A stretch of 53,063 nucleotides of DNA. It comes from Chloroflexota bacterium (GTDB taxonomy: Bacteria > Chloroflexota > Anaerolineae > Anaerolineales > Villigracilaceae). A program made the translations under genes and the position numbers. The first letter of the stretch is position 1, and each line of letters starts with the position of its first letter. The notes beneath the pieces were generated by a model, which did not search any database, was not told where the DNA came from, and saw nothing but the letters and a program-made list of their open reading frames with translations. Location of the stretch: contig QMIW01000020.1 of assembly GCA_024434165.1 (NCBI GenBank), positions 1 to 53,063 of the forward strand, read 5' to 3'. Shown piece after piece: positions 1 through 53,063 of the stretch.

Positions 1-150
1 AGTTGCCACCTTCCAATAGATTTTCTAGGTTCCCCGCCCAAAGCCCTCACCCTGCCCTCTCCCATCGGGAGAGGGGGAAGTCATCCCAGAATATATAACT
101 TTATTTGGGGTGAGGGAAGCCTCTTGAAACCAAGGCAGCAACTCGGGTTA
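1..150. repeat. MITE-like element, copy 1 (left edge cut by window)
   Basis: An AT/GC mosaic with inverted ends: AGTTGCCACCTT at the left and AAGGCAGCAACT at the right, extending outward to GGGTTA. The same sequence occurs in reverse orientation at 43105-43230. This copy carries about 31 extra bases in its middle (the GGGAGAGGGGG palindrome at 51-91) that the other copy lacks. No coding capacity. The ends and the presence of two copies support a non-autonomous mobile element; no transposase for it is in the window. Confidence 0.75.
51..91. repeat. GC-rich palindromic repeat, intergenic copy
   Basis: GCCCTCTCCC, a three-base loop, then GGGAGAGGGGG. The same palindrome recurs at 4746-4788 (just before an ABC exporter gene) and at 50886-50919 (inside a coding sequence). 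Here it sits within the MITE, and the other MITE copy lacks most of it, so it probably inserted later. Confidence 0.7.
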
Positions 151-218
151 ATCATTATAAATCTTCATACCTAACAAATTTGCAAATCGCCTTGCAGCAT
201 TGATAACTGAACGTGAAA

Positions 219-231
219 TATAATTCAATGG
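219..231 (+). promoter_or_regulatory. -10 element for a probably leaderless transcript
   Basis: A perfect TATAAT at 219-224 ends seven bases before the ATG at 232, and no Shine-Dalgarno sequence precedes that ATG. A start site about seven bases after the -10 would fall on the start codon. No good -35 hexamer is seen at 17 bp, so the call rests on the -10 and the spacing. The same geometry occurs at 41147-41161 and, on the minus strand, at 39014-39001. Confidence 0.5.
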
Positions 232-2679
232 ATGAGCGGAAAGCAGTCCAGCATCCAGCACGCTTCACAATTGACCGCCAACAGCCTGCGGACGGTGGCA
301 AAGACCATCTCCGCACACCAGCTTTCGCGCCTCTCCCTGCCGGAGGTGGAAGCCGTAGTGCAGCTGGTTTCGCGCATCCTGCCGGCTGGAAACGTGCCCG
401 GTATGATCCTGAGCGGTTTGGCGCGCCTGCCCGGACGGCGCATCCCCGCCCAGAAACTACAGCAGGACGTAAACGCTCTCTTCAGCGGCGTGGAGCAGAT
501 CCTCGACCAGGCGGTATATGGCGCGTTCTTTGCAGGACCCGCCGCGATCCTGTGGGGCTACCAAAACCTGCTCAAACTGGCGGGCAAAGACCCTGAAACT
601 GCTTTCCCCGAGGGCGCATGGCAGTTCTATGTGGATTATGCGTTGCGTGAAGATACTGCCCGCCACACGAACGAAACGCACGGCTTCGATACCGTCCTCA
701 AACAGCATCACATCCAACTCGATAAAACCGACCGGCTGACGGCGTGGTTCATGGCTTCCGTCACCTGTCTTCATCAATATCCCGCCCTGCTTGAAAACGA
801 ATGGCGCGAGCGCGTTTCCATTTCCCTGCTGGAGGATGCGCTTCGCTCCGCCGGGGTTGATAACTGGCGCGCCAAGCGAATCCACCGCGAGTGGGAGTTG
901 ATCCGCCCTTACCGCCGCGATGAAGACGGAGCGTTGTACGATTACCCGACCTACCGCCGCCGCAAGTTCGAGCGGTTTCTGGAAAGCAAATTGCAAGATG
1001 TGCCCGAGGCAGTCCGCAAGGATTGGGAGGCGCGGCGGGAACAGGCGCGTCAGCAGGATTTGAGCGCGTACCAGCGCCAGATGTCCATTTTGGCGTATTT
1101 GGAACCGGGTCCGTACGGCGAGACGCGCGTGCCGATCAACCTGAGCGATGCCAAGATCGGCATCATCCACAACGACGGGTATTACCTTCTGCCGGTCTGC
1201 GACGAAGGAACCTCGAAGCCGCTGGACGTTCTCGCCGCACGCGAACAGATCGAGGCATTGCTTTCCTCGCCGCTTTCAACGCCTTCGCAGATTTCCTCGC
1301 TGGCGAGAGTCAAACGGTCTGCGCTGGCTGGCTTGCGCTCGAAACTGAATCCGATGCTGGTAAACGACCTGGACAACCTGAAGTTTGCCCCGATTTTGAT
1401 CTCCACCAACCTGCGCTCGCGGGCGCTGCCGCTCTCTGACCTGCGGCAGGCGGAACGCGGGGTCGGCTCGCACGCGCTGACGATCTTCGACACCGGCGAG
1501 ACGATGATCTTCGACCAGTCGCACATCTTCTTCGACGGCGCGTGGGGCACGGCGCTTTCCGAAATCATGACCAACGAAGCGCTTTCATGGGCGCGTTACC
1601 TGAGCCTGCTGCCTGCCTCCCCCACCCCATCGCGGACGAGGCTCTACACTTCCCTCACATTGCAGCTCAACGCGGCAGACCTGGAACTGGTGCGGCAGGC
1701 GCCGCATGTGATGCCGGAGGCGGGAGCGGAGACCAGCAAACTGGATTTGAAAGCCTGTCTGGCGCTTCGTAAAAGTTTCAAGCAAAGAAACGACCTGATC
1801 GAGGTGACCATCAACGACCTGCTGGTTTTGTACCGCGCCATCCATGCCGCAACGTACACGCCCTCGCCGGAACTGTTGAACGAAATTCACCGCCTTGCAG
1901 CGACCAAGCCCGACATCGCCGCCAGCCTCAGGCAGGTGGTGGAGGAAGCCAGCCGCACGAATCCCGCCATCCTCATCCCGATGGATGCGAGCCTCAAATC
2001 GCCGCGCGACCGCGTCTACCCGCTGAACGTGGAAGTGCCGCTTCACGACCTGGATATTCTCGGTCTTCATGCGCGCACGCTCAAGGTCCTCGATGCGTAC
2101 GAATCCGCTTCGGGCGTGGACCGGTCGGATTTGTTCGCGGGATTCAACCAGTTGCAGAAAATCTATCTCGCCACGCTCGCCGGGTTTGGAACCTTTCTGA
2201 GGCGCGCCAAGGAAATGGCGGCGCAGGGACAAAGCCCCGCCTCCGGCGCGATCAAACTGCTCGCACACCTGCCCGCGCCCGTCCAGCGCCTGCTGGATAA
2301 AATCCCCGAACGCTTCGAGGTCTTGAACAACCTCATCAAGGGGCGGGAAGTGTTCTCCAATGTCGGCGCTGTCGCCCCGTCCAGCACGCTGACGCGCTTC
2401 ATGACCGCCAAGGACGACAACACCCAGAAGCAGCTCGCCTGGGGCATCCTCACCGATGCGAAGTCCGTCCTGCGCATTCACCTGCGGGACTTTCGCCCGC
2501 ACGTGCAGACGTTGATCTCCATCGGGCGCAAAGACCTTGCCAGCCTGATCGCGCAGGATTACCTCGACGCCTACGCCAACGGCTTCAACCGTTATGTGCG
2601 CGACCTTTCCCGTATTACAATTGCACGGCGAGAATCCATGACCAGACCCAAACCAGGCAAAAGGCTTTTCAATAGATGA
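232..2679 (+). CDS. Unrecognised 815-residue protein coupled to a Ser/Thr kinase
   Basis: I do not recognise a family. The protein is mostly helical-looking and soluble, with no signal peptide and no clear membrane segment. A central stretch (around residues 417-445) reads DTGETMIFDQSHIFFDGAWG. Its S-x3-DG layout faintly recalls the His/Ser-DG motifs of carnitine or CoA-dependent acyltransferases, but this is only a resemblance. The C-terminus is basic (RPKPGKRLFNR). The stop overlaps the start of the downstream Ser/Thr kinase (ATGA), so the two are translationally coupled and the protein is a likely partner or substrate of the kinase. The start at 232 is chosen because TATAAT lies seven bases upstream, which suits a leaderless mRNA; there is no Shine-Dalgarno. 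Confidence 0.8.
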   Translation: MSGKQSSIQHASQLTANSLRTVAKTISAHQLSRLSLPEVEAVVQLVSRILPAGNVPGMILSGLARLPGRRIPAQKLQQDVNALFSGVEQILDQAVYGAFFAGPAAILWGYQNLLKLAGKDPETAFPEGAWQFYVDYALREDTARHTNETHGFDTVLKQHHIQLDKTDRLTAWFMASVTCLHQYPALLENEWRERVSISLLEDALRSAGVDNWRAKRIHREWELIRPYRRDEDGALYDYPTYRRRKFERFLESKLQDVPEAVRKDWEARREQARQQDLSAYQRQMSILAYLEPGPYGETRVPINLSDAKIGIIHNDGYYLLPVCDEGTSKPLDVLAAREQIEALLSSPLSTPSQISSLARVKRSALAGLRSKLNPMLVNDLDNLKFAPILISTNLRSRALPLSDLRQAERGVGSHALTIFDTGETMIFDQSHIFFDGAWGTALSEIMTNEALSWARYLSLLPASPTPSRTRLYTSLTLQLNAADLELVRQAPHVMPEAGAETSKLDLKACLALRKSFKQRNDLIEVTINDLLVLYRAIHAATYTPSPELLNEIHRLAATKPDIAASLRQVVEEASRTNPAILIPMDASLKSPRDRVYPLNVEVPLHDLDILGLHARTLKVLDAYESASGVDRSDLFAGFNQLQKIYLATLAGFGTFLRRAKEMAAQGQSPASGAIKLLAHLPAPVQRLLDKIPERFEVLNNLIKGREVFSNVGAVAPSSTLTRFMTAKDDNTQKQLAWGILTDAKSVLRIHLRDFRPHVQTLISIGRKDLASLIAQDYLDAYANGFNRYVRDLSRITIARRESMTRPKPGKRLFNR

Positions 2680-4421
2680 AAGATCCATTGATCGGATCGC
2701 AACTGGCAAACTTTCGCGTGGAGCGCCTGCTTGGGCAGGGCGGCATGGCTTCCGTTTACTTCGGGCAGGATATCAAACTGCACCGCCCGGTCGCCATCAA
2801 AGTATTGGATAAGCGCTACAAGAACCATCCCGCCTACGCCGCCCGGTTCGTCAACGAAGCGCGCATGATGGCAAAGTGGCACCACGAAAACATCATCCAA
2901 ATCTATTACGCCGACGACGAGCAGGGCTTCCCATATTATGTGATGGAGTACGTGGATGGGCACGACCTGGCGGAGATCATTACGCTCTACCAGGAAGAGG
3001 GCAAACTGATGCCCATCACCGAAGTGCTCCGCATCGGCAGCGCCGTAGCCAGCGCGCTGGATTACGCCCACCGGCACGGCGTGGTGCACCGCGACGTAAA
3101 ACCCTCCAACATCCTGATCTCCAACGATGGGCGCGTGCTGCTCGGCGATTTTGGCATGGCGCTCGAAGTGCGCGACGGCTCGCAGGGGAACATCTTCGGT
3201 TCGCCCCACTACATTTCGCCGGAGCAAGCCCGCCGGTCCGCCGATGCGAGCGCGCAGTCCGACATCTACTCGCTCGGCGTCATCCTCTTTGAAATCCTGA
3301 CGGGCGCGCTGCCCTTCAACGCCGGAGACCCAACCGACATCGCCCTCATGCACATTTCGCAGCCGCCGCCCCCGCCGCGCAGCATCAACCCAGACCTGAG
3401 TCCCGCCGTCGAGGCGGTCATCCTCAAAGCCCTGCAAAAAGACCCGCGCGAGCGTTACCAGACCGGCGCAAAATTGTTTTCCGCGCTGGAAGATGCCTTC
3501 AAGACAACCGGCTCATCCAAGATGCCCAGCCTGCCGCCGCTGCCCGTCGGCGTGCCGACCATCCGCCGCAGCGACCTTTCCATCGAACAAATCTCGAAGC
3601 GCCCCGCCCCCAAAAAAGCGGCAGCGCCCCAAAAGCCAATCGTCAAAAACCCCGCCACCGTTCGGACCATTCGAGCCAAACGCAATTTCTGGCTGCCAGC
3701 CATCCTGTTGATTGCACTGCTGGGAATCGGGGGCTTTTTCTTCGTAAACGGCGGATTCGACCCATCCGCCTTTTTCCCCGCCCTGGCAGCGACCTCCACG
3801 CCTCCCGCCGCGACGGAAGCGGGTTCACCCACCCAAACCTTGACTGCCCCTGCGCCTTCTCCCACCGCCGCCCCGACGATGATAGCGGCAACAGAAACCG
3901 CTGTGTTCCCCATCGCCCCGACATCCACACAGCCGGCAGAGACCGAAACCGCAACGCCCACCCTCGAGCCCTCCCCCACCGTCGCTGCCGCTCCGACCAT
4001 AAAATACCCGGACGGCAATCATTACTCGCTGTTCTACAACGAGACCAGTTTCTTCATGCTCAACCGCGCCTATGCGCGCCGGAGTATTTCCGGCTTTGTC
4101 TTCCAGCGGCTCGATAACGAAGGCATCCCAATGGACGACATTTTTCAGGGTTATCTCTGGGCAACCCCAACCCTGGATTATCTTCCGCGCAACTTCTGCG
4201 TGAACATCACCATCTACGGCGACCAGGACCCGCCCTATCTCAACCCCTCCGGCTGTTTCGGCGGAATCGTCAGCACCATCCAGCCGCGCTTCGACAGACC
4301 CGGCGAACTGCTCTTCTGGACTCCGAAGGAAGGGTCCAGCCAGTTTCGCGTGTTGTGGCTGGACGAGGAAGTGGCGCGCTGCGACATCGCCAGCCTGCAA
4401 TGCGAGGTCTTTATTCCGTAG
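2676..4421 (+). CDS. Transmembrane Ser/Thr protein kinase (PknB-like)
   Basis: Cytoplasmic Hanks-type kinase domain at residues 10-275: Gly-rich loop GQGGMASV (20-27), ATP-binding Lys in VAIKV (K42), catalytic HRDVKPSN (D140), DFG at 158-160 and the SPEQ of the activation segment. A juxtamembrane linker and one membrane segment (about 334-356) lead to an outside part made of a Thr/Pro-rich linker and a terminal domain of about 130 residues with several Cys (for example NFCVN, SGCFGG, RCDIASLQC). There are no PASTA repeats, so the ligand is unknown. All catalytic residues are present. Start ATG overlaps the stop of the upstream 815-residue gene. Confidence 0.95.
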   Translation: MKDPLIGSQLANFRVERLLGQGGMASVYFGQDIKLHRPVAIKVLDKRYKNHPAYAARFVNEARMMAKWHHENIIQIYYADDEQGFPYYVMEYVDGHDLAEIITLYQEEGKLMPITEVLRIGSAVASALDYAHRHGVVHRDVKPSNILISNDGRVLLGDFGMALEVRDGSQGNIFGSPHYISPEQARRSADASAQSDIYSLGVILFEILTGALPFNAGDPTDIALMHISQPPPPPRSINPDLSPAVEAVILKALQKDPRERYQTGAKLFSALEDAFKTTGSSKMPSLPPLPVGVPTIRRSDLSIEQISKRPAPKKAAAPQKPIVKNPATVRTIRAKRNFWLPAILLIALLGIGGFFFVNGGFDPSAFFPALAATSTPPAATEAGSPTQTLTAPAPSPTAAPTMIAATETAVFPIAPTSTQPAETETATPTLEPSPTVAAAPTIKYPDGNHYSLFYNETSFFMLNRAYARRSISGFVFQRLDNEGIPMDDIFQGYLWATPTLDYLPRNFCVNITIYGDQDPPYLNPSGCFGGIVSTIQPRFDRPGELLFWTPKEGSSQFRVLWLDEEVARCDIASLQCEVFIP

Positions 4422-4517
4422 GCGCACAAAGGATGCTTTTTGGCTTTTTCCCTTTGCACCCCTTTGTTTCCTGGGTGGTTTAAAAAAGCGGTAGACCCAT
4501 TAATCGAAAATTCATCC

Positions 4518-4547
4518 TTGACACATCTCATTCGGGGGGTGTAAACT
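4518..4547 (+). promoter_or_regulatory. Promoter of the ABC exporter leader
   Basis: TTGACA (4518-4523), an 18-base spacer, then TAAACT (4542-4547). Transcription would start near 4554, about 240 bases before the exporter gene. The leader contains a short ORF and a terminator. The RIO kinase leader at 24377-24406 has the same kind of promoter with the same spacer length. Confidence 0.75.
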
Positions 4548-4582
4548 CTGACCGCTGAACGAAAATCCTACAAAGAAAGGAG

Positions 4583-4718
4583 CGCACTCTTGATGAGCAA
4601 CACAATCTACTTCATCCTCCCTCCCGCTGCAGTTGGAAAATTGCCTTCTCGGAGTGCGTCTGTTGACCGAACCTAGGTCATCTTTTCTGTCCCTTATTGA
4701 TTTTGGGCTGTGGCGCAC
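4583..4718 (+). promoter_or_regulatory. Alternative RNA pairings of an attenuator
   Basis: Segment 1 CGCACTC (4583-4589) lies between the Shine-Dalgarno and ATG of the leader ORF. Segment 2 GAGTGCGTC (4652-4660) lies inside that ORF. Segment 3 GGCGCAC (4712-4718) is the 5' arm and loop of the terminator. Segment 2 can pair with segment 1 (7 bp) or, as GTGCGTC, with segment 3 (7 bp with one G-U). 1:2 pairing leaves the terminator intact; 2:3 pairing would break it. A ribosome held near the ORF start would favour 2:3 and readthrough into the exporter. This is inferred by hand and not folded. Confidence 0.5.
4593..4676 (+). CDS. Candidate 27-codon leader peptide upstream of ABC exporter
   Basis: ATG at 4593 follows a strong AAAGGAG (4576-4582). 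The peptide begins MSNTIYFILPPA and ends SVDRT before a TAG at 4674. It lies between a near-consensus promoter and an intrinsic terminator, and it contains sequence (GAGTGCG, 4652-4658) that can pair either with CGCACTC just before its own ATG or with the terminator. Pro-Pro-Ala at codons 10-12 is a potential ribosome pause. The evidence is positional and structural; homology could not be tested. Confidence 0.6.
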   Translation: MSNTIYFILPPAAVGKLPSRSASVDRT

Positions 4719-4739
4719 GCGCCGCAGCCTTTTTGTTTT
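4706..4739 (+). terminator. Intrinsic terminator (attenuator) before ABC exporter
   Basis: GGCTGTGGCG, loop CACG, CGCCGCAGCC (10-bp stem with one G-U pair) followed by TTTTTGTTTT. It stands between the leader ORF and the ABC exporter gene that starts at 4796, in the sense direction, so it would block the exporter unless overcome. Confidence 0.85.
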
Positions 4740-4745
4740 CCCTTA

Positions 4746-4788
4746 CCCCCTGCCCCTCTCCCATGCTTCGCGGGGAGAGGGGGGAGAA
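4746..4788. repeat. GC-rich palindromic repeat that supplies a ribosome binding site
   Basis: GCCCCTCTCCC, short loop, GGGGAGAGGGGGGAGAAG. It is a relative of the copies at 51-91 and 50886-50919. Its 3' end, GGGGAGAAG, lies about seven bases before the ATG of the ABC exporter gene and is the only plausible Shine-Dalgarno there. Confidence 0.7.
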
Positions 4789-4795
4789 GTTTCAA

Positions 4796-6634
4796 ATGAA
4801 CTCATCAACAACCACCTCTCAATACTTCGACTTCCGCAATGCGCTGCACAAGAACCGCCTCGCCGGTTTGTGGCGCATGATGACGGACTTCCGCGTTTCG
4901 TATATCGCGGCGACGATTTCGCTTGCCGTCTCCGCGCTGGCAAAGACCTCTGTGTATCTTCTTCTGCGCTTTTTTGCAGACGACGTGCTGGAACAGGGCA
5001 AAACGCTCGGCGCCACGATGACCCAGACCTTTCTGTGGATCGGGCTGGGATTCATCCTGCTCGCCTTTATCGAAGGCGGCGGCGCGTTCCTTTCGGGACG
5101 TTTAGCCGCCTACACCGCCGAAGGCATCACCCGACGATTGAGAGATTTCCTCTTCGACCACATCCAGCGGTTGAGTTTCTCATACCACAGCCAGACGCCG
5201 ACAGGCGACCTGATCGAGCGCGTCACTTCGGATGTGGACGCCCTGCGCCGATTCTTCTCGGAGCAAGCCATCGGCGTCGGCAGAATCGTATTGCTCTTCT
5301 TCATCAACTGGGCGGCGATTCTCTACATCAACACCAAACTGGGATGGATTTCCGTCGTCACCATGCCGTTGATTCTGTGGGTTTCGTTGTGGTTCTTCAA
5401 AAGAGTGACCAAAGCCTACGAAGACTACCAGGCGCAGGAAGCGGTGCTTTCCACTACCTTGCAGGAAAACCTGACCGGCGTGCGCGTGGTCAAAGCCTTT
5501 GCCCGGCAGGATTACGAGATGAAGAAATTCGAGAAGGATAACTGGCTGAAATACATCAAAGGCAAATTCCTGCTGTTGATGCACTCGCTGTTCTGGCCCC
5601 TCTCGGATATCGTCCTCGGCGGGCAGATGCTGTTCGGTTTCATCTACGCCGCCTTTATGGCGATCAATGGTGAAATTTCTGTCGGCGACTTTGTGGCTTA
5701 TACCGGCTTGCTCATCTGGCTGATCTTCCCAATCCGCAACCTGGGGCGCGTGATCGTGCAGGCTTCGACCGGTATGGTCTCGTATCAGCGCCTGATGGAC
5801 ATCGTCAAACAGGAGCGTGAGGATCTGCTGGGGGGCAGAGTCCAGCCGGCGGGTGCGGTGCGGGGCGAGATCGAATTCCGAAACGTCTCGTTCATCTATT
5901 CGGATGGAACGCATCATGTCATCAAGGATATTTCGTTCCACATCCAGCCGGGGCAGTCCATTGCCCTGCTCGGTTCGACGGGATCGGGCAAGACCTCGCT
6001 GGTGAACCTGCTGCCGCGCTTCCACGATTACACGAGCGGGCAGATCCTGCTCGACGGAATCGAACTGCGCGATTACCCGCGCAAGTACCTGCGCGAGCAG
6101 ATCGGCATCGTGCAGCAGGAGCCGTTCCTGTTCAGCCGTTCGATCCGCGAGAATATTTTGTATGGTGTTGGAAGAAGCGTGACGCAGGAAGAGATCGAAG
6201 CCGCTGCGAAAGCCGCCGCCATCCACGACGTGATCATCGCATTCCCCGACGGATACAACACCATCGTCGGCGAGAAAGGCGTGACGCTCTCCGGCGGGCA
6301 GAAACAGCGCGTGACGATCGCGCGGACGATCCTCAAGAACCCGAAGATCCTCATCCTCGACGACTCGACCTCGGCGGTGGACACGGAGACCGAAGCAGCG
6401 ATCCGCCAGGCGCTGGACGACCTGATGGAAAATCGCACGACCTTCATCATCGCACACCGGATTCAATCCGTGATGAAAGCGGATCAGATCCTGGTGCTGG
6501 ATAAGGGTCAGGTCGTGCAGCACGGAACGCATGAAGAACTCGTCAGCCAGTATGGGAGTATGTACCGCAAGGTGTATGACATCCAGACGAGGATCGATGA
6601 AGAGTTGGAAATGGAAATTTCGCGCGCCAACTAA
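4796..6634 (+). CDS. ABC exporter half-transporter, degenerate-site subunit
   Basis: Type IV (MsbA-like) exporter: six-helix membrane domain at residues 1-330, then a nucleotide-binding domain with Walker A GSTGSGKTS (about 391), signature LSGGQKQR (about 497), Walker B ILILDDSTSAVD and H-loop IIAHR. The residue after the Walker B Asp is Asp where the catalytic Glu is normal. This marks the non-catalytic subunit of heterodimers such as TM287/288 or BmrCD. The partner is the gene at 7485, which has Glu there. The substrate is unknown; drugs or lipids are usual. The start at 4796 is chosen because GGGGGAGAAG precedes it; an upstream in-frame ATG at 4697 would cross the terminator. Confidence 0.93.
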   Translation: MNSSTTTSQYFDFRNALHKNRLAGLWRMMTDFRVSYIAATISLAVSALAKTSVYLLLRFFADDVLEQGKTLGATMTQTFLWIGLGFILLAFIEGGGAFLSGRLAAYTAEGITRRLRDFLFDHIQRLSFSYHSQTPTGDLIERVTSDVDALRRFFSEQAIGVGRIVLLFFINWAAILYINTKLGWISVVTMPLILWVSLWFFKRVTKAYEDYQAQEAVLSTTLQENLTGVRVVKAFARQDYEMKKFEKDNWLKYIKGKFLLLMHSLFWPLSDIVLGGQMLFGFIYAAFMAINGEISVGDFVAYTGLLIWLIFPIRNLGRVIVQASTGMVSYQRLMDIVKQEREDLLGGRVQPAGAVRGEIEFRNVSFIYSDGTHHVIKDISFHIQPGQSIALLGSTGSGKTSLVNLLPRFHDYTSGQILLDGIELRDYPRKYLREQIGIVQQEPFLFSRSIRENILYGVGRSVTQEEIEAAAKAAAIHDVIIAFPDGYNTIVGEKGVTLSGGQKQRVTIARTILKNPKILILDDSTSAVDTETEAAIRQALDDLMENRTTFIIAHRIQSVMKADQILVLDKGQVVQHGTHEELVSQYGSMYRKVYDIQTRIDEELEMEISRAN

Positions 6635-6646
6635 CGGAGTAACGAA

Positions 6647-7426
6647 ATGAACAATACACAAGACAACCTCAGTGAATATTCCGACCCAAGAATGTACGAC
6701 TCAGAAAATTACGATTTCGAACCTGACGGTCCATTCATTCTTGATCTCGCTAAACAACTCGAAGGCAGCGTGCTCGAACTTGGCTGTGGAACAGGGCGTC
6801 TGACCATCCCGCTGGCTCAGCATGGAGTGAACATCACCGGGCTCGATGTCGTTCCCGGCATGATCGAGTTTGCAAAGCAAAAGTCTGGCGATATGCCAAT
6901 CAACTGGATCGAGGCGGATGTTCGTGATTTTCACCTGGGCCGGAAATTCAGCTTGATCTTCGAAGCCGGCAGCGTTTTTCACCATATGCTCACCCGTCAG
7001 GATCAGGAAGCCTATCTGGCGCGAGTTCGGGAACATCTCGAAGATGACGGAAGACTTGAGGTTAACATCCTTTTTCCGAAATCGAAATACCTTGTCAGTG
7101 GAAGCGAGGAAGAGGAATGGTTTACAACGCAACATCCTGATGGGTATGAAGTCAGGGTTTCTGGCATAGACATATATGATGACCTTCGACAGGTCAAAAC
7201 AGAGACCGCCTACCGCCGCTGGCAGGATGCGAACGGAAAAGAAATGCAACTGGTTGCTCCGTTATCCTTGCGCTATGTATTTCCGCAGGAGATGGAGGCG
7301 CTCATATACTATAACGGGTTCGAAATTGTAGATCGGTATGGCGATTTCGATAAACAACCTGTGACGAATGAGAGCAGACAAATAATTTATGTTTTTCGGA
7401 AACGCGCGAATTTCACAACGCAATAG
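6647..7426 (+). CDS. Class I SAM-dependent methyltransferase
   Basis: Rossmann methyltransferase with motif I LELGCGTGRLTIPLA, the acidic end of strand 2 GLDVVPGM and motif II/III ADVRDF. The target is unknown. It starts 12 bases after the first exporter subunit with a GGAG Shine-Dalgarno and is followed 58 bases later by the second subunit, so the three form one operon. Its base composition is visibly more AT-rich than that of both flanking genes, which suggests it was inserted into an older two-gene ABC operon. It may modify the exported compound or a resistance target; that is inference. Confidence 0.88.
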   Translation: MNNTQDNLSEYSDPRMYDSENYDFEPDGPFILDLAKQLEGSVLELGCGTGRLTIPLAQHGVNITGLDVVPGMIEFAKQKSGDMPINWIEADVRDFHLGRKFSLIFEAGSVFHHMLTRQDQEAYLARVREHLEDDGRLEVNILFPKSKYLVSGSEEEEWFTTQHPDGYEVRVSGIDIYDDLRQVKTETAYRRWQDANGKEMQLVAPLSLRYVFPQEMEALIYYNGFEIVDRYGDFDKQPVTNESRQIIYVFRKRANFTTQ

Positions 7427-7484
7427 CAAGTGCGCGGGTCCGAGACTGTTGCTCCAGTAGAGCGACATGCAACGGAGATTTATT

Positions 7485-9362
7485 ATGAGCGAAGAACTCA
7501 TCGAACTCGAAGAAGAAGAACATACATCCAGCCTGACCGCGCCGGTGTTCTGGCGCATCCTGGGCGTCATCAAGCCGCACTGGAAGTGGGTGCTGGGATT
7601 CCTCGTCACCATCGGTCTGGTGTCGTCGCTGGACGCCTACTTCACTTACTTGAACAAACAGATCGTGGACCAGGGCATCAAATTCGGCGACCCGGTCGTG
7701 CTGACGCGCATTGCGTGGATCTACGGCTCGTTCCTGTTGCTGCAATCCGTGTTCGTGTTCACGTTCATCTACCTGGCAGGCGTGCTGGGCGAACGTGTGC
7801 AATACGACCTGCGCAAGATGCTCTTCAATCACCTGCAGAATCTGTCGCTTTCGTATTACGCCCAAAACGCGGTGGGACGCCTGATCGCGCGCGTCACGTC
7901 GGACACGGGGCGCGTCTCCGAACTCGTCACCTGGGGCATCGTGGACAGCGTGTGGGCGGTCATGAACATCGTCACCTCGCTGACCTTCATGGCGATTATC
8001 AACTGGCGGCTGGCGCTGATCGTCTCGGTCATCATCCCGGTCATGGTTTTTGTGGCGACGAAGTTCCAGAAATACATCCTGGTCGAGTTCCGCACCACCC
8101 GCCGCACGAACAGCCGCATCACGGGCGCGTACAACGAGAACATCCAGGGTGTGCGCGTGGTGAAAGCGCTCGGACGCGAAGACGCCAACCTTGCCGAATT
8201 CCAGGGGTTGACCACGAAGATGTATAGTGCATCCTACCGGGCGGCGTGGCTCTCGGCGCTCTTCCTCCCCACCGTGCAGATCATCGCCGCCTTTGCGCTG
8301 GGCGCCATCGTGTGGTATGGCGGCGTGCAGATCGAAACCGGACTCATCACCATCGGCGGGATTCAAGCCTTCGTCTCGTACCTGACCTTCATGATGTGGC
8401 CCGTGCAGGACCTGGCGCGCGTCTATGCCGAGACCCAGCACAGCATCGCTTCGGCTGAACGAATCTTCAAACTCGTAGACACCCAGCCCGAGGTCCATAA
8501 CCGAGCCGATGCAATCGAAGCGAAGACTCTGCTCGGTGAAATCGAGTTCGACCACGTGGACTTCTTCTACGAAGACCGCAAGCCCGTGCTGACCGACTTC
8601 ACGCTGAAGGTCAAGCCCGGGGAGATGATCGCGCTCGTCGGTCCGACGGGAGGCGGGAAGTCCACCATCGTGAACCTGCTGTGCCGCTTCTATGAGCCGC
8701 AGAACGGCGTCATCCGCATCAACGGCAGGGACTACACCGAGTACACGCTGGAATCCATCCACAAGCGCATCGGCATCGTGCTGCAAACGCCGCATCTCTT
8801 TTCGGGGACGGTGCGCGAGAACATCCGCTACGGCAAACTGGACGCGAGCGACGCCGAGGTGGAGGAAGCGGCAAGAATCGCCGGCGCGCACGATTTCATT
8901 GTGACGCTGGAAAAAGGCTACGAACAGAACGTGGGCGAAGGCGGGAACCTGCTCTCGGTGGGACAGAAGCAGTTGATCTCGCTGGCGCGCGCGGTGCTTG
9001 CCCGCCCGGAACTGTTCATCATGGACGAAGCCACGTCCTCGGTGGATACGCTGACCGAGGCGTTGATTCAAAAAGGCATGGAAGCGCTGATGCAGGGACG
9101 CACGTCGTTCGTCATCGCCCACCGCCTCTCGACCATCCGCCGCGCGAACCGGATTCTGGTGATCGAGAACGGGCGCATCGCCGAGCATGGCACGCACGCC
9201 GAACTGCTGCGCCAGCGCGGGCATTATTACCGCCTGTACACCCAGCAGTTCCGCCATGAACTGGAGGTGCAGTATGGGGTGGCGGACGAGAATGGCAATG
9301 AACGCGAGAATGTGACCGCGGATTCGATCCTGGTGAAACGGGATGCGGTGGCGGCGGATTGA
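7485..9362 (+). CDS. ABC exporter half-transporter, catalytic-site subunit
   Basis: Six-helix membrane domain and nucleotide-binding domain with Walker A GPTGGGKST, signature altered to LLSVGQKQL, Walker B LFIMDEATSSVDT with the normal catalytic Glu, and H-loop IAHRLSTIRR. The altered signature (LSVGQ for LSGGQ) completes the degenerate site formed with the partner at 4796, as in heterodimeric exporters. The N-terminus is rich in Glu (SEELIELEEEE). The start at 7485 follows CGGAGA; an upstream ATG at 7467 in the same frame has no better site. Confidence 0.93.
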   Translation: MSEELIELEEEEHTSSLTAPVFWRILGVIKPHWKWVLGFLVTIGLVSSLDAYFTYLNKQIVDQGIKFGDPVVLTRIAWIYGSFLLLQSVFVFTFIYLAGVLGERVQYDLRKMLFNHLQNLSLSYYAQNAVGRLIARVTSDTGRVSELVTWGIVDSVWAVMNIVTSLTFMAIINWRLALIVSVIIPVMVFVATKFQKYILVEFRTTRRTNSRITGAYNENIQGVRVVKALGREDANLAEFQGLTTKMYSASYRAAWLSALFLPTVQIIAAFALGAIVWYGGVQIETGLITIGGIQAFVSYLTFMMWPVQDLARVYAETQHSIASAERIFKLVDTQPEVHNRADAIEAKTLLGEIEFDHVDFFYEDRKPVLTDFTLKVKPGEMIALVGPTGGGKSTIVNLLCRFYEPQNGVIRINGRDYTEYTLESIHKRIGIVLQTPHLFSGTVRENIRYGKLDASDAEVEEAARIAGAHDFIVTLEKGYEQNVGEGGNLLSVGQKQLISLARAVLARPELFIMDEATSSVDTLTEALIQKGMEALMQGRTSFVIAHRLSTIRRANRILVIENGRIAEHGTHAELLRQRGHYYRLYTQQFRHELEVQYGVADENGNERENVTADSILVKRDAVAAD

Positions 9363-9428
9363 CCCCCTCTGCCTCCTCTGTCCCGCCAAGGCGGGATGGG
9401 GGAGGTTGAGAGAGGGCAAATAGCAGAC

Positions 9429-9466
9429 CTCCGAGTTGCGGGATGCGCTCGGAGTCCTGCTATAAT
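9429..9466 (+). promoter_or_regulatory. Toxin-antitoxin promoter with inverted repeat
   Basis: TGCTATAAT is an extended -10 (TATAAT 9461-9466) 17 bases before the antitoxin ATG. Upstream lies CTCCGAG (9429-9435) and its complement CTCGGAG (9448-9454), which cover the -35 region. An inverted repeat at this place suits autoregulation by the antitoxin, though no binding data exist. Confidence 0.55.
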
Positions 9467-9483
9467 TCGCAACGGAGGAAGTG

Positions 9484-9738
9484 ATGGAACCTTTTACTGT
9501 TCAAGCCGTGTACGAAAAGGGCGTATTGAAACCTAGAAAAAAATTGAACCTGCCCGAGCACAGCCTGGTTGAGATCAGAATCAAGCCTGCGCGAAAAGCG
9601 GGCGCGAAAACAGAATTCGCCTCATTGATCGGGATGTGGGAAAACGCGCCTAAAGGACTGGAACTGGAAAAATCCCTTGCACGGACGCGGAGACGCTCCA
9701 ACGCAAAGGTCAAAAAACTGGCAAAGGCGTTGAAGTGA
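9484..9738 (+). CDS. DUF104 (AF2212-like) antitoxin
   Basis: Small basic protein with the DUF104 signature at its N-terminus: FTVQAVYEKGVLKPRKKL, then LPEHSLVEIRI. Members of this family are antitoxins of PIN-domain ribonucleases, and a PIN gene follows two bases after the stop. The Lys/Arg-rich tail is unusual and may bind DNA. ATG at 9484 is preferred over GTG at 9481 because it lies five bases from GGAGG. Confidence 0.8.
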   Translation: MEPFTVQAVYEKGVLKPRKKLNLPEHSLVEIRIKPARKAGAKTEFASLIGMWENAPKGLELEKSLARTRRRSNAKVKKLAKALK

Positions 9739-9739
9739 C

Positions 9740-10087
9740 ATGACCGTTTACATGGCGGATACTCACAGCCTGCTCTGGGCGTTTCACGCGCCCCGAAAAC
9801 TGGGGAAAAACGCCCGCCGCGCATTCGAGGAAATTGCAAACGGGGAAGCGAAACTGCTCATCCCCGTCATTGTATTGGCGGAATTGATCTTTACGATTGA
9901 AAACAAGCCCGTCGAAGCCGATTTGAATAAAATCTTGGAGGCAATTTCACGGGAGGGCGGAAGGGGAAGTATGAAAAACACCCTCCACGAATGGCTCACG
10001 AATAACCGAATAGCAGCGGCGACCATTCGTGGTCGTATTCGTGGAGGGTTAAAAGGGCGGCGGGCGATCATCCCTGAATGCACTTGA
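9740..10087 (+). pseudogene. PIN-domain (VapC-like) toxin, 3' end replaced by palindromic element
   Basis: The first 75 or so residues are a clear PIN domain: YMADTHSLLWAF with the first catalytic Asp, then LIPVIVLAELIF with the conserved Glu. After about residue 80 the protein has no PIN character; the reading frame runs through a hairpin element (9979-10051) and stops. The C-terminal Asp residues that complete the metal site (the HRDPxDR region) are missing, so the toxin is expected to be inactive. The antitoxin upstream is intact. Confidence 0.75.
9979..10051. repeat. Palindromic element inserted in PIN toxin
   Basis: Perfect 12-bp inverted ends, CCCTCCACGAAT (9981-9992) and ATTCGTGGAGGG (10037-10048), with an inner inverted pair ACGAAT / ATTCGT. 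It has the size and structure of a small hairpin mobile repeat. It marks the exact point where the PIN domain loses its family sequence. Confidence 0.8.
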
Positions 10088-10096
10088 ACGGATTGC

Positions 10097-10426
10097 CTAC
10101 GCTGGTTCGGGCAGCGCCTCGCCTCTTCGATAGAGTACGACGCCAACCCGCCGGATATGTTCGATTACATCGGGATCGCGGATGTCCTTGAAGACGGACA
10201 GGTCAACGATGTAGGGCAGGAGAAGGTCGTCGAGGTCGTCGAGGATTTTATAAACCACATTGAGGGTCAAATCCGCGCCGCCGTGCAGGGTCAGGTCAAT
10301 ATCGGAACCGTTCCTGTGATTGCCTTTGGCGCGCGAACCGTACAAAACAGCCTTTTCCACCTGCGGGTAGCGTTCGAGAACGGAGCATATCCTTTGCACG
10401 GTGAGTCGAGACAGTCCATATTTCAC
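10097..10426 (-). CDS. MNT-type nucleotidyltransferase (HI0073-like)
   Basis: Minimal nucleotidyltransferase with the signature GSRAKGNHRNGSDIDLTL and a later Asp in YIVDLSVF. Members pair with HEPN proteins; in several MNT/HEPN toxin-antitoxin pairs the transferase inactivates the HEPN RNase by AMPylation. Its start overlaps the stop of the HEPN gene by four bases, so the pair is translationally coupled. Whether it acts as antitoxin here is inferred from the family. Confidence 0.88.
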   Translation of the reverse strand: MKYGLSRLTVQRICSVLERYPQVEKAVLYGSRAKGNHRNGSDIDLTLHGGADLTLNVVYKILDDLDDLLLPYIVDLSVFKDIRDPDVIEHIRRVGVVLYRRGEALPEPA

Positions 10427-10848
10427 TGCTCAGCCTCTTTCTTAAATTCCTCGAGTTTTGTTCGCAGCGCTTCGAATTCGCCATGATACGTAACGCGAAT
10501 GGCGGATGCGATTTGCGCGGCGGTCGTTTCGTCGTAGGTGTGCGATGTCAGGTTGCGGCTTTGAATCATATCCATCCACGCTTCGCCGTTTTCGATCAAA
10601 CCCGTTTTGAAGGCTTCCCGGGTGGCGTCTTTCGACCCGTAAAGGTTCTGCACGCCGCGTTCTTCCAGAAAATCCTTCAAGGTGTTCCATGCCAGTTCGT
10701 GGGTGAATTCGAACGCCTGAATAAGCCCTTGCTCTTCGAGTTTGGATAGGGGACGTTCCTGCGCCAGGGACACTGCTTCCCGCAGTTGAGCCAGCGCCTT
10801 TGTAAAATGATTAAACCTTTGAATCCAGCGAATGTCCTGGGTGGTCAT
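10423..10848 (-). CDS. HEPN-type nucleotidyltransferase substrate-binding protein (HI0074-like)
   Basis: All-helical protein of the HI0074 family. It contains the HEPN R-x4-H motif as RNLTSH in IQSRNLTSHTY, the RNA-cleaving signature of HEPN toxins. Family features HELAWNTLKDFLEERG and FKTGLIENGEAWMDMI are present. It is first in a two-gene operon with the MNT gene and overlaps it. This is probably a second toxin-antitoxin locus, next to the damaged PIN locus on the other strand. Confidence 0.88.
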   Translation of the reverse strand: MTTQDIRWIQRFNHFTKALAQLREAVSLAQERPLSKLEEQGLIQAFEFTHELAWNTLKDFLEERGVQNLYGSKDATREAFKTGLIENGEAWMDMIQSRNLTSHTYDETTAAQIASAIRVTYHGEFEALRTKLEEFKKEAEQ

Positions 10849-10857
10849 GGGATGTTC

Positions 10858-12459
10858 CTATTCCTCACGCCTGGATTTTACCTGAAAAGTTCCATCCTTC
10901 CCCCACACCCGTACCCGGTCGCGCCCGGAGTTCTTGGCGGCGTACATGGCTTTATCGGCGCGTTCCATGAGTGCATCCAGGTTTTTGCAGGCGGGATCGT
11001 TCGCAACCACCCCCACGCTGACCGTCACCGAGAGCCGCTCCGGGACCCCGCCTTCGCCGGTTTCAAAGCGGAAGGTTTGCTCGTGAATCAGCCCGCGCAG
11101 GCGGGCGGCGATCTCCACGGCGTGTTCGAGCGGCGTGGCAGGCAGCGCCAGCGCAAACTCCTCGCCGCCCAGCCTGCCGAAGATGTCCGATTCGCGCAGG
11201 GCAGATTTGCACGTCTCCGCCACTTGAATCAGGACCTGGTCGCCCACTTTGTGCCCGAACGAGTCATTGAACTTCTTGAAGTCGTCCACGTCCAGCATGA
11301 TGACCGAGAAGGGCGCTTCGTTCCTGCGGGCGAAGTCGAATTCGCGCTCCGCCAGTTCGAAGAAGCGCCGGCGGTTCAGCGTGGCGGTCAGCGGATCGGT
11401 GTTGGCGAGATGCCGCACCGACTCGAAGAGCCGCGCATTCTCGATGGCGATTGCCGCATGAGCCGCCAGCACCTCCAGCAGGTAACGGTCGTCATCCGTG
11501 TAGGCGTCCTGCCGATAGGACTGCGCCGAGATCATGCCAAAGATCCTGCCGTGCAGAATCATCGGCACCGCCAGCAGCGACTGGGTGGGGTCTTCCTCCT
11601 GGTTGCCGAAGTGTTCGAACCGGATCCCGCTCGCATCCATTGCCGCCTGCGAGTTGAAGAGCAGGGGCTCCTTCCGGCGCACGATCTCCCCCGCCAGCCC
11701 GTGATCCGCGAAATAACTGCGGGTGTACACCCGGCGGCGCGGATACTCCACCGCGTAGATCGGCACGATTTCGTTCGTGCTTTCCTCGTAGCCGTCCATC
11801 ACGAAATCGTCGCAGGGCATCACCTGCTCCACAGTCTCGTACACCACCTGGCAGATGCGCTCCACATCCAGGCTGGCGTTGATGTTATGGGTCGCCCGGT
11901 TCAGCACCTTCAATCGTTCCACCAGATTGCCCAGCGCCTCCTGCGCCCAAATGCGCTCCAGCGCGCCGGCGCAGTGGTTCGCCAGGTTTTTCAGAATGGT
12001 CAGCTGCGCGCCGCTGTAAAAATGTTTCCGATAACTTTGAATCGAAAGCACGCCGAGGGCACGCGTATCGGTCGCCACGGGCACGAAGATCTGCGAAAGC
12101 GTGCGCCTGGTGGTGTCGCCAAAGGCAAGGCTTTGGTCCAGTTCGAAGTACCCTTCATATTCGGAGATAAAGCCCCCCTGCCGCAGCGCCTTTAGCATGT
12201 TTTCACTGGGTTTCGGCGGCGCGGCTCCCTTTTGAACGACCCGCTCGCCGTTGATGGTATCCACCGTGTAGAGCGGGCGCGGACTGCCCCCCTGCGCCGG
12301 GTCGTACAGAATCAGGTAGCACGCATCCCATCCGATGAGCGCGTCGGCGGCATCCAGGATGATTCGTGCGGCGGTTTCTGCGTCGGACGTGGAAGCCAAA
12401 TCTCTCCCCAGGCTGGCGAAAACATCGGTTTCGAAATATGGTCCTGCCTGGCTGTTCAT
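10858..12459 (-). CDS. GAF-GAF-GGDEF diguanylate cyclase
   Basis: Soluble protein with two GAF sensor domains (about residues 15-165 and 190-345) and a C-terminal GGDEF domain (about 365-525) that makes cyclic di-GMP from two GTP. The active site reads GGEEF and is intact. An inhibitory I-site, RESD, lies five residues before it, so product inhibition is likely. No membrane segment or DNA-binding domain is present. AAAGG lies before the ATG. A palindromic repeat (12479-12591) begins 20 bases upstream and so occupies the promoter region. Confidence 0.94.
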   Translation of the reverse strand: MNSQAGPYFETDVFASLGRDLASTSDAETAARIILDAADALIGWDACYLILYDPAQGGSPRPLYTVDTINGERVVQKGAAPPKPSENMLKALRQGGFISEYEGYFELDQSLAFGDTTRRTLSQIFVPVATDTRALGVLSIQSYRKHFYSGAQLTILKNLANHCAGALERIWAQEALGNLVERLKVLNRATHNINASLDVERICQVVYETVEQVMPCDDFVMDGYEESTNEIVPIYAVEYPRRRVYTRSYFADHGLAGEIVRRKEPLLFNSQAAMDASGIRFEHFGNQEEDPTQSLLAVPMILHGRIFGMISAQSYRQDAYTDDDRYLLEVLAAHAAIAIENARLFESVRHLANTDPLTATLNRRRFFELAEREFDFARRNEAPFSVIMLDVDDFKKFNDSFGHKVGDQVLIQVAETCKSALRESDIFGRLGGEEFALALPATPLEHAVEIAARLRGLIHEQTFRFETGEGGVPERLSVTVSVGVVANDPACKNLDALMERADKAMYAAKNSGRDRVRVWGKDGTFQVKSRREE

Positions 12460-12478
12460 GCGCGCCTTTCAAATGAGG

Positions 12479-12591
12479 AACTCACCTTACTTACGCGGAA
12501 CGTCCCGAAGGCGTCGTTGTGGCGGCATTTTCACAAAATGAGCCTGCCTTCCACCCAAACCTTCGGGACGGCGCGTAACATGGTGGGGAAG
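12479..12591. repeat. Inverted-repeat element, CGTCCCGAAGG family, copy 1
   Basis: Begins with GAACTCACCTTACTTACGCG and has inverted arms CGTCCCGAAGG (12501-12511) and CCTTCGGGACG (12560-12570). The left 70 bases align with the element at 14546-14641. Both copies sit about 20 bases upstream of a minus-strand start codon. Confidence 0.7.
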
Positions 12592-12637
12592 TAAATTAGG
12601 TTCTGCTGAAGAAGTCTAATGTAAAAACCGCTGTTTC

Positions 12638-12709
12638 AGTACTGCAACAACTTGTCCTCGCAGGGGATTCATGCTGCGCCGCGCATCGCAAGACAAATCT
12701 TGCGGTACT
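12638..12709. repeat. Inverted-repeat element, GATTCAT/GCGGTAC family, copy 1
   Basis: Ends AGTACTGCAA (12638-12647) and TTGCGGTACT (12700-12709) are inverted with one mismatch. The inside contains GGGGATTCAT and ATCGCAAGAC. Relatives lie at 24164-24216 and 45477-45525. Just upstream, TTAG and CTAA flank a small palindrome at 12597-12620 that resembles the end of the element at 48645-48736. Confidence 0.65.
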
Positions 12710-12725
12710 CGTTGTCTCTTTTATT

Positions 12726-13508
12726 CTACTCAATTTTGCGGCGCTGCCTCAATGCTTCGAAGGTCACAAGCGCGGCAGAGACGGAGACGTTCAGCGAATT
12801 GACCCTGCCAAACATCGGGATTTTCACCCGCAGGTCAGCGCTCTGCATCCAAAGATCGCTCAGCCCGTCGTCTTCGGCGCCGACGGCGATGGCGGTGGAC
12901 GCGGTCATATCCACGTCGGTGTACAGCGCATCGGCGGAGGGCGCCGCCGCCAGAACCCGCATCCCCCTGGACTTCAGCCACTCCAGCGCTTTGAGCGAAT
13001 CCACCTCGACGGCGGGTACGGCAAAGACCGCCCCGCGGCTGGCGCGGATGACGTTTGGATTCCACAAATCCACGCGCGGGTCGCAGACGAGCAGGGCATC
13101 CACGCGGGCGGCGTCGGCGGTGCGCAGAATCGCGCCGAGGTTGCCGGGCTTTTCCACCGATTCGGCGACGATGACAAGCGACGGGTGGGAGAGATGGAGG
13201 TCTTCGAGCGAACGTTTGGGCATGGGGAAGATTCCCAGCCAGCCATCCGGGTTTTCGCGGTACGAAACCTTTTGGAAGACGGCGCGGCTGACGGTCCATG
13301 CCTCGACGGCATGGGGAAGACTCAAAGTCCGGCTGGCAAGCTCGGGCGCGGAAAGAAGCGTCTGCGGAACCATGCCGCAGCTCAGGGCGAGAGTCAACTC
13401 ATCGAAGCCTTCAACAAGGATCAAACCATCCCTTTGCCGCTGGCGTTTATCTTCCCGAAGTTTGACGATGTGTTTGATACGGGGGTTTTGGAGACTGGTG
13501 ATGTCCAT
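12726..13508 (-). CDS. TrmH/SpoU-family RNA 2'-O-methyltransferase
   Basis: SAM-dependent RNA ribose methyltransferase with the knot fold. Motif 1 is KPGNLGAILRTADA, motif 2 AVGAEDDGLSDLW, and motif 3 IPMFGRVNSLNVSVSAALV. The N-terminal part (SLQNPRIKHIVKL then LILVEGFDEL) is the RNA-binding substrate domain found in RlmB-like and TsnR-like members. The target RNA cannot be told from sequence. The start at 13508 is chosen because the family begins at the SLQNPRIK segment; the ORF is open further upstream with no family sequence. Confidence 0.9.
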   Translation of the reverse strand: MDITSLQNPRIKHIVKLREDKRQRQRDGLILVEGFDELTLALSCGMVPQTLLSAPELASRTLSLPHAVEAWTVSRAVFQKVSYRENPDGWLGIFPMPKRSLEDLHLSHPSLVIVAESVEKPGNLGAILRTADAARVDALLVCDPRVDLWNPNVIRASRGAVFAVPAVEVDSLKALEWLKSRGMRVLAAAPSADALYTDVDMTASTAIAVGAEDDGLSDLWMQSADLRVKIPMFGRVNSLNVSVSAALVTFEALRQRRKIE

Positions 13509-13537
13509 GGTCCTGGTTGGGCGAGATAAATCCCGCC

Positions 13538-14524
13538 TTACTTTACCAGCAAAAGGCACGCCGCCTGGTGGGTTTTGGTGAGCGGGACCATGGGCGGGTC
13601 GCTTGCCTTGCACATTTCCAGCGCCACCGGGCAGCGCGGATGAAAGCGGCAGCCGGTTGGAATGTTGATGGGGTTGGGCGTTTCGCCCTGCAGGATGATG
13701 CGTTCGTGCCGCAGGCGCGGGTTGGGAACGGGGATGACGGAGATCAACGCGCGGGTGTAGGGATGCCGGGGGTTTTCCAGCACTTCGAGCATGGTGCCGA
13801 CCTCGACGATGCGCCCCAGATACATGACCGCCACACGGTCTGCGAAGAAGCCGACGGAGCCGAGGTCGTGCGTGATGAAGACGACGGCGATCTGGCGCGT
13901 GATGCGCAATTCCGCCAGCAGGTTGATGACTTCGGCGCGGATGGAGACATCCAGCATGGAGACGGGTTCGTCGGCGAGGATGATCTCCGGTTCGAGCACG
14001 AGCGCGGCGGCGATGACCACGCGCTGGCGCTGACCGCCGGAGAGTTCGTGCGGGTAGCGGTTGAGGTAGATTTCGGCGGGTTTCAAGCCGGCATCTTCGA
14101 GCGCCTTTTTGACCTTTTCATCGCGTTCGGCTTTGTCCGGCGCGATGCCATGCACCAGCAGCGGTTCGGTGACGATCTCCTCGATGGTCTGTGTAGGGTT
14201 CAGGGATTCATACGGGTCTTGAAAGACCATTTGAATTTTGCGGCGCAGGTCTTTGCGCTGGCGGTCGTTCAGGTGCGTGATGTCGCGCCCTTCAAAAGTG
14301 ACCGTTCCGCCGGTCGGCTCCTCCAGCCCCATCAGCAGCAGCGCCAGCGTGGATTTGCCGCAGCCGCTCTCGCCGACGAGCGCGATGACCTCGCTGCGGC
14401 GCAGGTTGAAGTCCACGCCGTCCACCGCGCGCACATGGCGCACGTTCCTCGAAAACAGGGCGGGGCGCCCGGCTTCGAAATATTTTTTCAGTCCGCGAAC
14501 TTCCAAAAAGTTTTCTTTGCTCAT
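13538..14524 (-). CDS. dppF: Peptide ABC transporter ATPase (DppF/OppF type)
   Basis: ATP-binding subunit with Walker A GESGCGKST, Q-loop FQDPYESLNP, signature LSGGQRQR, Walker B EIILADEP and H-loop ITHDL. The C-terminal extension with GCRFHPRCP and further Cys is typical of dipeptide/oligopeptide transporter ATPases. It is last in the operon running from the solute-binding protein at 19396. A repeat of about 96 bases separates it from the previous gene. The substrate may be peptides, but family-5 systems also carry nickel, opines or sugars. Confidence 0.92.
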   Translation of the reverse strand: MSKENFLEVRGLKKYFEAGRPALFSRNVRHVRAVDGVDFNLRRSEVIALVGESGCGKSTLALLLMGLEEPTGGTVTFEGRDITHLNDRQRKDLRRKIQMVFQDPYESLNPTQTIEEIVTEPLLVHGIAPDKAERDEKVKKALEDAGLKPAEIYLNRYPHELSGGQRQRVVIAAALVLEPEIILADEPVSMLDVSIRAEVINLLAELRITRQIAVVFITHDLGSVGFFADRVAVMYLGRIVEVGTMLEVLENPRHPYTRALISVIPVPNPRLRHERIILQGETPNPINIPTGCRFHPRCPVALEMCKASDPPMVPLTKTHQAACLLLVK

Positions 14525-14545
14525 TGTAATTATCTCAAATTATGA

Positions 14546-14641
14546 ACTCACCTTATGCAGAACGTCCCGAAGGCGTTGCTATAGCGCCGCGGCGACATTC
14601 TCACAAAACGTGAAAATCCATCCACAAACCCAGCGGTCGCG
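14546..14641. repeat. Element of the CGTCCCGAAGG family, copy 2
   Basis: Begins ACTCACCTTATGCAGAACG and continues CGTCCCGAAGGCGTTGCTA, then a CATTCTCACAAAACG block. These match the left 70 bases of 12479-12591. It lies in the junction between the two ATPase genes of the peptide transporter operon. The right-hand part differs from copy 1, so the family looks modular. Confidence 0.6.
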
Positions 14642-16588
14642 TTACGAACGTAACCTGCCCGCCTCAGTCACCAAATGGCAGCTTGCCGCGTGCCCGTCCA
14701 TGCCGATGCTGTGAAGTTCCGGCTGTTCGCTCCGGCAGCGGTCGAAAACGGCGGGACAGCGCGGCGCAAACCGGCAGCCGGGCGGCAGGGCATCCAGCCT
14801 GGGCGGGTAGCCGGGGATGGAGGATAGTTTCTTTTTCGGTTTGGTCAGGTCCGGGAAGGCTTTGAGCAGTTCCTGGGTGTAGGGGTGGCGCGGATTGTTG
14901 TAGATGACGTCCACAGCGGCGTATTCGGCGGTCACACCGCTGTACATCACCAGCACTTTGTCGCACATTTCGGCGACCACGCCGAGGTCATGCGTGACAA
15001 AAATGACCGCCAGCCCCAGTCTTTTCCGCAGGTTGTCGAGCAGTTCCAGGATCTGCGCCTGAATCATCACGTCCAGCGCGGTAGTCGGCTCGTCCGCAAT
15101 GATGACCTGCGGGTTACACGCCAGCGCCATGGCAATCATCGCACGCTGGCGCATCCCGCCGGAGTATTGGTGCGGGAAGTGGTCGCGGTGGTCGGCGGCG
15201 ATGCCCACGAGGTCGAGCAGTTCGGTCACGCGCGCGGTGATGTTCTCCTTCGGAAAACCGGTCACGTGCGTGGCGATGGCTTCTGCGATCTGGTCGCCCA
15301 CCGTCCGTACGGGGTTGAGCGCGTTCATCGCACCCTGAAAGACAATCGAAATCCCGCTCCAGCGCACCTTGTTGAGTTCGTCATCGCCGAGCGAAGTCAG
15401 GTCCTGACCCTTGAAGTACACCCGTCCATTCACGATCTGACCGGCGGCGGGCAGGAGGCGCAGCAAAGCGAGCATGAGGGTGGTCTTGCCGCACCCGCTC
15501 TCTCCCACCAGCCCAAGCAGTTCGCCCTCCTTCAACGTGAAACTGACGTTCTCCACGGCGCGCGCGGGCGGTTTCCCTTCGCCAACATAGTTAACGGAAA
15601 GGTTTTGGACTTCAAGCAGTACATCTTTTTGGATGGGCTGCGCCGCCGCCTCATCCCGGACTGCGGGCTTACCCGGCACCAGATGGTGGGTATCCAGCCG
15701 CGGGTTGAGAACCTGCTCCAGTCCCTGCCCAAGCAGGGTCAATGACAGCACCACCCAGACGATCCCGAACCCCGGCGCGACCAGCGCCCACCACGCCCCC
15801 GTGGACATGGCTCCGCGCCCGAAGGCGTAGTTGAGCATCTGCCCCCAGGAGAGAGTCGTCGGGTCGCCAAGACCGATGAACGACAGCGCGCTCTCGTTCA
15901 AAATCGCCAGCGAGATGACCAGCACCGCCTGCACCACAAGGATGGGCATCACCAGCGGCAGGATGTGGCGCGAGACGATGTGTCCCTTGCCTGCGCCAAT
16001 GGCGCGCGCGCGCAGGACGAACTTGCGCGATTTCACCGCCAGAGTCTGCGAGCGGACGACGCGCGCGGTGGTCGTCCAGCCGAGCAAGCCGATGACGAAG
16101 ATGATGTTGAGCAGGGAGGGCTTGGTCAGCGCAACGATGACGACCATCAACGGCAGGTCGGGGATGACGAGCATGATGTCGGTGAAGCGCATCAGGAAGG
16201 TCTCCCAACGCCCGCCGAAGAATCCCGCCACGAGACCGAACAGTCCGCCGATGAAAATCGAAATGAACGCGGCGAAAAAACCAACGGTCAGCGAGACACG
16301 CGCGCCGTACACGAAGTTGGAGAAGACGTCCTGCCCGGCGTCGTCGGTCCCGAACCAGTGAGCGGCGCTGGGCGGCTGGTAAATATCGCTGATGGTCGTG
16401 CCCGCCGCAGACGATTGGTCATACGGCGCGATCAGCGGCGCGAAGACCGCCACCAGGACGATAAGCAGGAGCATTCCCAGACCGATGATCCCGCCGCGAT
16501 TCTTTTTGAAGACCCGCCAAAATCCCGTGAGGCGCGCCGATAACTGGCTGGTTGGTTCAGAAGTTTGCAACGATGTTTGCATGGTCAC
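14642..16588 (-). CDS. Fused peptide ABC permease and ATPase (DppC-DppD)
   Basis: One 648-residue chain holds two subunits. Residues 1-300 are a DppC-type permease with six membrane segments and the EAA loop region (RARAIGAGKGHIVSRHILP). After a linker, residues 325-648 are a DppD-type ATPase with Walker A GESGCGKTT, Q-loop FQGAMNALNP, signature YSGGMRQR, Walker B VIIADEPTTALD, H-loop VTHDLG and the C-terminal GCRFAPRCP Cys motif. A GTG at 16588 overlaps the stop of the upstream permease; an ATG two codons on (16582) is an alternative. Such fusions are known but uncommon and force 1:1 permease-ATPase pairing. Confidence 0.92.
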   Translation of the reverse strand: MTMQTSLQTSEPTSQLSARLTGFWRVFKKNRGGIIGLGMLLLIVLVAVFAPLIAPYDQSSAAGTTISDIYQPPSAAHWFGTDDAGQDVFSNFVYGARVSLTVGFFAAFISIFIGGLFGLVAGFFGGRWETFLMRFTDIMLVIPDLPLMVVIVALTKPSLLNIIFVIGLLGWTTTARVVRSQTLAVKSRKFVLRARAIGAGKGHIVSRHILPLVMPILVVQAVLVISLAILNESALSFIGLGDPTTLSWGQMLNYAFGRGAMSTGAWWALVAPGFGIVWVVLSLTLLGQGLEQVLNPRLDTHHLVPGKPAVRDEAAAQPIQKDVLLEVQNLSVNYVGEGKPPARAVENVSFTLKEGELLGLVGESGCGKTTLMLALLRLLPAAGQIVNGRVYFKGQDLTSLGDDELNKVRWSGISIVFQGAMNALNPVRTVGDQIAEAIATHVTGFPKENITARVTELLDLVGIAADHRDHFPHQYSGGMRQRAMIAMALACNPQVIIADEPTTALDVMIQAQILELLDNLRKRLGLAVIFVTHDLGVVAEMCDKVLVMYSGVTAEYAAVDVIYNNPRHPYTQELLKAFPDLTKPKKKLSSIPGYPPRLDALPPGCRFAPRCPAVFDRCRSEQPELHSIGMDGHAASCHLVTEAGRLRS

Positions 16589-17622
16589 TCCACCTGCACG
16601 CGCGGGTCGAGCCAGGTATAGGTCAGGTCAGCCAGCAGGTTCGCCGTGATGACCGCCACAGCGATCAACAGGAACGCGCCCTGCAAGATCGGGTAATCCC
16701 TGCGCACCACGGATTCATAGATGGCGCTTCCCAACCCGGGCCAGGAAAAGACCGCTTCGATTTGAATCGCGCCCGCCACCGTGAAGCCGAGGTTGATGGC
16801 GATCACCGTGACCAGCGGGAGCATTGCGTTCTTGAGCGCATGGTCCTTCAAGATCTGGAACATGCTCAAGCCCTTCGCCTTGGCGGTCAGGATGTAATCC
16901 TCGGAGAGCACATCCATCAGGCTGGAGCGCATGATGAGGGTGTATTCGCCCATATAAACGATGGTATAGGTCAGCGTCGGCAGAAACATGTGCCAGAGAA
17001 TGTCGCCCCATTGCTGAAACAAAGGCATCGAACTCATCCCCGGGGTGGCTTTCCCCGCCAGCGGGAAGCCGTTTGCACTGCCCCAAAACAGGAGGATGAT
17101 CCCCAGCCAGAAGGTTGGCAGACTCCACGCGAACAGGCTGACGGCAATTGCGCCGTAATCCACCGCGGTGCGCGCCTTCCATGCGGCAAAGACGCCCAGC
17201 ACAACGCCGATCAGAATCGAGAGAATCTGCCCCGCCCCGATCAGCAGAATCGTGTTCCACAAGCGTTCGGAGAGGATCTCCCCCACCGGGCGGTTGGTGT
17301 GATAACTGATGCCCAATTCCCCTTTCAGCAGATTGCCAACATAAATGAAGAATTGCGTGTCCAACGGGTTGATACCGCAGTTTCCGACCCTGACGGGGTT
17401 CAGCGACTCGAAGCAGTTGATGACCGGCTTATCGAGCCCGAAACGGGCTTGAAGCATCTCGACCGCTTCTTTTTTCAGGCGCGGGTCGCGTATCCCCGCC
17501 CGTGCCGGGTCGCCCGGCAGGACGCGAAACAAAAAGAAGTTGAGGATAATGACAAATAGAATCGTGAAAACAGACCAGGCTGTTTTCGAAAGGATTGCAC
17601 GGGTTCGGTTCAAGGGATTCAC
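16585..17622 (-). CDS. dppB: Peptide ABC transporter permease (DppB/OppB type)
   Basis: Six-helix permease with the usual N-terminal segment (FFLFRVLPGDPAR) and EAA loop (AKAKGLSMFQILKDHALKNA). It partners the fused DppC-DppD gene that overlaps its 3' end by four bases. The start is GTG at 17622; the region upstream is taken up by a strong hairpin that separates it from the solute-binding protein gene. Confidence 0.92.
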   Translation of the reverse strand: MNPLNRTRAILSKTAWSVFTILFVIILNFFLFRVLPGDPARAGIRDPRLKKEAVEMLQARFGLDKPVINCFESLNPVRVGNCGINPLDTQFFIYVGNLLKGELGISYHTNRPVGEILSERLWNTILLIGAGQILSILIGVVLGVFAAWKARTAVDYGAIAVSLFAWSLPTFWLGIILLFWGSANGFPLAGKATPGMSSMPLFQQWGDILWHMFLPTLTYTIVYMGEYTLIMRSSLMDVLSEDYILTAKAKGLSMFQILKDHALKNAMLPLVTVIAINLGFTVAGAIQIEAVFSWPGLGSAIYESVVRRDYPILQGAFLLIAVAVITANLLADLTYTWLDPRVQVE

Positions 17623-17647
17623 CCTGTAGGAAGTGCGCGGGCATGGT

Positions 17648-17683
17648 ACCCGCCCCGGGGAACTTTGACTCCCCGGGGCGGGT
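17648..17683. promoter_or_regulatory. Intercistronic hairpin between dppA and dppB
   Basis: ACCCGCCCCGGGGA (17648-17661) and its perfect complement TCCCCGGGGCGGGT (17670-17683): a 14-bp stem with an eight-base loop. No T-run follows on the minus strand, so it is not a normal terminator. In transporter operons such stems protect the 3' end of the binding-protein mRNA and allow it to be made in excess. Confidence 0.75.
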
Positions 17684-17701
17684 GAAAAATTCGGTTCTTA
17701 C

Positions 17702-19396
17702 TTACTTGACCGGTTCGATTCTGACAAGCGACGTCACGTCGGAGAGTTCGACCTTTGCCTGGTCGGTGATCCAGCCGGTGAAGCGGTCGCTGCGATATGC
17801 CTGCACGTTCGCATCGTAGAACGGGATGATGTACACCACATCGTCGTGGACGATCTTCTGCATCTCCCAAACGATGCCTTTGCGCGCCTCAAAGTCCAGT
17901 TCCACCTGCTGTTGGGCGTAGAGTTCATCGTACGCCGGGTTGGAATAGCCGGTTTCACTGGAGCCGGTGGGAATGGCTTCGGTGGTGTACACGTAGAGCA
18001 GCGCGCTCGGGTCCGGGTCGGATGCCCAGCCCCAGATCATGATATCGAAATCGAAGGCAGGACAGCACTGCGCCGTCAGCGCGTCGGGGTCAACCGCCTG
18101 CGGTTCGAGCGTCACACCGATCTCTGCCCACATCTCGCTGAGCAGTTCCGCCATGCGCGGCGCGTTGATGCTGTCGCTGGGCCAGTTGAGGCGGAACGTG
18201 AGCGGGCGCGAGCCATCCGGCATTTCGCGGACGCCGTCGCCGTCTGTGTCTGCGTACCCGGCGTCGTCAAGGATTTGATTGGCTTTGGCAGCGTCGAATT
18301 CGTAATCCTGAAGCGAGCTGTTATACCAAACACCAAGACCGTCGGGAATCAGGGTCAGACCGGGGCTGCCAAGACCAAGCAGAATCACATCAATCAGTTT
18401 CTGCTTGTCGGTGGCGTGCGCCATCGCAAGGCGGACGTTTCGATCCCGCAGGGCGGGATGACCGGAACAAATGCCGCCTTCGGTCGGGCAGTTTTCGGGG
18501 TCCACCTGGTTGAAGATGATGTCCGTCACGCCAGGGGCAAGCGGGGCGCCCACAACCAGTTCGATATTTTCCTCCGCGTCCAGGGATTCCGCCGCGGTGT
18601 TCGGCATCTCCGTGATCATATCCACCTGACCGGTCTTGATCGCCTGCACCAGCGCATCCTGGTTTTCAAAGGTCTGGAAGACCACCCCGTCCACCTTGGG
18701 CGGCGTGGCAAAATGATCCTTGTTCGCCGTCAGGCGCACGAATTCGCTCTGCACATATTCCGCCATCTTGAAGGGACCGGAACCGATCATCTCGAAGTTC
18801 TCGTATTCGAGTTTATCCACATTTTCCCAAATATGCTTTGGGAGAATGTACAGGAACACCAACTGGCTTTCGATGTTCGGGATCGGCTCGGTCAGCGTCA
18901 GAACGACTTCGTTGTTTTCCGTCGCCACGATGGTATCGAAATAGGGTGTGTAATATCCGTTCAGGTAGGGATACTCCGGCGTGTCCTTGTACAGGTTGTA
19001 GGTCCAGGCGATGTCTTCGGCGGTCAACGGCTGACCGTCATGCCATTTGAGTCCGTCGCGGATCTTGTACGTCCACACCAGGCCGTCGTCGGAGGTCGAA
19101 ACGCTTTCGGCGAGACTGAGCGTAAACGAACCGTCCAGATTCAACTCATACATGGAGTCGTACACCAGTTCGAAGATGGTATACGCCTCCACCAGGATTG
19201 CCATACCCGGGTTGAGCGTGTCGGGGCTGCCCGCCCAGCCGATGCGCACGGTAGTACGATCCTCTGGCGCACCGGGGGACGCCTCCCCTTCCTCCCCTGC
19301 GTTTTCATTTCCGGTGGTTCCACCGGCGGCGCCTCCACCACATGCAGATAGTATTAGCACCACAAGAACCAGAACGTACAATGCTTTCATTTTCAT
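17702..19396 (-). CDS. dppA: Family 5 solute-binding lipoprotein (DppA/OppA type)
   Basis: Secreted binding protein of the peptide transporter. A signal peptide ends in a lipobox LSAC, followed by a Gly-rich linker (CGGGAAGGTTGN) and an SBP-family-5 body (TVRIGWAGSPDTLNP, WTYKIRDGLKWHDGQPLTA, IEAVKTGQ-like VQAIKTGQVD). The ligand is not deducible. The ATG at 19396 follows GAGGAG. It is first in the operon, divergent from the creatininase gene, and is followed by the stable hairpin at 17648-17683. Confidence 0.94.
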   Translation of the reverse strand: MKMKALYVLVLVVLILSACGGGAAGGTTGNENAGEEGEASPGAPEDRTTVRIGWAGSPDTLNPGMAILVEAYTIFELVYDSMYELNLDGSFTLSLAESVSTSDDGLVWTYKIRDGLKWHDGQPLTAEDIAWTYNLYKDTPEYPYLNGYYTPYFDTIVATENNEVVLTLTEPIPNIESQLVFLYILPKHIWENVDKLEYENFEMIGSGPFKMAEYVQSEFVRLTANKDHFATPPKVDGVVFQTFENQDALVQAIKTGQVDMITEMPNTAAESLDAEENIELVVGAPLAPGVTDIIFNQVDPENCPTEGGICSGHPALRDRNVRLAMAHATDKQKLIDVILLGLGSPGLTLIPDGLGVWYNSSLQDYEFDAAKANQILDDAGYADTDGDGVREMPDGSRPLTFRLNWPSDSINAPRMAELLSEMWAEIGVTLEPQAVDPDALTAQCCPAFDFDIMIWGWASDPDPSALLYVYTTEAIPTGSSETGYSNPAYDELYAQQQVELDFEARKGIVWEMQKIVHDDVVYIIPFYDANVQAYRSDRFTGWITDQAKVELSDVTSLVRIEPVK

Positions 19397-19434
19397 AGTT
19401 TCTCCTCTCGTCTCACAAACAGGCATTTAAAACA

Positions 19435-19478
19435 ATATGCGCCGCGACAGATTAGTTCCAATCTGCCGCGGCGCATAT
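19435..19478. repeat. 44-bp palindrome upstream of dppA
   Basis: ATATGCGCCGCG and CGCGGCGCATAT at the ends with an inner CAGATT / AATCTG pair around a six-base loop. In the dppA 5' untranslated region it would form a long hairpin about 40 bases before the start codon. No good T-run follows on either strand. It could be a regulatory hairpin or a mobile palindrome; the sequence does not decide. Confidence 0.65.
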
Positions 19479-19509
19479 TTCAGGTCGGACGGTACGGGAA
19501 CTCATTGCT

Positions 19510-19538
19510 GTAAAAATTTTACTGTATATTCTGAATAT
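19510..19538. promoter_or_regulatory. Paired odd palindromes in the dppA/creatininase divergent region
   Basis: GTAAAA-A-TTTTAC (19510-19522) and ATATTC-T-GAATAT (19526-19538) are adjacent perfect odd palindromes, three bases apart. They are AT-rich and lie in the shared promoter region of two divergent genes, so they are candidate operators or promoter elements. No regulator is identified. Confidence 0.4.
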
Positions 19539-19639
19539 GGGAAAGTGGAAAGGTTGGTAAAATCGGACATCGGGTATGGATGGTTTGCTTCTTTGTGTTT
19601 GTGCGAGATGAGATTTGAAAATGATGAAGAGGTAATAAA

Positions 19640-20824
19640 TTGGCTACACGCAAATCTGATTTATTCAACTACGATGATCTGACCTGGGATGCAGTTGCGG
19701 CGCTTCCGCGCGATGTTCCGCTCGTCCTGCCGCTCGGCTCAGGCTATGACTTTGACCTGCTTGCCGACCAATTGAGTCACCCCACCCGAATCGGAATCCT
19801 GCCATCCTTTCCATTTGGCTGGCGCGGCAGCGGACTGGAAATTCCAGAGGCGGCGTTTTTCCCTTACGTCTTGAACCTGCTCGACAGCCTGCGAGACGAT
19901 GGTTTCACCCGCGTGTACTGCCTCGCACCGCAAGGCTTTGACCCGCAGGGGCAATTTACGGCGCAGGCATCGCTGTCTATTTTGCGGCAGCCTCACCCGT
20001 CCCAGTATGAGGCGAATCCATTCCTGCCGCCGGATGGCGAACGCGGAAAAGTAATCCTTTTTCCAATCGGTCATACGGAGCAGCACGGCTATCACCTCCC
20101 CCTTTCCGTTGACACCATCATCATTGATGCAATTGCAAAGGGTACGTTTGCCAAATTGCCTACACGCAGTTTTGCGATGCCGGTCATGCCATACGGCGTC
20201 AGCACACACCGCGCTTCCTTTGCGGCGACGATGAATGCCGGCGGACGGGCATTCGAGGATTTCTGGCTGGCGGTGATTGACGTTCTTGCGGCGCGGGGCT
20301 TCGACCGGTTCTATTTGATGAGCGGTCACGGCGGGAATTCTTCGTTCCTGGTGAATATCGTCAAGTACGCGGGCGAACGTCACCGCCGGATTTTCTGCGC
20401 CACGGCATACCTTCACACCTCCGGCAGGATCGGCGCGGAAGCGCTGGATAAACACCGCACAAGCAAAATCGGCGGGATGGGTCACGCGGGGGAATTGGAA
20501 ACTTCCTACCTGCTTCACCTGCGCCCCGACCTGTGCAAAATGGAGCGCGTTGTGGACGAGACGGATTTCGTCGCCACGCCGGACTATTACATGGATTGGA
20601 TCGAGGGCGGGGCTTTGGCGGCAAATCCGCCCTGGGATGACGACACCGCCACCGGCGCGTATGGAGCGGGAAGTCACGCGACGGCAGAAAAGGGACGCTT
20701 ATGGCTGGAGGCTGCCATCCAGGAAAAAGCCGACCATGTCGAACAAATCCATGAACAACACGAACGGCGCGAGAAAAGACGGAATGAAGGGTATGGATTG
20801 TGGGGTAAATTCAAGCCGGGATAA
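19640..20824 (+). CDS. Creatininase-family amidohydrolase with extra N-terminal domain
   Basis: The C-terminal half (about residues 130-360) is a creatininase-type metal hydrolase: PIGHTEQHGYHLPLSVDT, SGHGGNSS and GHAGELETS carry the expected Glu, His, Asp and Glu ligands. The N-terminal 120 residues (LTWDAVAALPRDVPLVLPLG) look like a worn-down copy of the start of the same fold without its metal residues. Known substrates of the family are creatinine, formamides and mycofactocin or riboflavin precursors; which applies here is open. The start is TTG at 19640, chosen because AGAGGT lies six bases before it and it begins the only well-placed frame. Confidence 0.85.
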   Translation: MATRKSDLFNYDDLTWDAVAALPRDVPLVLPLGSGYDFDLLADQLSHPTRIGILPSFPFGWRGSGLEIPEAAFFPYVLNLLDSLRDDGFTRVYCLAPQGFDPQGQFTAQASLSILRQPHPSQYEANPFLPPDGERGKVILFPIGHTEQHGYHLPLSVDTIIIDAIAKGTFAKLPTRSFAMPVMPYGVSTHRASFAATMNAGGRAFEDFWLAVIDVLAARGFDRFYLMSGHGGNSSFLVNIVKYAGERHRRIFCATAYLHTSGRIGAEALDKHRTSKIGGMGHAGELETSYLLHLRPDLCKMERVVDETDFVATPDYYMDWIEGGALAANPPWDDDTATGAYGAGSHATAEKGRLWLEAAIQEKADHVEQIHEQHERREKRRNEGYGLWGKFKPG

Positions 20825-20826
20825 CG

Positions 20827-21540
20827 CTATTCGACGACGACAAACTGGTAATTGATCCCGCAGAAGGTGCGCCTGCCGACCATCAGCGTAAAAATGGTCT
20901 GGAATGTGCCGGGTTGTCTCGGCGCATAGAACGAAGCGCTGACAGTTGCTTTTGCGCCGGTGGGGACGTTCACCGTAAAGTCCTGTATTTTCGTCCCTTC
21001 GTGCCGGTAACCGCCCTTGTAAACGAAATCCACGCCGTTGACCGTCCACGTTTTTGTGCCGGTGTTCATCAGCGTCCAATAAACAGTAAATCTCGACTTA
21101 ACTTTGAACTCGGCGTTTCTCGGCGGGAAGACCCCCACCTGCGAGCAGGTCCATTCCTTGCCGGTAAAGACAGGACGTTTCCTTTTTCCATCCTCCTCTT
21201 CCTCCTCGTCGGATGAGCCGCCGGTTTGCCCGCCGCTCTCGACCGTGAAAAACCCAACCGGTGTTTCGGATGGAATCGGCGTACTTGTGTAGAGGCGATA
21301 GATGAACGTCACCGTAGGAGACGGCGTGATGGAGGGAGTGCGGGTCGGCGGCGGGGTAAAGGTCGAAGTCGGAAGAACAGCCGCGGTCTGAGTCTGAGCC
21401 GCGTCCGCCGTCTGGGCGATGGCGGTTTCAAGCAAGCCGGGAGGCTGGGTGGGCAGGGGCGCGGCAGGCGGGGCAAATCCCGGAACCGAACACGCCAGCC
21501 CAAACAGTAAAACCAGCGGAAAAACGAGTCTTTTCTTCAA
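20827..21540 (-). CDS. Lipoprotein with NBR1-like Ig domain
   Basis: Signal peptide with lipobox LACS near residue 17, then a Pro/Thr-rich linker, an acidic DEEEEEDGK patch and a C-terminal Ig-like domain (about residues 130-237) of the NBR1 type: TVYWTLMNTGTKTWT, APRQPGTFQTIFTLM. This domain is frequent at the surface of Anaerolineae; its ligand is unknown. A TTG start at 21540 is chosen, five bases after GGAG, because it opens directly onto the signal peptide (LKKRLVFPLVLLF). It converges with the creatininase gene, two bases apart. Confidence 0.8.
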   Translation of the reverse strand: MKKRLVFPLVLLFGLACSVPGFAPPAAPLPTQPPGLLETAIAQTADAAQTQTAAVLPTSTFTPPPTRTPSITPSPTVTFIYRLYTSTPIPSETPVGFFTVESGGQTGGSSDEEEEEDGKRKRPVFTGKEWTCSQVGVFPPRNAEFKVKSRFTVYWTLMNTGTKTWTVNGVDFVYKGGYRHEGTKIQDFTVNVPTGAKATVSASFYAPRQPGTFQTIFTLMVGRRTFCGINYQFVVVE

Positions 21541-21577
21541 GAGCGCTCCATCAAACCGTTTATGAGTATAACATGCG

Positions 21578-22999
21578 TCAAACGGAGAACTTCCGGCGGA
21601 TAAACTCCTCCCCCCTTGCAATAAAGTCAGGATAATCCTCCGGCGTGGGGGCGGACGCCATGAGGTCCTGCGTTTTTTGGCGCAGCACCTGGCGCGCGGC
21701 AGGCTGACCGGCTTCGATCCACTTCTCCATGCTGTACCGCGGGTACACGCCGCTGACGTAATACCCGGTTTTGTAATTCTTCAGCGTGGAAGGCTGGTTG
21801 AGGAAACTTTTGCCCGGTCCGACTTTGGCGATCTCATCCACCGCCGAGTTGACATCATCCAATTGAAAACCGTTGTGGATGCGTAATGCCTGGTCAATGA
21901 TCTCGTGCACATGGACGAAGGTGGTCGGCGAGATGGACTTGGAGCCGAGGGAATCTCCAATGAACGGAGCCAGGTGTCCATGTGAGAGAAGAAGCGCAAG
22001 GGTGTTCATCCAGTACGTGTCCGCGGCGATCAAATCCATGCCCCAGCCGGTGCCGGAGCCGGAGGTCGAACAGTGCGGGACGCCGTAATATTTCATCATC
22101 TCGGAGCAGGCGACGCTGATGAGGATGCTTTGCGGGTCGTAGAAGTTGAGCATGGTGCGCATGTCGAAATAAACCGGCAGCATGCCAAGCAGAATCTGCG
22201 CGCCCTTCTTGATGGTCTGACTGATGACCAGCCCGGCAAGCAGTTCCGCCATGAGCAGCGTGAGTGTGCCCGCCGGGGTGAGCGGCGTGGACGCGCCCGC
22301 CATGCTGTAATTGGAAAAGATGACCGGCAGTCCGCGCTCGATGGCGACTTTCATTTTATCCACCGTCCCGGCGTTCATCACCAGCGGGCTGACCGGATTG
22401 AAGTAGGGAATGACAAAAGGCTTATCCCCCAACTCCCTGCCGTGAAGCGTCTCGAACATATCCAGCACGTCGGGGAATTTATTTTCATCCGAGACGAGCA
22501 GGACGAGCGGTTTGACGGTGTTGGCAATGTGCTCCAGCGAGCCGTACATATCGCCCAGTTCTTCGGGGACATCGCGCACGATGCCGACGGTGGAGATTAC
22601 ATCATAATGCTTGAGCAGCGAGCCGAGCCGCACCAGGTCACGAAAGTTTTCGCGTTTGAAAATATCCAGCGTTTCGTCAACGGGATTCTGATAGAACAAC
22701 GCCGTCACCCCCACCCCAAAGCGCAGGCGGTCTTCGCCCAATTTCAATTTGTGTTCGCCGCGCCGGTCGTAGACGTCAATGGTTTTCGGCGCGGATTTGA
22801 CCGCCTCTTCCACAACCTCAGCCGGGAATTTAATGATGCGGTCCTGGGATTTCAACTTCAATTTCAATTCGAGCATTTGCAGAATCGCGGGCGAATCCAC
22901 GCGCACGCCGGTTTGACCCAGCACCTTCAATACATTTTGATGCGCTTCCCGAACCTGCTCTTCGGTCATTAAAGTTAATCGCGGGCGAACGTTGTTCAT
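21578..22999 (-). CDS. MttB-family (trimethylamine methyltransferase-like) protein, non-pyrrolysine
   Basis: Full-length TIM-barrel member of the MttB superfamily: N-terminal LMTEEQVREAHQNVLKVLGQ and a barrel with ALFYQNPVDE, NPVSPLVMNAGTVDKM and STSGSGTGWGMDL. No in-frame amber codon is present, so it is not a pyrrolysine enzyme. Characterised non-Pyl relatives (MtgB, MtpB, MtcB) move a methyl group from betaines or carnitine to a corrinoid protein. No corrinoid protein or activator is adjacent, so the acceptor must be encoded elsewhere. GAGGAG precedes the ATG. The MetV-MetF gene at 39098 may act in the same one-carbon pool. Confidence 0.9.
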   Translation of the reverse strand: MNNVRPRLTLMTEEQVREAHQNVLKVLGQTGVRVDSPAILQMLELKLKLKSQDRIIKFPAEVVEEAVKSAPKTIDVYDRRGEHKLKLGEDRLRFGVGVTALFYQNPVDETLDIFKRENFRDLVRLGSLLKHYDVISTVGIVRDVPEELGDMYGSLEHIANTVKPLVLLVSDENKFPDVLDMFETLHGRELGDKPFVIPYFNPVSPLVMNAGTVDKMKVAIERGLPVIFSNYSMAGASTPLTPAGTLTLLMAELLAGLVISQTIKKGAQILLGMLPVYFDMRTMLNFYDPQSILISVACSEMMKYYGVPHCSTSGSGTGWGMDLIAADTYWMNTLALLLSHGHLAPFIGDSLGSKSISPTTFVHVHEIIDQALRIHNGFQLDDVNSAVDEIAKVGPGKSFLNQPSTLKNYKTGYYVSGVYPRYSMEKWIEAGQPAARQVLRQKTQDLMASAPTPEDYPDFIARGEEFIRRKFSV

Positions 23000-23037
23000 T
23001 TCAATTTTCTCCTCGCCCCCAATTTTATCCTACGCCT

Positions 23038-23090
23038 GACGATGGACCATGGACGGTAGATCATGATCCATCGTCCATGGTCTGCCGTCG
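23038..23090. repeat. Palindromic repeat between RIO kinase and MttB genes
   Basis: Arms GACCATGGACG (23045-23055) and CGTCCATGGTC (23072-23082) around a loop with ATGATC. It fills the short gap between the end of the RIO kinase gene and the Shine-Dalgarno of the MttB gene. It lacks a T-run, so it is a repeat rather than a terminator. Confidence 0.7.
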
Positions 23091-23095
23091 GGTGT

Positions 23096-24109
23096 TTATT
23101 TCTCCTTCTCCCAGCGCTGGCGGTCTTTAGGCATATCGGGATCCAAATATTTCGGATGAACCTTCTCGAACACGCGGTGACCATGCGAAATCCACAAATC
23201 TGACGCAAGTTTTTGCGGATTACATGCCACCCCCTGCGCCGCGAAGTACTGACAGACGCGCGTCACATCGCGCTGGAAGATGCTCCACGAAGACGGGTTG
23301 GACTTCGGGATGACGACCTGCGGGAAGTCAATCAACTTGATGCCGCCGTCCCAATACAGGATGTTGTACGCTGAAAGGTCGCCGTGAACGCGGTCTTTCG
23401 AGAGCATGATGTCCATGTTTTGGATGACGCGCTCGAAGAGCGGTTTTGCTTCATCCCGCGCCAGGGCGATTTGACTGAGAGGCGGCGCAGGCGTCCCCCC
23501 ATCGCCGATGAACTCCATCAGGATGGCGTTTTTTTCTTTCGCGAACGGCTTGGGGACATCCGCGCCCGCCTTGTACAACATTTCCATTGTGACGAATTCA
23601 TACGCGATCCAGGATTGATGCCGCACCTCTTCGCCGTAACTGGTGCGCTTGATGATCGCATTGACGTCCGCTTCCTTCCACAGGGCTGTTCCATCCTCGT
23701 CCAGGTCCACGCGACCGACGCGGTACTGGGCATCGTTCTTGAGGCTGCGCAGCGAGCGCGGACGGTAGACCTTCGCGGCAAGCAGCGGCACATCCACGGC
23801 AGGACCCGGCTTGCAGAGATACACCGAGGCTTCCTTGCCAACCTTCACCTTTCGCATCACATCCGTGATCCAGCCGTGTGCGGCGATCTCTGCCAGGGAA
23901 TCCAGCAGCCAGACTTCCTCGAAGCGCGCGGCTTTGTAGGTGAATTTGAACTCCCGCGAAATCTCCTGCGCGCGGATGAATACCTTCGCATCCATCTCAC
24001 GCCGTTTCGATTCGCGCTTTTGTGCGACGCGCTTGTTACGCGGGCGGACGCCTCCGCCTTCCAAATCGTCGAGTTCCTCGAAATATTCGATATAGTCTTT
24101 CATATTCAT
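23096..24109 (-). CDS. RIO-family atypical protein kinase
   Basis: RIO1-like kinase fold. Visible parts are the shortened nucleotide loop GKEASVYLC, the ATP-anchoring Lys in AAKVYRPRSL, the catalytic HGDLSAYNIL and the metal-binding Asp in LIDFPQVV. Archaeal and eukaryotic RIO proteins mature ribosomes; the bacterial role is not established. The N-terminus is charged (EELDDLEGGGVRPRNKRV). The start at 24109 (or 24103) is chosen because AAGGTG precedes it and the family sequence begins there; the open frame extends upstream only through terminator sequence. The gene lies behind a 260-base attenuator-like leader. Confidence 0.9.
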   Translation of the reverse strand: MNMKDYIEYFEELDDLEGGGVRPRNKRVAQKRESKRREMDAKVFIRAQEISREFKFTYKAARFEEVWLLDSLAEIAAHGWITDVMRKVKVGKEASVYLCKPGPAVDVPLLAAKVYRPRSLRSLKNDAQYRVGRVDLDEDGTALWKEADVNAIIKRTSYGEEVRHQSWIAYEFVTMEMLYKAGADVPKPFAKEKNAILMEFIGDGGTPAPPLSQIALARDEAKPLFERVIQNMDIMLSKDRVHGDLSAYNILYWDGGIKLIDFPQVVIPKSNPSSWSIFQRDVTRVCQYFAAQGVACNPQKLASDLWISHGHRVFEKVHPKYLDPDMPKDRQRWEKEK

Positions 24110-24125
24110 TGTCGGTGAGCACCTT

Positions 24126-24159
24126 AAAACAAAAACCACAGGAAACGACATTCCTGCGG
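24126..24159 (-). terminator. Second terminator (T2) in the RIO kinase leader
   Basis: On the minus strand CCGCAGGAA, a short loop and TTCCTGTGG (nine pairs with one G-U) are followed by TTTTTGTTTT. It ends only a few bases before the Shine-Dalgarno of the RIO gene. Its 5' arm CCGCAGG is identical to the 5' arm of terminator T1, so the 3' arm of T1 can pair with it. Confidence 0.8.
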
Positions 24160-24163
24160 TCGG

Positions 24164-24216
24164 GCGTAACGCGGGATTCATCTCGCGGGGGTGCGCAAAA
24201 TGAATTTTGCGGTACG
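24164..24216. repeat. GATTCAT/GCGGTAC family repeat, copy 2
   Basis: CGTAACGC (24164-24171) and GCGGTACG (24209-24216) form imperfect inverted ends, with GGGATTCATCTCGCG and the hairpin CGCAAAAT-GA-ATTTTGCG inside. It lies between the two terminators of the RIO kinase leader and may act as a structured spacer. Confidence 0.65.
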
Positions 24217-24221
24217 GAGAA

Positions 24222-24251
24222 TCAAAAACCGCAGGCGGAGCGCGCCTGCGG
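24222..24251 (-). terminator. First terminator (T1) in the RIO kinase leader
   Basis: On the minus strand CCGCAGGCG, loop CGCTC, CGCCTGCGG (nine perfect GC-rich pairs), then TTTTTGA. It starts 20 bases after the stop of the 21-codon leader ORF and points toward the RIO gene, so it would stop transcription before the kinase. Confidence 0.85.
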
Positions 24252-24301
24252 CCGGACTTCACCGAACGGTCTTATGCCAACTCATACGCAGGAGGCGCGC
24301 T
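24239..24301 (-). promoter_or_regulatory. Antiterminator pairing in the RIO kinase leader
   Basis: Within the leader ORF the minus-strand segment AGCGCGCCTCCTGCG (24301-24287) is complementary to the 5' arm and loop of T1: AGCGCGCCT pairs with AGGCGCGCT (24247-24239) over nine bases, and GCG with CGC after a three-base bulge. This would destroy T1 and free its 3' arm CCTGCGG (24235-24229) to pair with CCGCAGG of T2 (24159-24153), destroying T2 too. The segment encodes Ser-Ala-Pro-Pro-Ala. Confidence 0.65.
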
Positions 24302-24337
24302 GAACAAATCAACAGTGGTTACCAAGATGGCTTGCAT
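24272..24337 (-). CDS. Candidate 21-codon leader peptide upstream of RIO kinase
   Basis: ATG at 24337 follows AAAGGAGG at the right distance (about nine bases). The peptide begins MQAILVTTVDLF and contains SAPPAY before a TAA at 24274. The strong ribosome site, the promoter 40 bases upstream and the terminator just downstream make translation likely. Codons 13-17 form one strand of the proposed antiterminator. A Pro-Pro-Ala motif is shared with the leader ORF at 4593. Confidence 0.65.
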   Translation of the reverse strand: MQAILVTTVDLFSAPPAYELA

Positions 24338-24376
24338 ATTTTCGAGCCTCCTTTCGCGGAATGAGATGATGCAGTC

Positions 24377-24406
24377 ATTTTACTTCCGCAATTCGATTCG
24401 CGTCAA
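24377..24406 (-). promoter_or_regulatory. Promoter of the RIO kinase leader
   Basis: Minus strand TTGACG (24406-24401), an 18-base spacer, TAAAAT (24382-24377). The start site would be near 24370, giving a leader of about 260 bases before the RIO start codon. Confidence 0.75.
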
Positions 24407-24506
24407 GCCCCGGTTTTGCCGAAAAAACGCGCCCGCCCACACGCCGAGGATGACGATCGCTCTGCCAGGCAAAAACAGCGGCGTGAAGGACAGCCGCCGC
24501 CGAAGA

Positions 24507-25592
24507 TCATTTCACATGGCGGTCGAAGAATAACTGTGTCTTCGCCATGAACTGGAACCAGGGATCGCCGATGAAGGAATGTTCCTCACCCTGAAAAGCA
24601 AGGAGCTCCGCATCCACGCCCGCTGCGAGGAACGCCTCATACATCTTCTTCGACCACTCCGGCGGTGTACCGGCGGAGGTCTTGCCGTCTTCCGTGCCGT
24701 AGGCGATGAGGACCGGCGCGCTGACGGAATCGAAATGGTAAAGGGGTGAGACCGCTCTCAGCATAACAGGGTCAGCCGCCGCGTCGAAGTAGGAGGCGAT
24801 TAAATCGGGCGGCGAATCCAGCGGGAGGACGTCCGATGAGTTGCACCCGAGCGCGAGTTCGCCCTCGTAGACATCTCCGACACAGCCGGGTCCCCAGCGT
24901 TCGATGATGTCGGCAAAATCGGCGCTGACCGACGAATATAACACGGCGGCTTTGATGCGCGAATCAATCGTCAATACCTTCAAGGTCACGCCGCCGCCCA
25001 TGCTGTGTCCCCACACGCCGATGCGTTCGGGGTCCGCTTCGGGAATGGACGGGAGCGCGTTCATCAGATTGACGACGTCAATCGCCAGCCCGGAATAAAA
25101 CAAACTCTCGCCCGTCTCCGAACCGCCCCAGGTGCGATAATCCGACGAGACGGTGAGATAGCCGCGGCGGTTGAGAAATTCGGCGGCGCGGTCGGTGCCG
25201 TCGCCGGATGCGTAAACGTAACGCGAAAAGAATCCGTGATTGAGCACAATGACCGGGTAAGGCGGCTCGCCGGCGGTTGGGATTTGCAGGATGCCGGTGA
25301 CGGTCAAGCCGCCGCTCGGATATTCGATCAGATAACGGGTGAAGTGCGGCGATTCGAGCAGGGTCTCCCGAACGGTGATCTTGCCGCGCTCGAAATCGTG
25401 TTCGCGCAAACCTTCGATGGTGTATGGCTGCATCGCCTGTTCGGTGGTGCGCGTGGCAGTGGGCGGCGGGGTTTTGGTTGGGGTCGGCGTATCGGGGACA
25501 ACCGTCAGGACCAACTGCGGGGTCGTGAGCGATTCAGCAGGCTGGCAAGCCGAGGCGAGCAGTGCAAAAACAATGAACGCAATTCTCTTCAT
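24507..25592 (-). CDS. Secreted alpha/beta hydrolase lipoprotein
   Basis: Signal peptide with lipobox ASAC (about residue 16), a TPTPTKTPPP linker, then an alpha/beta-hydrolase domain: oxyanion region VIVLNHGF, nucleophile elbow GHSMGGG, acid in AYGTEDGK and His in GEEHSF. The family includes acyl hydrolases and dipeptidyl-peptidase-like enzymes; the substrate is unknown. It is closely related to the gene immediately upstream (shared YTIxGLRExxF, RAAEFLxRRGYxTVSxDYRTWGG) and so arose by tandem duplication. Confidence 0.9.
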   Translation of the reverse strand: MKRIAFIVFALLASACQPAESLTTPQLVLTVVPDTPTPTKTPPPTATRTTEQAMQPYTIEGLREHDFERGKITVRETLLESPHFTRYLIEYPSGGLTVTGILQIPTAGEPPYPVIVLNHGFFSRYVYASGDGTDRAAEFLNRRGYLTVSSDYRTWGGSETGESLFYSGLAIDVVNLMNALPSIPEADPERIGVWGHSMGGGVTLKVLTIDSRIKAAVLYSSVSADFADIIERWGPGCVGDVYEGELALGCNSSDVLPLDSPPDLIASYFDAAADPVMLRAVSPLYHFDSVSAPVLIAYGTEDGKTSAGTPPEWSKKMYEAFLAAGVDAELLAFQGEEHSFIGDPWFQFMAKTQLFFDRHVK

Positions 25593-25598
25593 GGGATG

Positions 25599-26732
25599 CT
25601 ACTTTAAATTCTCGTCGAAAAATGCGGCTGCCTGTTCCATAAACAGCGTCCACGCATCGCCGGTAAACGAATGACGCTGCCCCTCATACACAAACAACTC
25701 CGCGCTCACGCCCGCATCCAGCAGCGCCTGATGCAGTTTATACGACCACTCCGGCGGGGTCGAGCCGATGTAGTCGCCGTCGGCGGAACCGATATGGATT
25801 TGGACGGGTACGGAGATCGAATCCAGGTGGTAGTATGGAGCGATCTCGCGCATCCTTTCTGGACTTTGTGCCGATTCCACATAAGCGGCAATGACCTCCG
25901 CTGGCAGCGACTCGGGAATCACATCCGCCGAGTTGCAGGTATTCAGCAATTCACCCGCGGCGATCTCGCCGATGCAGCCATAGCCCCAGCGCGCGATCAA
26001 GTCGGCATCGTCTGCCGAGTTGGGCGCATACAACACCGCCGCGCGGACAAGGGTCTCGATACGCTCTTCGCTGTCATTCAAGGCAACTCCGCCCTGAATG
26101 ACAAGAACTTTTGTGGTAATGCCCCCGCCCATGCTGTGACCCCACATCCCAACGCGGGATGTATCCGCCTGCGGGATGGAATCCAGCGAGGCAAGCAGGT
26201 TCATCACATCTGCTACCAAGCCCGTATGAAAGAACGAAGGACCGAGGTCCGAGCCGCCCCAAGTGCGGTAATCCGGCGAAACGGTGATGTACCCGCGCCG
26301 GGTCAGGAATTCCGCCGCGCGCTGGGAGCCGTCGCCTGAGGAATACTGGCTGCGCGGGTAAAAGCCGTGATTCATGACGATCACGGGAAAAGGTCCCTCC
26401 CCTGCCGGGAGGTTCAACACCCCCGTGATACGCAAGCCGTCCGATGGATAGGAAATCAAATAGGTGCTGAACTGGTCATTGAGGGCGATGCGTACATCCA
26501 ATGAAATCCCGCCGCCTGAAAATTCCCGTTCCCGCAAACCCGCGATGGTGTACGGGTACATCAGATGCGGCAGCGGCGTGGGCGTCGGTGCGGCGGTGGA
26601 GGTTGGGGTGAAGGCGGGCGTTGCGGCGGGAGAGATGATCGTAACAATGGGCGGTGGAAGGGTCGAGGTTAGCGCAGGTGCGGGAGCGGAACAGGCGGAA
26701 ATCAAAAATGCGAAAACCAGCAGGCGTTTCAT
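25599..26732 (-). CDS. Secreted alpha/beta hydrolase lipoprotein, paralogue
   Basis: Same architecture as its neighbour: lipobox ISAC, a Thr/Pro linker and a hydrolase domain with nucleophile GHSMGGG, acid in IGSADGD and His in GQRHSF. The gene ends seven bases before the neighbour starts, so they form one transcript. It carries a short insertion after the nucleophile strand (GGVALNDSEERIETLV) that the other lacks. The start at 26732 is chosen because it opens on the signal peptide MKRLLVFAFLISAC; the frame is open further upstream without family sequence. Confidence 0.9.
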   Translation of the reverse strand: MKRLLVFAFLISACSAPAPALTSTLPPPIVTIISPAATPAFTPTSTAAPTPTPLPHLMYPYTIAGLREREFSGGGISLDVRIALNDQFSTYLISYPSDGLRITGVLNLPAGEGPFPVIVMNHGFYPRSQYSSGDGSQRAAEFLTRRGYITVSPDYRTWGGSDLGPSFFHTGLVADVMNLLASLDSIPQADTSRVGMWGHSMGGGITTKVLVIQGGVALNDSEERIETLVRAAVLYAPNSADDADLIARWGYGCIGEIAAGELLNTCNSADVIPESLPAEVIAAYVESAQSPERMREIAPYYHLDSISVPVQIHIGSADGDYIGSTPPEWSYKLHQALLDAGVSAELFVYEGQRHSFTGDAWTLFMEQAAAFFDENLK

Positions 26733-27006
26733 GAAGGATATTTTACTGTAAGCCGCTCCACCGCTCCTTTTCGCCACCGAAAGAATGAAGCAAAAATATT
26801 CTATGCGTGTGACAAACGTTGTCCCTAACAAACGCACCGGGAAATACGAAATTCATTTAGGGAGAGTGCTCGAAGTAAAAAACTGGGATCGGAGAAAGGA
26901 ATGCCCAAGAAATGACGTGCCCGCTCGGAGGCTTCTTCGTGCGGGGGCAATACTTGCCATCATGACCACATTGGAAAAGCAAAAATGACTCTCGAAAATG
27001 GGGGAT
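26733..27006. other. Intergenic region without a supported gene
   Basis: A 67-codon plus-strand ORF (26785-26988) and a minus-strand ORF ending in it are open, but neither has a family pattern. A partial stem, GTGCCCGC with GCGGGGGCA, lies at 26918-26953. AAAGGAATGCCCAAGAAATGA near 26896 is only a three-codon ORF. Nothing here can be named. Confidence 0.4.
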
Positions 27007-27339
27007 TCACAAACTCGGCGCTTTCCACTTTTTGATGACCTCCGCAAACGGCGGGTTGATCTTCTTCTCCCGAAACGGATACCAGCCCAGTTCCCCGCGA
27101 ACGGCTTGTTCCTTCAACTCCGTCGAACCCCAGATCAGGGAGGCGCCTGCCGCGCCAAGCAGGGCAGACGCCCAATTGTTCGAGAGAAACAGCGAGCCGA
27201 GAACGCACGCCGCGCCGAGTCCCATCACGCAGGGCCACCACAGATATCCGAAATACCGTTCCCCGCGAATCACCCATACAAAGCCCAAACCAATTACAAA
27301 CAGGGTGGCAATGCCGATCCACAAGCCGAAGGTGTTCAT
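27007..27339 (-). CDS. DUF4491-family membrane protein
   Basis: About 110 residues with three membrane segments. It follows the DUF4491 pattern: FGLWIGIATLFVIGLG, an ERYFGYLWWP turn, ALLGAAGASLIWGSTELKEQ and a GWYPFREKK tail. Function of the family is unknown. Its ATG overlaps the stop of the upstream paralogue by four bases, so they are coupled. Confidence 0.8.
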   Translation of the reverse strand: MNTFGLWIGIATLFVIGLGFVWVIRGERYFGYLWWPCVMGLGAACVLGSLFLSNNWASALLGAAGASLIWGSTELKEQAVRGELGWYPFREKKINPPFAEVIKKWKAPSL

Positions 27340-27752
27340 TTTGCGCGCTCCTTCATCGAAGAAAGTTCTGCAGAGGTGTACGGTCTGCCGCGCGGGTCGC
27401 GGTCGAGCCAATCTATCGTTGTCGCTTCGGGATATTCCGCCAGAATCTTTGCGTGGCGCGGGTTATCCGGGTTGGCGGGCGCGTGTCCGTACTTGATGCG
27501 GTTTTGCTGGCGATAAAACTCGAGCGCATCCCAGAACAAGGTCACAGCGAGGATTCCGCCCGCCGTAGACAGGGGCAGGTTCGAGGTCAGAAACGATGCG
27601 GTCAAACATCCAACGCCGAGCAGAACGGCGGTCAGGGAGGGAATCCAAAGATGGACGACCCCGCGTTCGATCTTCCGAACCGAGACATGCCCCCACCATA
27701 TTCCAAGAAACGTCGCCAGCGCGGCGGCAAAACCGACATTATTGATTTCCAT
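27336..27752 (-). CDS. DUF4491-like membrane protein, paralogue
   Basis: Same three-segment layout as the gene it overlaps: FAAALATFLGIWWGH, then TAGGILAVTLFWDALEFYRQ and a polar tail, here longer (about 45 residues, ending SSMKERAK). Probably forms a heteromer with the neighbour, as the two are translationally coupled. AAGGTG precedes the ATG. Confidence 0.72.
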   Translation of the reverse strand: MEINNVGFAAALATFLGIWWGHVSVRKIERGVVHLWIPSLTAVLLGVGCLTASFLTSNLPLSTAGGILAVTLFWDALEFYRQQNRIKYGHAPANPDNPRHAKILAEYPEATTIDWLDRDPRGRPYTSAELSSMKERAK

Positions 27753-27944
27753 AAAACACCTTGATCGAAAATTTTATCGCGGGCATTGTGATATTGCGGA
27801 TGCAATATGTCCATTCTATGCGGTGACATCTTGCATGTTTATTCTCTCAGCAAACTCTCAATGAATTCTCCATAATCTATGTGTACATATCAATAAACGA
27901 AAATAAAATTCAATCCAGAGAGGAGAACCTAACAGGAGACTCAC

Positions 27945-29315
27945 ATGCATGTCGTTGTCATTGGCGGGGGAATCACAGGATTGAGCGCCGCGTGGGAATT
28001 GCAAAAACGCGGCGCAAGTTTCACCTTGCTGGAAGCCTCACACCGCTGGGGCGGAAAAATCGTTTCGAACACCCTTGATTGGAACGGCGCGAATTTTTTG
28101 GTCGAAGGCGGACCCGATACGCTCGTCACGCGCAAACCCGAAGCGTGGGATCTGGCGAACGAGTTGGGGATGCTCGACCAGATCGCAGACCCCGGCTCGG
28201 AGACGCGCGGCATTTACGTGCTGGATAACGCCTCGCTCCACCCGATCCCTGTTTCGCCGACCCGATTTTTCGCCACCCCGCTGCTGACCCTGCGCGGCAA
28301 ACTGCGCCTGTTGGCGGAACCGTTCCAACCCGCGCGCCGCGACGACGACGATGAATCGCTGGCGGATTTCGTGCGCCGCCGGCTGGGGCAGGAAGCATTG
28401 GACAAGTTCATCGGTCCTGTGTTGGGCGGAATTTACAACACCGACCCTGAAAAGCAAAGCATCCTGGTATCTTCGCCAATCATGCGCGAAATGGAAAGGG
28501 ACGGGGGCGGCTTGTTCGCAGGCGCATTGAAACGCGCCCTGCGCGGCGGGAAGAAGAGCAAAGCGCCGCGTTTCATCACATTCAAAAACGGACTGCAAGC
28601 CTTGAGCGACGAACTCGTCCGCCAACTGGCAGGCGACCTGCGGTTGAACGCGCGGGTGGAATCCGTGACGCGGGAGGGAGACCAATATCGCGTCTCCATG
28701 GCGGGCGGCAGCGAGATTCTGGCGGATGGGGTCATCCTGGCGGCGCTTGCGAACCAGGCGTCGGCGTTGATCGAGGATATTTCAGCGGAAGCAAGCCGCA
28801 GGTTAAGGGAGATGCGCCAGCAAAACATCGGCACGGTCTCGCTTGTGTACCGCGAGACGGACATTCCAGGGAAGCCGGTCATCAACGGGTTGATGATTCC
28901 CCGCCGCGAAAAGCGGATGATTGATGCGGTCACGTACACGTCGCGCAAAATGCCTGAAAGGTCGCCGGCGGGGTATACGGTGCTGCGGGTGTTCATCGGC
29001 GGAGGCGCGCCCGAGGTGGTGGAATATTCCGATGAAAGACTGATCGAGACGGTGAAAAAGGAACTCGCCGAACTGCTCGGCATCGCCGCCGCGCCGCAAA
29101 CATGGACGGTGTTCCGTTGGGAAGGCGGCTTTCCGCAGGCGGAGGCGGGACATTTGAAGCGGGTGGATGAAATCGAAAAACTTCTGCCGCCGGGGATTGC
29201 GCTGGCGGGCAGTTCGTATCGCGGAATCGCCGTACCGGATTGCATCCGCCAGGGACGCGAGGCAGCCGCAAAAATTGTTACGGCGTTGCGCTGTGAAGCA
29301 ATCTCGAAGGATTAA
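27945..29315 (+). CDS. hemY: Protoporphyrinogen/coproporphyrinogen oxidase, oxygen-dependent
   Basis: FAD enzyme of haem synthesis. The N-terminus has the dinucleotide fold VVIGGGITGLSAAWEL, followed by LLEAS and GGKIVS; the C-terminus has the second FAD motif in LAGSSYRGIAVPDCIRQGREAA. Length (456) is normal. Like other HemY/CgoX proteins it could oxidise protoporphyrinogen IX or coproporphyrinogen III; sequence alone does not say which. AGGAG precedes the ATG. The next gene is a PucC-family transporter 58 bases downstream on the same strand. Confidence 0.92.
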   Translation: MHVVVIGGGITGLSAAWELQKRGASFTLLEASHRWGGKIVSNTLDWNGANFLVEGGPDTLVTRKPEAWDLANELGMLDQIADPGSETRGIYVLDNASLHPIPVSPTRFFATPLLTLRGKLRLLAEPFQPARRDDDDESLADFVRRRLGQEALDKFIGPVLGGIYNTDPEKQSILVSSPIMREMERDGGGLFAGALKRALRGGKKSKAPRFITFKNGLQALSDELVRQLAGDLRLNARVESVTREGDQYRVSMAGGSEILADGVILAALANQASALIEDISAEASRRLREMRQQNIGTVSLVYRETDIPGKPVINGLMIPRREKRMIDAVTYTSRKMPERSPAGYTVLRVFIGGGAPEVVEYSDERLIETVKKELAELLGIAAAPQTWTVFRWEGGFPQAEAGHLKRVDEIEKLLPPGIALAGSSYRGIAVPDCIRQGREAAAKIVTALRCEAISKD

Positions 29316-29373
29316 ACGCTAAGGTTGTTTGGGGCTGCGCCTTTACAACGACATAAAAAACAAGGAGTTTATA

Positions 29374-30696
29374 ATGAAAATCGTTCGTTACCTCAACAAC
29401 TCAAGGCTGGCGTTCTTTTCGATTGCCTATGGCTTGAGCGGCGCGCTCATCGGGGGCACGCTGAACCGCATCATGATCGCGGATCTGGGGCTGCCCGCCT
29501 CGCTGGTGGCGTTCTTTTTCGCCATTCCGCTGCTGGTTTCGCCTGTGCGCGTGTGGCTGGGCTACCGCTCGGATGGATTCCCTCTCTTCGGGCGCAGACG
29601 CGAGCCATATATCGTGCTGGGTGCGCTGGCCATCGGGCTGGGAATCATCGCCGCGACCCATGCCGCAACGAAGATCGGACAAGTGAGCGCATTGTTCATC
29701 TTCAGCGGAATCCTTTCCTTCCTGTTGTACGGGCTGGGCCGCAATCTGGCGCACAACACCTACCAGGCGCTTATCACCGACCGCTACGACAAGCCTCAGC
29801 GCACGCGCGCGGTCACGTTCTATGAAGTCGCCACTTTGCTGGGAGCGGTCATGGGCGCGGGTTTCATCGGCAAGGCGCTCGAAGCGTACGAACCGGGGCG
29901 TCTCACCAGCGTGGCGGCGGGGGTCGCAGTCACGGTTTTTGCGCTGGCGGTCTTCGCGGCGGTCAACCAGGAGCCGCGCAATGCGGCAGCTCAAAACGCG
30001 ATGGAACGCGCGCGGCAAATTCCGTTCCAGAAGGTCTTGAAGGATGTTGTTTTTGCGGACAAACAAGTCCGCATCCTGTTCACGCTGGTCATCTTCACCT
30101 TCATTGGGACACTCGCGCAGGATGCCCTGCTCGAACCCTACGGCGGGCTGGTCCTCGGCATGAGCGTCGGCGACACGACCCGCCTCACGATGTACTGGGG
30201 TTTGGGCGTGCTGGCTTCGATGCTGCTTTCCGGCTTGTTCCTCATCAAGTGGCTGGGTTTTATGAAACTCATGCGCACAGGCATCGTTTTGAGCATCGCG
30301 GTCTTCATCGGCTTGATCGTCGTCGGCATGAGCGGGAATGCGGGCGTCTTCAAAAGCCTGGTCTTCGTGATGGGACTCGGCACCGGGCTGGCAGGCGCGG
30401 GGATGTTGAGCAGCATCATCACGTTTGCCACCCCCATCCGCGCCGGGATGCTGCTGGGTGTGTTCGGCGTGGCGAACATGGTCGGTCATGCCATTGGGAA
30501 TCTCATGGGCGGCGCCATCGTGGATGTGATGCGCCTCGCCACCGGCAGCGCGCTGGCAGCCTACTCCACCCTGTTCGGCATGGAAGCGGTCATGCTGTTC
30601 GCGGCGCTGTATCTCTCCACGAGGCTGGACGTGAACGCATCGCAGGCGTTTGTGGAGGAAAAGGAAGCGGTCGGCGCGGCAGCAAGCGCGGATTAA
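29374..30696 (+). CDS. PucC/BCD-family major facilitator protein
   Basis: About 12 membrane segments. The N-terminal signature of the PucC (bacteriochlorophyll delivery) family is present: FFSIAYGLSGALIGGTLNRI, then PVRVWLGYRSD and RREPYIVLG. In phototrophs PucC helps assemble light-harvesting complexes. No photosynthesis gene is in the window, so here it more likely moves a porphyrin, in line with the haem enzyme upstream. The start at 29374 follows AAGGAG; an ATG at 29329 lies in the same frame without a site. Confidence 0.88.
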   Translation: MKIVRYLNNSRLAFFSIAYGLSGALIGGTLNRIMIADLGLPASLVAFFFAIPLLVSPVRVWLGYRSDGFPLFGRRREPYIVLGALAIGLGIIAATHAATKIGQVSALFIFSGILSFLLYGLGRNLAHNTYQALITDRYDKPQRTRAVTFYEVATLLGAVMGAGFIGKALEAYEPGRLTSVAAGVAVTVFALAVFAAVNQEPRNAAAQNAMERARQIPFQKVLKDVVFADKQVRILFTLVIFTFIGTLAQDALLEPYGGLVLGMSVGDTTRLTMYWGLGVLASMLLSGLFLIKWLGFMKLMRTGIVLSIAVFIGLIVVGMSGNAGVFKSLVFVMGLGTGLAGAGMLSSIITFATPIRAGMLLGVFGVANMVGHAIGNLMGGAIVDVMRLATGSALAAYSTLFGMEAVMLFAALYLSTRLDVNASQAFVEEKEAVGAAASAD

Positions 30697-30748
30697 GAAA
30701 AAAGTTGGGGCGGCGCATACCCTATCGGGTACAAGTGCGCCGCCCCAA
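30697..30748. terminator. Convergent terminator
   Basis: TTGGGGCGGCGCA (30705-30717) and TGCGCCGCCCCAA (30736-30748) form a 13-bp stem; the inner TACCC / GGGTA can extend it. On the minus strand CTTTTTTCTT follows the stem, which suits the kinase-like gene at 30755-31444. On the plus strand AAAAAATTTT follows. It divides two convergent genes. Confidence 0.85.
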
Positions 30749-30754
30749 AAAATT

Positions 30755-31444
30755 TTACAGCGGGATCGTAAAAAAGAACGAACTTCCCCGCCCTTCCTGA
30801 CTCTCGAACCACGTCTCGCCATTGTGCAGGTCAATGATGTGTTCGACGATCTTCAAGCCGATGCCCAATCCCAGGCGCGGATCGGTCTTATCGTCCAAAA
30901 CGGTCTCGAACGGCTCGAAGACCAGTTCCTGTTTTTCATCGGGGATGCCAATTCCGGTATCGCGGACTTCAAACAAGATTCGGTCCGCTTCGCGCTCCAC
31001 ACGGACGGTGACGGTCCCGCTATCGGTGAATTTGACCGCGTTGTGGATGTAGTTGAGCAGCGCCTGCGAGAGCCGGGTTGGGTCGCCTTCGATGGCGGGC
31101 AGGTTCTCGGGGATCTCCTCCTCCACCGTGATGTCGCCTTTTTGGTCAGCCAGCCGGTCGGCAATGGTCAACACGCCGTCCAGCAGGGCGTAAATATCCA
31201 CCTCCTGCAAATCCAGTTCCATGCGGTTCGTGGCGGCTTCCGCGTAGTCATGGATGTCGTTGACCTGCACAACGAGCGGCATCAACGCCGCCTTGATATG
31301 TTCGATGGGAGAATCGGGAATGTCCGCATAATCCTCCAATTCTTCGATGCGATAGAGGTCGTTGATCTTTGCCTGCACTTCGGCAAGCCCTGCGCGCAGG
31401 CTGGCGGACATTTTGTAAAGGAATTCGTTTTGTCTGTCGGTCAT
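30755..31444 (-). CDS. Histidine-kinase-like ATPase lacking the phospho-acceptor His
   Basis: The HATPase_c domain (about residues 90-229) is intact: N-box NYIHNAVKF, G1 DTGIGIPDE, G2 GLGIGLKIV. In the preceding helical hairpin the place of the H-box (normally SHELRTPL) reads MSASLRAGL, so the His is Ala. It therefore cannot autophosphorylate in the usual way and may act as an ATP-bound switch or as a partner of another kinase. It has no sensor or membrane part. It starts three bases after the second ABC exporter operon gene with AGGAGTG as Shine-Dalgarno, so it is probably the last gene of that operon. Confidence 0.85.
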   Translation of the reverse strand: MTDRQNEFLYKMSASLRAGLAEVQAKINDLYRIEELEDYADIPDSPIEHIKAALMPLVVQVNDIHDYAEAATNRMELDLQEVDIYALLDGVLTIADRLADQKGDITVEEEIPENLPAIEGDPTRLSQALLNYIHNAVKFTDSGTVTVRVEREADRILFEVRDTGIGIPDEKQELVFEPFETVLDDKTDPRLGLGIGLKIVEHIIDLHNGETWFESQEGRGSSFFFTIPL

Positions 31445-31447
31445 GAT

Positions 31448-33241
31448 TCACTCCTGAAAACCCGTCCTGTACAACTCGTAGTAGCGTCCCTTTAATTCGA
31501 GCAGTTCAGCGTGCCGTCCCTGCTCGACGATTCTTCCACCGTCAATGACGACAATTTTATCAGCATTCGTAATCGTGGACAGGCGGTGCGCGATGACAAA
31601 TGAAGTGCGTCCTTTCAGCAGGGCTGCCAGCGCCGACTGGATCACATGTTCGGTCTGTGTATCCACGGATGATGTCGCTTCGTCCAATATCAAAATGCGC
31701 GGATTTGCCAGCAGCGCACGCGCAAACGAAATCAACTGGCGCTGACCGACACTCAAGGTCGCGCCGCCCTCCTCCACTGAAGTTTCGTAACCGTTCTTCA
31801 TATTGACGATGAAGTCATGCGCACCGACGGCTTTTGCGGCGGCGACCACTTCGTCATCCGTGGCGTCGAGCCTGCCGAATAAGATATTTTCCTTCACAGT
31901 GCCATTGAACAGGAACGGGTCTTGCAGCACCATGCCCATCTGCCGCCGCAGACTTTGCTGAGTCACCGTCCGCAAGTCAACGCCGTCTACGAGCACGCAG
32001 CCCTCCGTCGGGTCGTGGAAGCGCGCCAACAGTTTGACGATGGTCGTTTTGCCGGCGCCGGTCTCGCCGACGAGGGCTACCGTCTCACCGGGTTTTACAT
32101 CCAGATTGATTCGGTCGAGGACAAGCGCCGGGTCGTCGGAGTAATGGAACGAGACATTTTCGAATCGGACTGCGCCGGTAATTGCTCCCATTTCCCGGGC
32201 ATTTTCCTCGTCCCGAACTTCGATTGGCGTTTTGAGCAATTCAAGGATGCGTTCGCCGCCCGCCATCGTGGATTGAAGCGTATCGAAGCGGCGGCTCAAA
32301 TCGCGGATCGGCTCGAAGAAGCGGTCTATGTAAAGGATAAAGGCAATCAACACGCCCGCCGTGATGGATTCACCGAGAACGGCTGTGCCGCCCACATAAA
32401 CCACAAGCGCGGCTGCCAGCGCGCCAAGCACGTCAATGACCGGCGTAAACAGGGATGCAACCCGTGCGGCGTCGAGACTGGTTTCGAGAAAATAGCGGTT
32501 GACATAGCCGCTGAAGGTCTCGTGGTTTCTCCGCTGGCGCGAAAACGCCTGCACCACACGCACCCCGTTGACGTTTTCCGCGAGGACGGAGTTCGTCCAT
32601 GAAACGGCAGCGCGCACTTTGCGATAATTCCTGCGCGCCGCCTTACGGAAGAGCACCGTCGCCCAGATCATCACCGGCAGGACGGTAAACGTCAGCAGGG
32701 AGAGCTTGAAGTTCAGCGCCAGCATGGCAGCCAGCGTGCCGATGATGCCGAGCAAATTGCGCACAATCGCCAGCACCGCCCAGGTGATGAATTCGCGCAG
32801 CGTTCCCACGTCGTTGATGACGCGCGTAATGACGCGCCCCACGCTGTAACGGTTATAAAAACTCAGCGAAAGTTTTTGCAGGTGGGCGAACATGGCGGTA
32901 CGCACGTCGTACAAAACATGCTGACCCACGCGCGCCATGATGCGCACGCGCCAGTAGTTGAATCCCAGCTGGACGATGGAGACAAGCAGATAAACCAGGA
33001 CGATGCTCCGCAAGGCGGCGGCGTCACCGGCGTTGATGCCCTCGTCAATGGCGAGCTTGACAAAATACGGTCCGGAGACCGAGGCGGCGGTGACGATCGT
33101 CATCAGCACCAGCGCAAAGAGCATCCGTCCGTAATACGGCTTGAGGAATTGCATCAATCCCTGGGCAACCCTGGGATCGTAGCCTTTGTCCAGCTGCTCT
33201 TCGGAGTGGGTAATGAAGGCGGGAGGAACGATTTTGGTCAT
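31448..33241 (-). CDS. ABC exporter half-transporter, catalytic-site subunit (second pair)
   Basis: Six-helix membrane domain and nucleotide-binding domain with Walker A GETGAGKTT, signature LSVGQRQL, Walker B ILILDEATSSVDT with catalytic Glu and H-loop IAHRLSTI. It matches the subunit at 7485 in having LSVGQ and Glu. Its partner is the gene just upstream at 33311-35134. The substrate is unknown. Confidence 0.93.
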   Translation of the reverse strand: MTKIVPPAFITHSEEQLDKGYDPRVAQGLMQFLKPYYGRMLFALVLMTIVTAASVSGPYFVKLAIDEGINAGDAAALRSIVLVYLLVSIVQLGFNYWRVRIMARVGQHVLYDVRTAMFAHLQKLSLSFYNRYSVGRVITRVINDVGTLREFITWAVLAIVRNLLGIIGTLAAMLALNFKLSLLTFTVLPVMIWATVLFRKAARRNYRKVRAAVSWTNSVLAENVNGVRVVQAFSRQRRNHETFSGYVNRYFLETSLDAARVASLFTPVIDVLGALAAALVVYVGGTAVLGESITAGVLIAFILYIDRFFEPIRDLSRRFDTLQSTMAGGERILELLKTPIEVRDEENAREMGAITGAVRFENVSFHYSDDPALVLDRINLDVKPGETVALVGETGAGKTTIVKLLARFHDPTEGCVLVDGVDLRTVTQQSLRRQMGMVLQDPFLFNGTVKENILFGRLDATDDEVVAAAKAVGAHDFIVNMKNGYETSVEEGGATLSVGQRQLISFARALLANPRILILDEATSSVDTQTEHVIQSALAALLKGRTSFVIAHRLSTITNADKIVVIDGGRIVEQGRHAELLELKGRYYELYRTGFQE

Positions 33242-33310
33242 GGCGTCGAGTAGGTACTTGATTTGGTAGTCGCGTGGTAGGATGTCCGGGTGATTTGCTC
33301 AATGCAGCAG

Positions 33311-35134
33311 TCATCCCGAATTCGACCTGCCCGCGATGATGGTGTTTTCGTGTTGAGGCTTCTCGGCTCGGATGGGTTCAACCACTGCCTCTTCGTATTC
33401 AGAGCCATCGCGCTGCATCAATTGCAGGTCGTGGATTTCCCTGTACAAGCCGCCTCTGGCAAGCAGTTCATTGTGCGTACCGCGTTCCACAATCTGCCCC
33501 TTATCCATTACCAGGATCACATCCGCCCGGCGGACGGTGCTGAGGCGGTGGGCGATTACAAAGGTGGTGCGTCCTTCCATCAGAACATCGAGCGCGGCTT
33601 GAATCAACTTCTCGGTTTGGGTATCCACACTGGAGAGCGAATCGTCCAGGATCAAAATGCGCGGGTCCATCAGCAGGGCGCGGGCAATCGCCACCCGCTG
33701 GCGCTGCCCGCCGGAGAGGGTTACGCCGCGCTCGCCGACGATGGTCTCGTATCCCTTTGTGAAACTTTCGATAAACTCATGCGCCTGCGCGGCTTTGGCG
33801 GCGGCGATGATCTCTTCATCGCTTGCATCGGGGCGCCCATAGGCGATGTTCGCCTTGATCGTATCGGAGAACAACAGCGAAGTCTGCAAGACAATGCCGA
33901 TCTGCCTGCGCAGCGAAGTCAACTCCACATCGCGCACATCGTAGTCATCCACCAGCACGGCTCCGTCGGTCGCATCGTAAAAGCGGGGGATCAAATTCAC
34001 CAGCGAGGTTTTGCCCGACCCGGTCGGTCCGATCAACGCCACAATCTGGTTCTGTTTCACCCGCAGGCTGATGCCGGTCAACGAACTGACCTTTTCATCC
34101 TGATATTTCAACGAAACGTTTCGGAACTCGACTTCGCCTCTCAAATTGGATAAAACCACCGCATCCTTTTTGGACCGGATGGCTGGTTCCGTATCCAAAA
34201 CCTCGAACACCCTTTGAGCGCCCGCAGCGGCTTCGCCGCCCGCGTTGACCAGCCCGGTCAATGCCTGGGCGGGTTCCGCCATCATCAACAGGTAGGCGTT
34301 GAACGCGACGACTGCGCCGACGGTCAGCGTGCCGTCCATTGCCATTTGCCCGCCAAAGAACAAAATCAGAATCGTGCCGAGAGTGATGAGCCAGTTGGTG
34401 GCGGGCATAATTTTCGCCCATTCGTCAATGACGTGCAGCCATTTGACGAAGACATCCCTGTTGGCGGTGTCGAAGCGGCGGATTTCGTAGTCCTCCCGTG
34501 CAAACGCTCGCACCACCTGTACACCGGTCACGTTTTCCTGCAGGCGGTTGGAGACTTCGCCCACCGCCGTATCCACGGCGAAGAATAACTTGCCGATCTT
34601 CGTGCCGAAACCGGCGGTCATCAGGATCAGGGGCAGCATGGGCAGGAGGGAAACAAGCGCGAGTTTGAGGTTGGCAGAGACCATTACAGCGATAATGCCA
34701 ACGGTCAACAACACGAAACGGACGAGTTCCGGGATGGACGAGCCCGCAAAACGTTCGATGGCGCGCACATCTTCGATGCAGCGCGAAATCAACTGACCGG
34801 ACTGGGCGTGGTCGTGGTACGCGAACGGCAGGTACTGGATGTGGTCGTACATGCGGTTGCGAAGATCGTAGCCAACGTGCGCCGCAACCCACTCCGAGCC
34901 GTACCGGTTGCCCATGCCAAGAAGCGCCGAGGCGAGCCCAAGCCCGAGGAGCAGAAGCGCGGAGCGAATCAAATGGGAGGCATCGCCGCGCAGGAGCCCG
35001 TTGTCAATCACATCCTGGATGATGCGCGGCACGAACAGATTCAAGCCGGTGAGGGTCAACAACATCGCAAGCGTGGCGGTCACCTGCCATGTGTACGGTT
35101 TGAGAAAAGCGGCAGCGCGAAACAGATTTTTCAT
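33311..35134 (-). CDS. ABC exporter half-transporter, degenerate-site subunit (second pair)
   Basis: Walker A GPTGSGKTS, signature LSGGQRQR, Walker B ILILDDSLSSVDT with Asp in place of the catalytic Glu, H-loop IAHRLSTVRR. It resembles the subunit at 4796 in each of these. It therefore forms a heterodimer with the gene 69 bases downstream. The start at 35134 (MKNLFRAAAFLKPY) is chosen because it matches the family N-terminus; the open frame upstream crosses the terminator at 35161-35189. Confidence 0.92.
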   Translation of the reverse strand: MKNLFRAAAFLKPYTWQVTATLAMLLTLTGLNLFVPRIIQDVIDNGLLRGDASHLIRSALLLLGLGLASALLGMGNRYGSEWVAAHVGYDLRNRMYDHIQYLPFAYHDHAQSGQLISRCIEDVRAIERFAGSSIPELVRFVLLTVGIIAVMVSANLKLALVSLLPMLPLILMTAGFGTKIGKLFFAVDTAVGEVSNRLQENVTGVQVVRAFAREDYEIRRFDTANRDVFVKWLHVIDEWAKIMPATNWLITLGTILILFFGGQMAMDGTLTVGAVVAFNAYLLMMAEPAQALTGLVNAGGEAAAGAQRVFEVLDTEPAIRSKKDAVVLSNLRGEVEFRNVSLKYQDEKVSSLTGISLRVKQNQIVALIGPTGSGKTSLVNLIPRFYDATDGAVLVDDYDVRDVELTSLRRQIGIVLQTSLLFSDTIKANIAYGRPDASDEEIIAAAKAAQAHEFIESFTKGYETIVGERGVTLSGGQRQRVAIARALLMDPRILILDDSLSSVDTQTEKLIQAALDVLMEGRTTFVIAHRLSTVRRADVILVMDKGQIVERGTHNELLARGGLYREIHDLQLMQRDGSEYEEAVVEPIRAEKPQHENTIIAGRSNSG

Positions 35135-35156
35135 AAGCGGGGCAATAAGGATACCA

Positions 35157-35189
35157 CAAACAAAAAGCGGACATCCAGTGGATGTCCGC
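35157..35189 (-). terminator. Terminator of the acyltransferase gene
   Basis: GCGGACATCCA and its complement TGGATGTCCGC (35167-35189) make a 10- to 11-bp stem; on the minus strand TTTTTGTTT follows. It lies seven bases after the stop of the acyltransferase gene and 23 bases before the ABC exporter start, so it separates two transcripts. Confidence 0.85.
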
Positions 35190-35195
35190 GCCGAA

Positions 35196-36686
35196 TCAGG
35201 CGGGTAACGGGTCGGGTTTGTAGAGCTTGAACGCCCGCAAAGCAAACCGCACCAAAAGGGACAATCCAAGCACGATCAGCCAGTCGTAAATAAAAACACT
35301 GCGCGGGAAGTTCTCGAACCGACCCGTGAAGTAGCCGATGTACGCTGCAGCGGCAACCGCCAGCGAACCGATGGTTACGGAAAGGACGACAGGACGCACC
35401 ATGTGCAGGATACCTTTTTGGAAATTTTCAGGACGGAAGGCGCCGAGAAAGTACGAAACCAGAGGACGAATGAAAAATGCCGCCCAGAAGACCACCCGTT
35501 CCATTTCGCGGTAGGACTGATACTCGCGCCCTTCGCCGAAGCGCAAACGGAACACCAGAAAGGCGGAAAGCGTGAGGATGGCAAGATCGAGCAGGAGTGT
35601 CCTCATGCTGATGCGCTGGAGAAAGCTTTTCAACCATCTCCGCAATGGAATATCCACATAGAAATGAACGAGCAAGCCAATGGCAATCATCATCGGCAGG
35701 AACGTCCGTTGCAGGAAAGCGAACGGGTCGGCAATGGCGGAACCCTGCAGGGCACGTTCATAAAACCAGACCACCGGCACATGCAGAATGTAAATCGCGT
35801 ACGCCGTTTCACCCAGGTTCACAAAGACGGAGCGGTTGAGGACCTGCGAAAGACGGGAGCGGTCCATTGCCAGCGAAACGATGAACAAAATCAACAACGG
35901 CGCCAGCAAACCCGCCATCGGCTGAAGATTGTGCGGCAAAGCCGGGAACACTTCGGCGCTTATCACCGCGTAGCCTGCCACAAGAAGAATACTCGCCGCC
36001 AGAACGGCGAGAACGACCCAGGGTTTCAGGTTCTGGTTTCGCCCCTCCCGCAGGTACCAAATCCCGCCGACGACGCCCATCACAAAGGAATTCAAATGGA
36101 AGACCGGCGAATAGATGAGGAACTCCTTTTGCTCGGGGTAAAAACCCGTCCACAATGTGAAGTGAACCGCCTGGCTCAACGCCCACAGGGCAATCGAAAC
36201 CCAGATCAATTTTTTCATCGGCTGGCGATACGCCCACATCACCATGAATGGAAAAAGGGCGTAGAAGAAGAACTCAACCGTCATGGACCAGGCCGCATAA
36301 TTAAAGGATTGCGAGTAGGCGGGAATCCAAGCCTGGACGACGAAGATATTGGCAAGGATTTTCTGGGGCTTGATCCTCAGGAGGGAGTCGAAATAATACA
36401 CACACATCAGGGAGAACGAGATGATATACAGCGGGTAGATTCGTGTGAAGCGTGCCCGCCAATACCCCATCACGTCGAACTTCTCGCCGGGTTTGTAATA
36501 CACCAGCGACATGACGAACCCCGAAAGCACATACAGGTAACTGACGGCGATCGGTCCGGACCGAATCAACGCCGAAAACGGGAAGAAATCCACAAAGTTG
36601 GTGTAGAACCTGCTGGTGTCATGGTAGAACAATACAAGCATCACCATGGCAAAGCGGGTGAATGTCAATTGATCGAGCCGTTTCAT
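35196..36686 (-). CDS. Acyltransferase-3 family membrane protein
   Basis: About ten to twelve membrane segments with the family motifs near the N-terminus: LDQLTFTRFAMVMLVLFYHD (the His is the likely catalytic residue), YVLSGFVMS and RARFTRIYPLY. The family acylates surface sugars, peptidoglycan or lipids using acyl-CoA. It has extra C-terminal membrane segments (RPLVSYFLGAF onward), so it is longer (496) than the usual 350-400 residues. No sugar-synthesis genes flank it. GAGGT precedes the ATG. Confidence 0.88.
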   Translation of the reverse strand: MKRLDQLTFTRFAMVMLVLFYHDTSRFYTNFVDFFPFSALIRSGPIAVSYLYVLSGFVMSLVYYKPGEKFDVMGYWRARFTRIYPLYIISFSLMCVYYFDSLLRIKPQKILANIFVVQAWIPAYSQSFNYAAWSMTVEFFFYALFPFMVMWAYRQPMKKLIWVSIALWALSQAVHFTLWTGFYPEQKEFLIYSPVFHLNSFVMGVVGGIWYLREGRNQNLKPWVVLAVLAASILLVAGYAVISAEVFPALPHNLQPMAGLLAPLLILFIVSLAMDRSRLSQVLNRSVFVNLGETAYAIYILHVPVVWFYERALQGSAIADPFAFLQRTFLPMMIAIGLLVHFYVDIPLRRWLKSFLQRISMRTLLLDLAILTLSAFLVFRLRFGEGREYQSYREMERVVFWAAFFIRPLVSYFLGAFRPENFQKGILHMVRPVVLSVTIGSLAVAAAAYIGYFTGRFENFPRSVFIYDWLIVLGLSLLVRFALRAFKLYKPDPLPA

Positions 36687-36723
36687 TACAACCTCAAAAC
36701 TGGTATCCCGTCTATTCTACTTG

Positions 36724-36757
36724 AAAAAAATCGGGTTGACCCATGTCAACCCGATTT
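36724..36757 (-). terminator. Terminator of the RAM-FNT operon
   Basis: On the minus strand AAATCGGGTTGAC, a four-base loop, GTCAACCCGATTT, then a run of seven T. It lies 19 bases past the stop of the RAM-domain gene. Confidence 0.9.
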
Positions 36758-36775
36758 GGAAGGAAACCGCCGCGG

Positions 36776-37006
36776 CTAGACTTCGACCGCCAGGCAGGTC
36801 AGCGTCTGCTCGATGCCGGGGATGGGCTGGATATCCACCGCAGTGATCTTGCCAAGCCTGGCGATGTCGGTGGTCTCCACCACCGCAATCGCATCATACG
36901 GACCGAAGGTCATATTCGCCTCCACGACGCCTTCCACCTTGCGGAGGTGGTTGATGACGTCCTTGAGGTCTCCGGCTCGAACTTTGATCAAGATATAGGC
37001 TTTCAT
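36776..37006 (-). CDS. Stand-alone Lrp/AsnC ligand-binding (RAM) domain
   Basis: 76 residues forming only the RAM domain of Lrp/AsnC regulators: AYILIKVRAGDLKDVINHL, VEANMTFGPYDAIAVVE. There is no DNA-binding helix-turn-helix. Stand-alone RAM proteins assemble into rings and bind small molecules or a partner protein. The gene is 12 bases after the FocA-type channel gene and has AAGGAG, so it may regulate the channel or sense its substrate. Confidence 0.9.
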   Translation of the reverse strand: MKAYILIKVRAGDLKDVINHLRKVEGVVEANMTFGPYDAIAVVETTDIARLGKITAVDIQPIPGIEQTLTCLAVEV

Positions 37007-37018
37007 GGCTTCTCCTTT

Positions 37019-37906
37019 TCAGTCTTTCTTTGTTCGCAGGAACACGACCCAGTAGACAGCGGCGACAAGCACCGCACCGCCGATGATATTTCCAATGGTA
37101 ACAGGAATCAGATTGTTGATAAAGAACGCCTCCCACGTCAGCGCGTCGAGATTCGTCACCTTATCCCCAACCTTCGTCATAAATTCCGGATCGAAGTTTT
37201 TCACAAAAAGGGCGTACGGGATGAAGTACATGTTCGCCACGCTGTGCTCGAAGCCCGACGCCACAAATGCGGTGATGGGAAAGATTATGGAAAGAATCTT
37301 ATCCAGCGTGGTGCGGGCGCTGTATGTAAGCCAGACGGCGAGACACACCAGCGCATTGCACAGGATACCCAGAGCAATCGCCTGAATGAAATCAAGGTCG
37401 CATTTGGCGGCGGCAATGCGCAGGGCGGTAATTCCAACGGCATCCGACCCGAAGGTATATTGTTTGGTGAAAAACATCAGGACGGCGGTGGCGATCGAAC
37501 CGATGAAGTTCCCCGCGTACACAATCGCCCAATTCCGCAGGAGCGCGCGCCCGGTCACCTTGCCGTTCGCCCAAGCCATGACAATCAGGTTATTGCCGGT
37601 GAACAATTCCGCACCGCCTACCACCACGAGGATTAGACCCAGACAAAAGACCAAACCCGTGAGCAGGCGGGTGACGCCGTAGGGCCAGCCGGTGGTATAT
37701 GCAACTGTCCCATCCGCGGCGGTGACGGACATCCCCCCCGCCGCAACCGTCGTGGCAAAAATCGCGCCCAGCGAAATGAACGCGCCTGCAAGAATCGCGA
37801 GCATCATCATCGTAAAGGCCGGCATTTCCGCCTTGCGGACACCCAAGTATTCCGCCCGCGTTGCCATTTCGGCAGGAAGCAGTGAGTCGATTCTAACTTC
37901 AGTCAT
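37019..37906 (-). CDS. Formate/nitrite transporter family channel
   Basis: FNT family (pentameric channel) with six membrane segments. Conserved features include GNNLIVMAWANGK, LLRNWAIVYAGNFIGS and the central His in GFEHSVANMYFIPY. Substrates in the family are formate, nitrite, hydrosulfide and lactate; these cannot be separated here. AAGGAT precedes the ATG. A perfect CRP/FNR-type palindrome lies 24 bases upstream of the start codon. Confidence 0.93.
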   Translation of the reverse strand: MTEVRIDSLLPAEMATRAEYLGVRKAEMPAFTMMMLAILAGAFISLGAIFATTVAAGGMSVTAADGTVAYTTGWPYGVTRLLTGLVFCLGLILVVVGGAELFTGNNLIVMAWANGKVTGRALLRNWAIVYAGNFIGSIATAVLMFFTKQYTFGSDAVGITALRIAAAKCDLDFIQAIALGILCNALVCLAVWLTYSARTTLDKILSIIFPITAFVASGFEHSVANMYFIPYALFVKNFDPEFMTKVGDKVTNLDALTWEAFFINNLIPVTIGNIIGGAVLVAAVYWVVFLRTKKD

Positions 37907-37929
37907 AGGCTATCCTTTTTTAGGTTTAT

Positions 37930-37947
37930 TTGTGATAATTTTCACAA
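37930..37947. promoter_or_regulatory. CRP/FNR-family operator upstream of the FNT channel
   Basis: TTGTGA-N6-TCACAA, a perfect 18-bp palindrome that contains the CRP consensus TGTGA-N6-TCACA. A minus-strand TATACT at 37957-37952 would put the transcription start next to the site, which would suit repression. If another promoter is used, it could be an activator site. Confidence 0.7.
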
Positions 37948-38008
37948 CACGAGTATAACAGGCGGATTGGAAATAGGTAAGTCAGGATGTAATGAAATCG
38001 GTGTGATG

Positions 38009-39001
38009 TTAATCCAGTGGTTGTTCCTTTTTTCTTCTTCCGAGAAGGCTGACCAGACCGGCAGCGATCAAAGCCGCGAGCACAATCGCTCCGACCGCCT
38101 TTCCCCCGCTGTCCAACGATGTGGGAGGTTTGGGAAGCGGCGTCGCAGTGGGCGTGGCGGTCGGCGTAACCGGCCGGGTGGGGGTTGATGTTGGGATGCC
38201 GAATGTGGCTGTGACAATTTGTGAAGGTGTGACGGTGGGAGTGAACGCAAGCTGAATGACGAGCGTTTGCCCTTCGAAAATCTCATCCCCCGCCAGCCCG
38301 TTCAAAAATTTCAATTCTTCGATGGTGGTTCCGTACGCCAGTGCAATGCTCCATAGCGCTTCATCTTTTTCGACAACATGCAGAATCTCCCCATTTGGCA
38401 AGGGGGTATTCGGAATCACGGCAATGCCTGTGCCGGTCGCCGCAGGGCGTGTCGCAGTGGAAGCGGCGGGAAGCGCAACGACCCCCGATGGATCTGCCGC
38501 GCCGACATCAAGGACATAGTATGTAACGTCATTGACGGTTGCCAACCCAGCGCCTGCATCCTTAAAATCCCCGGAAAGCAGGGTGGTGGAGTTCGTGGAA
38601 TGTCCCTGCCAGACTTGAATCACCTCCGCCAGGGTAAGGTTGGCGCCGGAGTGGATGTTTTCGGCAAAGAGCCCGCCCGTTGAAAGATCGCCGTCCACGG
38701 GGTAGCCGGCATCCAATGCGCGCTCGAAGGGGCGTTTTCCGTCCGCGCTGAAATGCGTGAGCACGCCTTTTCCGGCAATGTATTCGGCGTGCGTTTGGGC
38801 GATTTCCATCAAACGATCATCCACCCGATACGGCGGCAAGCCTTTGGATTCGCGCAAGGCATTCACCTCTTCGATCAATTCCCGGGCGGTGAAGTTGGGA
38901 GAAAAAAGCTCCGGCCGGGCGCCCACCCGTTCGGACGGAAGCAGGCTGAGCGTCAAAAAAAGAAGCGCAAGAATTAAAGTCAGGGCGAAAGTTCGATTCA
39001 T
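38009..39001 (-). CDS. CAP (SCP) domain and LysM surface protein
   Basis: Signal peptide (MNRTFALTLILALLFL), CAP/SCP domain at about residues 40-170 (LIEEVNALRESKGLPP, AQTHAEYIAGKGVLTHF, AENIHSG), a LysM domain at about 205-255 (VVEKDEALWSIALAYGTT), a Thr/Pro-rich stretch and a C-terminal membrane helix followed by RRKK. It is probably anchored by that helix with both domains outside, LysM binding a glycan. The role of bacterial CAP domains is unclear. ATG at 39001 is used; a TTG one codon earlier is possible. TATAAT seven bases upstream suggests a leaderless mRNA. Confidence 0.9.
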   Translation of the reverse strand: MNRTFALTLILALLFLTLSLLPSERVGARPELFSPNFTARELIEEVNALRESKGLPPYRVDDRLMEIAQTHAEYIAGKGVLTHFSADGKRPFERALDAGYPVDGDLSTGGLFAENIHSGANLTLAEVIQVWQGHSTNSTTLLSGDFKDAGAGLATVNDVTYYVLDVGAADPSGVVALPAASTATRPAATGTGIAVIPNTPLPNGEILHVVEKDEALWSIALAYGTTIEELKFLNGLAGDEIFEGQTLVIQLAFTPTVTPSQIVTATFGIPTSTPTRPVTPTATPTATPLPKPPTSLDSGGKAVGAIVLAALIAAGLVSLLGRRKKEQPLD

Positions 39002-39008
39002 CAAAAAA

Positions 39009-39014
39009 ATTATA
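39009..39014 (-). promoter_or_regulatory. -10 element for a probably leaderless CAP-LysM transcript
   Basis: Minus-strand TATAAT at 39014-39009, then TTTTTTG and ATG at 39001. There is no Shine-Dalgarno, and a start about seven bases after the -10 would coincide with the ATG. No strong -35 is seen. Confidence 0.5.
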
Positions 39015-39068
39015 CCCGCCGGGCGTCTTCATGCCTTCCCGGAAGTTTAGGCGTGAGGTAAAATTATA

Positions 39069-39081
39069 TATAATATATAAT
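39069..39081 (+). promoter_or_regulatory. Likely -10 region of the MetV-MetF gene
   Basis: Two overlapping-phase TATAAT hexamers (39069-39074 and 39076-39081) in an AT-only run, 16 and 23 bases before the ATG. The -35 is weak (TTTAGG at 39047). This is the only AT-rich block in the 93-base gap between the divergent CAP-LysM and MetV-MetF genes. Confidence 0.4.
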
Positions 39082-39097
39082 CTTTGGAGATAGTCTC

Positions 39098-40552
39098 ATG
39101 CCCGGTTTTACCCCTGGACGCCGTTACCAACCGCCGTTCATGCCGTTCAAACGTCAGCCGTTCAAAAAACGCGCTTTGGCGAAAATCGAACTGGCAATCA
39201 AAGGTCCGCTCTTCGGATGCCGGATGTGTGGAAACTGTCTCTTGCAGGAGACCGCGTTCATCTGTCCGATGGAATGCCCAAAGGGCTTGCGGAACGGTCC
39301 ATGCGGCGGGGCAACGCCCGAGCGGTGTTATGTGGATGAAACGCGCCCGTGCATCTGGTACAAGATTTACGAACGCAGTTTCAAACTGGGACGCGAAGCC
39401 CTGCTGCTCGAAGTTTTGCCGCCGATGGATTGGGAAAAGGCGGGGACGGATGCGTGGGGCGATGTATTCGCCCAGGCGAAAAGGGTGGGCATTGGGAACA
39501 TCGTTGCGGGTCTGACTTCGGGGGAGGCTGGTTCTGTTTCCCGGACATTGGATTCGATCTTCAAGCCTGTGCGCCAGCCCGAATGGTGGCAGGGCGATGC
39601 GGAATATCATCCGCCAAAGTACGCGGAGCCGGTTTCGGAATTGGAACGGCGGCTTAAGGCGGGCGAGTTTGTGATCACGGCGGAAGTCTCCCCTCCCCTT
39701 TCGGCAGATACCGGCAAGTTAATCCGAAATATCGAAACGCTCAGGAAGTATGCTGCGGCGCTGAACTTCACAGACAACGCCTCGGCGGTGCCGCGCATGT
39801 CTTCGCTGGCATGCAGCAAGATCGCGCTCGAACACCATGCCGAGCCGGTGATGCAGATCAGCGCCAGGGAGAAGACGCGGACCGGGCTGCAATCGGAGGT
39901 GATGGGCGCGGCGGCGCTTGGGATTCGCAACCTGCTCTGCCTGACGGGCGACAGCATGGCGATGTCGCCGGGACCCAAGGGACGCATGGACATCGTGGAT
40001 ATTGATTCCATCCAAATGTTGTGGATCCTGCGCCGGATGCGCGACGAGGGGAAATATCTCGACGGGCGCGAGATCAAGACGCCGCCGAAGTACTTCCTCG
40101 GCGCGGCGGCTTCGCCGTTTGCCTCGAACATGAAATTCCAGGCGCTGCGCGAACAGAAGAAGGTCAACGCCGGGGCGCAGTTCTTCCAGACCAACCTGGT
40201 TTTCAACGCAGACGACCTCGATGAGTGGTTGAACCAACTTGCCAGGCGGAACGTGCTGGATAAAGTGTACATTTTGATCGGAGTGGCGCCGTTGAAGAGC
40301 CTCAGGATGGCAAGATATTTGCACGAGCGGATTCCCGGCGTGTTCGTCCCGGAGGCGGTGATGAAGCGTATGGAACTTGCCAACGAAAAAGGCGGCGCCG
40401 AAGAAGAGGGCGTGCAGATCGCATTGGAGGTGATCGAGAAGGTCAGGACCAGGCAGGGGGTGAACGGGATTCACATCATGGCGGTAGGATGGGAGGAAAT
40501 CGTGCCGCGCATTGTGGAGGAGGCGGGGGTTGGCAGTCGCGTGGTTAGGTAG
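39098..40552 (+). CDS. MetV-MetF fusion methylenetetrahydrofolate reductase
   Basis: Residues 1-95 are the Cys-rich MTHFR C-terminal-type (MetV) domain: FGCRMCGNCLLQ, FICPMECPKGLRNGPCGG, CYVDETRPCIWYK. After a linker, residues 165-480 are a MetF-type flavin TIM barrel (EFVITAEVSPPLS, LNFTDNASAVPRM, GIRNLLCLTGDS). In acetogens MetV and MetF are separate subunits of a reductase that makes methyl-THF, and MetV binds metal through these Cys. Here they are one chain with MetV first. The enzyme could feed methionine synthesis or a Wood-Ljungdahl methyl branch. GGAG precedes the ATG. Confidence 0.92.
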   Translation: MPGFTPGRRYQPPFMPFKRQPFKKRALAKIELAIKGPLFGCRMCGNCLLQETAFICPMECPKGLRNGPCGGATPERCYVDETRPCIWYKIYERSFKLGREALLLEVLPPMDWEKAGTDAWGDVFAQAKRVGIGNIVAGLTSGEAGSVSRTLDSIFKPVRQPEWWQGDAEYHPPKYAEPVSELERRLKAGEFVITAEVSPPLSADTGKLIRNIETLRKYAAALNFTDNASAVPRMSSLACSKIALEHHAEPVMQISAREKTRTGLQSEVMGAAALGIRNLLCLTGDSMAMSPGPKGRMDIVDIDSIQMLWILRRMRDEGKYLDGREIKTPPKYFLGAAASPFASNMKFQALREQKKVNAGAQFFQTNLVFNADDLDEWLNQLARRNVLDKVYILIGVAPLKSLRMARYLHERIPGVFVPEAVMKRMELANEKGGAEEEGVQIALEVIEKVRTRQGVNGIHIMAVGWEEIVPRIVEEAGVGSRVVR

Positions 40553-40591
40553 TTGGGTAATTGAGTAATCAGGCAATTGGTATAAGAGAAT

Positions 40592-41143
40592 TTAGAGGAG
40601 GGTCAATTCTTCGTGGCGCAGGTCGCGCCAGGCGCCGACCTCGAGAGAGCCAAGTTCCAGTTTTCCAATAGCAACACGGAAAATTCTCAACGTGAACAAG
40701 CCCACTGCCGCGGTCATGTGGCGGATCTGGCGCTTCTTTCCCTCGCGCAGTTTCACTTCCAGCCAGGCGGTCGGTCCATGCGGGGTGACAGGCTTGGGGC
40801 GCGGGGGCAGCTGCGGGTCCGGGATGAGGCGGAAGACTGCCGGGCGGGTGAAATGCCCTTTGAGTTGAATCCCGTTCGAGAGCTGCGTCAATTTTTCGGG
40901 AGTCGGGCTGCCCTCCACCAGCACGTAATACGTTTTCTCGATATGATGCTTCGGGTCGGTGAGGCGTTTGATGAGCGCGCCGTCATCGGTGAGCAGGAGC
41001 AAACCTTCGCTGTCGCGGTCGAGCCGCCCGGCGGCGTAGACGTTCGGAACGTTGATGTACGGTTTGAGCGTGGGGTGCCCCGTGCCTTCATCGGTAAATT
41101 GCGAAAGCACGCCATAGGGTTTATTGAAGACGATATAGCGCAT
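40592..41143 (-). CDS. Pseudouridine synthase of the RsuA/RluE type
   Basis: Isomerises uridine in rRNA. It lacks an S4 domain and begins directly with the catalytic fold, as RluE does: RYIVFNKPYGVLSQF, the active-site motif AAGRLDRDSEGLLLLT (catalytic Asp in RLDRDS), EKTYYVLVEG and REGKKRQIRHM. The exact rRNA site is not deducible. ATG at 41143 is chosen as it opens on the family sequence. It is divergent from the SpoU gene with only 17 bases between starts. Confidence 0.9.
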   Translation of the reverse strand: MRYIVFNKPYGVLSQFTDEGTGHPTLKPYINVPNVYAAGRLDRDSEGLLLLTDDGALIKRLTDPKHHIEKTYYVLVEGSPTPEKLTQLSNGIQLKGHFTRPAVFRLIPDPQLPPRPKPVTPHGPTAWLEVKLREGKKRQIRHMTAAVGLFTLRIFRVAIGKLELGSLEVGAWRDLRHEELTLL

Positions 41144-41152
41144 GAGTATAAT
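41124..41152 (+). promoter_or_regulatory. Promoter for a leaderless SpoU transcript
   Basis: TTGAAG (41124-41129), a 17-base spacer, TATAAT (41147-41152), then eight bases to the ATG at 41161. The start site would fall at or next to the A of ATG. No Shine-Dalgarno is present. The promoter lies partly within the first codons of the divergent pseudouridine synthase gene. Confidence 0.7.
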
Positions 41153-41160
41153 CATACCCG

Positions 41161-41799
41161 ATGAGCGATTCGACGTTCGAGATCCGCCTTTGCACAAACT
41201 GCGGCTTGCGCTATCCAATCGAGGCGGGACATACGTTTGGAAGCCGCTGTCCGCAGTGTTTGGGAGAGACACGGGTCGTTTTGCGAAAATCCATTTTGGA
41301 AGAAAACAAGCTGCGGGAGCACGTCCAAGCCAGGCGCAATGGCGAACTCGCCGTCCTGCTCGACAACATCCGTTCGGCGTGGAATGTCGGCTCGATTCTG
41401 CGCAGTGCAGACGGCTTCGGGTTCCGTCACGCCTATTTGTGCGGCATCACTCCCACTCCCGAAAACGAAGCGGTGACCAAGACCTCGCTTGGCGCGGAGG
41501 ACTACGTCACCTGGTCACATCACAAGGATGCGGTCAAACTGGCTGCTGGATTAAAGAGAGAAGGCTGGAGGATTCTGGCGCTGGAAGAAGAAGCGCGCGC
41601 CCTGCCCATCGGACGGTTCACTCCGCAAACCGGCATACCAACCATGCTGGCACTCGGCAGTGAAGTAACCGGAGTGGACCCGAAATTACTGGAGTTGTGC
41701 GACGGGGTCTATTCCATCCCCATGGCGGGCAGGAAGCGTTCCTTCAATGTGGCAATCGCCTTCGGGATTGCGGCATACGCGATGACGCTCTCGAAATGA
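41161..41799 (+). CDS. SpoU-family RNA methyltransferase with N-terminal zinc ribbon
   Basis: The N-terminal 40 residues hold two Cys pairs (LCTNCGLRY and RCPQCLG), a likely zinc ribbon. The rest is a knotted SpoU ribose methyltransferase: NIRSAWNVGSILRSADGFGF, ALGSEVTGVDPKLLELCDG and IPMAGRKRSFNVAIAFGI. The motif-3 SFNVA in place of SLNVS is unusual. The substrate RNA is unknown; the ribbon probably binds it. The gene has no Shine-Dalgarno and fits leaderless expression. Confidence 0.88.
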   Translation: MSDSTFEIRLCTNCGLRYPIEAGHTFGSRCPQCLGETRVVLRKSILEENKLREHVQARRNGELAVLLDNIRSAWNVGSILRSADGFGFRHAYLCGITPTPENEAVTKTSLGAEDYVTWSHHKDAVKLAAGLKREGWRILALEEEARALPIGRFTPQTGIPTMLALGSEVTGVDPKLLELCDGVYSIPMAGRKRSFNVAIAFGIAAYAMTLSK

Positions 41800-41833
41800 C
41801 ATCCCTGCAACAGAGCGTCAGGGAATCAGAAAC

Positions 41834-43015
41834 CTACTTTCTCTTCTTCCTTGCCGGGGCGGGGCGGGTCTCGTAGAGATAGACGCGCGGGTTCTTGTGC
41901 GCGATCTGGAAGTATAACTTCTCGCCCAGGTGGCTGCGCAAAGCAATGGATACTTCCTTCTCTGAAAATTTCTCCTGCTCCACCATGTAATAATCGGTGC
42001 CGAAGAGCACATGCTCCGCCACGAGCGGGTCGGATAGAAGCACTTTCAGGTAATCGAAATAACTGAAGGCGCGGTCGGAGGGGGTATTGGCGAACATCGT
42101 ATAGGAAATATCGGTGTAGAGGTTGGGGTATTTATCCACGGTCAGCATCTTCAGGATGACCGACAGCCAGGATTCCTCCTCGCCTTCCCGCGGAGCCTTG
42201 CCGGTGATCTGACGCTCCCATTCCTCCGCGCCGCCGAAATGAGCCAGGCAAATATTCAGGCGCGGGAAGTCCTTCAATACCCTGGCATAGTTGGCAGGGT
42301 GGGCAAAGTTCTTCGCCTGCGCCGCGCTCAGTCCTTTTCGGCGGATGCCGCCGGGGGAACAATGCGCCAGGACGGGAATCTTCTTTTCCTGGCACAGGGC
42401 GTAAAGTTCCAGCAGAGTTGAATCGTTCGGGAAATATCCAAGGTTGGGGTACAACTTGACGCCGCGGAAGCCGTGTTTATCAATGTACTCATGGAAAAGT
42501 TCCAGAAGGTTCGGTCGGCGCGGGTCGGCGGCAAAGAATGGAATCACCATCCTGGGGAAGGCGTCGCGCAGGAGCGCCAATTCGTTCAATTGATCTTCGT
42601 AGCGCACAGCGGGTTTGCCCGCCCCCATGAATTCCATATCCATCGGCAGGACGACAAAGCGCGCGTTGTCTGGATACTGCACCCTCAGCCGCTCGAAGAC
42701 GGCGCGCTGACTGCCGGAGCCGCCCGTCTCGAAAAACTGGTCGTAGCGCAGCAGCGCTTCATGGTTGAGCGAACTTTTGGAAAGCCACGCCTTTTCGATC
42801 AACCCGTAGAACAGGCTAATGCCCTTGGTCACCGGCGAAGGGAAAAGAAGCCCCAGGAATCCCAGCACGTTCTTCAACAACGCAATGAGGTAAATGAGAC
42901 TGCGCCGAAAGATGCGGTACTTCAGGATGCGGTTCAGACCGAGCGGCAGGAAACGATCCGGCACAGACGCCGCCGTAAACGTGTGCACATGACAGTTATA
43001 GATGGGCTTGTCCAT
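41834..43015 (-). CDS. Amidohydrolase-2 family metal hydrolase
   Basis: TIM-barrel amidohydrolase: metal-binding N-terminal YNCHVHTF (HxH), GVKLYPNLGYFP, PVLAHCSPGG with the His ligand, NICLAHFGGAEEW and FGTDYYM with the Asp ligand. Relatives include decarboxylases and lactonases acting on aromatic or sugar acids. The substrate is not deducible. GGAGGAG precedes the ATG. The gene faces the SpoU gene, and a MITE copy lies behind its start. Confidence 0.88.
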   Translation of the reverse strand: MDKPIYNCHVHTFTAASVPDRFLPLGLNRILKYRIFRRSLIYLIALLKNVLGFLGLLFPSPVTKGISLFYGLIEKAWLSKSSLNHEALLRYDQFFETGGSGSQRAVFERLRVQYPDNARFVVLPMDMEFMGAGKPAVRYEDQLNELALLRDAFPRMVIPFFAADPRRPNLLELFHEYIDKHGFRGVKLYPNLGYFPNDSTLLELYALCQEKKIPVLAHCSPGGIRRKGLSAAQAKNFAHPANYARVLKDFPRLNICLAHFGGAEEWERQITGKAPREGEEESWLSVILKMLTVDKYPNLYTDISYTMFANTPSDRAFSYFDYLKVLLSDPLVAEHVLFGTDYYMVEQEKFSEKEVSIALRSHLGEKLYFQIAHKNPRVYLYETRPAPARKKRK

Positions 43016-43104
43016 TGGCTCCTCCGCGTGAATGCGCGCTTAAGAACCATAGTACAGCAAATCGGCGGCAATGGCAACAAGGAAACAGCCCCTTCTTTTA
43101 TATC

Positions 43105-43230
43105 TAATCCGAGTTGCTACCTTGGTTTCAAGAGGCTTCCCTCACCCCAAACAAGGTTATATATTCTGGCAGGGTGAGGGCTTTTGGCGGGGAACCTAGA
43201 AAATCTATTGGAAGGTAGCAACTTGAGTTA
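43105..43230. repeat. MITE-like element, copy 2
   Basis: About 126 bp with inverted ends: TAATCCGAGTTGCTACCTT on the left and the complement of TAACTCAAGTTGCTACCTT on the right (12 inner bases identical). It is the reverse orientation of 1-150 and lacks the 31-base palindrome found there. It fills most of the 225-base gap between the amidohydrolase and GDSL genes. Confidence 0.8.
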
Positions 43231-43240
43231 TCTATGTCCA

Positions 43241-44140
43241 TCACCCGCCCGGCATCAGCAGGGCGAGCGCCTCGAGCCATTTTTGCGCAATCAAATCGTA
43301 GCCCGCCTGGTTGGGATGATTGCCGTCATCGGAAAGAGTAGCGGGGTTGGTGAAAATATCCGAATTGTAGAAATCAACAGTCAGCGCGCCGTATTGCTCC
43401 GCCTTCTGTTGAATGACCCCGTTATAACGGACGACCTGCGAAGACATGCGGGCAAGTTCGCCGGGCGTGATGCCCGTAAACGCCTCACCCGCCAACGCCG
43501 CCGGGCGCTTCGACTGGTCGTCCAGCAGGGCAACGATCACCTGCGCGCCTTTGCCGCGCAGAGCGATCAATATCGTATCCATGTTCGCGGCGAAGCGTTC
43601 GGCATCCTGCTCTTCCTGTTCGGCGGTTACGCCGCCGTATTCGTACAAATACCATAAATCGTTGCTGCCAATCCAGATGAACACGACCGCGCCGCGCCCT
43701 TGCGAAAGCGCCGCATCCACCTCGGCGGCTGCGCGCTCCAGCTGCCCGAACATACCCTGGTCGCCGTGAATCAACGCATCCGAAGTCCAGCCGGATTGCG
43801 CGAAGTTGGTCATCGTCGAACCGGGTCGCTCCTGAACGACCTGCTCCAACACGCGCCCCGGATACCCGCGCCCCGAGTCGTCGCCGTCACCCTGGGTCAA
43901 ACTATCTCCAATGGCGATCATGCTGACCGGTCCGGCTGGAAGCGCCTGTGCGGGCGGAAACGTAACCGGAGTGGGAGTCCGAGTCGGCACAGCCGTTGCA
44001 GGCGGCAAAGTTGCCGTGACAACCTCCGTAGGTGTGCTTTCAAGAGTGGGCGGCGCGGGAATTGGACCTTCCAGCCCGGTCGTGATTTCCTGCCTGCACG
44101 CGGTCAGCAAAAGCGCAATCAGAAGAATGACACGTTTCAT
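43241..44140 (-). CDS. SGNH/GDSL hydrolase lipoprotein
   Basis: Lipobox LTAC at about residue 15, a Thr/Pro-rich linker, then an SGNH esterase: block I IAIGDSLTQG (nucleophile Ser), block III IGSNDLWYL and block V DGNHPNQAG with the catalytic Asp and His. It acts outside the cytoplasmic membrane on an ester such as an acyl sugar or lipid. GGAG precedes the ATG. The MITE ends ten bases past the stop. Confidence 0.92.
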   Translation of the reverse strand: MKRVILLIALLLTACRQEITTGLEGPIPAPPTLESTPTEVVTATLPPATAVPTRTPTPVTFPPAQALPAGPVSMIAIGDSLTQGDGDDSGRGYPGRVLEQVVQERPGSTMTNFAQSGWTSDALIHGDQGMFGQLERAAAEVDAALSQGRGAVVFIWIGSNDLWYLYEYGGVTAEQEEQDAERFAANMDTILIALRGKGAQVIVALLDDQSKRPAALAGEAFTGITPGELARMSSQVVRYNGVIQQKAEQYGALTVDFYNSDIFTNPATLSDDGNHPNQAGYDLIAQKWLEALALLMPGG

Positions 44141-44257
44141 TGAGACTCCATAACGGCGGCAATTTTACTTCACCTGATGACAACCCCGCCTCACCCTGAC
44201 GGGAAAGTTGATTCTATCCAGCAAATCCCGTCCACGCGGAGGGCGGTTCCCCGAATC

Positions 44258-44902
44258 TCAAAGTTGATCGCGGAAGACACGGGCAGGCACGTCGAGCGTA
44301 TATACGCCGTCTTCCCACTGAAAGCCCATGCGCCGCAGATACGTTTCATGCCGCCGGTTGCCCGGCTCGGATAACAGGCGGACGATTCCCTTCTGCCTGA
44401 AGAACCCGGCGCTCTCTTCAAAGAGAAATTTTCCCGCGCGAAAATCGCGGTAACCCGGAATGACAAAATCCAGAAAGATGCGCCCCGCTTCGCCCTCCGG
44501 CTTGACGATCAACACGCCGACCGGCACCATGTTGCGCAGAACAAACACCACGAGTTGATCGTTCTTCGGCTTGAACAGATAGGTGGGAATGAATTCCAGA
44601 ATTTCACGCCGGTAAAAATCGAGGAACTGCTTGAGATAGGCGCTATCCGCAGGGACTTCCATCAGCGTGAAGTAATCCTTCTGCCGCCACATCTGCCACA
44701 GGTTATAGAGGTTGACGCACACGATCAAGCCATTGAGAAAGGCGACGGGGACAGCCCCAATCAGCAAGCCGTATACGACAAAAAAGACCGCGCCCGCCAG
44801 GTTGATGAGCCGCAGGCGCACCAGCGATTTCATCATCAGGGAAATGGCGACCAGAAGCGAGCCCGCATAGCCGATGAGTTCGTAAAGAAAAGTCGGTTCC
44901 AT
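44258..44902 (-). CDS. YgjV-like membrane domain fused to a GNAT-like domain
   Basis: Residues 1-75 have three membrane segments like YgjV (LIGYAGSLLVAISLMMKSL, INLAGAVFFVVYGL, LNGLIVCVNLYNLW). Residues 95-214 look like an acetyltransferase fold (LVVFVLRNMVPVGVLIVK, LDFVIPGYRDFRAGKFLFE, RRMGFQWEDGVYTL). The GNAT acetyl-CoA loop is weak, so activity is uncertain. The substrate is unknown. AGGA precedes the ATG. Confidence 0.75.
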   Translation of the reverse strand: MEPTFLYELIGYAGSLLVAISLMMKSLVRLRLINLAGAVFFVVYGLLIGAVPVAFLNGLIVCVNLYNLWQMWRQKDYFTLMEVPADSAYLKQFLDFYRREILEFIPTYLFKPKNDQLVVFVLRNMVPVGVLIVKPEGEAGRIFLDFVIPGYRDFRAGKFLFEESAGFFRQKGIVRLLSEPGNRRHETYLRRMGFQWEDGVYTLDVPARVFRDQL

Positions 44903-45021
44903 TATTTTCCTGCCACAATCGTTTCAGGCGGGGCATTATACACCGGACGAAAGAGAGAGGCGCAGATTCTCCGCAACCTCCCGCAGGCTCATGCGTACAT
45001 TTTGTTGTAAAAGGAGAAAAG

Positions 45022-45219
45022 ATGAACGCACAACAACGACATTCCCTGCGCAGGTCAAAGCGTGACCGCATTCTTGCCGGTGTGTGCGGCGGACTCGGCG
45101 AATTTTTCGGTATCAGCCCGTTTTGGTTCCGCCTTGCCATGCTCATTGCCCTCATCCCGGGCGGCGTGCCGGGGATTCTGATCTACGCAATCGCGTGGAT
45201 CGTCATCCCTTCGGAATAA
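45022..45219 (+). CDS. PspC-domain protein
   Basis: 65 residues that are essentially one PspC domain: RSKRDRILAGVCGGLGEFF then a membrane helix and YAIAWIVIPSE. PspC proteins serve in envelope stress. AAGGAG lies before the ATG. The next gene starts 21 bases downstream on the same strand. Confidence 0.92.
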   Translation: MNAQQRHSLRRSKRDRILAGVCGGLGEFFGISPFWFRLAMLIALIPGGVPGILIYAIAWIVIPSE

Positions 45220-45240
45220 TTTCAATTACGGAGAATCGAA

Positions 45241-45462
45241 ATGACCACTGAATCGAACGCCATGGAACAGAAAGCGCAAAAGACGAAAGTGTACTACCGC
45301 GGCGGTGCTTCGGAGGCGGTGTATGCCTTCGGGCTTTTCGGCGCATGGTTCTATTACCTTACCCAAGCCACCAGCATTGGAATGGCTGTGCTGGGAATCC
45401 TGAAGGGATTCATCTGGCCCGCCTTGCTGGTTTACGAATTGCTGAAGTATCTCAATATGTAA
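45241..45462 (+). CDS. Small membrane protein next to PspC
   Basis: 73 residues with a polar N-terminus (EQKAQKTKVYYRGGASEAVYAFGLFGAWFYY broken into short blocks by Gly) and two short hydrophobic stretches. No named family is recognised. A GGAG lies before the ATG and it shares an operon with the PspC gene, so it is probably expressed with it under the same stress. A repeat begins directly at its stop codon. Confidence 0.75.
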   Translation: MTTESNAMEQKAQKTKVYYRGGASEAVYAFGLFGAWFYYLTQATSIGMAVLGILKGFIWPALLVYELLKYLNM

Positions 45463-45476
45463 ACTCGCCTTACGCA

Positions 45477-45525
45477 GTACCGCAGATTCATCTCGCCTTT
45501 GCAGAGCAACAAAATGCTGCGGTAC
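45477..45525. repeat. GATTCAT/GCGGTAC family repeat, copy 3
   Basis: GTACCGCAG (45477-45485) and CTGCGGTAC (45517-45525) form perfect nine-base inverted ends. GATTCATCTCGCC follows the left end as in the copy at 24164-24216. Confidence 0.75.
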
Positions 45526-45582
45526 GAGTAAACTGCGCAGCATCAGTATGTAATCTGCCTTACGCGAAAATACCCGCAATTC

Positions 45583-45625
45583 CGAAGGGATGACGCCATC
45601 CAGAAAAATCCGCGTCACCCCTTCG
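45583..45625. repeat. Palindrome between convergent genes
   Basis: CGAAGGGATGACG (45583-45595) and CGTCACCCCTTCG (45613-45625) form a 13-base stem with one mismatch. It lies just past the end of the C39-like peptidase gene and has no T-run. Upstream, CTGCCTTACGCG at 45556-45565 repeats the common left end of the CGTCCCGAAGG elements. Confidence 0.6.
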
Positions 45626-45642
45626 TGGTTGAACTGCGCCGC

Positions 45643-47082
45643 TCAGATGCTGATGAATTTCGCATTTGCGCCGGCTTCGCCAGCCTGTTGGGGCTTGTTC
45701 CGTACCCAGCCCTCCACCAGCAGACCGATGCCGAACTGCCCGACAGACTCGATAAAGTAATTATAAACGTACACTTCCTCGCGGTTGCGGAAGGGGTTAT
45801 AGATGCGCACCCAGCCATTGTTCCCGACAGGAATCACATCCTCCAGAACGATCCAGTGACGGGTGGTGTTGCTGGTTGATTTTCCGCTCAACCTGCCGTC
45901 GGATTTGAAAATGGCGACGCCCCAAAACACCATTTTTCCCTCCTCCAACAGCCTGCGGAGACGCACCGGCGAAACCGGGCTGAGGCTGGGGGTATAGCGG
46001 AATTCCTCGAACTTGAGGTCATATAACTCGAGCATGGATTTGACATCGCCCAAGCCCGTCCCCAGATTGTTCCGCATGATCTTCTCCGCTTCGGGGTATG
46101 CTTCCTTCCACTTTTGCAGGAAGGGGATGACATCCACGCCCGCCAGCGCCGCCGCGCAGAACTCGCCGCACAGGTTGAAGTGAATCACGCGCGCGCCGAG
46201 CGCGTTGAAGACGTCAATGTATTGATAACCGGTCCTGTTTTTCTCGATGGCATCGTCAATTTCGGGGTCAGCCGGGTGGCGGAGAATGGATTCTCCAAGG
46301 TCGAACTGCCTGCCCTGGTTTTCTTCGACGGCAGTATCTTCCGCTTCGGCGGGATAGACATAGGGATCGAGCAAATCGCCTTTATACCAGCCGTTGAGAA
46401 GTTTGCCCGATTTATACAGACTGACCTCGTACCAAATTTTGTACTTGGCTTCCTGGTCGTTGCGTTTGACCCTGCCCGTCCAGCGCAGGATGTCGTTCAC
46501 GTCCGCCCAGCCGAGATGCCCCTGGGTTTGAGAGGCTTGAGTGTAGATCATCTCTGCGCGCACCGACCAGACGTCCCGTCCGCCCTGAAGCGTGACGAGC
46601 CATTCCTCCAGGCGGGCTTCATCCTGCCTGCCTTCCGCTGCGACATTCGCCAGCCAGGCATCCCATTCCGCTTGATGGGTTTCCAATGCGCTGCGAATCC
46701 CATCCTTGACAGTCTTCCGCTCGGCGGCGGAAACCTTGCCCCATGCCGCATCGGACATCCAGGCAGGCTCGTCGGCGGCGGAGGTTTTCCATGCCTGAAC
46801 ATCGGCTGCCTTAAGCGACAAAGGCACGGAGGAACGGGGCTTACCGCCATCGAGTTTGACGGCGGGGAAAATGCCATCCGCTTTGGGAGGAAAGGCAAGC
46901 GCCTCGCGCGGGACCCAGCCGGGAATCTCATGCTCCGAGTGGGACGTTTTCACCCGAAGCCAGGCTCCCTGGTCTTCAAGGATTTCCACCGGCGTGCCTG
47001 CGCCCAGCGACTCGACCATCTGGGCGTTATGCGCGGCGCTTTCCAGCAGTTGAACGGTTGCACGTACTCTGGCTGCGGACAT
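45643..47082 (-). CDS. SH3-like and C39-like cysteine peptidase-type protein
   Basis: The N-terminal 65 residues resemble a bacterial SH3 domain (VRATVQLLESAAHNAQ, GAWLRVKT, IPGWVPREAL). A middle region is rich in Trp. The C-terminal 180 residues look like a papain-like fold: NLCGEFCAAALAG with the likely catalytic Cys, RHWIVLEDV with the His and IYNPFRNREEVY with the Asn. No signal peptide is seen, so it is probably cytoplasmic or exported by another route. The substrate is unknown. GAGGAG precedes the ATG. Confidence 0.75.
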   Translation of the reverse strand: MSAARVRATVQLLESAAHNAQMVESLGAGTPVEILEDQGAWLRVKTSHSEHEIPGWVPREALAFPPKADGIFPAVKLDGGKPRSSVPLSLKAADVQAWKTSAADEPAWMSDAAWGKVSAAERKTVKDGIRSALETHQAEWDAWLANVAAEGRQDEARLEEWLVTLQGGRDVWSVRAEMIYTQASQTQGHLGWADVNDILRWTGRVKRNDQEAKYKIWYEVSLYKSGKLLNGWYKGDLLDPYVYPAEAEDTAVEENQGRQFDLGESILRHPADPEIDDAIEKNRTGYQYIDVFNALGARVIHFNLCGEFCAAALAGVDVIPFLQKWKEAYPEAEKIMRNNLGTGLGDVKSMLELYDLKFEEFRYTPSLSPVSPVRLRRLLEEGKMVFWGVAIFKSDGRLSGKSTSNTTRHWIVLEDVIPVGNNGWVRIYNPFRNREEVYVYNYFIESVGQFGIGLLVEGWVRNKPQQAGEAGANAKFISI

Positions 47083-47121
47083 GCGAACTCCTCTCCAAAT
47101 CTTCTCTCCGGCTCTTACTCA

Positions 47122-47249
47122 CTCACCTTACGCGATGTCATCACAAGGGCGACCCGTTTGGGCAAAACAGCAGCCAATCTGCAAGAAAGGGCCGCCCTAT
47201 GCCAGACATTTTGCAAAAACATGGATGGGGCGCCCCTGCCGCGTAACGT
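47122..47249. repeat. Element sharing the CTCACCTTACGCG left end
   Basis: Left end CTCACCTTACGCGATG and right end CCGCGTAACGTC give a seven-base inverted pair (TTACGCG / CGCGTAA). The left end matches those at 12479, 14546 and 45463, but the body differs. It lies between divergent genes, upstream of the peptidase gene. The rest of the 434-base gap holds the promoter at 47342. Confidence 0.5.
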
Positions 47250-47341
47250 CAGTTACTCAGCAATTCTTTTATACAACAAAGAAGCCAGTGTTTTCAAGTG
47301 GACGCTCCTGCAAGCGATTTGCGGCGACCGGACCGGCTCGC

Positions 47342-47370
47342 TTGAATTTCCCCAAAATTCGTTGTATAGT
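47342..47370 (+). promoter_or_regulatory. Promoter of the CARDB lipoprotein
   Basis: TTGAAT (47342-47347), a 17-base spacer, TATAGT (47365-47370). The transcript would have an untranslated leader of about 140 bases before the ATG at 47517. Confidence 0.65.
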
Positions 47371-47516
47371 GAATTCGCGTACAAACAAGCTTTTCGACTT
47401 CAAACCGGAACTTCATTGACCAATACGGGGGTGACGGATAATCGCTCGCCGAACATTTCCGCCCGGTGGTGTCTGCTCAAATCCAATTCAGATGTACGTC
47501 CCATGGGAGGGACACC

Positions 47517-47951
47517 ATGCTACAGAAAAAACTGCTTTTCCCCTTGTTTGCCGTTTTGGCGATCTTCGTTTCAGCATGTGCGGCTGGCGGCGGATCGGGC
47601 GGCGGGACAGCCGACCTCATCCCGGTCATGGCTTCGGGAAATCCGACGTTTTGCGAACGCGAAGAGGATACCCTGTTCATTTACGTGAAGAACAGCGGCA
47701 GCGCCGATGCGGCAAGCGCCGAGGTGCAAGTGGAATTCTTCCTCGGTCCCGGCTATACCCGAACCGAGAACGGAACCACCGTGACCGGAATTCTCGCTGC
47801 GGGAGAGACGCTGAGTTCCCCCATCGCGGTTTCCATTCCGGGAGACTGCTTCAACCCCGATTGCGACTTCAAAATCACAATAGACCCGTCCAATGCGGTC
47901 AAGGAATCGGACGAATCGAACAACGCCGTCGAGGCGGCATGTATCGGGTAG
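47517..47951 (+). CDS. CARDB-domain lipoprotein
   Basis: Signal peptide with lipobox VSAC (about residue 20), a Gly-rich linker and a single CARDB adhesion-type Ig domain: DLIPVMASGNPTFCERE, FIYVKNSGSADAASAEVQ and DPSNAVKESDESNN. Cys pairs in FCERE and DCFNPDC may form disulfides. It is probably a surface-attached binding module of unknown ligand. GGGAGGG precedes the ATG. Confidence 0.88.
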   Translation: MLQKKLLFPLFAVLAIFVSACAAGGGSGGGTADLIPVMASGNPTFCEREEDTLFIYVKNSGSADAASAEVQVEFFLGPGYTRTENGTTVTGILAAGETLSSPIAVSIPGDCFNPDCDFKITIDPSNAVKESDESNNAVEAACIG

Positions 47952-47987
47952 GATAAGCGTTTTTTGGAAGCCGTTTGAAAGAGGAAA

Positions 47988-48302
47988 TTATTGCGAGATA
48001 AACCTGTACCCGCATTTCAGGCATTCGATCTCTGCGAAACAATTCCCAAGCGAGGTGCGGACATTGTCGTCGCAGTTCGGACACGTCGTATGACGTCCGT
48101 TGCAATGCGGGCAGGTGGTAAATTCTATTGAGTTTTCCTTGAAGAGGTTCACCCCGCCGCTTGCTGCAAGGTTTTTCATCCCGGCGAAAAGTACGACGCC
48201 GATGTCGAGCAATTGACGAGCCGCGCTCTGGCTCCCAAACGCGGAACTCCCTTTATATGTTCCTCCACAATACTTGCAAATGTAACTGGCTTCTCTGCTC
48301 AT
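47988..48302 (-). CDS. Multi-zinc-ribbon protein
   Basis: 104 residues with four Cys pairs: CKYCGG, CPHCNG, CPNCDD and CLKCGY, which probably bind two zinc ions. A hydrophobic middle (LLDIGVVLFAGMKNLAASGG) may be a membrane or packing helix. No named family is recognised. AAAGGAG lies 11 bases before the ATG. Confidence 0.7.
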   Translation of the reverse strand: MSREASYICKYCGGTYKGSSAFGSQSAARQLLDIGVVLFAGMKNLAASGGVNLFKENSIEFTTCPHCNGRHTTCPNCDDNVRTSLGNCFAEIECLKCGYRFISQ

Positions 48303-48460
48303 ACCCTGCGACTCCTTTGGCGTTATTGCTCTGAAATCCTGTTCTGTTGAGAGCGCAGTTTTTCATTCCGCTTTCCCGGATGCGAGTTTTCGATGAAATG
48401 TGCTGAAAAACACGCTCGTTTGTGTTTCCACCTCACGCGCATACCTGGGGCGGGCTCTTC

Positions 48461-48631
48461 CTATCCATAGTTCCACCAGGTGACGCCCATGCCCACGATC
48501 GTCAATATGGAGGAATATAGAAAAGCCTCCCCAAGGGGAATATCCAGCGAAAAAACGCTGATAAGTATCAGCAAAGCGAATACGACCGCACCAGCCAGCA
48601 CATACCTGTTCAAGAGAATTTCCTTCAGCAT
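48461..48631 (-). CDS. Small membrane protein (56 residues)
   Basis: Two hydrophobic helices (YVLAGAVVFALLILISVFSL and FLYSSILTIVGMGVTWW) with a basic N-terminus. The start at 48631 follows GGGAG at seven bases; the frame is open further upstream without a site. Not recognised. A MITE-like element begins 14 bases upstream of the start. Confidence 0.6.
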   Translation of the reverse strand: MLKEILLNRYVLAGAVVFALLILISVFSLDIPLGEAFLYSSILTIVGMGVTWWNYG

Positions 48632-48644
48632 GACTATCTCCCAA

Positions 48645-48736
48645 TAGACCTCTTGTATAAGTGCTCCCGCTGCAGTCCTCGGCGGCGGGGACGCCGCCTT
48701 GAGCAACGTAAAAAAGTGACTTTTGCAAGAAGTCTA
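48645..48736. repeat. 92-bp element with imperfect terminal inverted repeats
   Basis: Left end TAGACCTCTTGTATAAGT and the complement of the right end TAGACTTCTTGCAAAAGT agree at 15 of 18 positions. The inside has a GGCGGCG-GGGA-CGCCGCC hairpin. It is non-coding. A related end (GAAGAAGTCTAAT) stands at 12609-12620. Confidence 0.7.
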
Positions 48737-48819
48737 ATAAAATTTTTCGCGTATTATATCGCACGCCGCCGCGTCCGCAAAGCAGATCGAGGACATTAGA
48801 CCGGGGGTTCTCTGTAATC

Positions 48820-49110
48820 CTATCCGCCGACCAGCAGCACGACGCCATCTTCCCACTTTAACGCGGACGAGGGCGCCTGTTTTCTGCGCACATCCTCCGC
48901 CATCGCTTTTACGATCTCCATACGCCGCCCCGCCGCCCACGGATACGCTTTGTCCCACTCGGCGTCAGTTTTCGGAAACCAGATGATGGCGAACGTACCG
49001 GCTCCGCCAAATTCCCAATAGAATTCGCACACATTCTTCCTGAACAACGAACCTTCGATGTATTGGATCGTTCCAGAACGTCCTTTTGTGATGATTTTTA
49101 TCTTTGCCAT
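48820..49110 (-). CDS. Hypothetical protein (96 residues)
   Basis: Begins MAKIKIITKGRSGTIQYIEG and contains FYWEFGGAGTFAIIWFPK and a VKAMAEDVRRKQAP helix. Not recognised. It lies 22 bases after the lipocalin-like gene on the same strand and so is probably co-transcribed. The start at 49110 is chosen for the upstream GAGATAG, which is weak; the frame is open further upstream into the neighbour. Confidence 0.6.
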   Translation of the reverse strand: MAKIKIITKGRSGTIQYIEGSLFRKNVCEFYWEFGGAGTFAIIWFPKTDAEWDKAYPWAAGRRMEIVKAMAEDVRRKQAPSSALKWEDGVVLLVGG

Positions 49111-49132
49111 TTGAAATACTATCTCAACCCGT

Positions 49133-49627
49133 CTAAGCGCCGGTCCCTTCAGTTGAAGCGCGGACGCGGTGGAAGCGATTCTCCGAATACTTTTCGAACT
49201 CTTTGCCGGGTTCCGCCAACTCGAAGATTTCAATAAATTCATCGGCGTTGACAATCTGATAAGTTTCGCGGGCTCTCCAGCCGGGCGGAATGTTTTCGAT
49301 GCTTTCGGTCACGAAGCGAATGGTCCGGCCATCCGCGGAACGTTCATCCAGAACGTATTGATTCACAAAGCCCTCCACATGGAACTGGCGCATAATGCAG
49401 GTCGTTCTCGCGCCATCGTAACTGACCAGGCTCCAATCTTCGTGGATTTCGCCGCCCGGGTTTTTCTCCTGCGGCGCATACACGGATTTATTGCGCGCGA
49501 ACACAAATCTGTTATCCAACACGAATTCGTAGGTGCGTTCCACCTGCGAGCGGCCGGGCACCCCCTCACCGATGCCCCTCCAGACCCCGATGAAAAAGTC
49601 GAACAGCATCCCAAGGTTGTCCGTCAT
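49133..49627 (-). CDS. Lipocalin-like beta-barrel protein
   Basis: 164 residues with the start of a calycin-type barrel (FFIGVWRGIGEG) and alternating strands thereafter (YEFVLDNRFVFARNKSVY, EIHEDWSLVSYDGARTT, RETYQIVNADEFIEIFEL). The family resembles DUF1579- or THAP4-like small-molecule binders; the ligand is unknown. ATG at 49627 follows AAGGAG. Confidence 0.65.
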   Translation of the reverse strand: MTDNLGMLFDFFIGVWRGIGEGVPGRSQVERTYEFVLDNRFVFARNKSVYAPQEKNPGGEIHEDWSLVSYDGARTTCIMRQFHVEGFVNQYVLDERSADGRTIRFVTESIENIPPGWRARETYQIVNADEFIEIFELAEPGKEFEKYSENRFHRVRASTEGTGA

Positions 49628-49695
49628 TATGTTTCTCCTTAACTGCTCGAACGCATCAAACAGGGATGCAGCACTGCGTCCCTGCGGATTGGGTG

Positions 49696-49911
49696 TCATC
49701 CATAAAAATCATCATCCACCCATTTTAACGGGTTCTCGGCGATATATTTCCGAATTCGATTCAAATCCGCATCATTGCGAATGATATGCTCACAATAATT
49801 ACGCTGCCAAACGACCATTCCCCGCATTTGACGTACCGCGTTGATGGCGTACGTCACCGCCGATTTATATGCATCAAGAACGAATAAATCTGCCCATATT
49901 ATATCCCCCAA
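49696..49911 (-). pseudogene. REP-associated tyrosine transposase (RAYT) remnant
   Basis: Only the C-terminal third of an IS200-like RAYT transposase remains: AYKSAVTYAIN, VVWQRNYCEHIIRND, IRKYIAENPLKWVDDD. The N-terminal part with the HUH metal-binding His is absent, and a short extra stretch (WADLFVLD) interrupts the family's LGDII-YKSAVT join. It cannot be active. RAYT enzymes mobilise palindromic REP sequences, which are abundant in this window. Confidence 0.85.
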
Positions 49912-49920
49912 TTCAGCGGT

Positions 49921-50472
49921 TTATTTCTTGAATCGCCGCCGCAAAACGAGCGCAATGCCGAGCGCCAGAATCACAAAACTCCCGGTCACAAAGAACCACT
50001 TGATCAGCGTGAAGATGGGGGCAAACAGGTCCACGCCCAGGGTTGGAGCGGGATAACGAGCCATCACCAGCGAAGTGGATATATTTTCAAGGTAATCAAA
50101 CATTGCGCCCGCCAATGGAAAGAGATTAAGCAGCCGCCAGCGGGAACCTTCGACCAATCCGCGAGTCAGCAGCCAACTGACGGTGGTCGTTAGAAAGAAC
50201 AAATAAGCAAGCGGAAAGACAAGGTCGAACGTGAAGCGGGCATAAATATACGCCGCGCGTCCTTCCGAGCCGTAACTCTCCGCCATCGCATAGAGGTCGC
50301 TGGCAGAATAGAAATAAGACGTATCGGGCGAGACGCCGCCGCTATAGGCTTCGGCTTTCTGCGCCTGCCCCGGCAGGACAAAGATCATGAAAAGCGCAAA
50401 TACCGCCAATCCAAGCAATGTCACCCGGTTGGAGGAAAGGGAATAAAAGGAATTGGAGATTTGATTCAACAT
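49921..50472 (-). CDS. Membrane protein of unknown function (183 residues)
   Basis: Four membrane segments (RVTLLGLAVFALFMIFVL, LVFPLAYLFFLTTTVSWLL, a short third around LLNLFPLAGAMFDYLENI, and FFVTGSFVILALGIALVL), with a loop rich in Tyr/Ser outside and an RRRFKK tail inside. Family not named. It starts seven bases after the end of the FAD/Fe-S oxidase gene and is probably in its operon. GAGGT precedes the ATG. Confidence 0.75.
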   Translation of the reverse strand: MLNQISNSFYSLSSNRVTLLGLAVFALFMIFVLPGQAQKAEAYSGGVSPDTSYFYSASDLYAMAESYGSEGRAAYIYARFTFDLVFPLAYLFFLTTTVSWLLTRGLVEGSRWRLLNLFPLAGAMFDYLENISTSLVMARYPAPTLGVDLFAPIFTLIKWFFVTGSFVILALGIALVLRRRFKK

Positions 50473-50478
50473 AAAACC

Positions 50479-53063
50479 TCACTGCCTCTTCAAAAAACGG
50501 TCTCTTACCAGCGCCAGCGGATGCTGCGCCGCCAAGCCTGCTCCATGTTGTATTTGCATTCGGCAAGCCGCCCCCGTCGAAGCAACCACTACCCCCTCCT
50601 GCCCCCCCCTATTTTGGAGGAGGTGTCCCGCAGGGACGGAGGGGGCAAATTGGCGAATCTTCGGCAGGACTCCCAATTCCCCCACCTGCATCGAAAGATC
50701 GTAATGCCCGGCGTCGTAGCCGAACGTCCCCGCCATGCCGCAGCAGCCCGCGTCAACCACCTCCGTATCGAAGCCGAACATCTTCAACATCGCAACCGTC
50801 GCGCCAACCCCCGCCGGCAAGCCGTCATCGGAGAGACCCTCGGCGCGCTGGTGGCAATGCGGGTGAAGGATAATTTTTTTCCCCGCCCCTGCCCTCTCCC
50901 GTAGGGAGAGGGGGAAAGACTCTAAATTGGCTGCGCGCAGGATAAATTCATCCACCAGCCAGACGCGTTTTGCAAGCGATTCGATTTCCTGATGACGCTT
51001 CGGCAACAGGGATTTGTACTCGCGCTTGAGGCAATACACCTCAGGCGGCTCGCATCCGACCACGCTCAAGCCTGCTCCGCCATCCAGACGTTGAATCCCG
51101 CCCAGAACTTTTTCTGCATGTTTCCGGGCGGCGTCCAAAAATCCCTTCGAAAGCAGGGACGCGCCTGCGCCGATCACCGGCAGGATTTGTACCTCATACC
51201 CCAATGCGTTCAGGATTTCGATTGCCGACTCCTCCACTTCAGGTTCGATGTAATGCGAAAAAACGTCGGAGAGGAAAATGACCGATTTTGTGCGACCCGG
51301 TTCGAGGTCCGGTTTGATGCGCGTTCGGGAAAACTTCGGGAACGGCCGCTGATCCGCAATTCCCAATGTCCGGGCAATCAATTTCCGAGACCATTCCATT
51401 TCCATAAAAAGATTCGCCAGTGAAGCAATGGGACTCAGCCACTTCGCAACGACATGAAAATATCCAAACAGGTAATCGCGCAGCGGGCGGCGGTGGGATT
51501 TGTAATACCGATTCATGAATTCGTATTTCAATTTCGGCATATCCACGCCGCTCGGACATTCCGACGTGCAGCCTTTGCAGGCGAGACAGAGATCAAGGGC
51601 GGAAAAAACTGCGGGTTCAAGTTCCGAATATCGAATATTCGAATATTCGATATTCGACGACAACATCAAACCTCGTAATAAATTCGCCCTGCCCCTTGTG
51701 CTGAGCGCTTCTTCCCGCGTCGCTTGAAACGACGGGCACATCACACCTGTTGTCTTCCGGCACACGCCCTGCCCATTGCACTGCTCGATGGCTCCCGCCA
51801 AACTGCGCTCATGCTCGAAGTGCAAAACGGGGGTCCACGCCTTTGCCCGATACGACTCGCCGTAACGCAGGTTCGTATCCATCGGCGGGGCGTCGAACAG
51901 TTTTTGGGGATTCAAAATATCGTGCGGGTCGGCGGCGCGCTTCAACAGGCGCATGGCTTCGGTCACTTCGCGTCCGTAGGTGCGCTCGATGAATTCGCCG
52001 CGCGCGAGACCGTCTCCGTGCTCGCTGCTCATCGAGCCGCCCAAACTCATCGTCAGCGCGAAGACCTGCTCGACGATCCCGCGCATCGCGCGCACGCCTT
52101 CGCCGTGCTGTAAATCCAACACCGGGCGGATGTGCAGGCACCCTGCCGAGGCATGGGCGTAGATTCCGCCGAACGTGCCGTGCGCGGTCAAAATCCGTTC
52201 GACCTCGCGCACGAAATCGCCCAGTCTTTCGACCGGGATGGCGCAATCTTCGATGAATGCAATTGGGCGGGCAGACTGCAGGCGTGAATCCAAAATTCCC
52301 AAACCAACCTTGCGGACGTTCCAGATGCGGCTCTGCTCCTCCACCGTTTCTGCGATGGTCACCACATCGCCAAGACGGCGCGCCGCCTCTTTCAAAGCCG
52401 GCGGTTGATCCCCGCTAAATTCCACAACCAACACCGCGGCAGGATCGCCCGCCACCCACCCCATCTGACGGGCATAAGCGGGCAGGCTTCGCGCATTGCG
52501 CAGAATCAACCGCGGAATCAATTCCACGGCGCTGGGGTTCATTGCCAGCAGGCGCGGAACATCGTCGCAGGCTTCGGCAACACCGGGATAGGTCAGCACT
52601 CCAAGAATCGTATGCTTCGGCTTGGGAACGAGGTTGACCTTGAGTCTGCGGATGACAGCAAGCGTGCCTTCGGAGCCAGCGAGGAGGGGCGCGAGGTTGA
52701 TGGTGTTTGGTTTGATGGGCGGATAGTGGTCAGTGTTCAGTGACCAGTGATCAGTAGTCAGTGACCAGTGATCAGTTATCAGTGATCTGTGATCAGTGTC
52801 TGGCGGCAAGTGTCCAGCAGTCCACTGCGGCGGCTTGGACGGACTCCAGGGCAGAAGGTAATTCAAGCGGTAGCCCGCCGAATTGCGCCAGGACTTGGGA
52901 AAGTTTTGCTGGATGGCGTCGGCATAGTTTTCGCGGATCGCATTTACAGCAGAAAGTATCGCCACTTGATAACCGCCTGCTGACGACTGGTCACTGTTTA
53001 CTGATGATTGATTACTGACCTCCCCCCACTTCTGCAGCGACCCATCTGCAAGAATCACATCCG
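50479..53063 (-). CDS. FAD- and Fe-S-dependent oxidase (D-2-hydroxyacid dehydrogenase type), 5' end outside window
   Basis: Fused enzyme with an FAD-linked oxidase part (LLAGSEGTLAVIRRLKV, ERILTAHGTFGGIYAHASAGCLH broken by loops, SSEHGDGLARGEF, DPHDILNPQKLF), ferredoxin motif CLACKGCTSECPSGVD with further Cys in GQGVCRKTTGVMCP, and a CCG-type C-terminus (HPHCHQRAEG, DAGCCGMAGTFGY). Related enzymes oxidise D-lactate, glycolate or 2-hydroxyglutarate. The frame is open to the window edge (D-V-ILADGS), so the FAD-binding N-terminus lies outside. Five repeats lie inside the frame (see the repeat entries), yet no stop or frameshift results. Confidence 0.9.
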   Translation of the reverse strand, partial: DVILADGSLQKWGEVSNQSSVNSDQSSAGGYQVAILSAVNAIRENYADAIQQNFPKSWRNSAGYRLNYLLPWSPSKPPQWTAGHLPPDTDHRSLITDHWSLTTDHWSLNTDHYPPIKPNTINLAPLLAGSEGTLAVIRRLKVNLVPKPKHTILGVLTYPGVAEACDDVPRLLAMNPSAVELIPRLILRNARSLPAYARQMGWVAGDPAAVLVVEFSGDQPPALKEAARRLGDVVTIAETVEEQSRIWNVRKVGLGILDSRLQSARPIAFIEDCAIPVERLGDFVREVERILTAHGTFGGIYAHASAGCLHIRPVLDLQHGEGVRAMRGIVEQVFALTMSLGGSMSSEHGDGLARGEFIERTYGREVTEAMRLLKRAADPHDILNPQKLFDAPPMDTNLRYGESYRAKAWTPVLHFEHERSLAGAIEQCNGQGVCRKTTGVMCPSFQATREEALSTRGRANLLRGLMLSSNIEYSNIRYSELEPAVFSALDLCLACKGCTSECPSGVDMPKLKYEFMNRYYKSHRRPLRDYLFGYFHVVAKWLSPIASLANLFMEMEWSRKLIARTLGIADQRPFPKFSRTRIKPDLEPGRTKSVIFLSDVFSHYIEPEVEESAIEILNALGYEVQILPVIGAGASLLSKGFLDAARKHAEKVLGGIQRLDGGAGLSVVGCEPPEVYCLKREYKSLLPKRHQEIESLAKRVWLVDEFILRAANLESFPLSLRERAGAGKKIILHPHCHQRAEGLSDDGLPAGVGATVAMLKMFGFDTEVVDAGCCGMAGTFGYDAGHYDLSMQVGELGVLPKIRQFAPSVPAGHLLQNRGGQEGVVVASTGAACRMQIQHGAGLAAQHPLALVRDRFLKRQ
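50590..50650. repeat. In-frame GC-rich repeat in oxidase gene (E)
   Basis: CCCCCTCCTGCCCCCCCCTA, TTTTGGAGGAGGTG, then a GTCCCGCAGGGACGG hairpin. On the minus strand it encodes FAPSVPAGHLLQNRGGQEG between the CCG domain and the conserved VVASTGAACRMQ segment. This stretch is foreign to the family, so it is an inserted repeat kept in frame. Confidence 0.65.
50886..50919. repeat. In-frame GC-rich palindrome in oxidase gene (D)
   Basis: CCCTGCCCTCTCCC-GTA-GGGAGAGGGGG, the same palindrome as at 51-91 and 4746-4788. Here it encodes FPLSLRERAGAG in the loop before the conserved HPHCHQRAEG motif. Confidence 0.75.
51626..51655. repeat. In-frame 30-bp perfect palindrome in oxidase gene (C)
   Basis: A perfect 30-bp palindrome built from GAATATCGAATATTC and its complement. 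It encodes SNIEYSNIRYS between the Fe-S motifs of the oxidase and is far more AT-rich than its surroundings. Confidence 0.8.
52731..52803. repeat. In-frame tandem CAGTGATCAGT repeats in oxidase gene (B)
   Basis: About seven degenerate repeats of CAGTGATCAGT, the whole reading through as DHRSLITDHWSLTTDHWSL. It interrupts the FAD-oxidase domain between WSPSKPPQW and LAPLLAGSEGTLAV. The period of about ten bases repeated in multiples keeps the frame. Confidence 0.8.
52981..53021. repeat. In-frame degenerate repeat in oxidase gene (A)
   Basis: TGGTCACTGTTTACTGATGA and neighbouring TGATTACTGACC units, related to the tandem repeat at 52731. They encode VSNQSSVNSDQSS just downstream of the KWGE segment. 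Confidence 0.6.

Follow-up and report, generated by a model that had tools for sequence, protein, structure and literature searches.

A candidate ribosome-sensing transcription attenuator in the leader of a RIO kinase gene of Anaerolineae

The leader of the RIO kinase gene

The window analysed here, a stretch of 53,063 nucleotides from a Chloroflexota genome (Anaerolineales, family Villigracilaceae; contig QMIW01000020.1), carries on its minus strand a gene for a RIO1-family kinase (23096-24109, ATG at 24109). Its product matches the Pfam family RIO1 (PF01163, E=4e-34), and the nearest solved structures are those of archaeal Rio1 kinases (12ez and 1zp9, E=6e-22). Downstream of the kinase gene lies an MttB-family gene (PF06253; 21578-22999, minus strand), and at three other loci (L092, L099 and L104) a gene whose N-terminus seems to be alike stands behind RIO (cluster c9). 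Two tandem alpha/beta hydrolase genes (24507-26837, minus strand) lie immediately upstream of the RIO leader.

The leader, read along the minus strand, begins with a sigma-70-type promoter, TTGACG-N18-TAAAAT (24377-24406; TTGACG at 24406-24401 and TAAAAT at 24382-24377), followed by a Shine-Dalgarno (SD) sequence, AAAGGAGGCTCG (24343-24354, with the SD core AAAGGAGG at 24354-24347), and a 21-codon open reading frame, MQAILVTTVDLFSAPPAYELA (24272-24337). Beyond the ORF come a predicted intrinsic terminator, T1, formed by CCGCAGGCGCGCTCCGCCTGCGG and a TTTTT run (24229-24251), a second terminator, T2, of the form CCGCAGG...CCTGTGG followed by TTTTTG (24136-24159), which is an optional part of the arrangement, and finally the SD sequence of the RIO gene, AAGGTG (24125-24120). 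An earlier note on this DNA had listed these minus-strand elements (promoter, SD, ORF, T1, T2 and RIO SD), and every one of them is present where it had been placed. Also confirmed are the two complementarities on which that note relied, namely a nine-base match between the ORF and T1 (AGCGCGCCT with AGGCGCGCT, nine contiguous pairs) and a seven-base match between the 3' arm of T1 and the 5' arm of T2.

The region as a whole (24370-24100) folds with an energy of -103.3 kcal/mol, which corresponds to z=-5.63 against 200 shuffles. In a 4-kb scan, promoter-like sites (2, against 1.9 expected from shuffles) and terminator-like sites (4, against 4.5) showed no excess, so that the support for these parts of the window comes from conservation. 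No Rfam family reached its gathering score in the window or in nine loci with homologous leaders; the sole sub-threshold match, to a snoRNA on the opposite strand (E=4.1), was set aside.

Three segments of the leader are predicted to compete for one another. Arm A, GGAGGC(T)CG (24351-24343), consists of the SD and the bases that follow it, and would be the 5' strand of an anti-antiterminator. Arm B, AGCGCGCCTCC (24291-24301), lies within the ORF and has either A or C as its partner, and arm C, AGGCGCGCT (24239-24247), comprises the 5' arm and loop of T1 and is a nine-nucleotide complement of B. The A:B helix joins GGAGGC (24351-24346) to GCCTCC (24296-24291), with an additional CG:CG (6+2 pairs), and is already present in the minimum-energy fold of the window leader; B:C comprises nine pairs. 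The two pairings of B, with A and with C, exclude each other, and C is also one half of T1: judged from sequence, A, B, C and T1 have the layout of an anti-antiterminator, an antiterminator and a terminator with mutually exclusive arms. The complementarity of the ORF to the SD region and to the 5' arm of T1 jointly exceeds that of ORFs shuffled at constant composition (p~0.005). The earlier proposal of an ORF-containing attenuator in front of RIO, working through pairing of the ORF with the 5' arm of T1, is supported and extends to relatives, but it had overlooked the SD:B arm, by virtue of which the switch would respond to ribosome position.

Conservation and distribution of the leader

The RIO gene occurs in 39 of 57 genomes of the genus, and 36 of these 39 have the leader upstream; at the other three loci (L012, L013/L040 and L029), the contig ends first. 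The ORF and the paired arms, on whose presence in relatives the earlier note had made its reading depend, are kept in these 36 congeneric genomes. All 36 leaders have T1, and the stretch of ORF ahead of the Ala-Pro codons varies in length among them by whole codons only. Eight have an extra ORF between leader and RIO, and the one examined (L019) is SnoaL-like. When these leaders (35 distinct sequences) were aligned with plain MAFFT, 90% of B:C cells were paired and nine were changed on both sides, a value that none of 500 shuffles reached. A:B was paired in 97.9% of cells, with changes that were not above shuffles (181 of 500 as high) because the SD hardly varies.

Greater divergence is available in an alignment of 100 leaders, made up of 29 RIO leaders of the genus, 56 further loci of the genus or family and 15 loci from a class-level search, one of which (L144) belongs to the same family as the window genome; L002, L005, L006, L010, L019, L021, L036, L082, L086, L089, L114 and L138 were excluded. 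Covariation was assessed against a tree-based null, a parsimony reshuffle written for this analysis that follows the approach of R-scape but is not that program, with 2000 simulations. Cells with compensatory changes on both sides numbered 24 in A:B, against a null mean of 6.0 (p=0.0055), a signal that depends on divergent leaders, for whose alignment the model used itself includes A:B, and 31 in B:C, against a null mean of 9.5 (p=0.006). Canonical pairs filled 757 of 800 cells in A:B and 626 of 700 in B:C; their share alone did not differ significantly from the tree null (p=0.077 and p=0.088, respectively) because many columns hardly vary. Sliding the helices by one to three bases reduced canonical cells to 139-548, although two-sided cells still numbered as many as 19 in a slid A:B register and 16 in a slid B:C register. 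By the G statistic, single pairs above the tree null were A5:B-2 (p=0.007), A8:B-5 (p=0.008), B-3:C3 (p=0.024), B-5:C5 (p=0.037) and A4:B-1 (p=0.046), and the remaining pairs of the two helices showed no clear excess over it.

The position shared by all three arms (A5/B-2/C2) reads C/G/C in 62 of the 100 leaders and U/A/U in six, and in three further leaders it reads U/A/C, which leaves A:B intact and B:C broken. Leaders from the class-level search, among them L149, L141, L145 and L150, retain both A:B and B:C with different letters: B and C are AAUACACC and GGUGUAUU in L149, GCUGCGCC and GGUGCAGC in L141, and CAUGCGCC and GGUGCAUG in L145. B:C is weak in the model register in others, for example L097, L122, L126, L129 and L142. 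Joint complementarity of the ORF to A and to C was significant (p<0.05, ORF composition shuffles) in every one of the 100 leaders, with A:ORF significant by itself in 85 and ORF:C in 62.

The remaining parts recur with similar regularity. A promoter matching at least 9 of 12 positions was present in 84 of 100 leaders, against 157 of 2000 shuffles, and all 100 possess a short, presumably translated ORF with a good ribosome-binding site between promoter and terminator. This ORF is open through B in 100 of 100, a figure slightly inflated by the choice of start codon, which preferred ATG and then an ORF crossing B; it starts with ATG in 99 and stops 1-32 nt past B. Between the ORF stop and T1, a small hairpin with changing letters (e.g., AACGACTTAAGTCGTT) is found in L014, L016, L019, L020, L023, L024, L028 and L031 and is absent from many other leaders; it is possibly an RNA polymerase pause hairpin. 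Outside the family, a strict scan of 19 RIO loci (L159-L177) recovered SD, ORF and terminator together in eight and no terminator in the other 11; the joint complementarity test gave p<0.05 (uncorrected) in seven of those eight, the exception being L167 (p=0.114).

The element is neither confined to RIO genes nor present only once per genome. A second copy, which the earlier note had not picked up, lies on the plus strand of the window (4556-4738; E=1.1e-9 with R3, a covariance model of the class subtype), with a promoter TTGACA-N18-TAAACT (4518-4547), an SD AAAGGAG (4576-4582), arm A GCGCACTCT (4582-4590), a 27-codon ORF MSNTIYFILPPAAVGKLPSRSASVDRT (4593-4676), arm B GGAGTGCGTC (4651-4660) and arm C GGCGCAC (4712-4718), the last within a terminator of 11 pairs (4705-4730). 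Its complementarity is significant jointly (p=0.010) and for A:B alone (p=0.020), with p=0.34 for B:C alone. Behind it stands an ABC exporter gene (4796-6634, plus strand), and another follows at 7467-9362 on the same strand, both with Pfam ABC_membrane and ABC_tran domains. A third copy, which belonged to the R3 training set, is found in the same genome on contig C96 (4496-4682; L178 1501-1687), where it precedes an ABC exporter gene truncated by the end of the contig. The window also holds a further ABC exporter gene pair (31448-35269, minus strand), at which an R3 search (E up to 0.01) found no copy of the leader.

Covariance model R1 gave matches in 45 of 57 genomes of the genus and 89 of 152 of the family, and model R2 in 39 of 396 genomes of the class. 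The R2 training alignment held 92 of 96 leaders, leaving out a duplicate (L006) and L086, L089 and L114 as poorly matching or degenerate. L086 (G043) and L089 (G054), which precede a DrrA-type ABC operon, have the SD altered to GGGGAT and a B that pairs poorly, and look like decaying or changed versions. R3 had at least one match in 140 of 152 family genomes, and in 116 of the 140 there were between two and seven; across the phylum it matched 38 of 400 genomes, of which 34 belong to the class of the window genome and four lie outside it (E of 1e-4 to 1e-3); the match-free genomes of the phylum serve as a rough control of specificity. Two antisense matches, in L004 and L005, were set aside as terminator palindromes. 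Among R3 loci outside every training set, 30 of 32 passed the joint complementarity test, as did 27 for A:B alone and 15 for B:C alone, the A:B figure being partly so by construction since R3 contains A:B and not B:C.

Could all of this be ordinary tandem terminators, or a small RNA, with an ORF and pairings that are incidental? The frequency of promoter- and terminator-like sites in shuffled 4-kb sequence, equal to that observed, would be in keeping with this, but an ORF that runs through B in all 100 leaders, compensatory changes in both helices and R3 matches in 140 of 152 family genomes all argue against it, and we disfavour it as very improbable indeed.

Target genes were read at fetched loci only, comprising 60 loci (L071-L130) from the longer R1 match lists and the R3 loci, with classes assigned from BLAST clusters of which representatives alone were compared with Pfam and NCBIfam. 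The first gene at the 60 loci was a RIO kinase in 29 and an ABC-2 operon of a DrrA-like ATPase and ABC2_membrane_6 permeases in 15; there followed a RIO-like paralogue, an M24 aminopeptidase and an MsbA-like exporter (three each), an alpha/beta hydrolase (two), a GNAT followed by RIO (one), RsgA (one) and an uncertain TetR/ABC assignment (one), with two fragments holding no gene. RIO kinases are thus the commonest target among the R1 and R2 loci read. The R3 loci fetched add ABC exporters of other types, GNAT pairs and RsgA again, so that RsgA stands behind the element in two genera of the family (L129 720-1907 and L192 1962-2807); their GNATs remotely resemble ribosomal-protein-S5 and aminoglycoside acetyltransferases, with scores that fall short of the curated cut-offs. 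Control specific to RIO kinases is not supported, given the ABC, GNAT, RsgA, M24 peptidase and hydrolase genes that come first at other loci.

Leader peptide, second terminator and proposed switch

Attention had been drawn in the earlier note to a Ser-Ala-Pro-Pro stretch that the window ORF encodes at B, and its emphasis proved misplaced. B is read in the Ala-Pro frame in 94 of the 100 leaders and in another frame in six; the core GCGCC persists in five of these six, and in L149, the remaining one, both A:B and B:C are fully paired with other letters. In L020, L026, L031 and L033 the second Pro is replaced by Leu or Ser, and B still pairs with A by way of G.U. Upstream of B, codons are under no detectable amino-acid constraint: 35 close pairs of leaders differ by 33 synonymous and 103 nonsynonymous changes (p=0.86), a synonymous share of 0.243 where 0.281 is expected. 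Inspection by eye of the leader peptides found no shared run of control codons of the trp/his type, and with a B that changes frame and unconstrained codons before it there is no conserved arrest motif of the SecM or RAPP kind. Because frame changes and Pro replacements leave the pairing in place, the conserved Ser-Ala-Pro-Pro is best understood as a by-product of the sequence of RNA segment B.

These observations bear directly on whether a nascent Ser-Ala-Pro-Pro might stall the ribosome, in a manner dependent on EF-P or an antibiotic, and so set the switch. Translation is known to slow at Pro-Pro preceded by Ala, and the Ala-Pro reading of B in 94 of 100 leaders accords with arrest of this kind; however, the six frame-shifted leaders with their pairing core or full pairing kept, the four replacements of the second Pro with B:A pairing maintained, and the free variation of the preceding codons do not, and a ribosome sitting on B would hide the very segment that has to pair. 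We regard an arrest peptide as quite improbable. The leader ORF would instead be, in all likelihood, a track that reports ribosome movement, with the peptide not itself the signal.

A second element of the earlier reading was a relay, in which pairing of the ORF with the 5' arm of T1 would free the 3' arm of T1 to disarm T2, both terminators then being decided together. The pairing that this calls for can form: of the 43 leaders (among 100) in which T2 is detected, 34 have a 7/7 match between the 5' arm of T2 and the 3' arm of T1, and among the 43 this pairing is stronger than the stem of T2 itself in 21, equal in 11 and weaker in 11. Its advantage in the 21 arises usually through a G.U pair in T2 (CCTGTGG), which is suggestive, and the divergent L147 retains the T1/T2 match despite a changed stem. 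But no T2 is detectable in 57 of 100 leaders, so the relay is not the core of the attenuator; T1 and T2 have the same stem in most T2-bearing leaders, which makes their match automatic; and among the six T2-bearing leaders from the class-level search, only L147 reaches at least 6/7. What survives is the possibility of an optional T1-to-T2 relay, and we consider it doubtful that the device works in this way.

We therefore return to the three arms, and place at about 0.7 the probability that the RIO leader is a ribosome-sensing transcription attenuator that turns on when early elongation is blocked. We are highly confident of the three-arm attenuator itself and moderately so of its signal and direction. 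From what we infer of ORF translation, of the direction of the response, of the signal and of steric exclusion of A:B by a ribosome lying between the arms, the leader would work as follows. When A:B forms, C would be left free, T1 would fold and transcription would stop. A ribosome held anywhere in roughly the first eight codons would cover A, or sit between A and B, and so block A:B; B, as it emerges, would then pair with C and pre-empt T1, letting RNA polymerase enter the RIO gene. With no ribosome loaded, A:B would form and transcription would terminate, and a free-running ribosome would cover B and depart, upon which A:B would re-form, again with termination. RIO, and elsewhere ABC exporters, GNATs, RsgA and other targets, would thus be induced by a block of early elongation, for which ribosome-targeting antibiotics or a comparable stress are the likeliest cause.

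A finished T1 hairpin should outcompete B:C at equilibrium, so that the switch must act kinetically. Transcripts of the 100 leaders that end before the 3' arm of T1 exists were folded with ribosome footprints masked in silico. The predicted probability of B:C exceeded 0.5 in 37 of 100 leaders when free, in 79 with the start region masked, in 52 with a codon-5 footprint, in 28 with a ribosome at the stop codon and in none with B covered. That of A:B exceeded 0.5 in 48 free leaders and in 34 with the codon-5 footprint alone masked. For the window leader itself the test is equivocal, the predicted B:C probability being 0.14 without any mask, 0.44 once the start region is masked and 0.99 when a ribosome is parked on the stop codon; given this last value, a ribosome waiting at the stop codon of this leader may also give read-through.

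In a further alternative, a second ribosome, or a 30S subunit, would settle on the SD as B emerges behind the first ribosome, so that the leader would report re-initiation or the supply of free small subunits. The SD in arm A (AAAGGAGG), besides taking part in the switch, is almost perfectly complementary to the anti-SD, and in 69 of 100 leaders the distance from the end of B to the stop is 14 or 17 nt, so that B would be close to exposure by the time the first ribosome terminates. RsgA, a GTPase of 30S assembly, is among the targets, and so are RIO kinases, which have eukaryotic relatives that function in maturation of the small subunit. Many other targets, however, are ABC exporters and GNATs, which fit antibiotic stress better, and we hold a sensor of ribosome supply to be unlikely, preferring an attenuator that responds to blocked early elongation.

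Relation to known attenuators and biological meaning

The trp and his leader attenuators operate by a 1:2, 2:3, 3:4 pairing logic and carry a run of control codons for the regulating amino acid. The RIO leader has the same predicted pairing logic without the control-codon run, and, unlike them, appears to sense general ribosome position rather than one amino acid.

Further parallels come from leaders linked to antibiotics. For vmlR of Bacillus subtilis, ribosomes held by antibiotic on an upstream ORF prevent an anti-antiterminator and allow read-through (PMC9226507), and the two leaders have in common an upstream ORF, an anti-antiterminator, an antiterminator and an intrinsic terminator, here predicted from sequence. 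They differ in that the upstream ORF of vmlR has three codons and its SD is single-stranded ahead of the anti-antiterminator hairpin, whereas the RIO leader uses the SD itself as the 5' arm and has an ORF of about 20 codons; phylum and targets differ as well (PMC9226507). The rli80 leader of hflXr in Listeria likewise has an ORF overlapping the anti-antiterminator, three alternative structures and a ribosome-associated target, but its ORF of 14 codons contains an RLR macrolide-arrest motif, whereas RIO-type leaders have no conserved peptide motif before B (PMC6310831). With bmrB/bmrCD of B. subtilis the element would share ribosome-mediated attenuation, an ABC exporter target and a predicted succession of anti-antiterminator, antiterminator and terminator; bmrB is a 53-codon leader gene, described there for a single locus, in contrast to a family of elements with many kinds of target in Anaerolineae (PMC4191407). 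The toiL leader of topAI in E. coli would be similar in being a general upstream-ORF sensor of several antibiotic classes, but it controls translation and Rho-dependent termination (PMC12121999), unlike the intrinsic terminator of the RIO leader.

In these reports, ribosome-sensing leaders are single cases, mostly from Firmicutes and linked to antibiotic resistance (PMC4191407, PMC6310831, PMC12121999, PMC9226507). ABC exporters, GNATs and ribosome factors are kinds of target known to be under such attenuation. What differs from vmlR, rli80 and bmrB is that the SD itself is the predicted arm of the anti-antiterminator, and that one design is repeated over many targets. Among the literature matches listed, all from open-licence papers, there was no attenuator for a RIO kinase and no such element in Chloroflexota, nor, among the matches listed, an established role for a bacterial RIO kinase. 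The RIO leader and its homologues are best read as a new family of translation-stress attenuators, with a presumed signal and direction of response.

It is conceivable, at a little under even odds in our judgement, that Anaerolineae possess a translation-stress regulon without a shared protein regulator, held together by a copied cis-acting RNA switch, and that RIO is a ribosome-protection or repair factor made only when ribosomes are blocked. If so, the regulon would span RIO kinases, the 30S factor RsgA, GNATs, drug exporters, an aminopeptidase and hydrolases. The leader groups the bacterial RIO kinase with drug exporters, acetyltransferases and RsgA, and its role thereby becomes testable: whether it is made upon ribosome blockage, and whether it protects ribosomes. 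More broadly, one design, with the ribosome-binding site as a predicted switch arm, recurs across a family of Anaerolineae.
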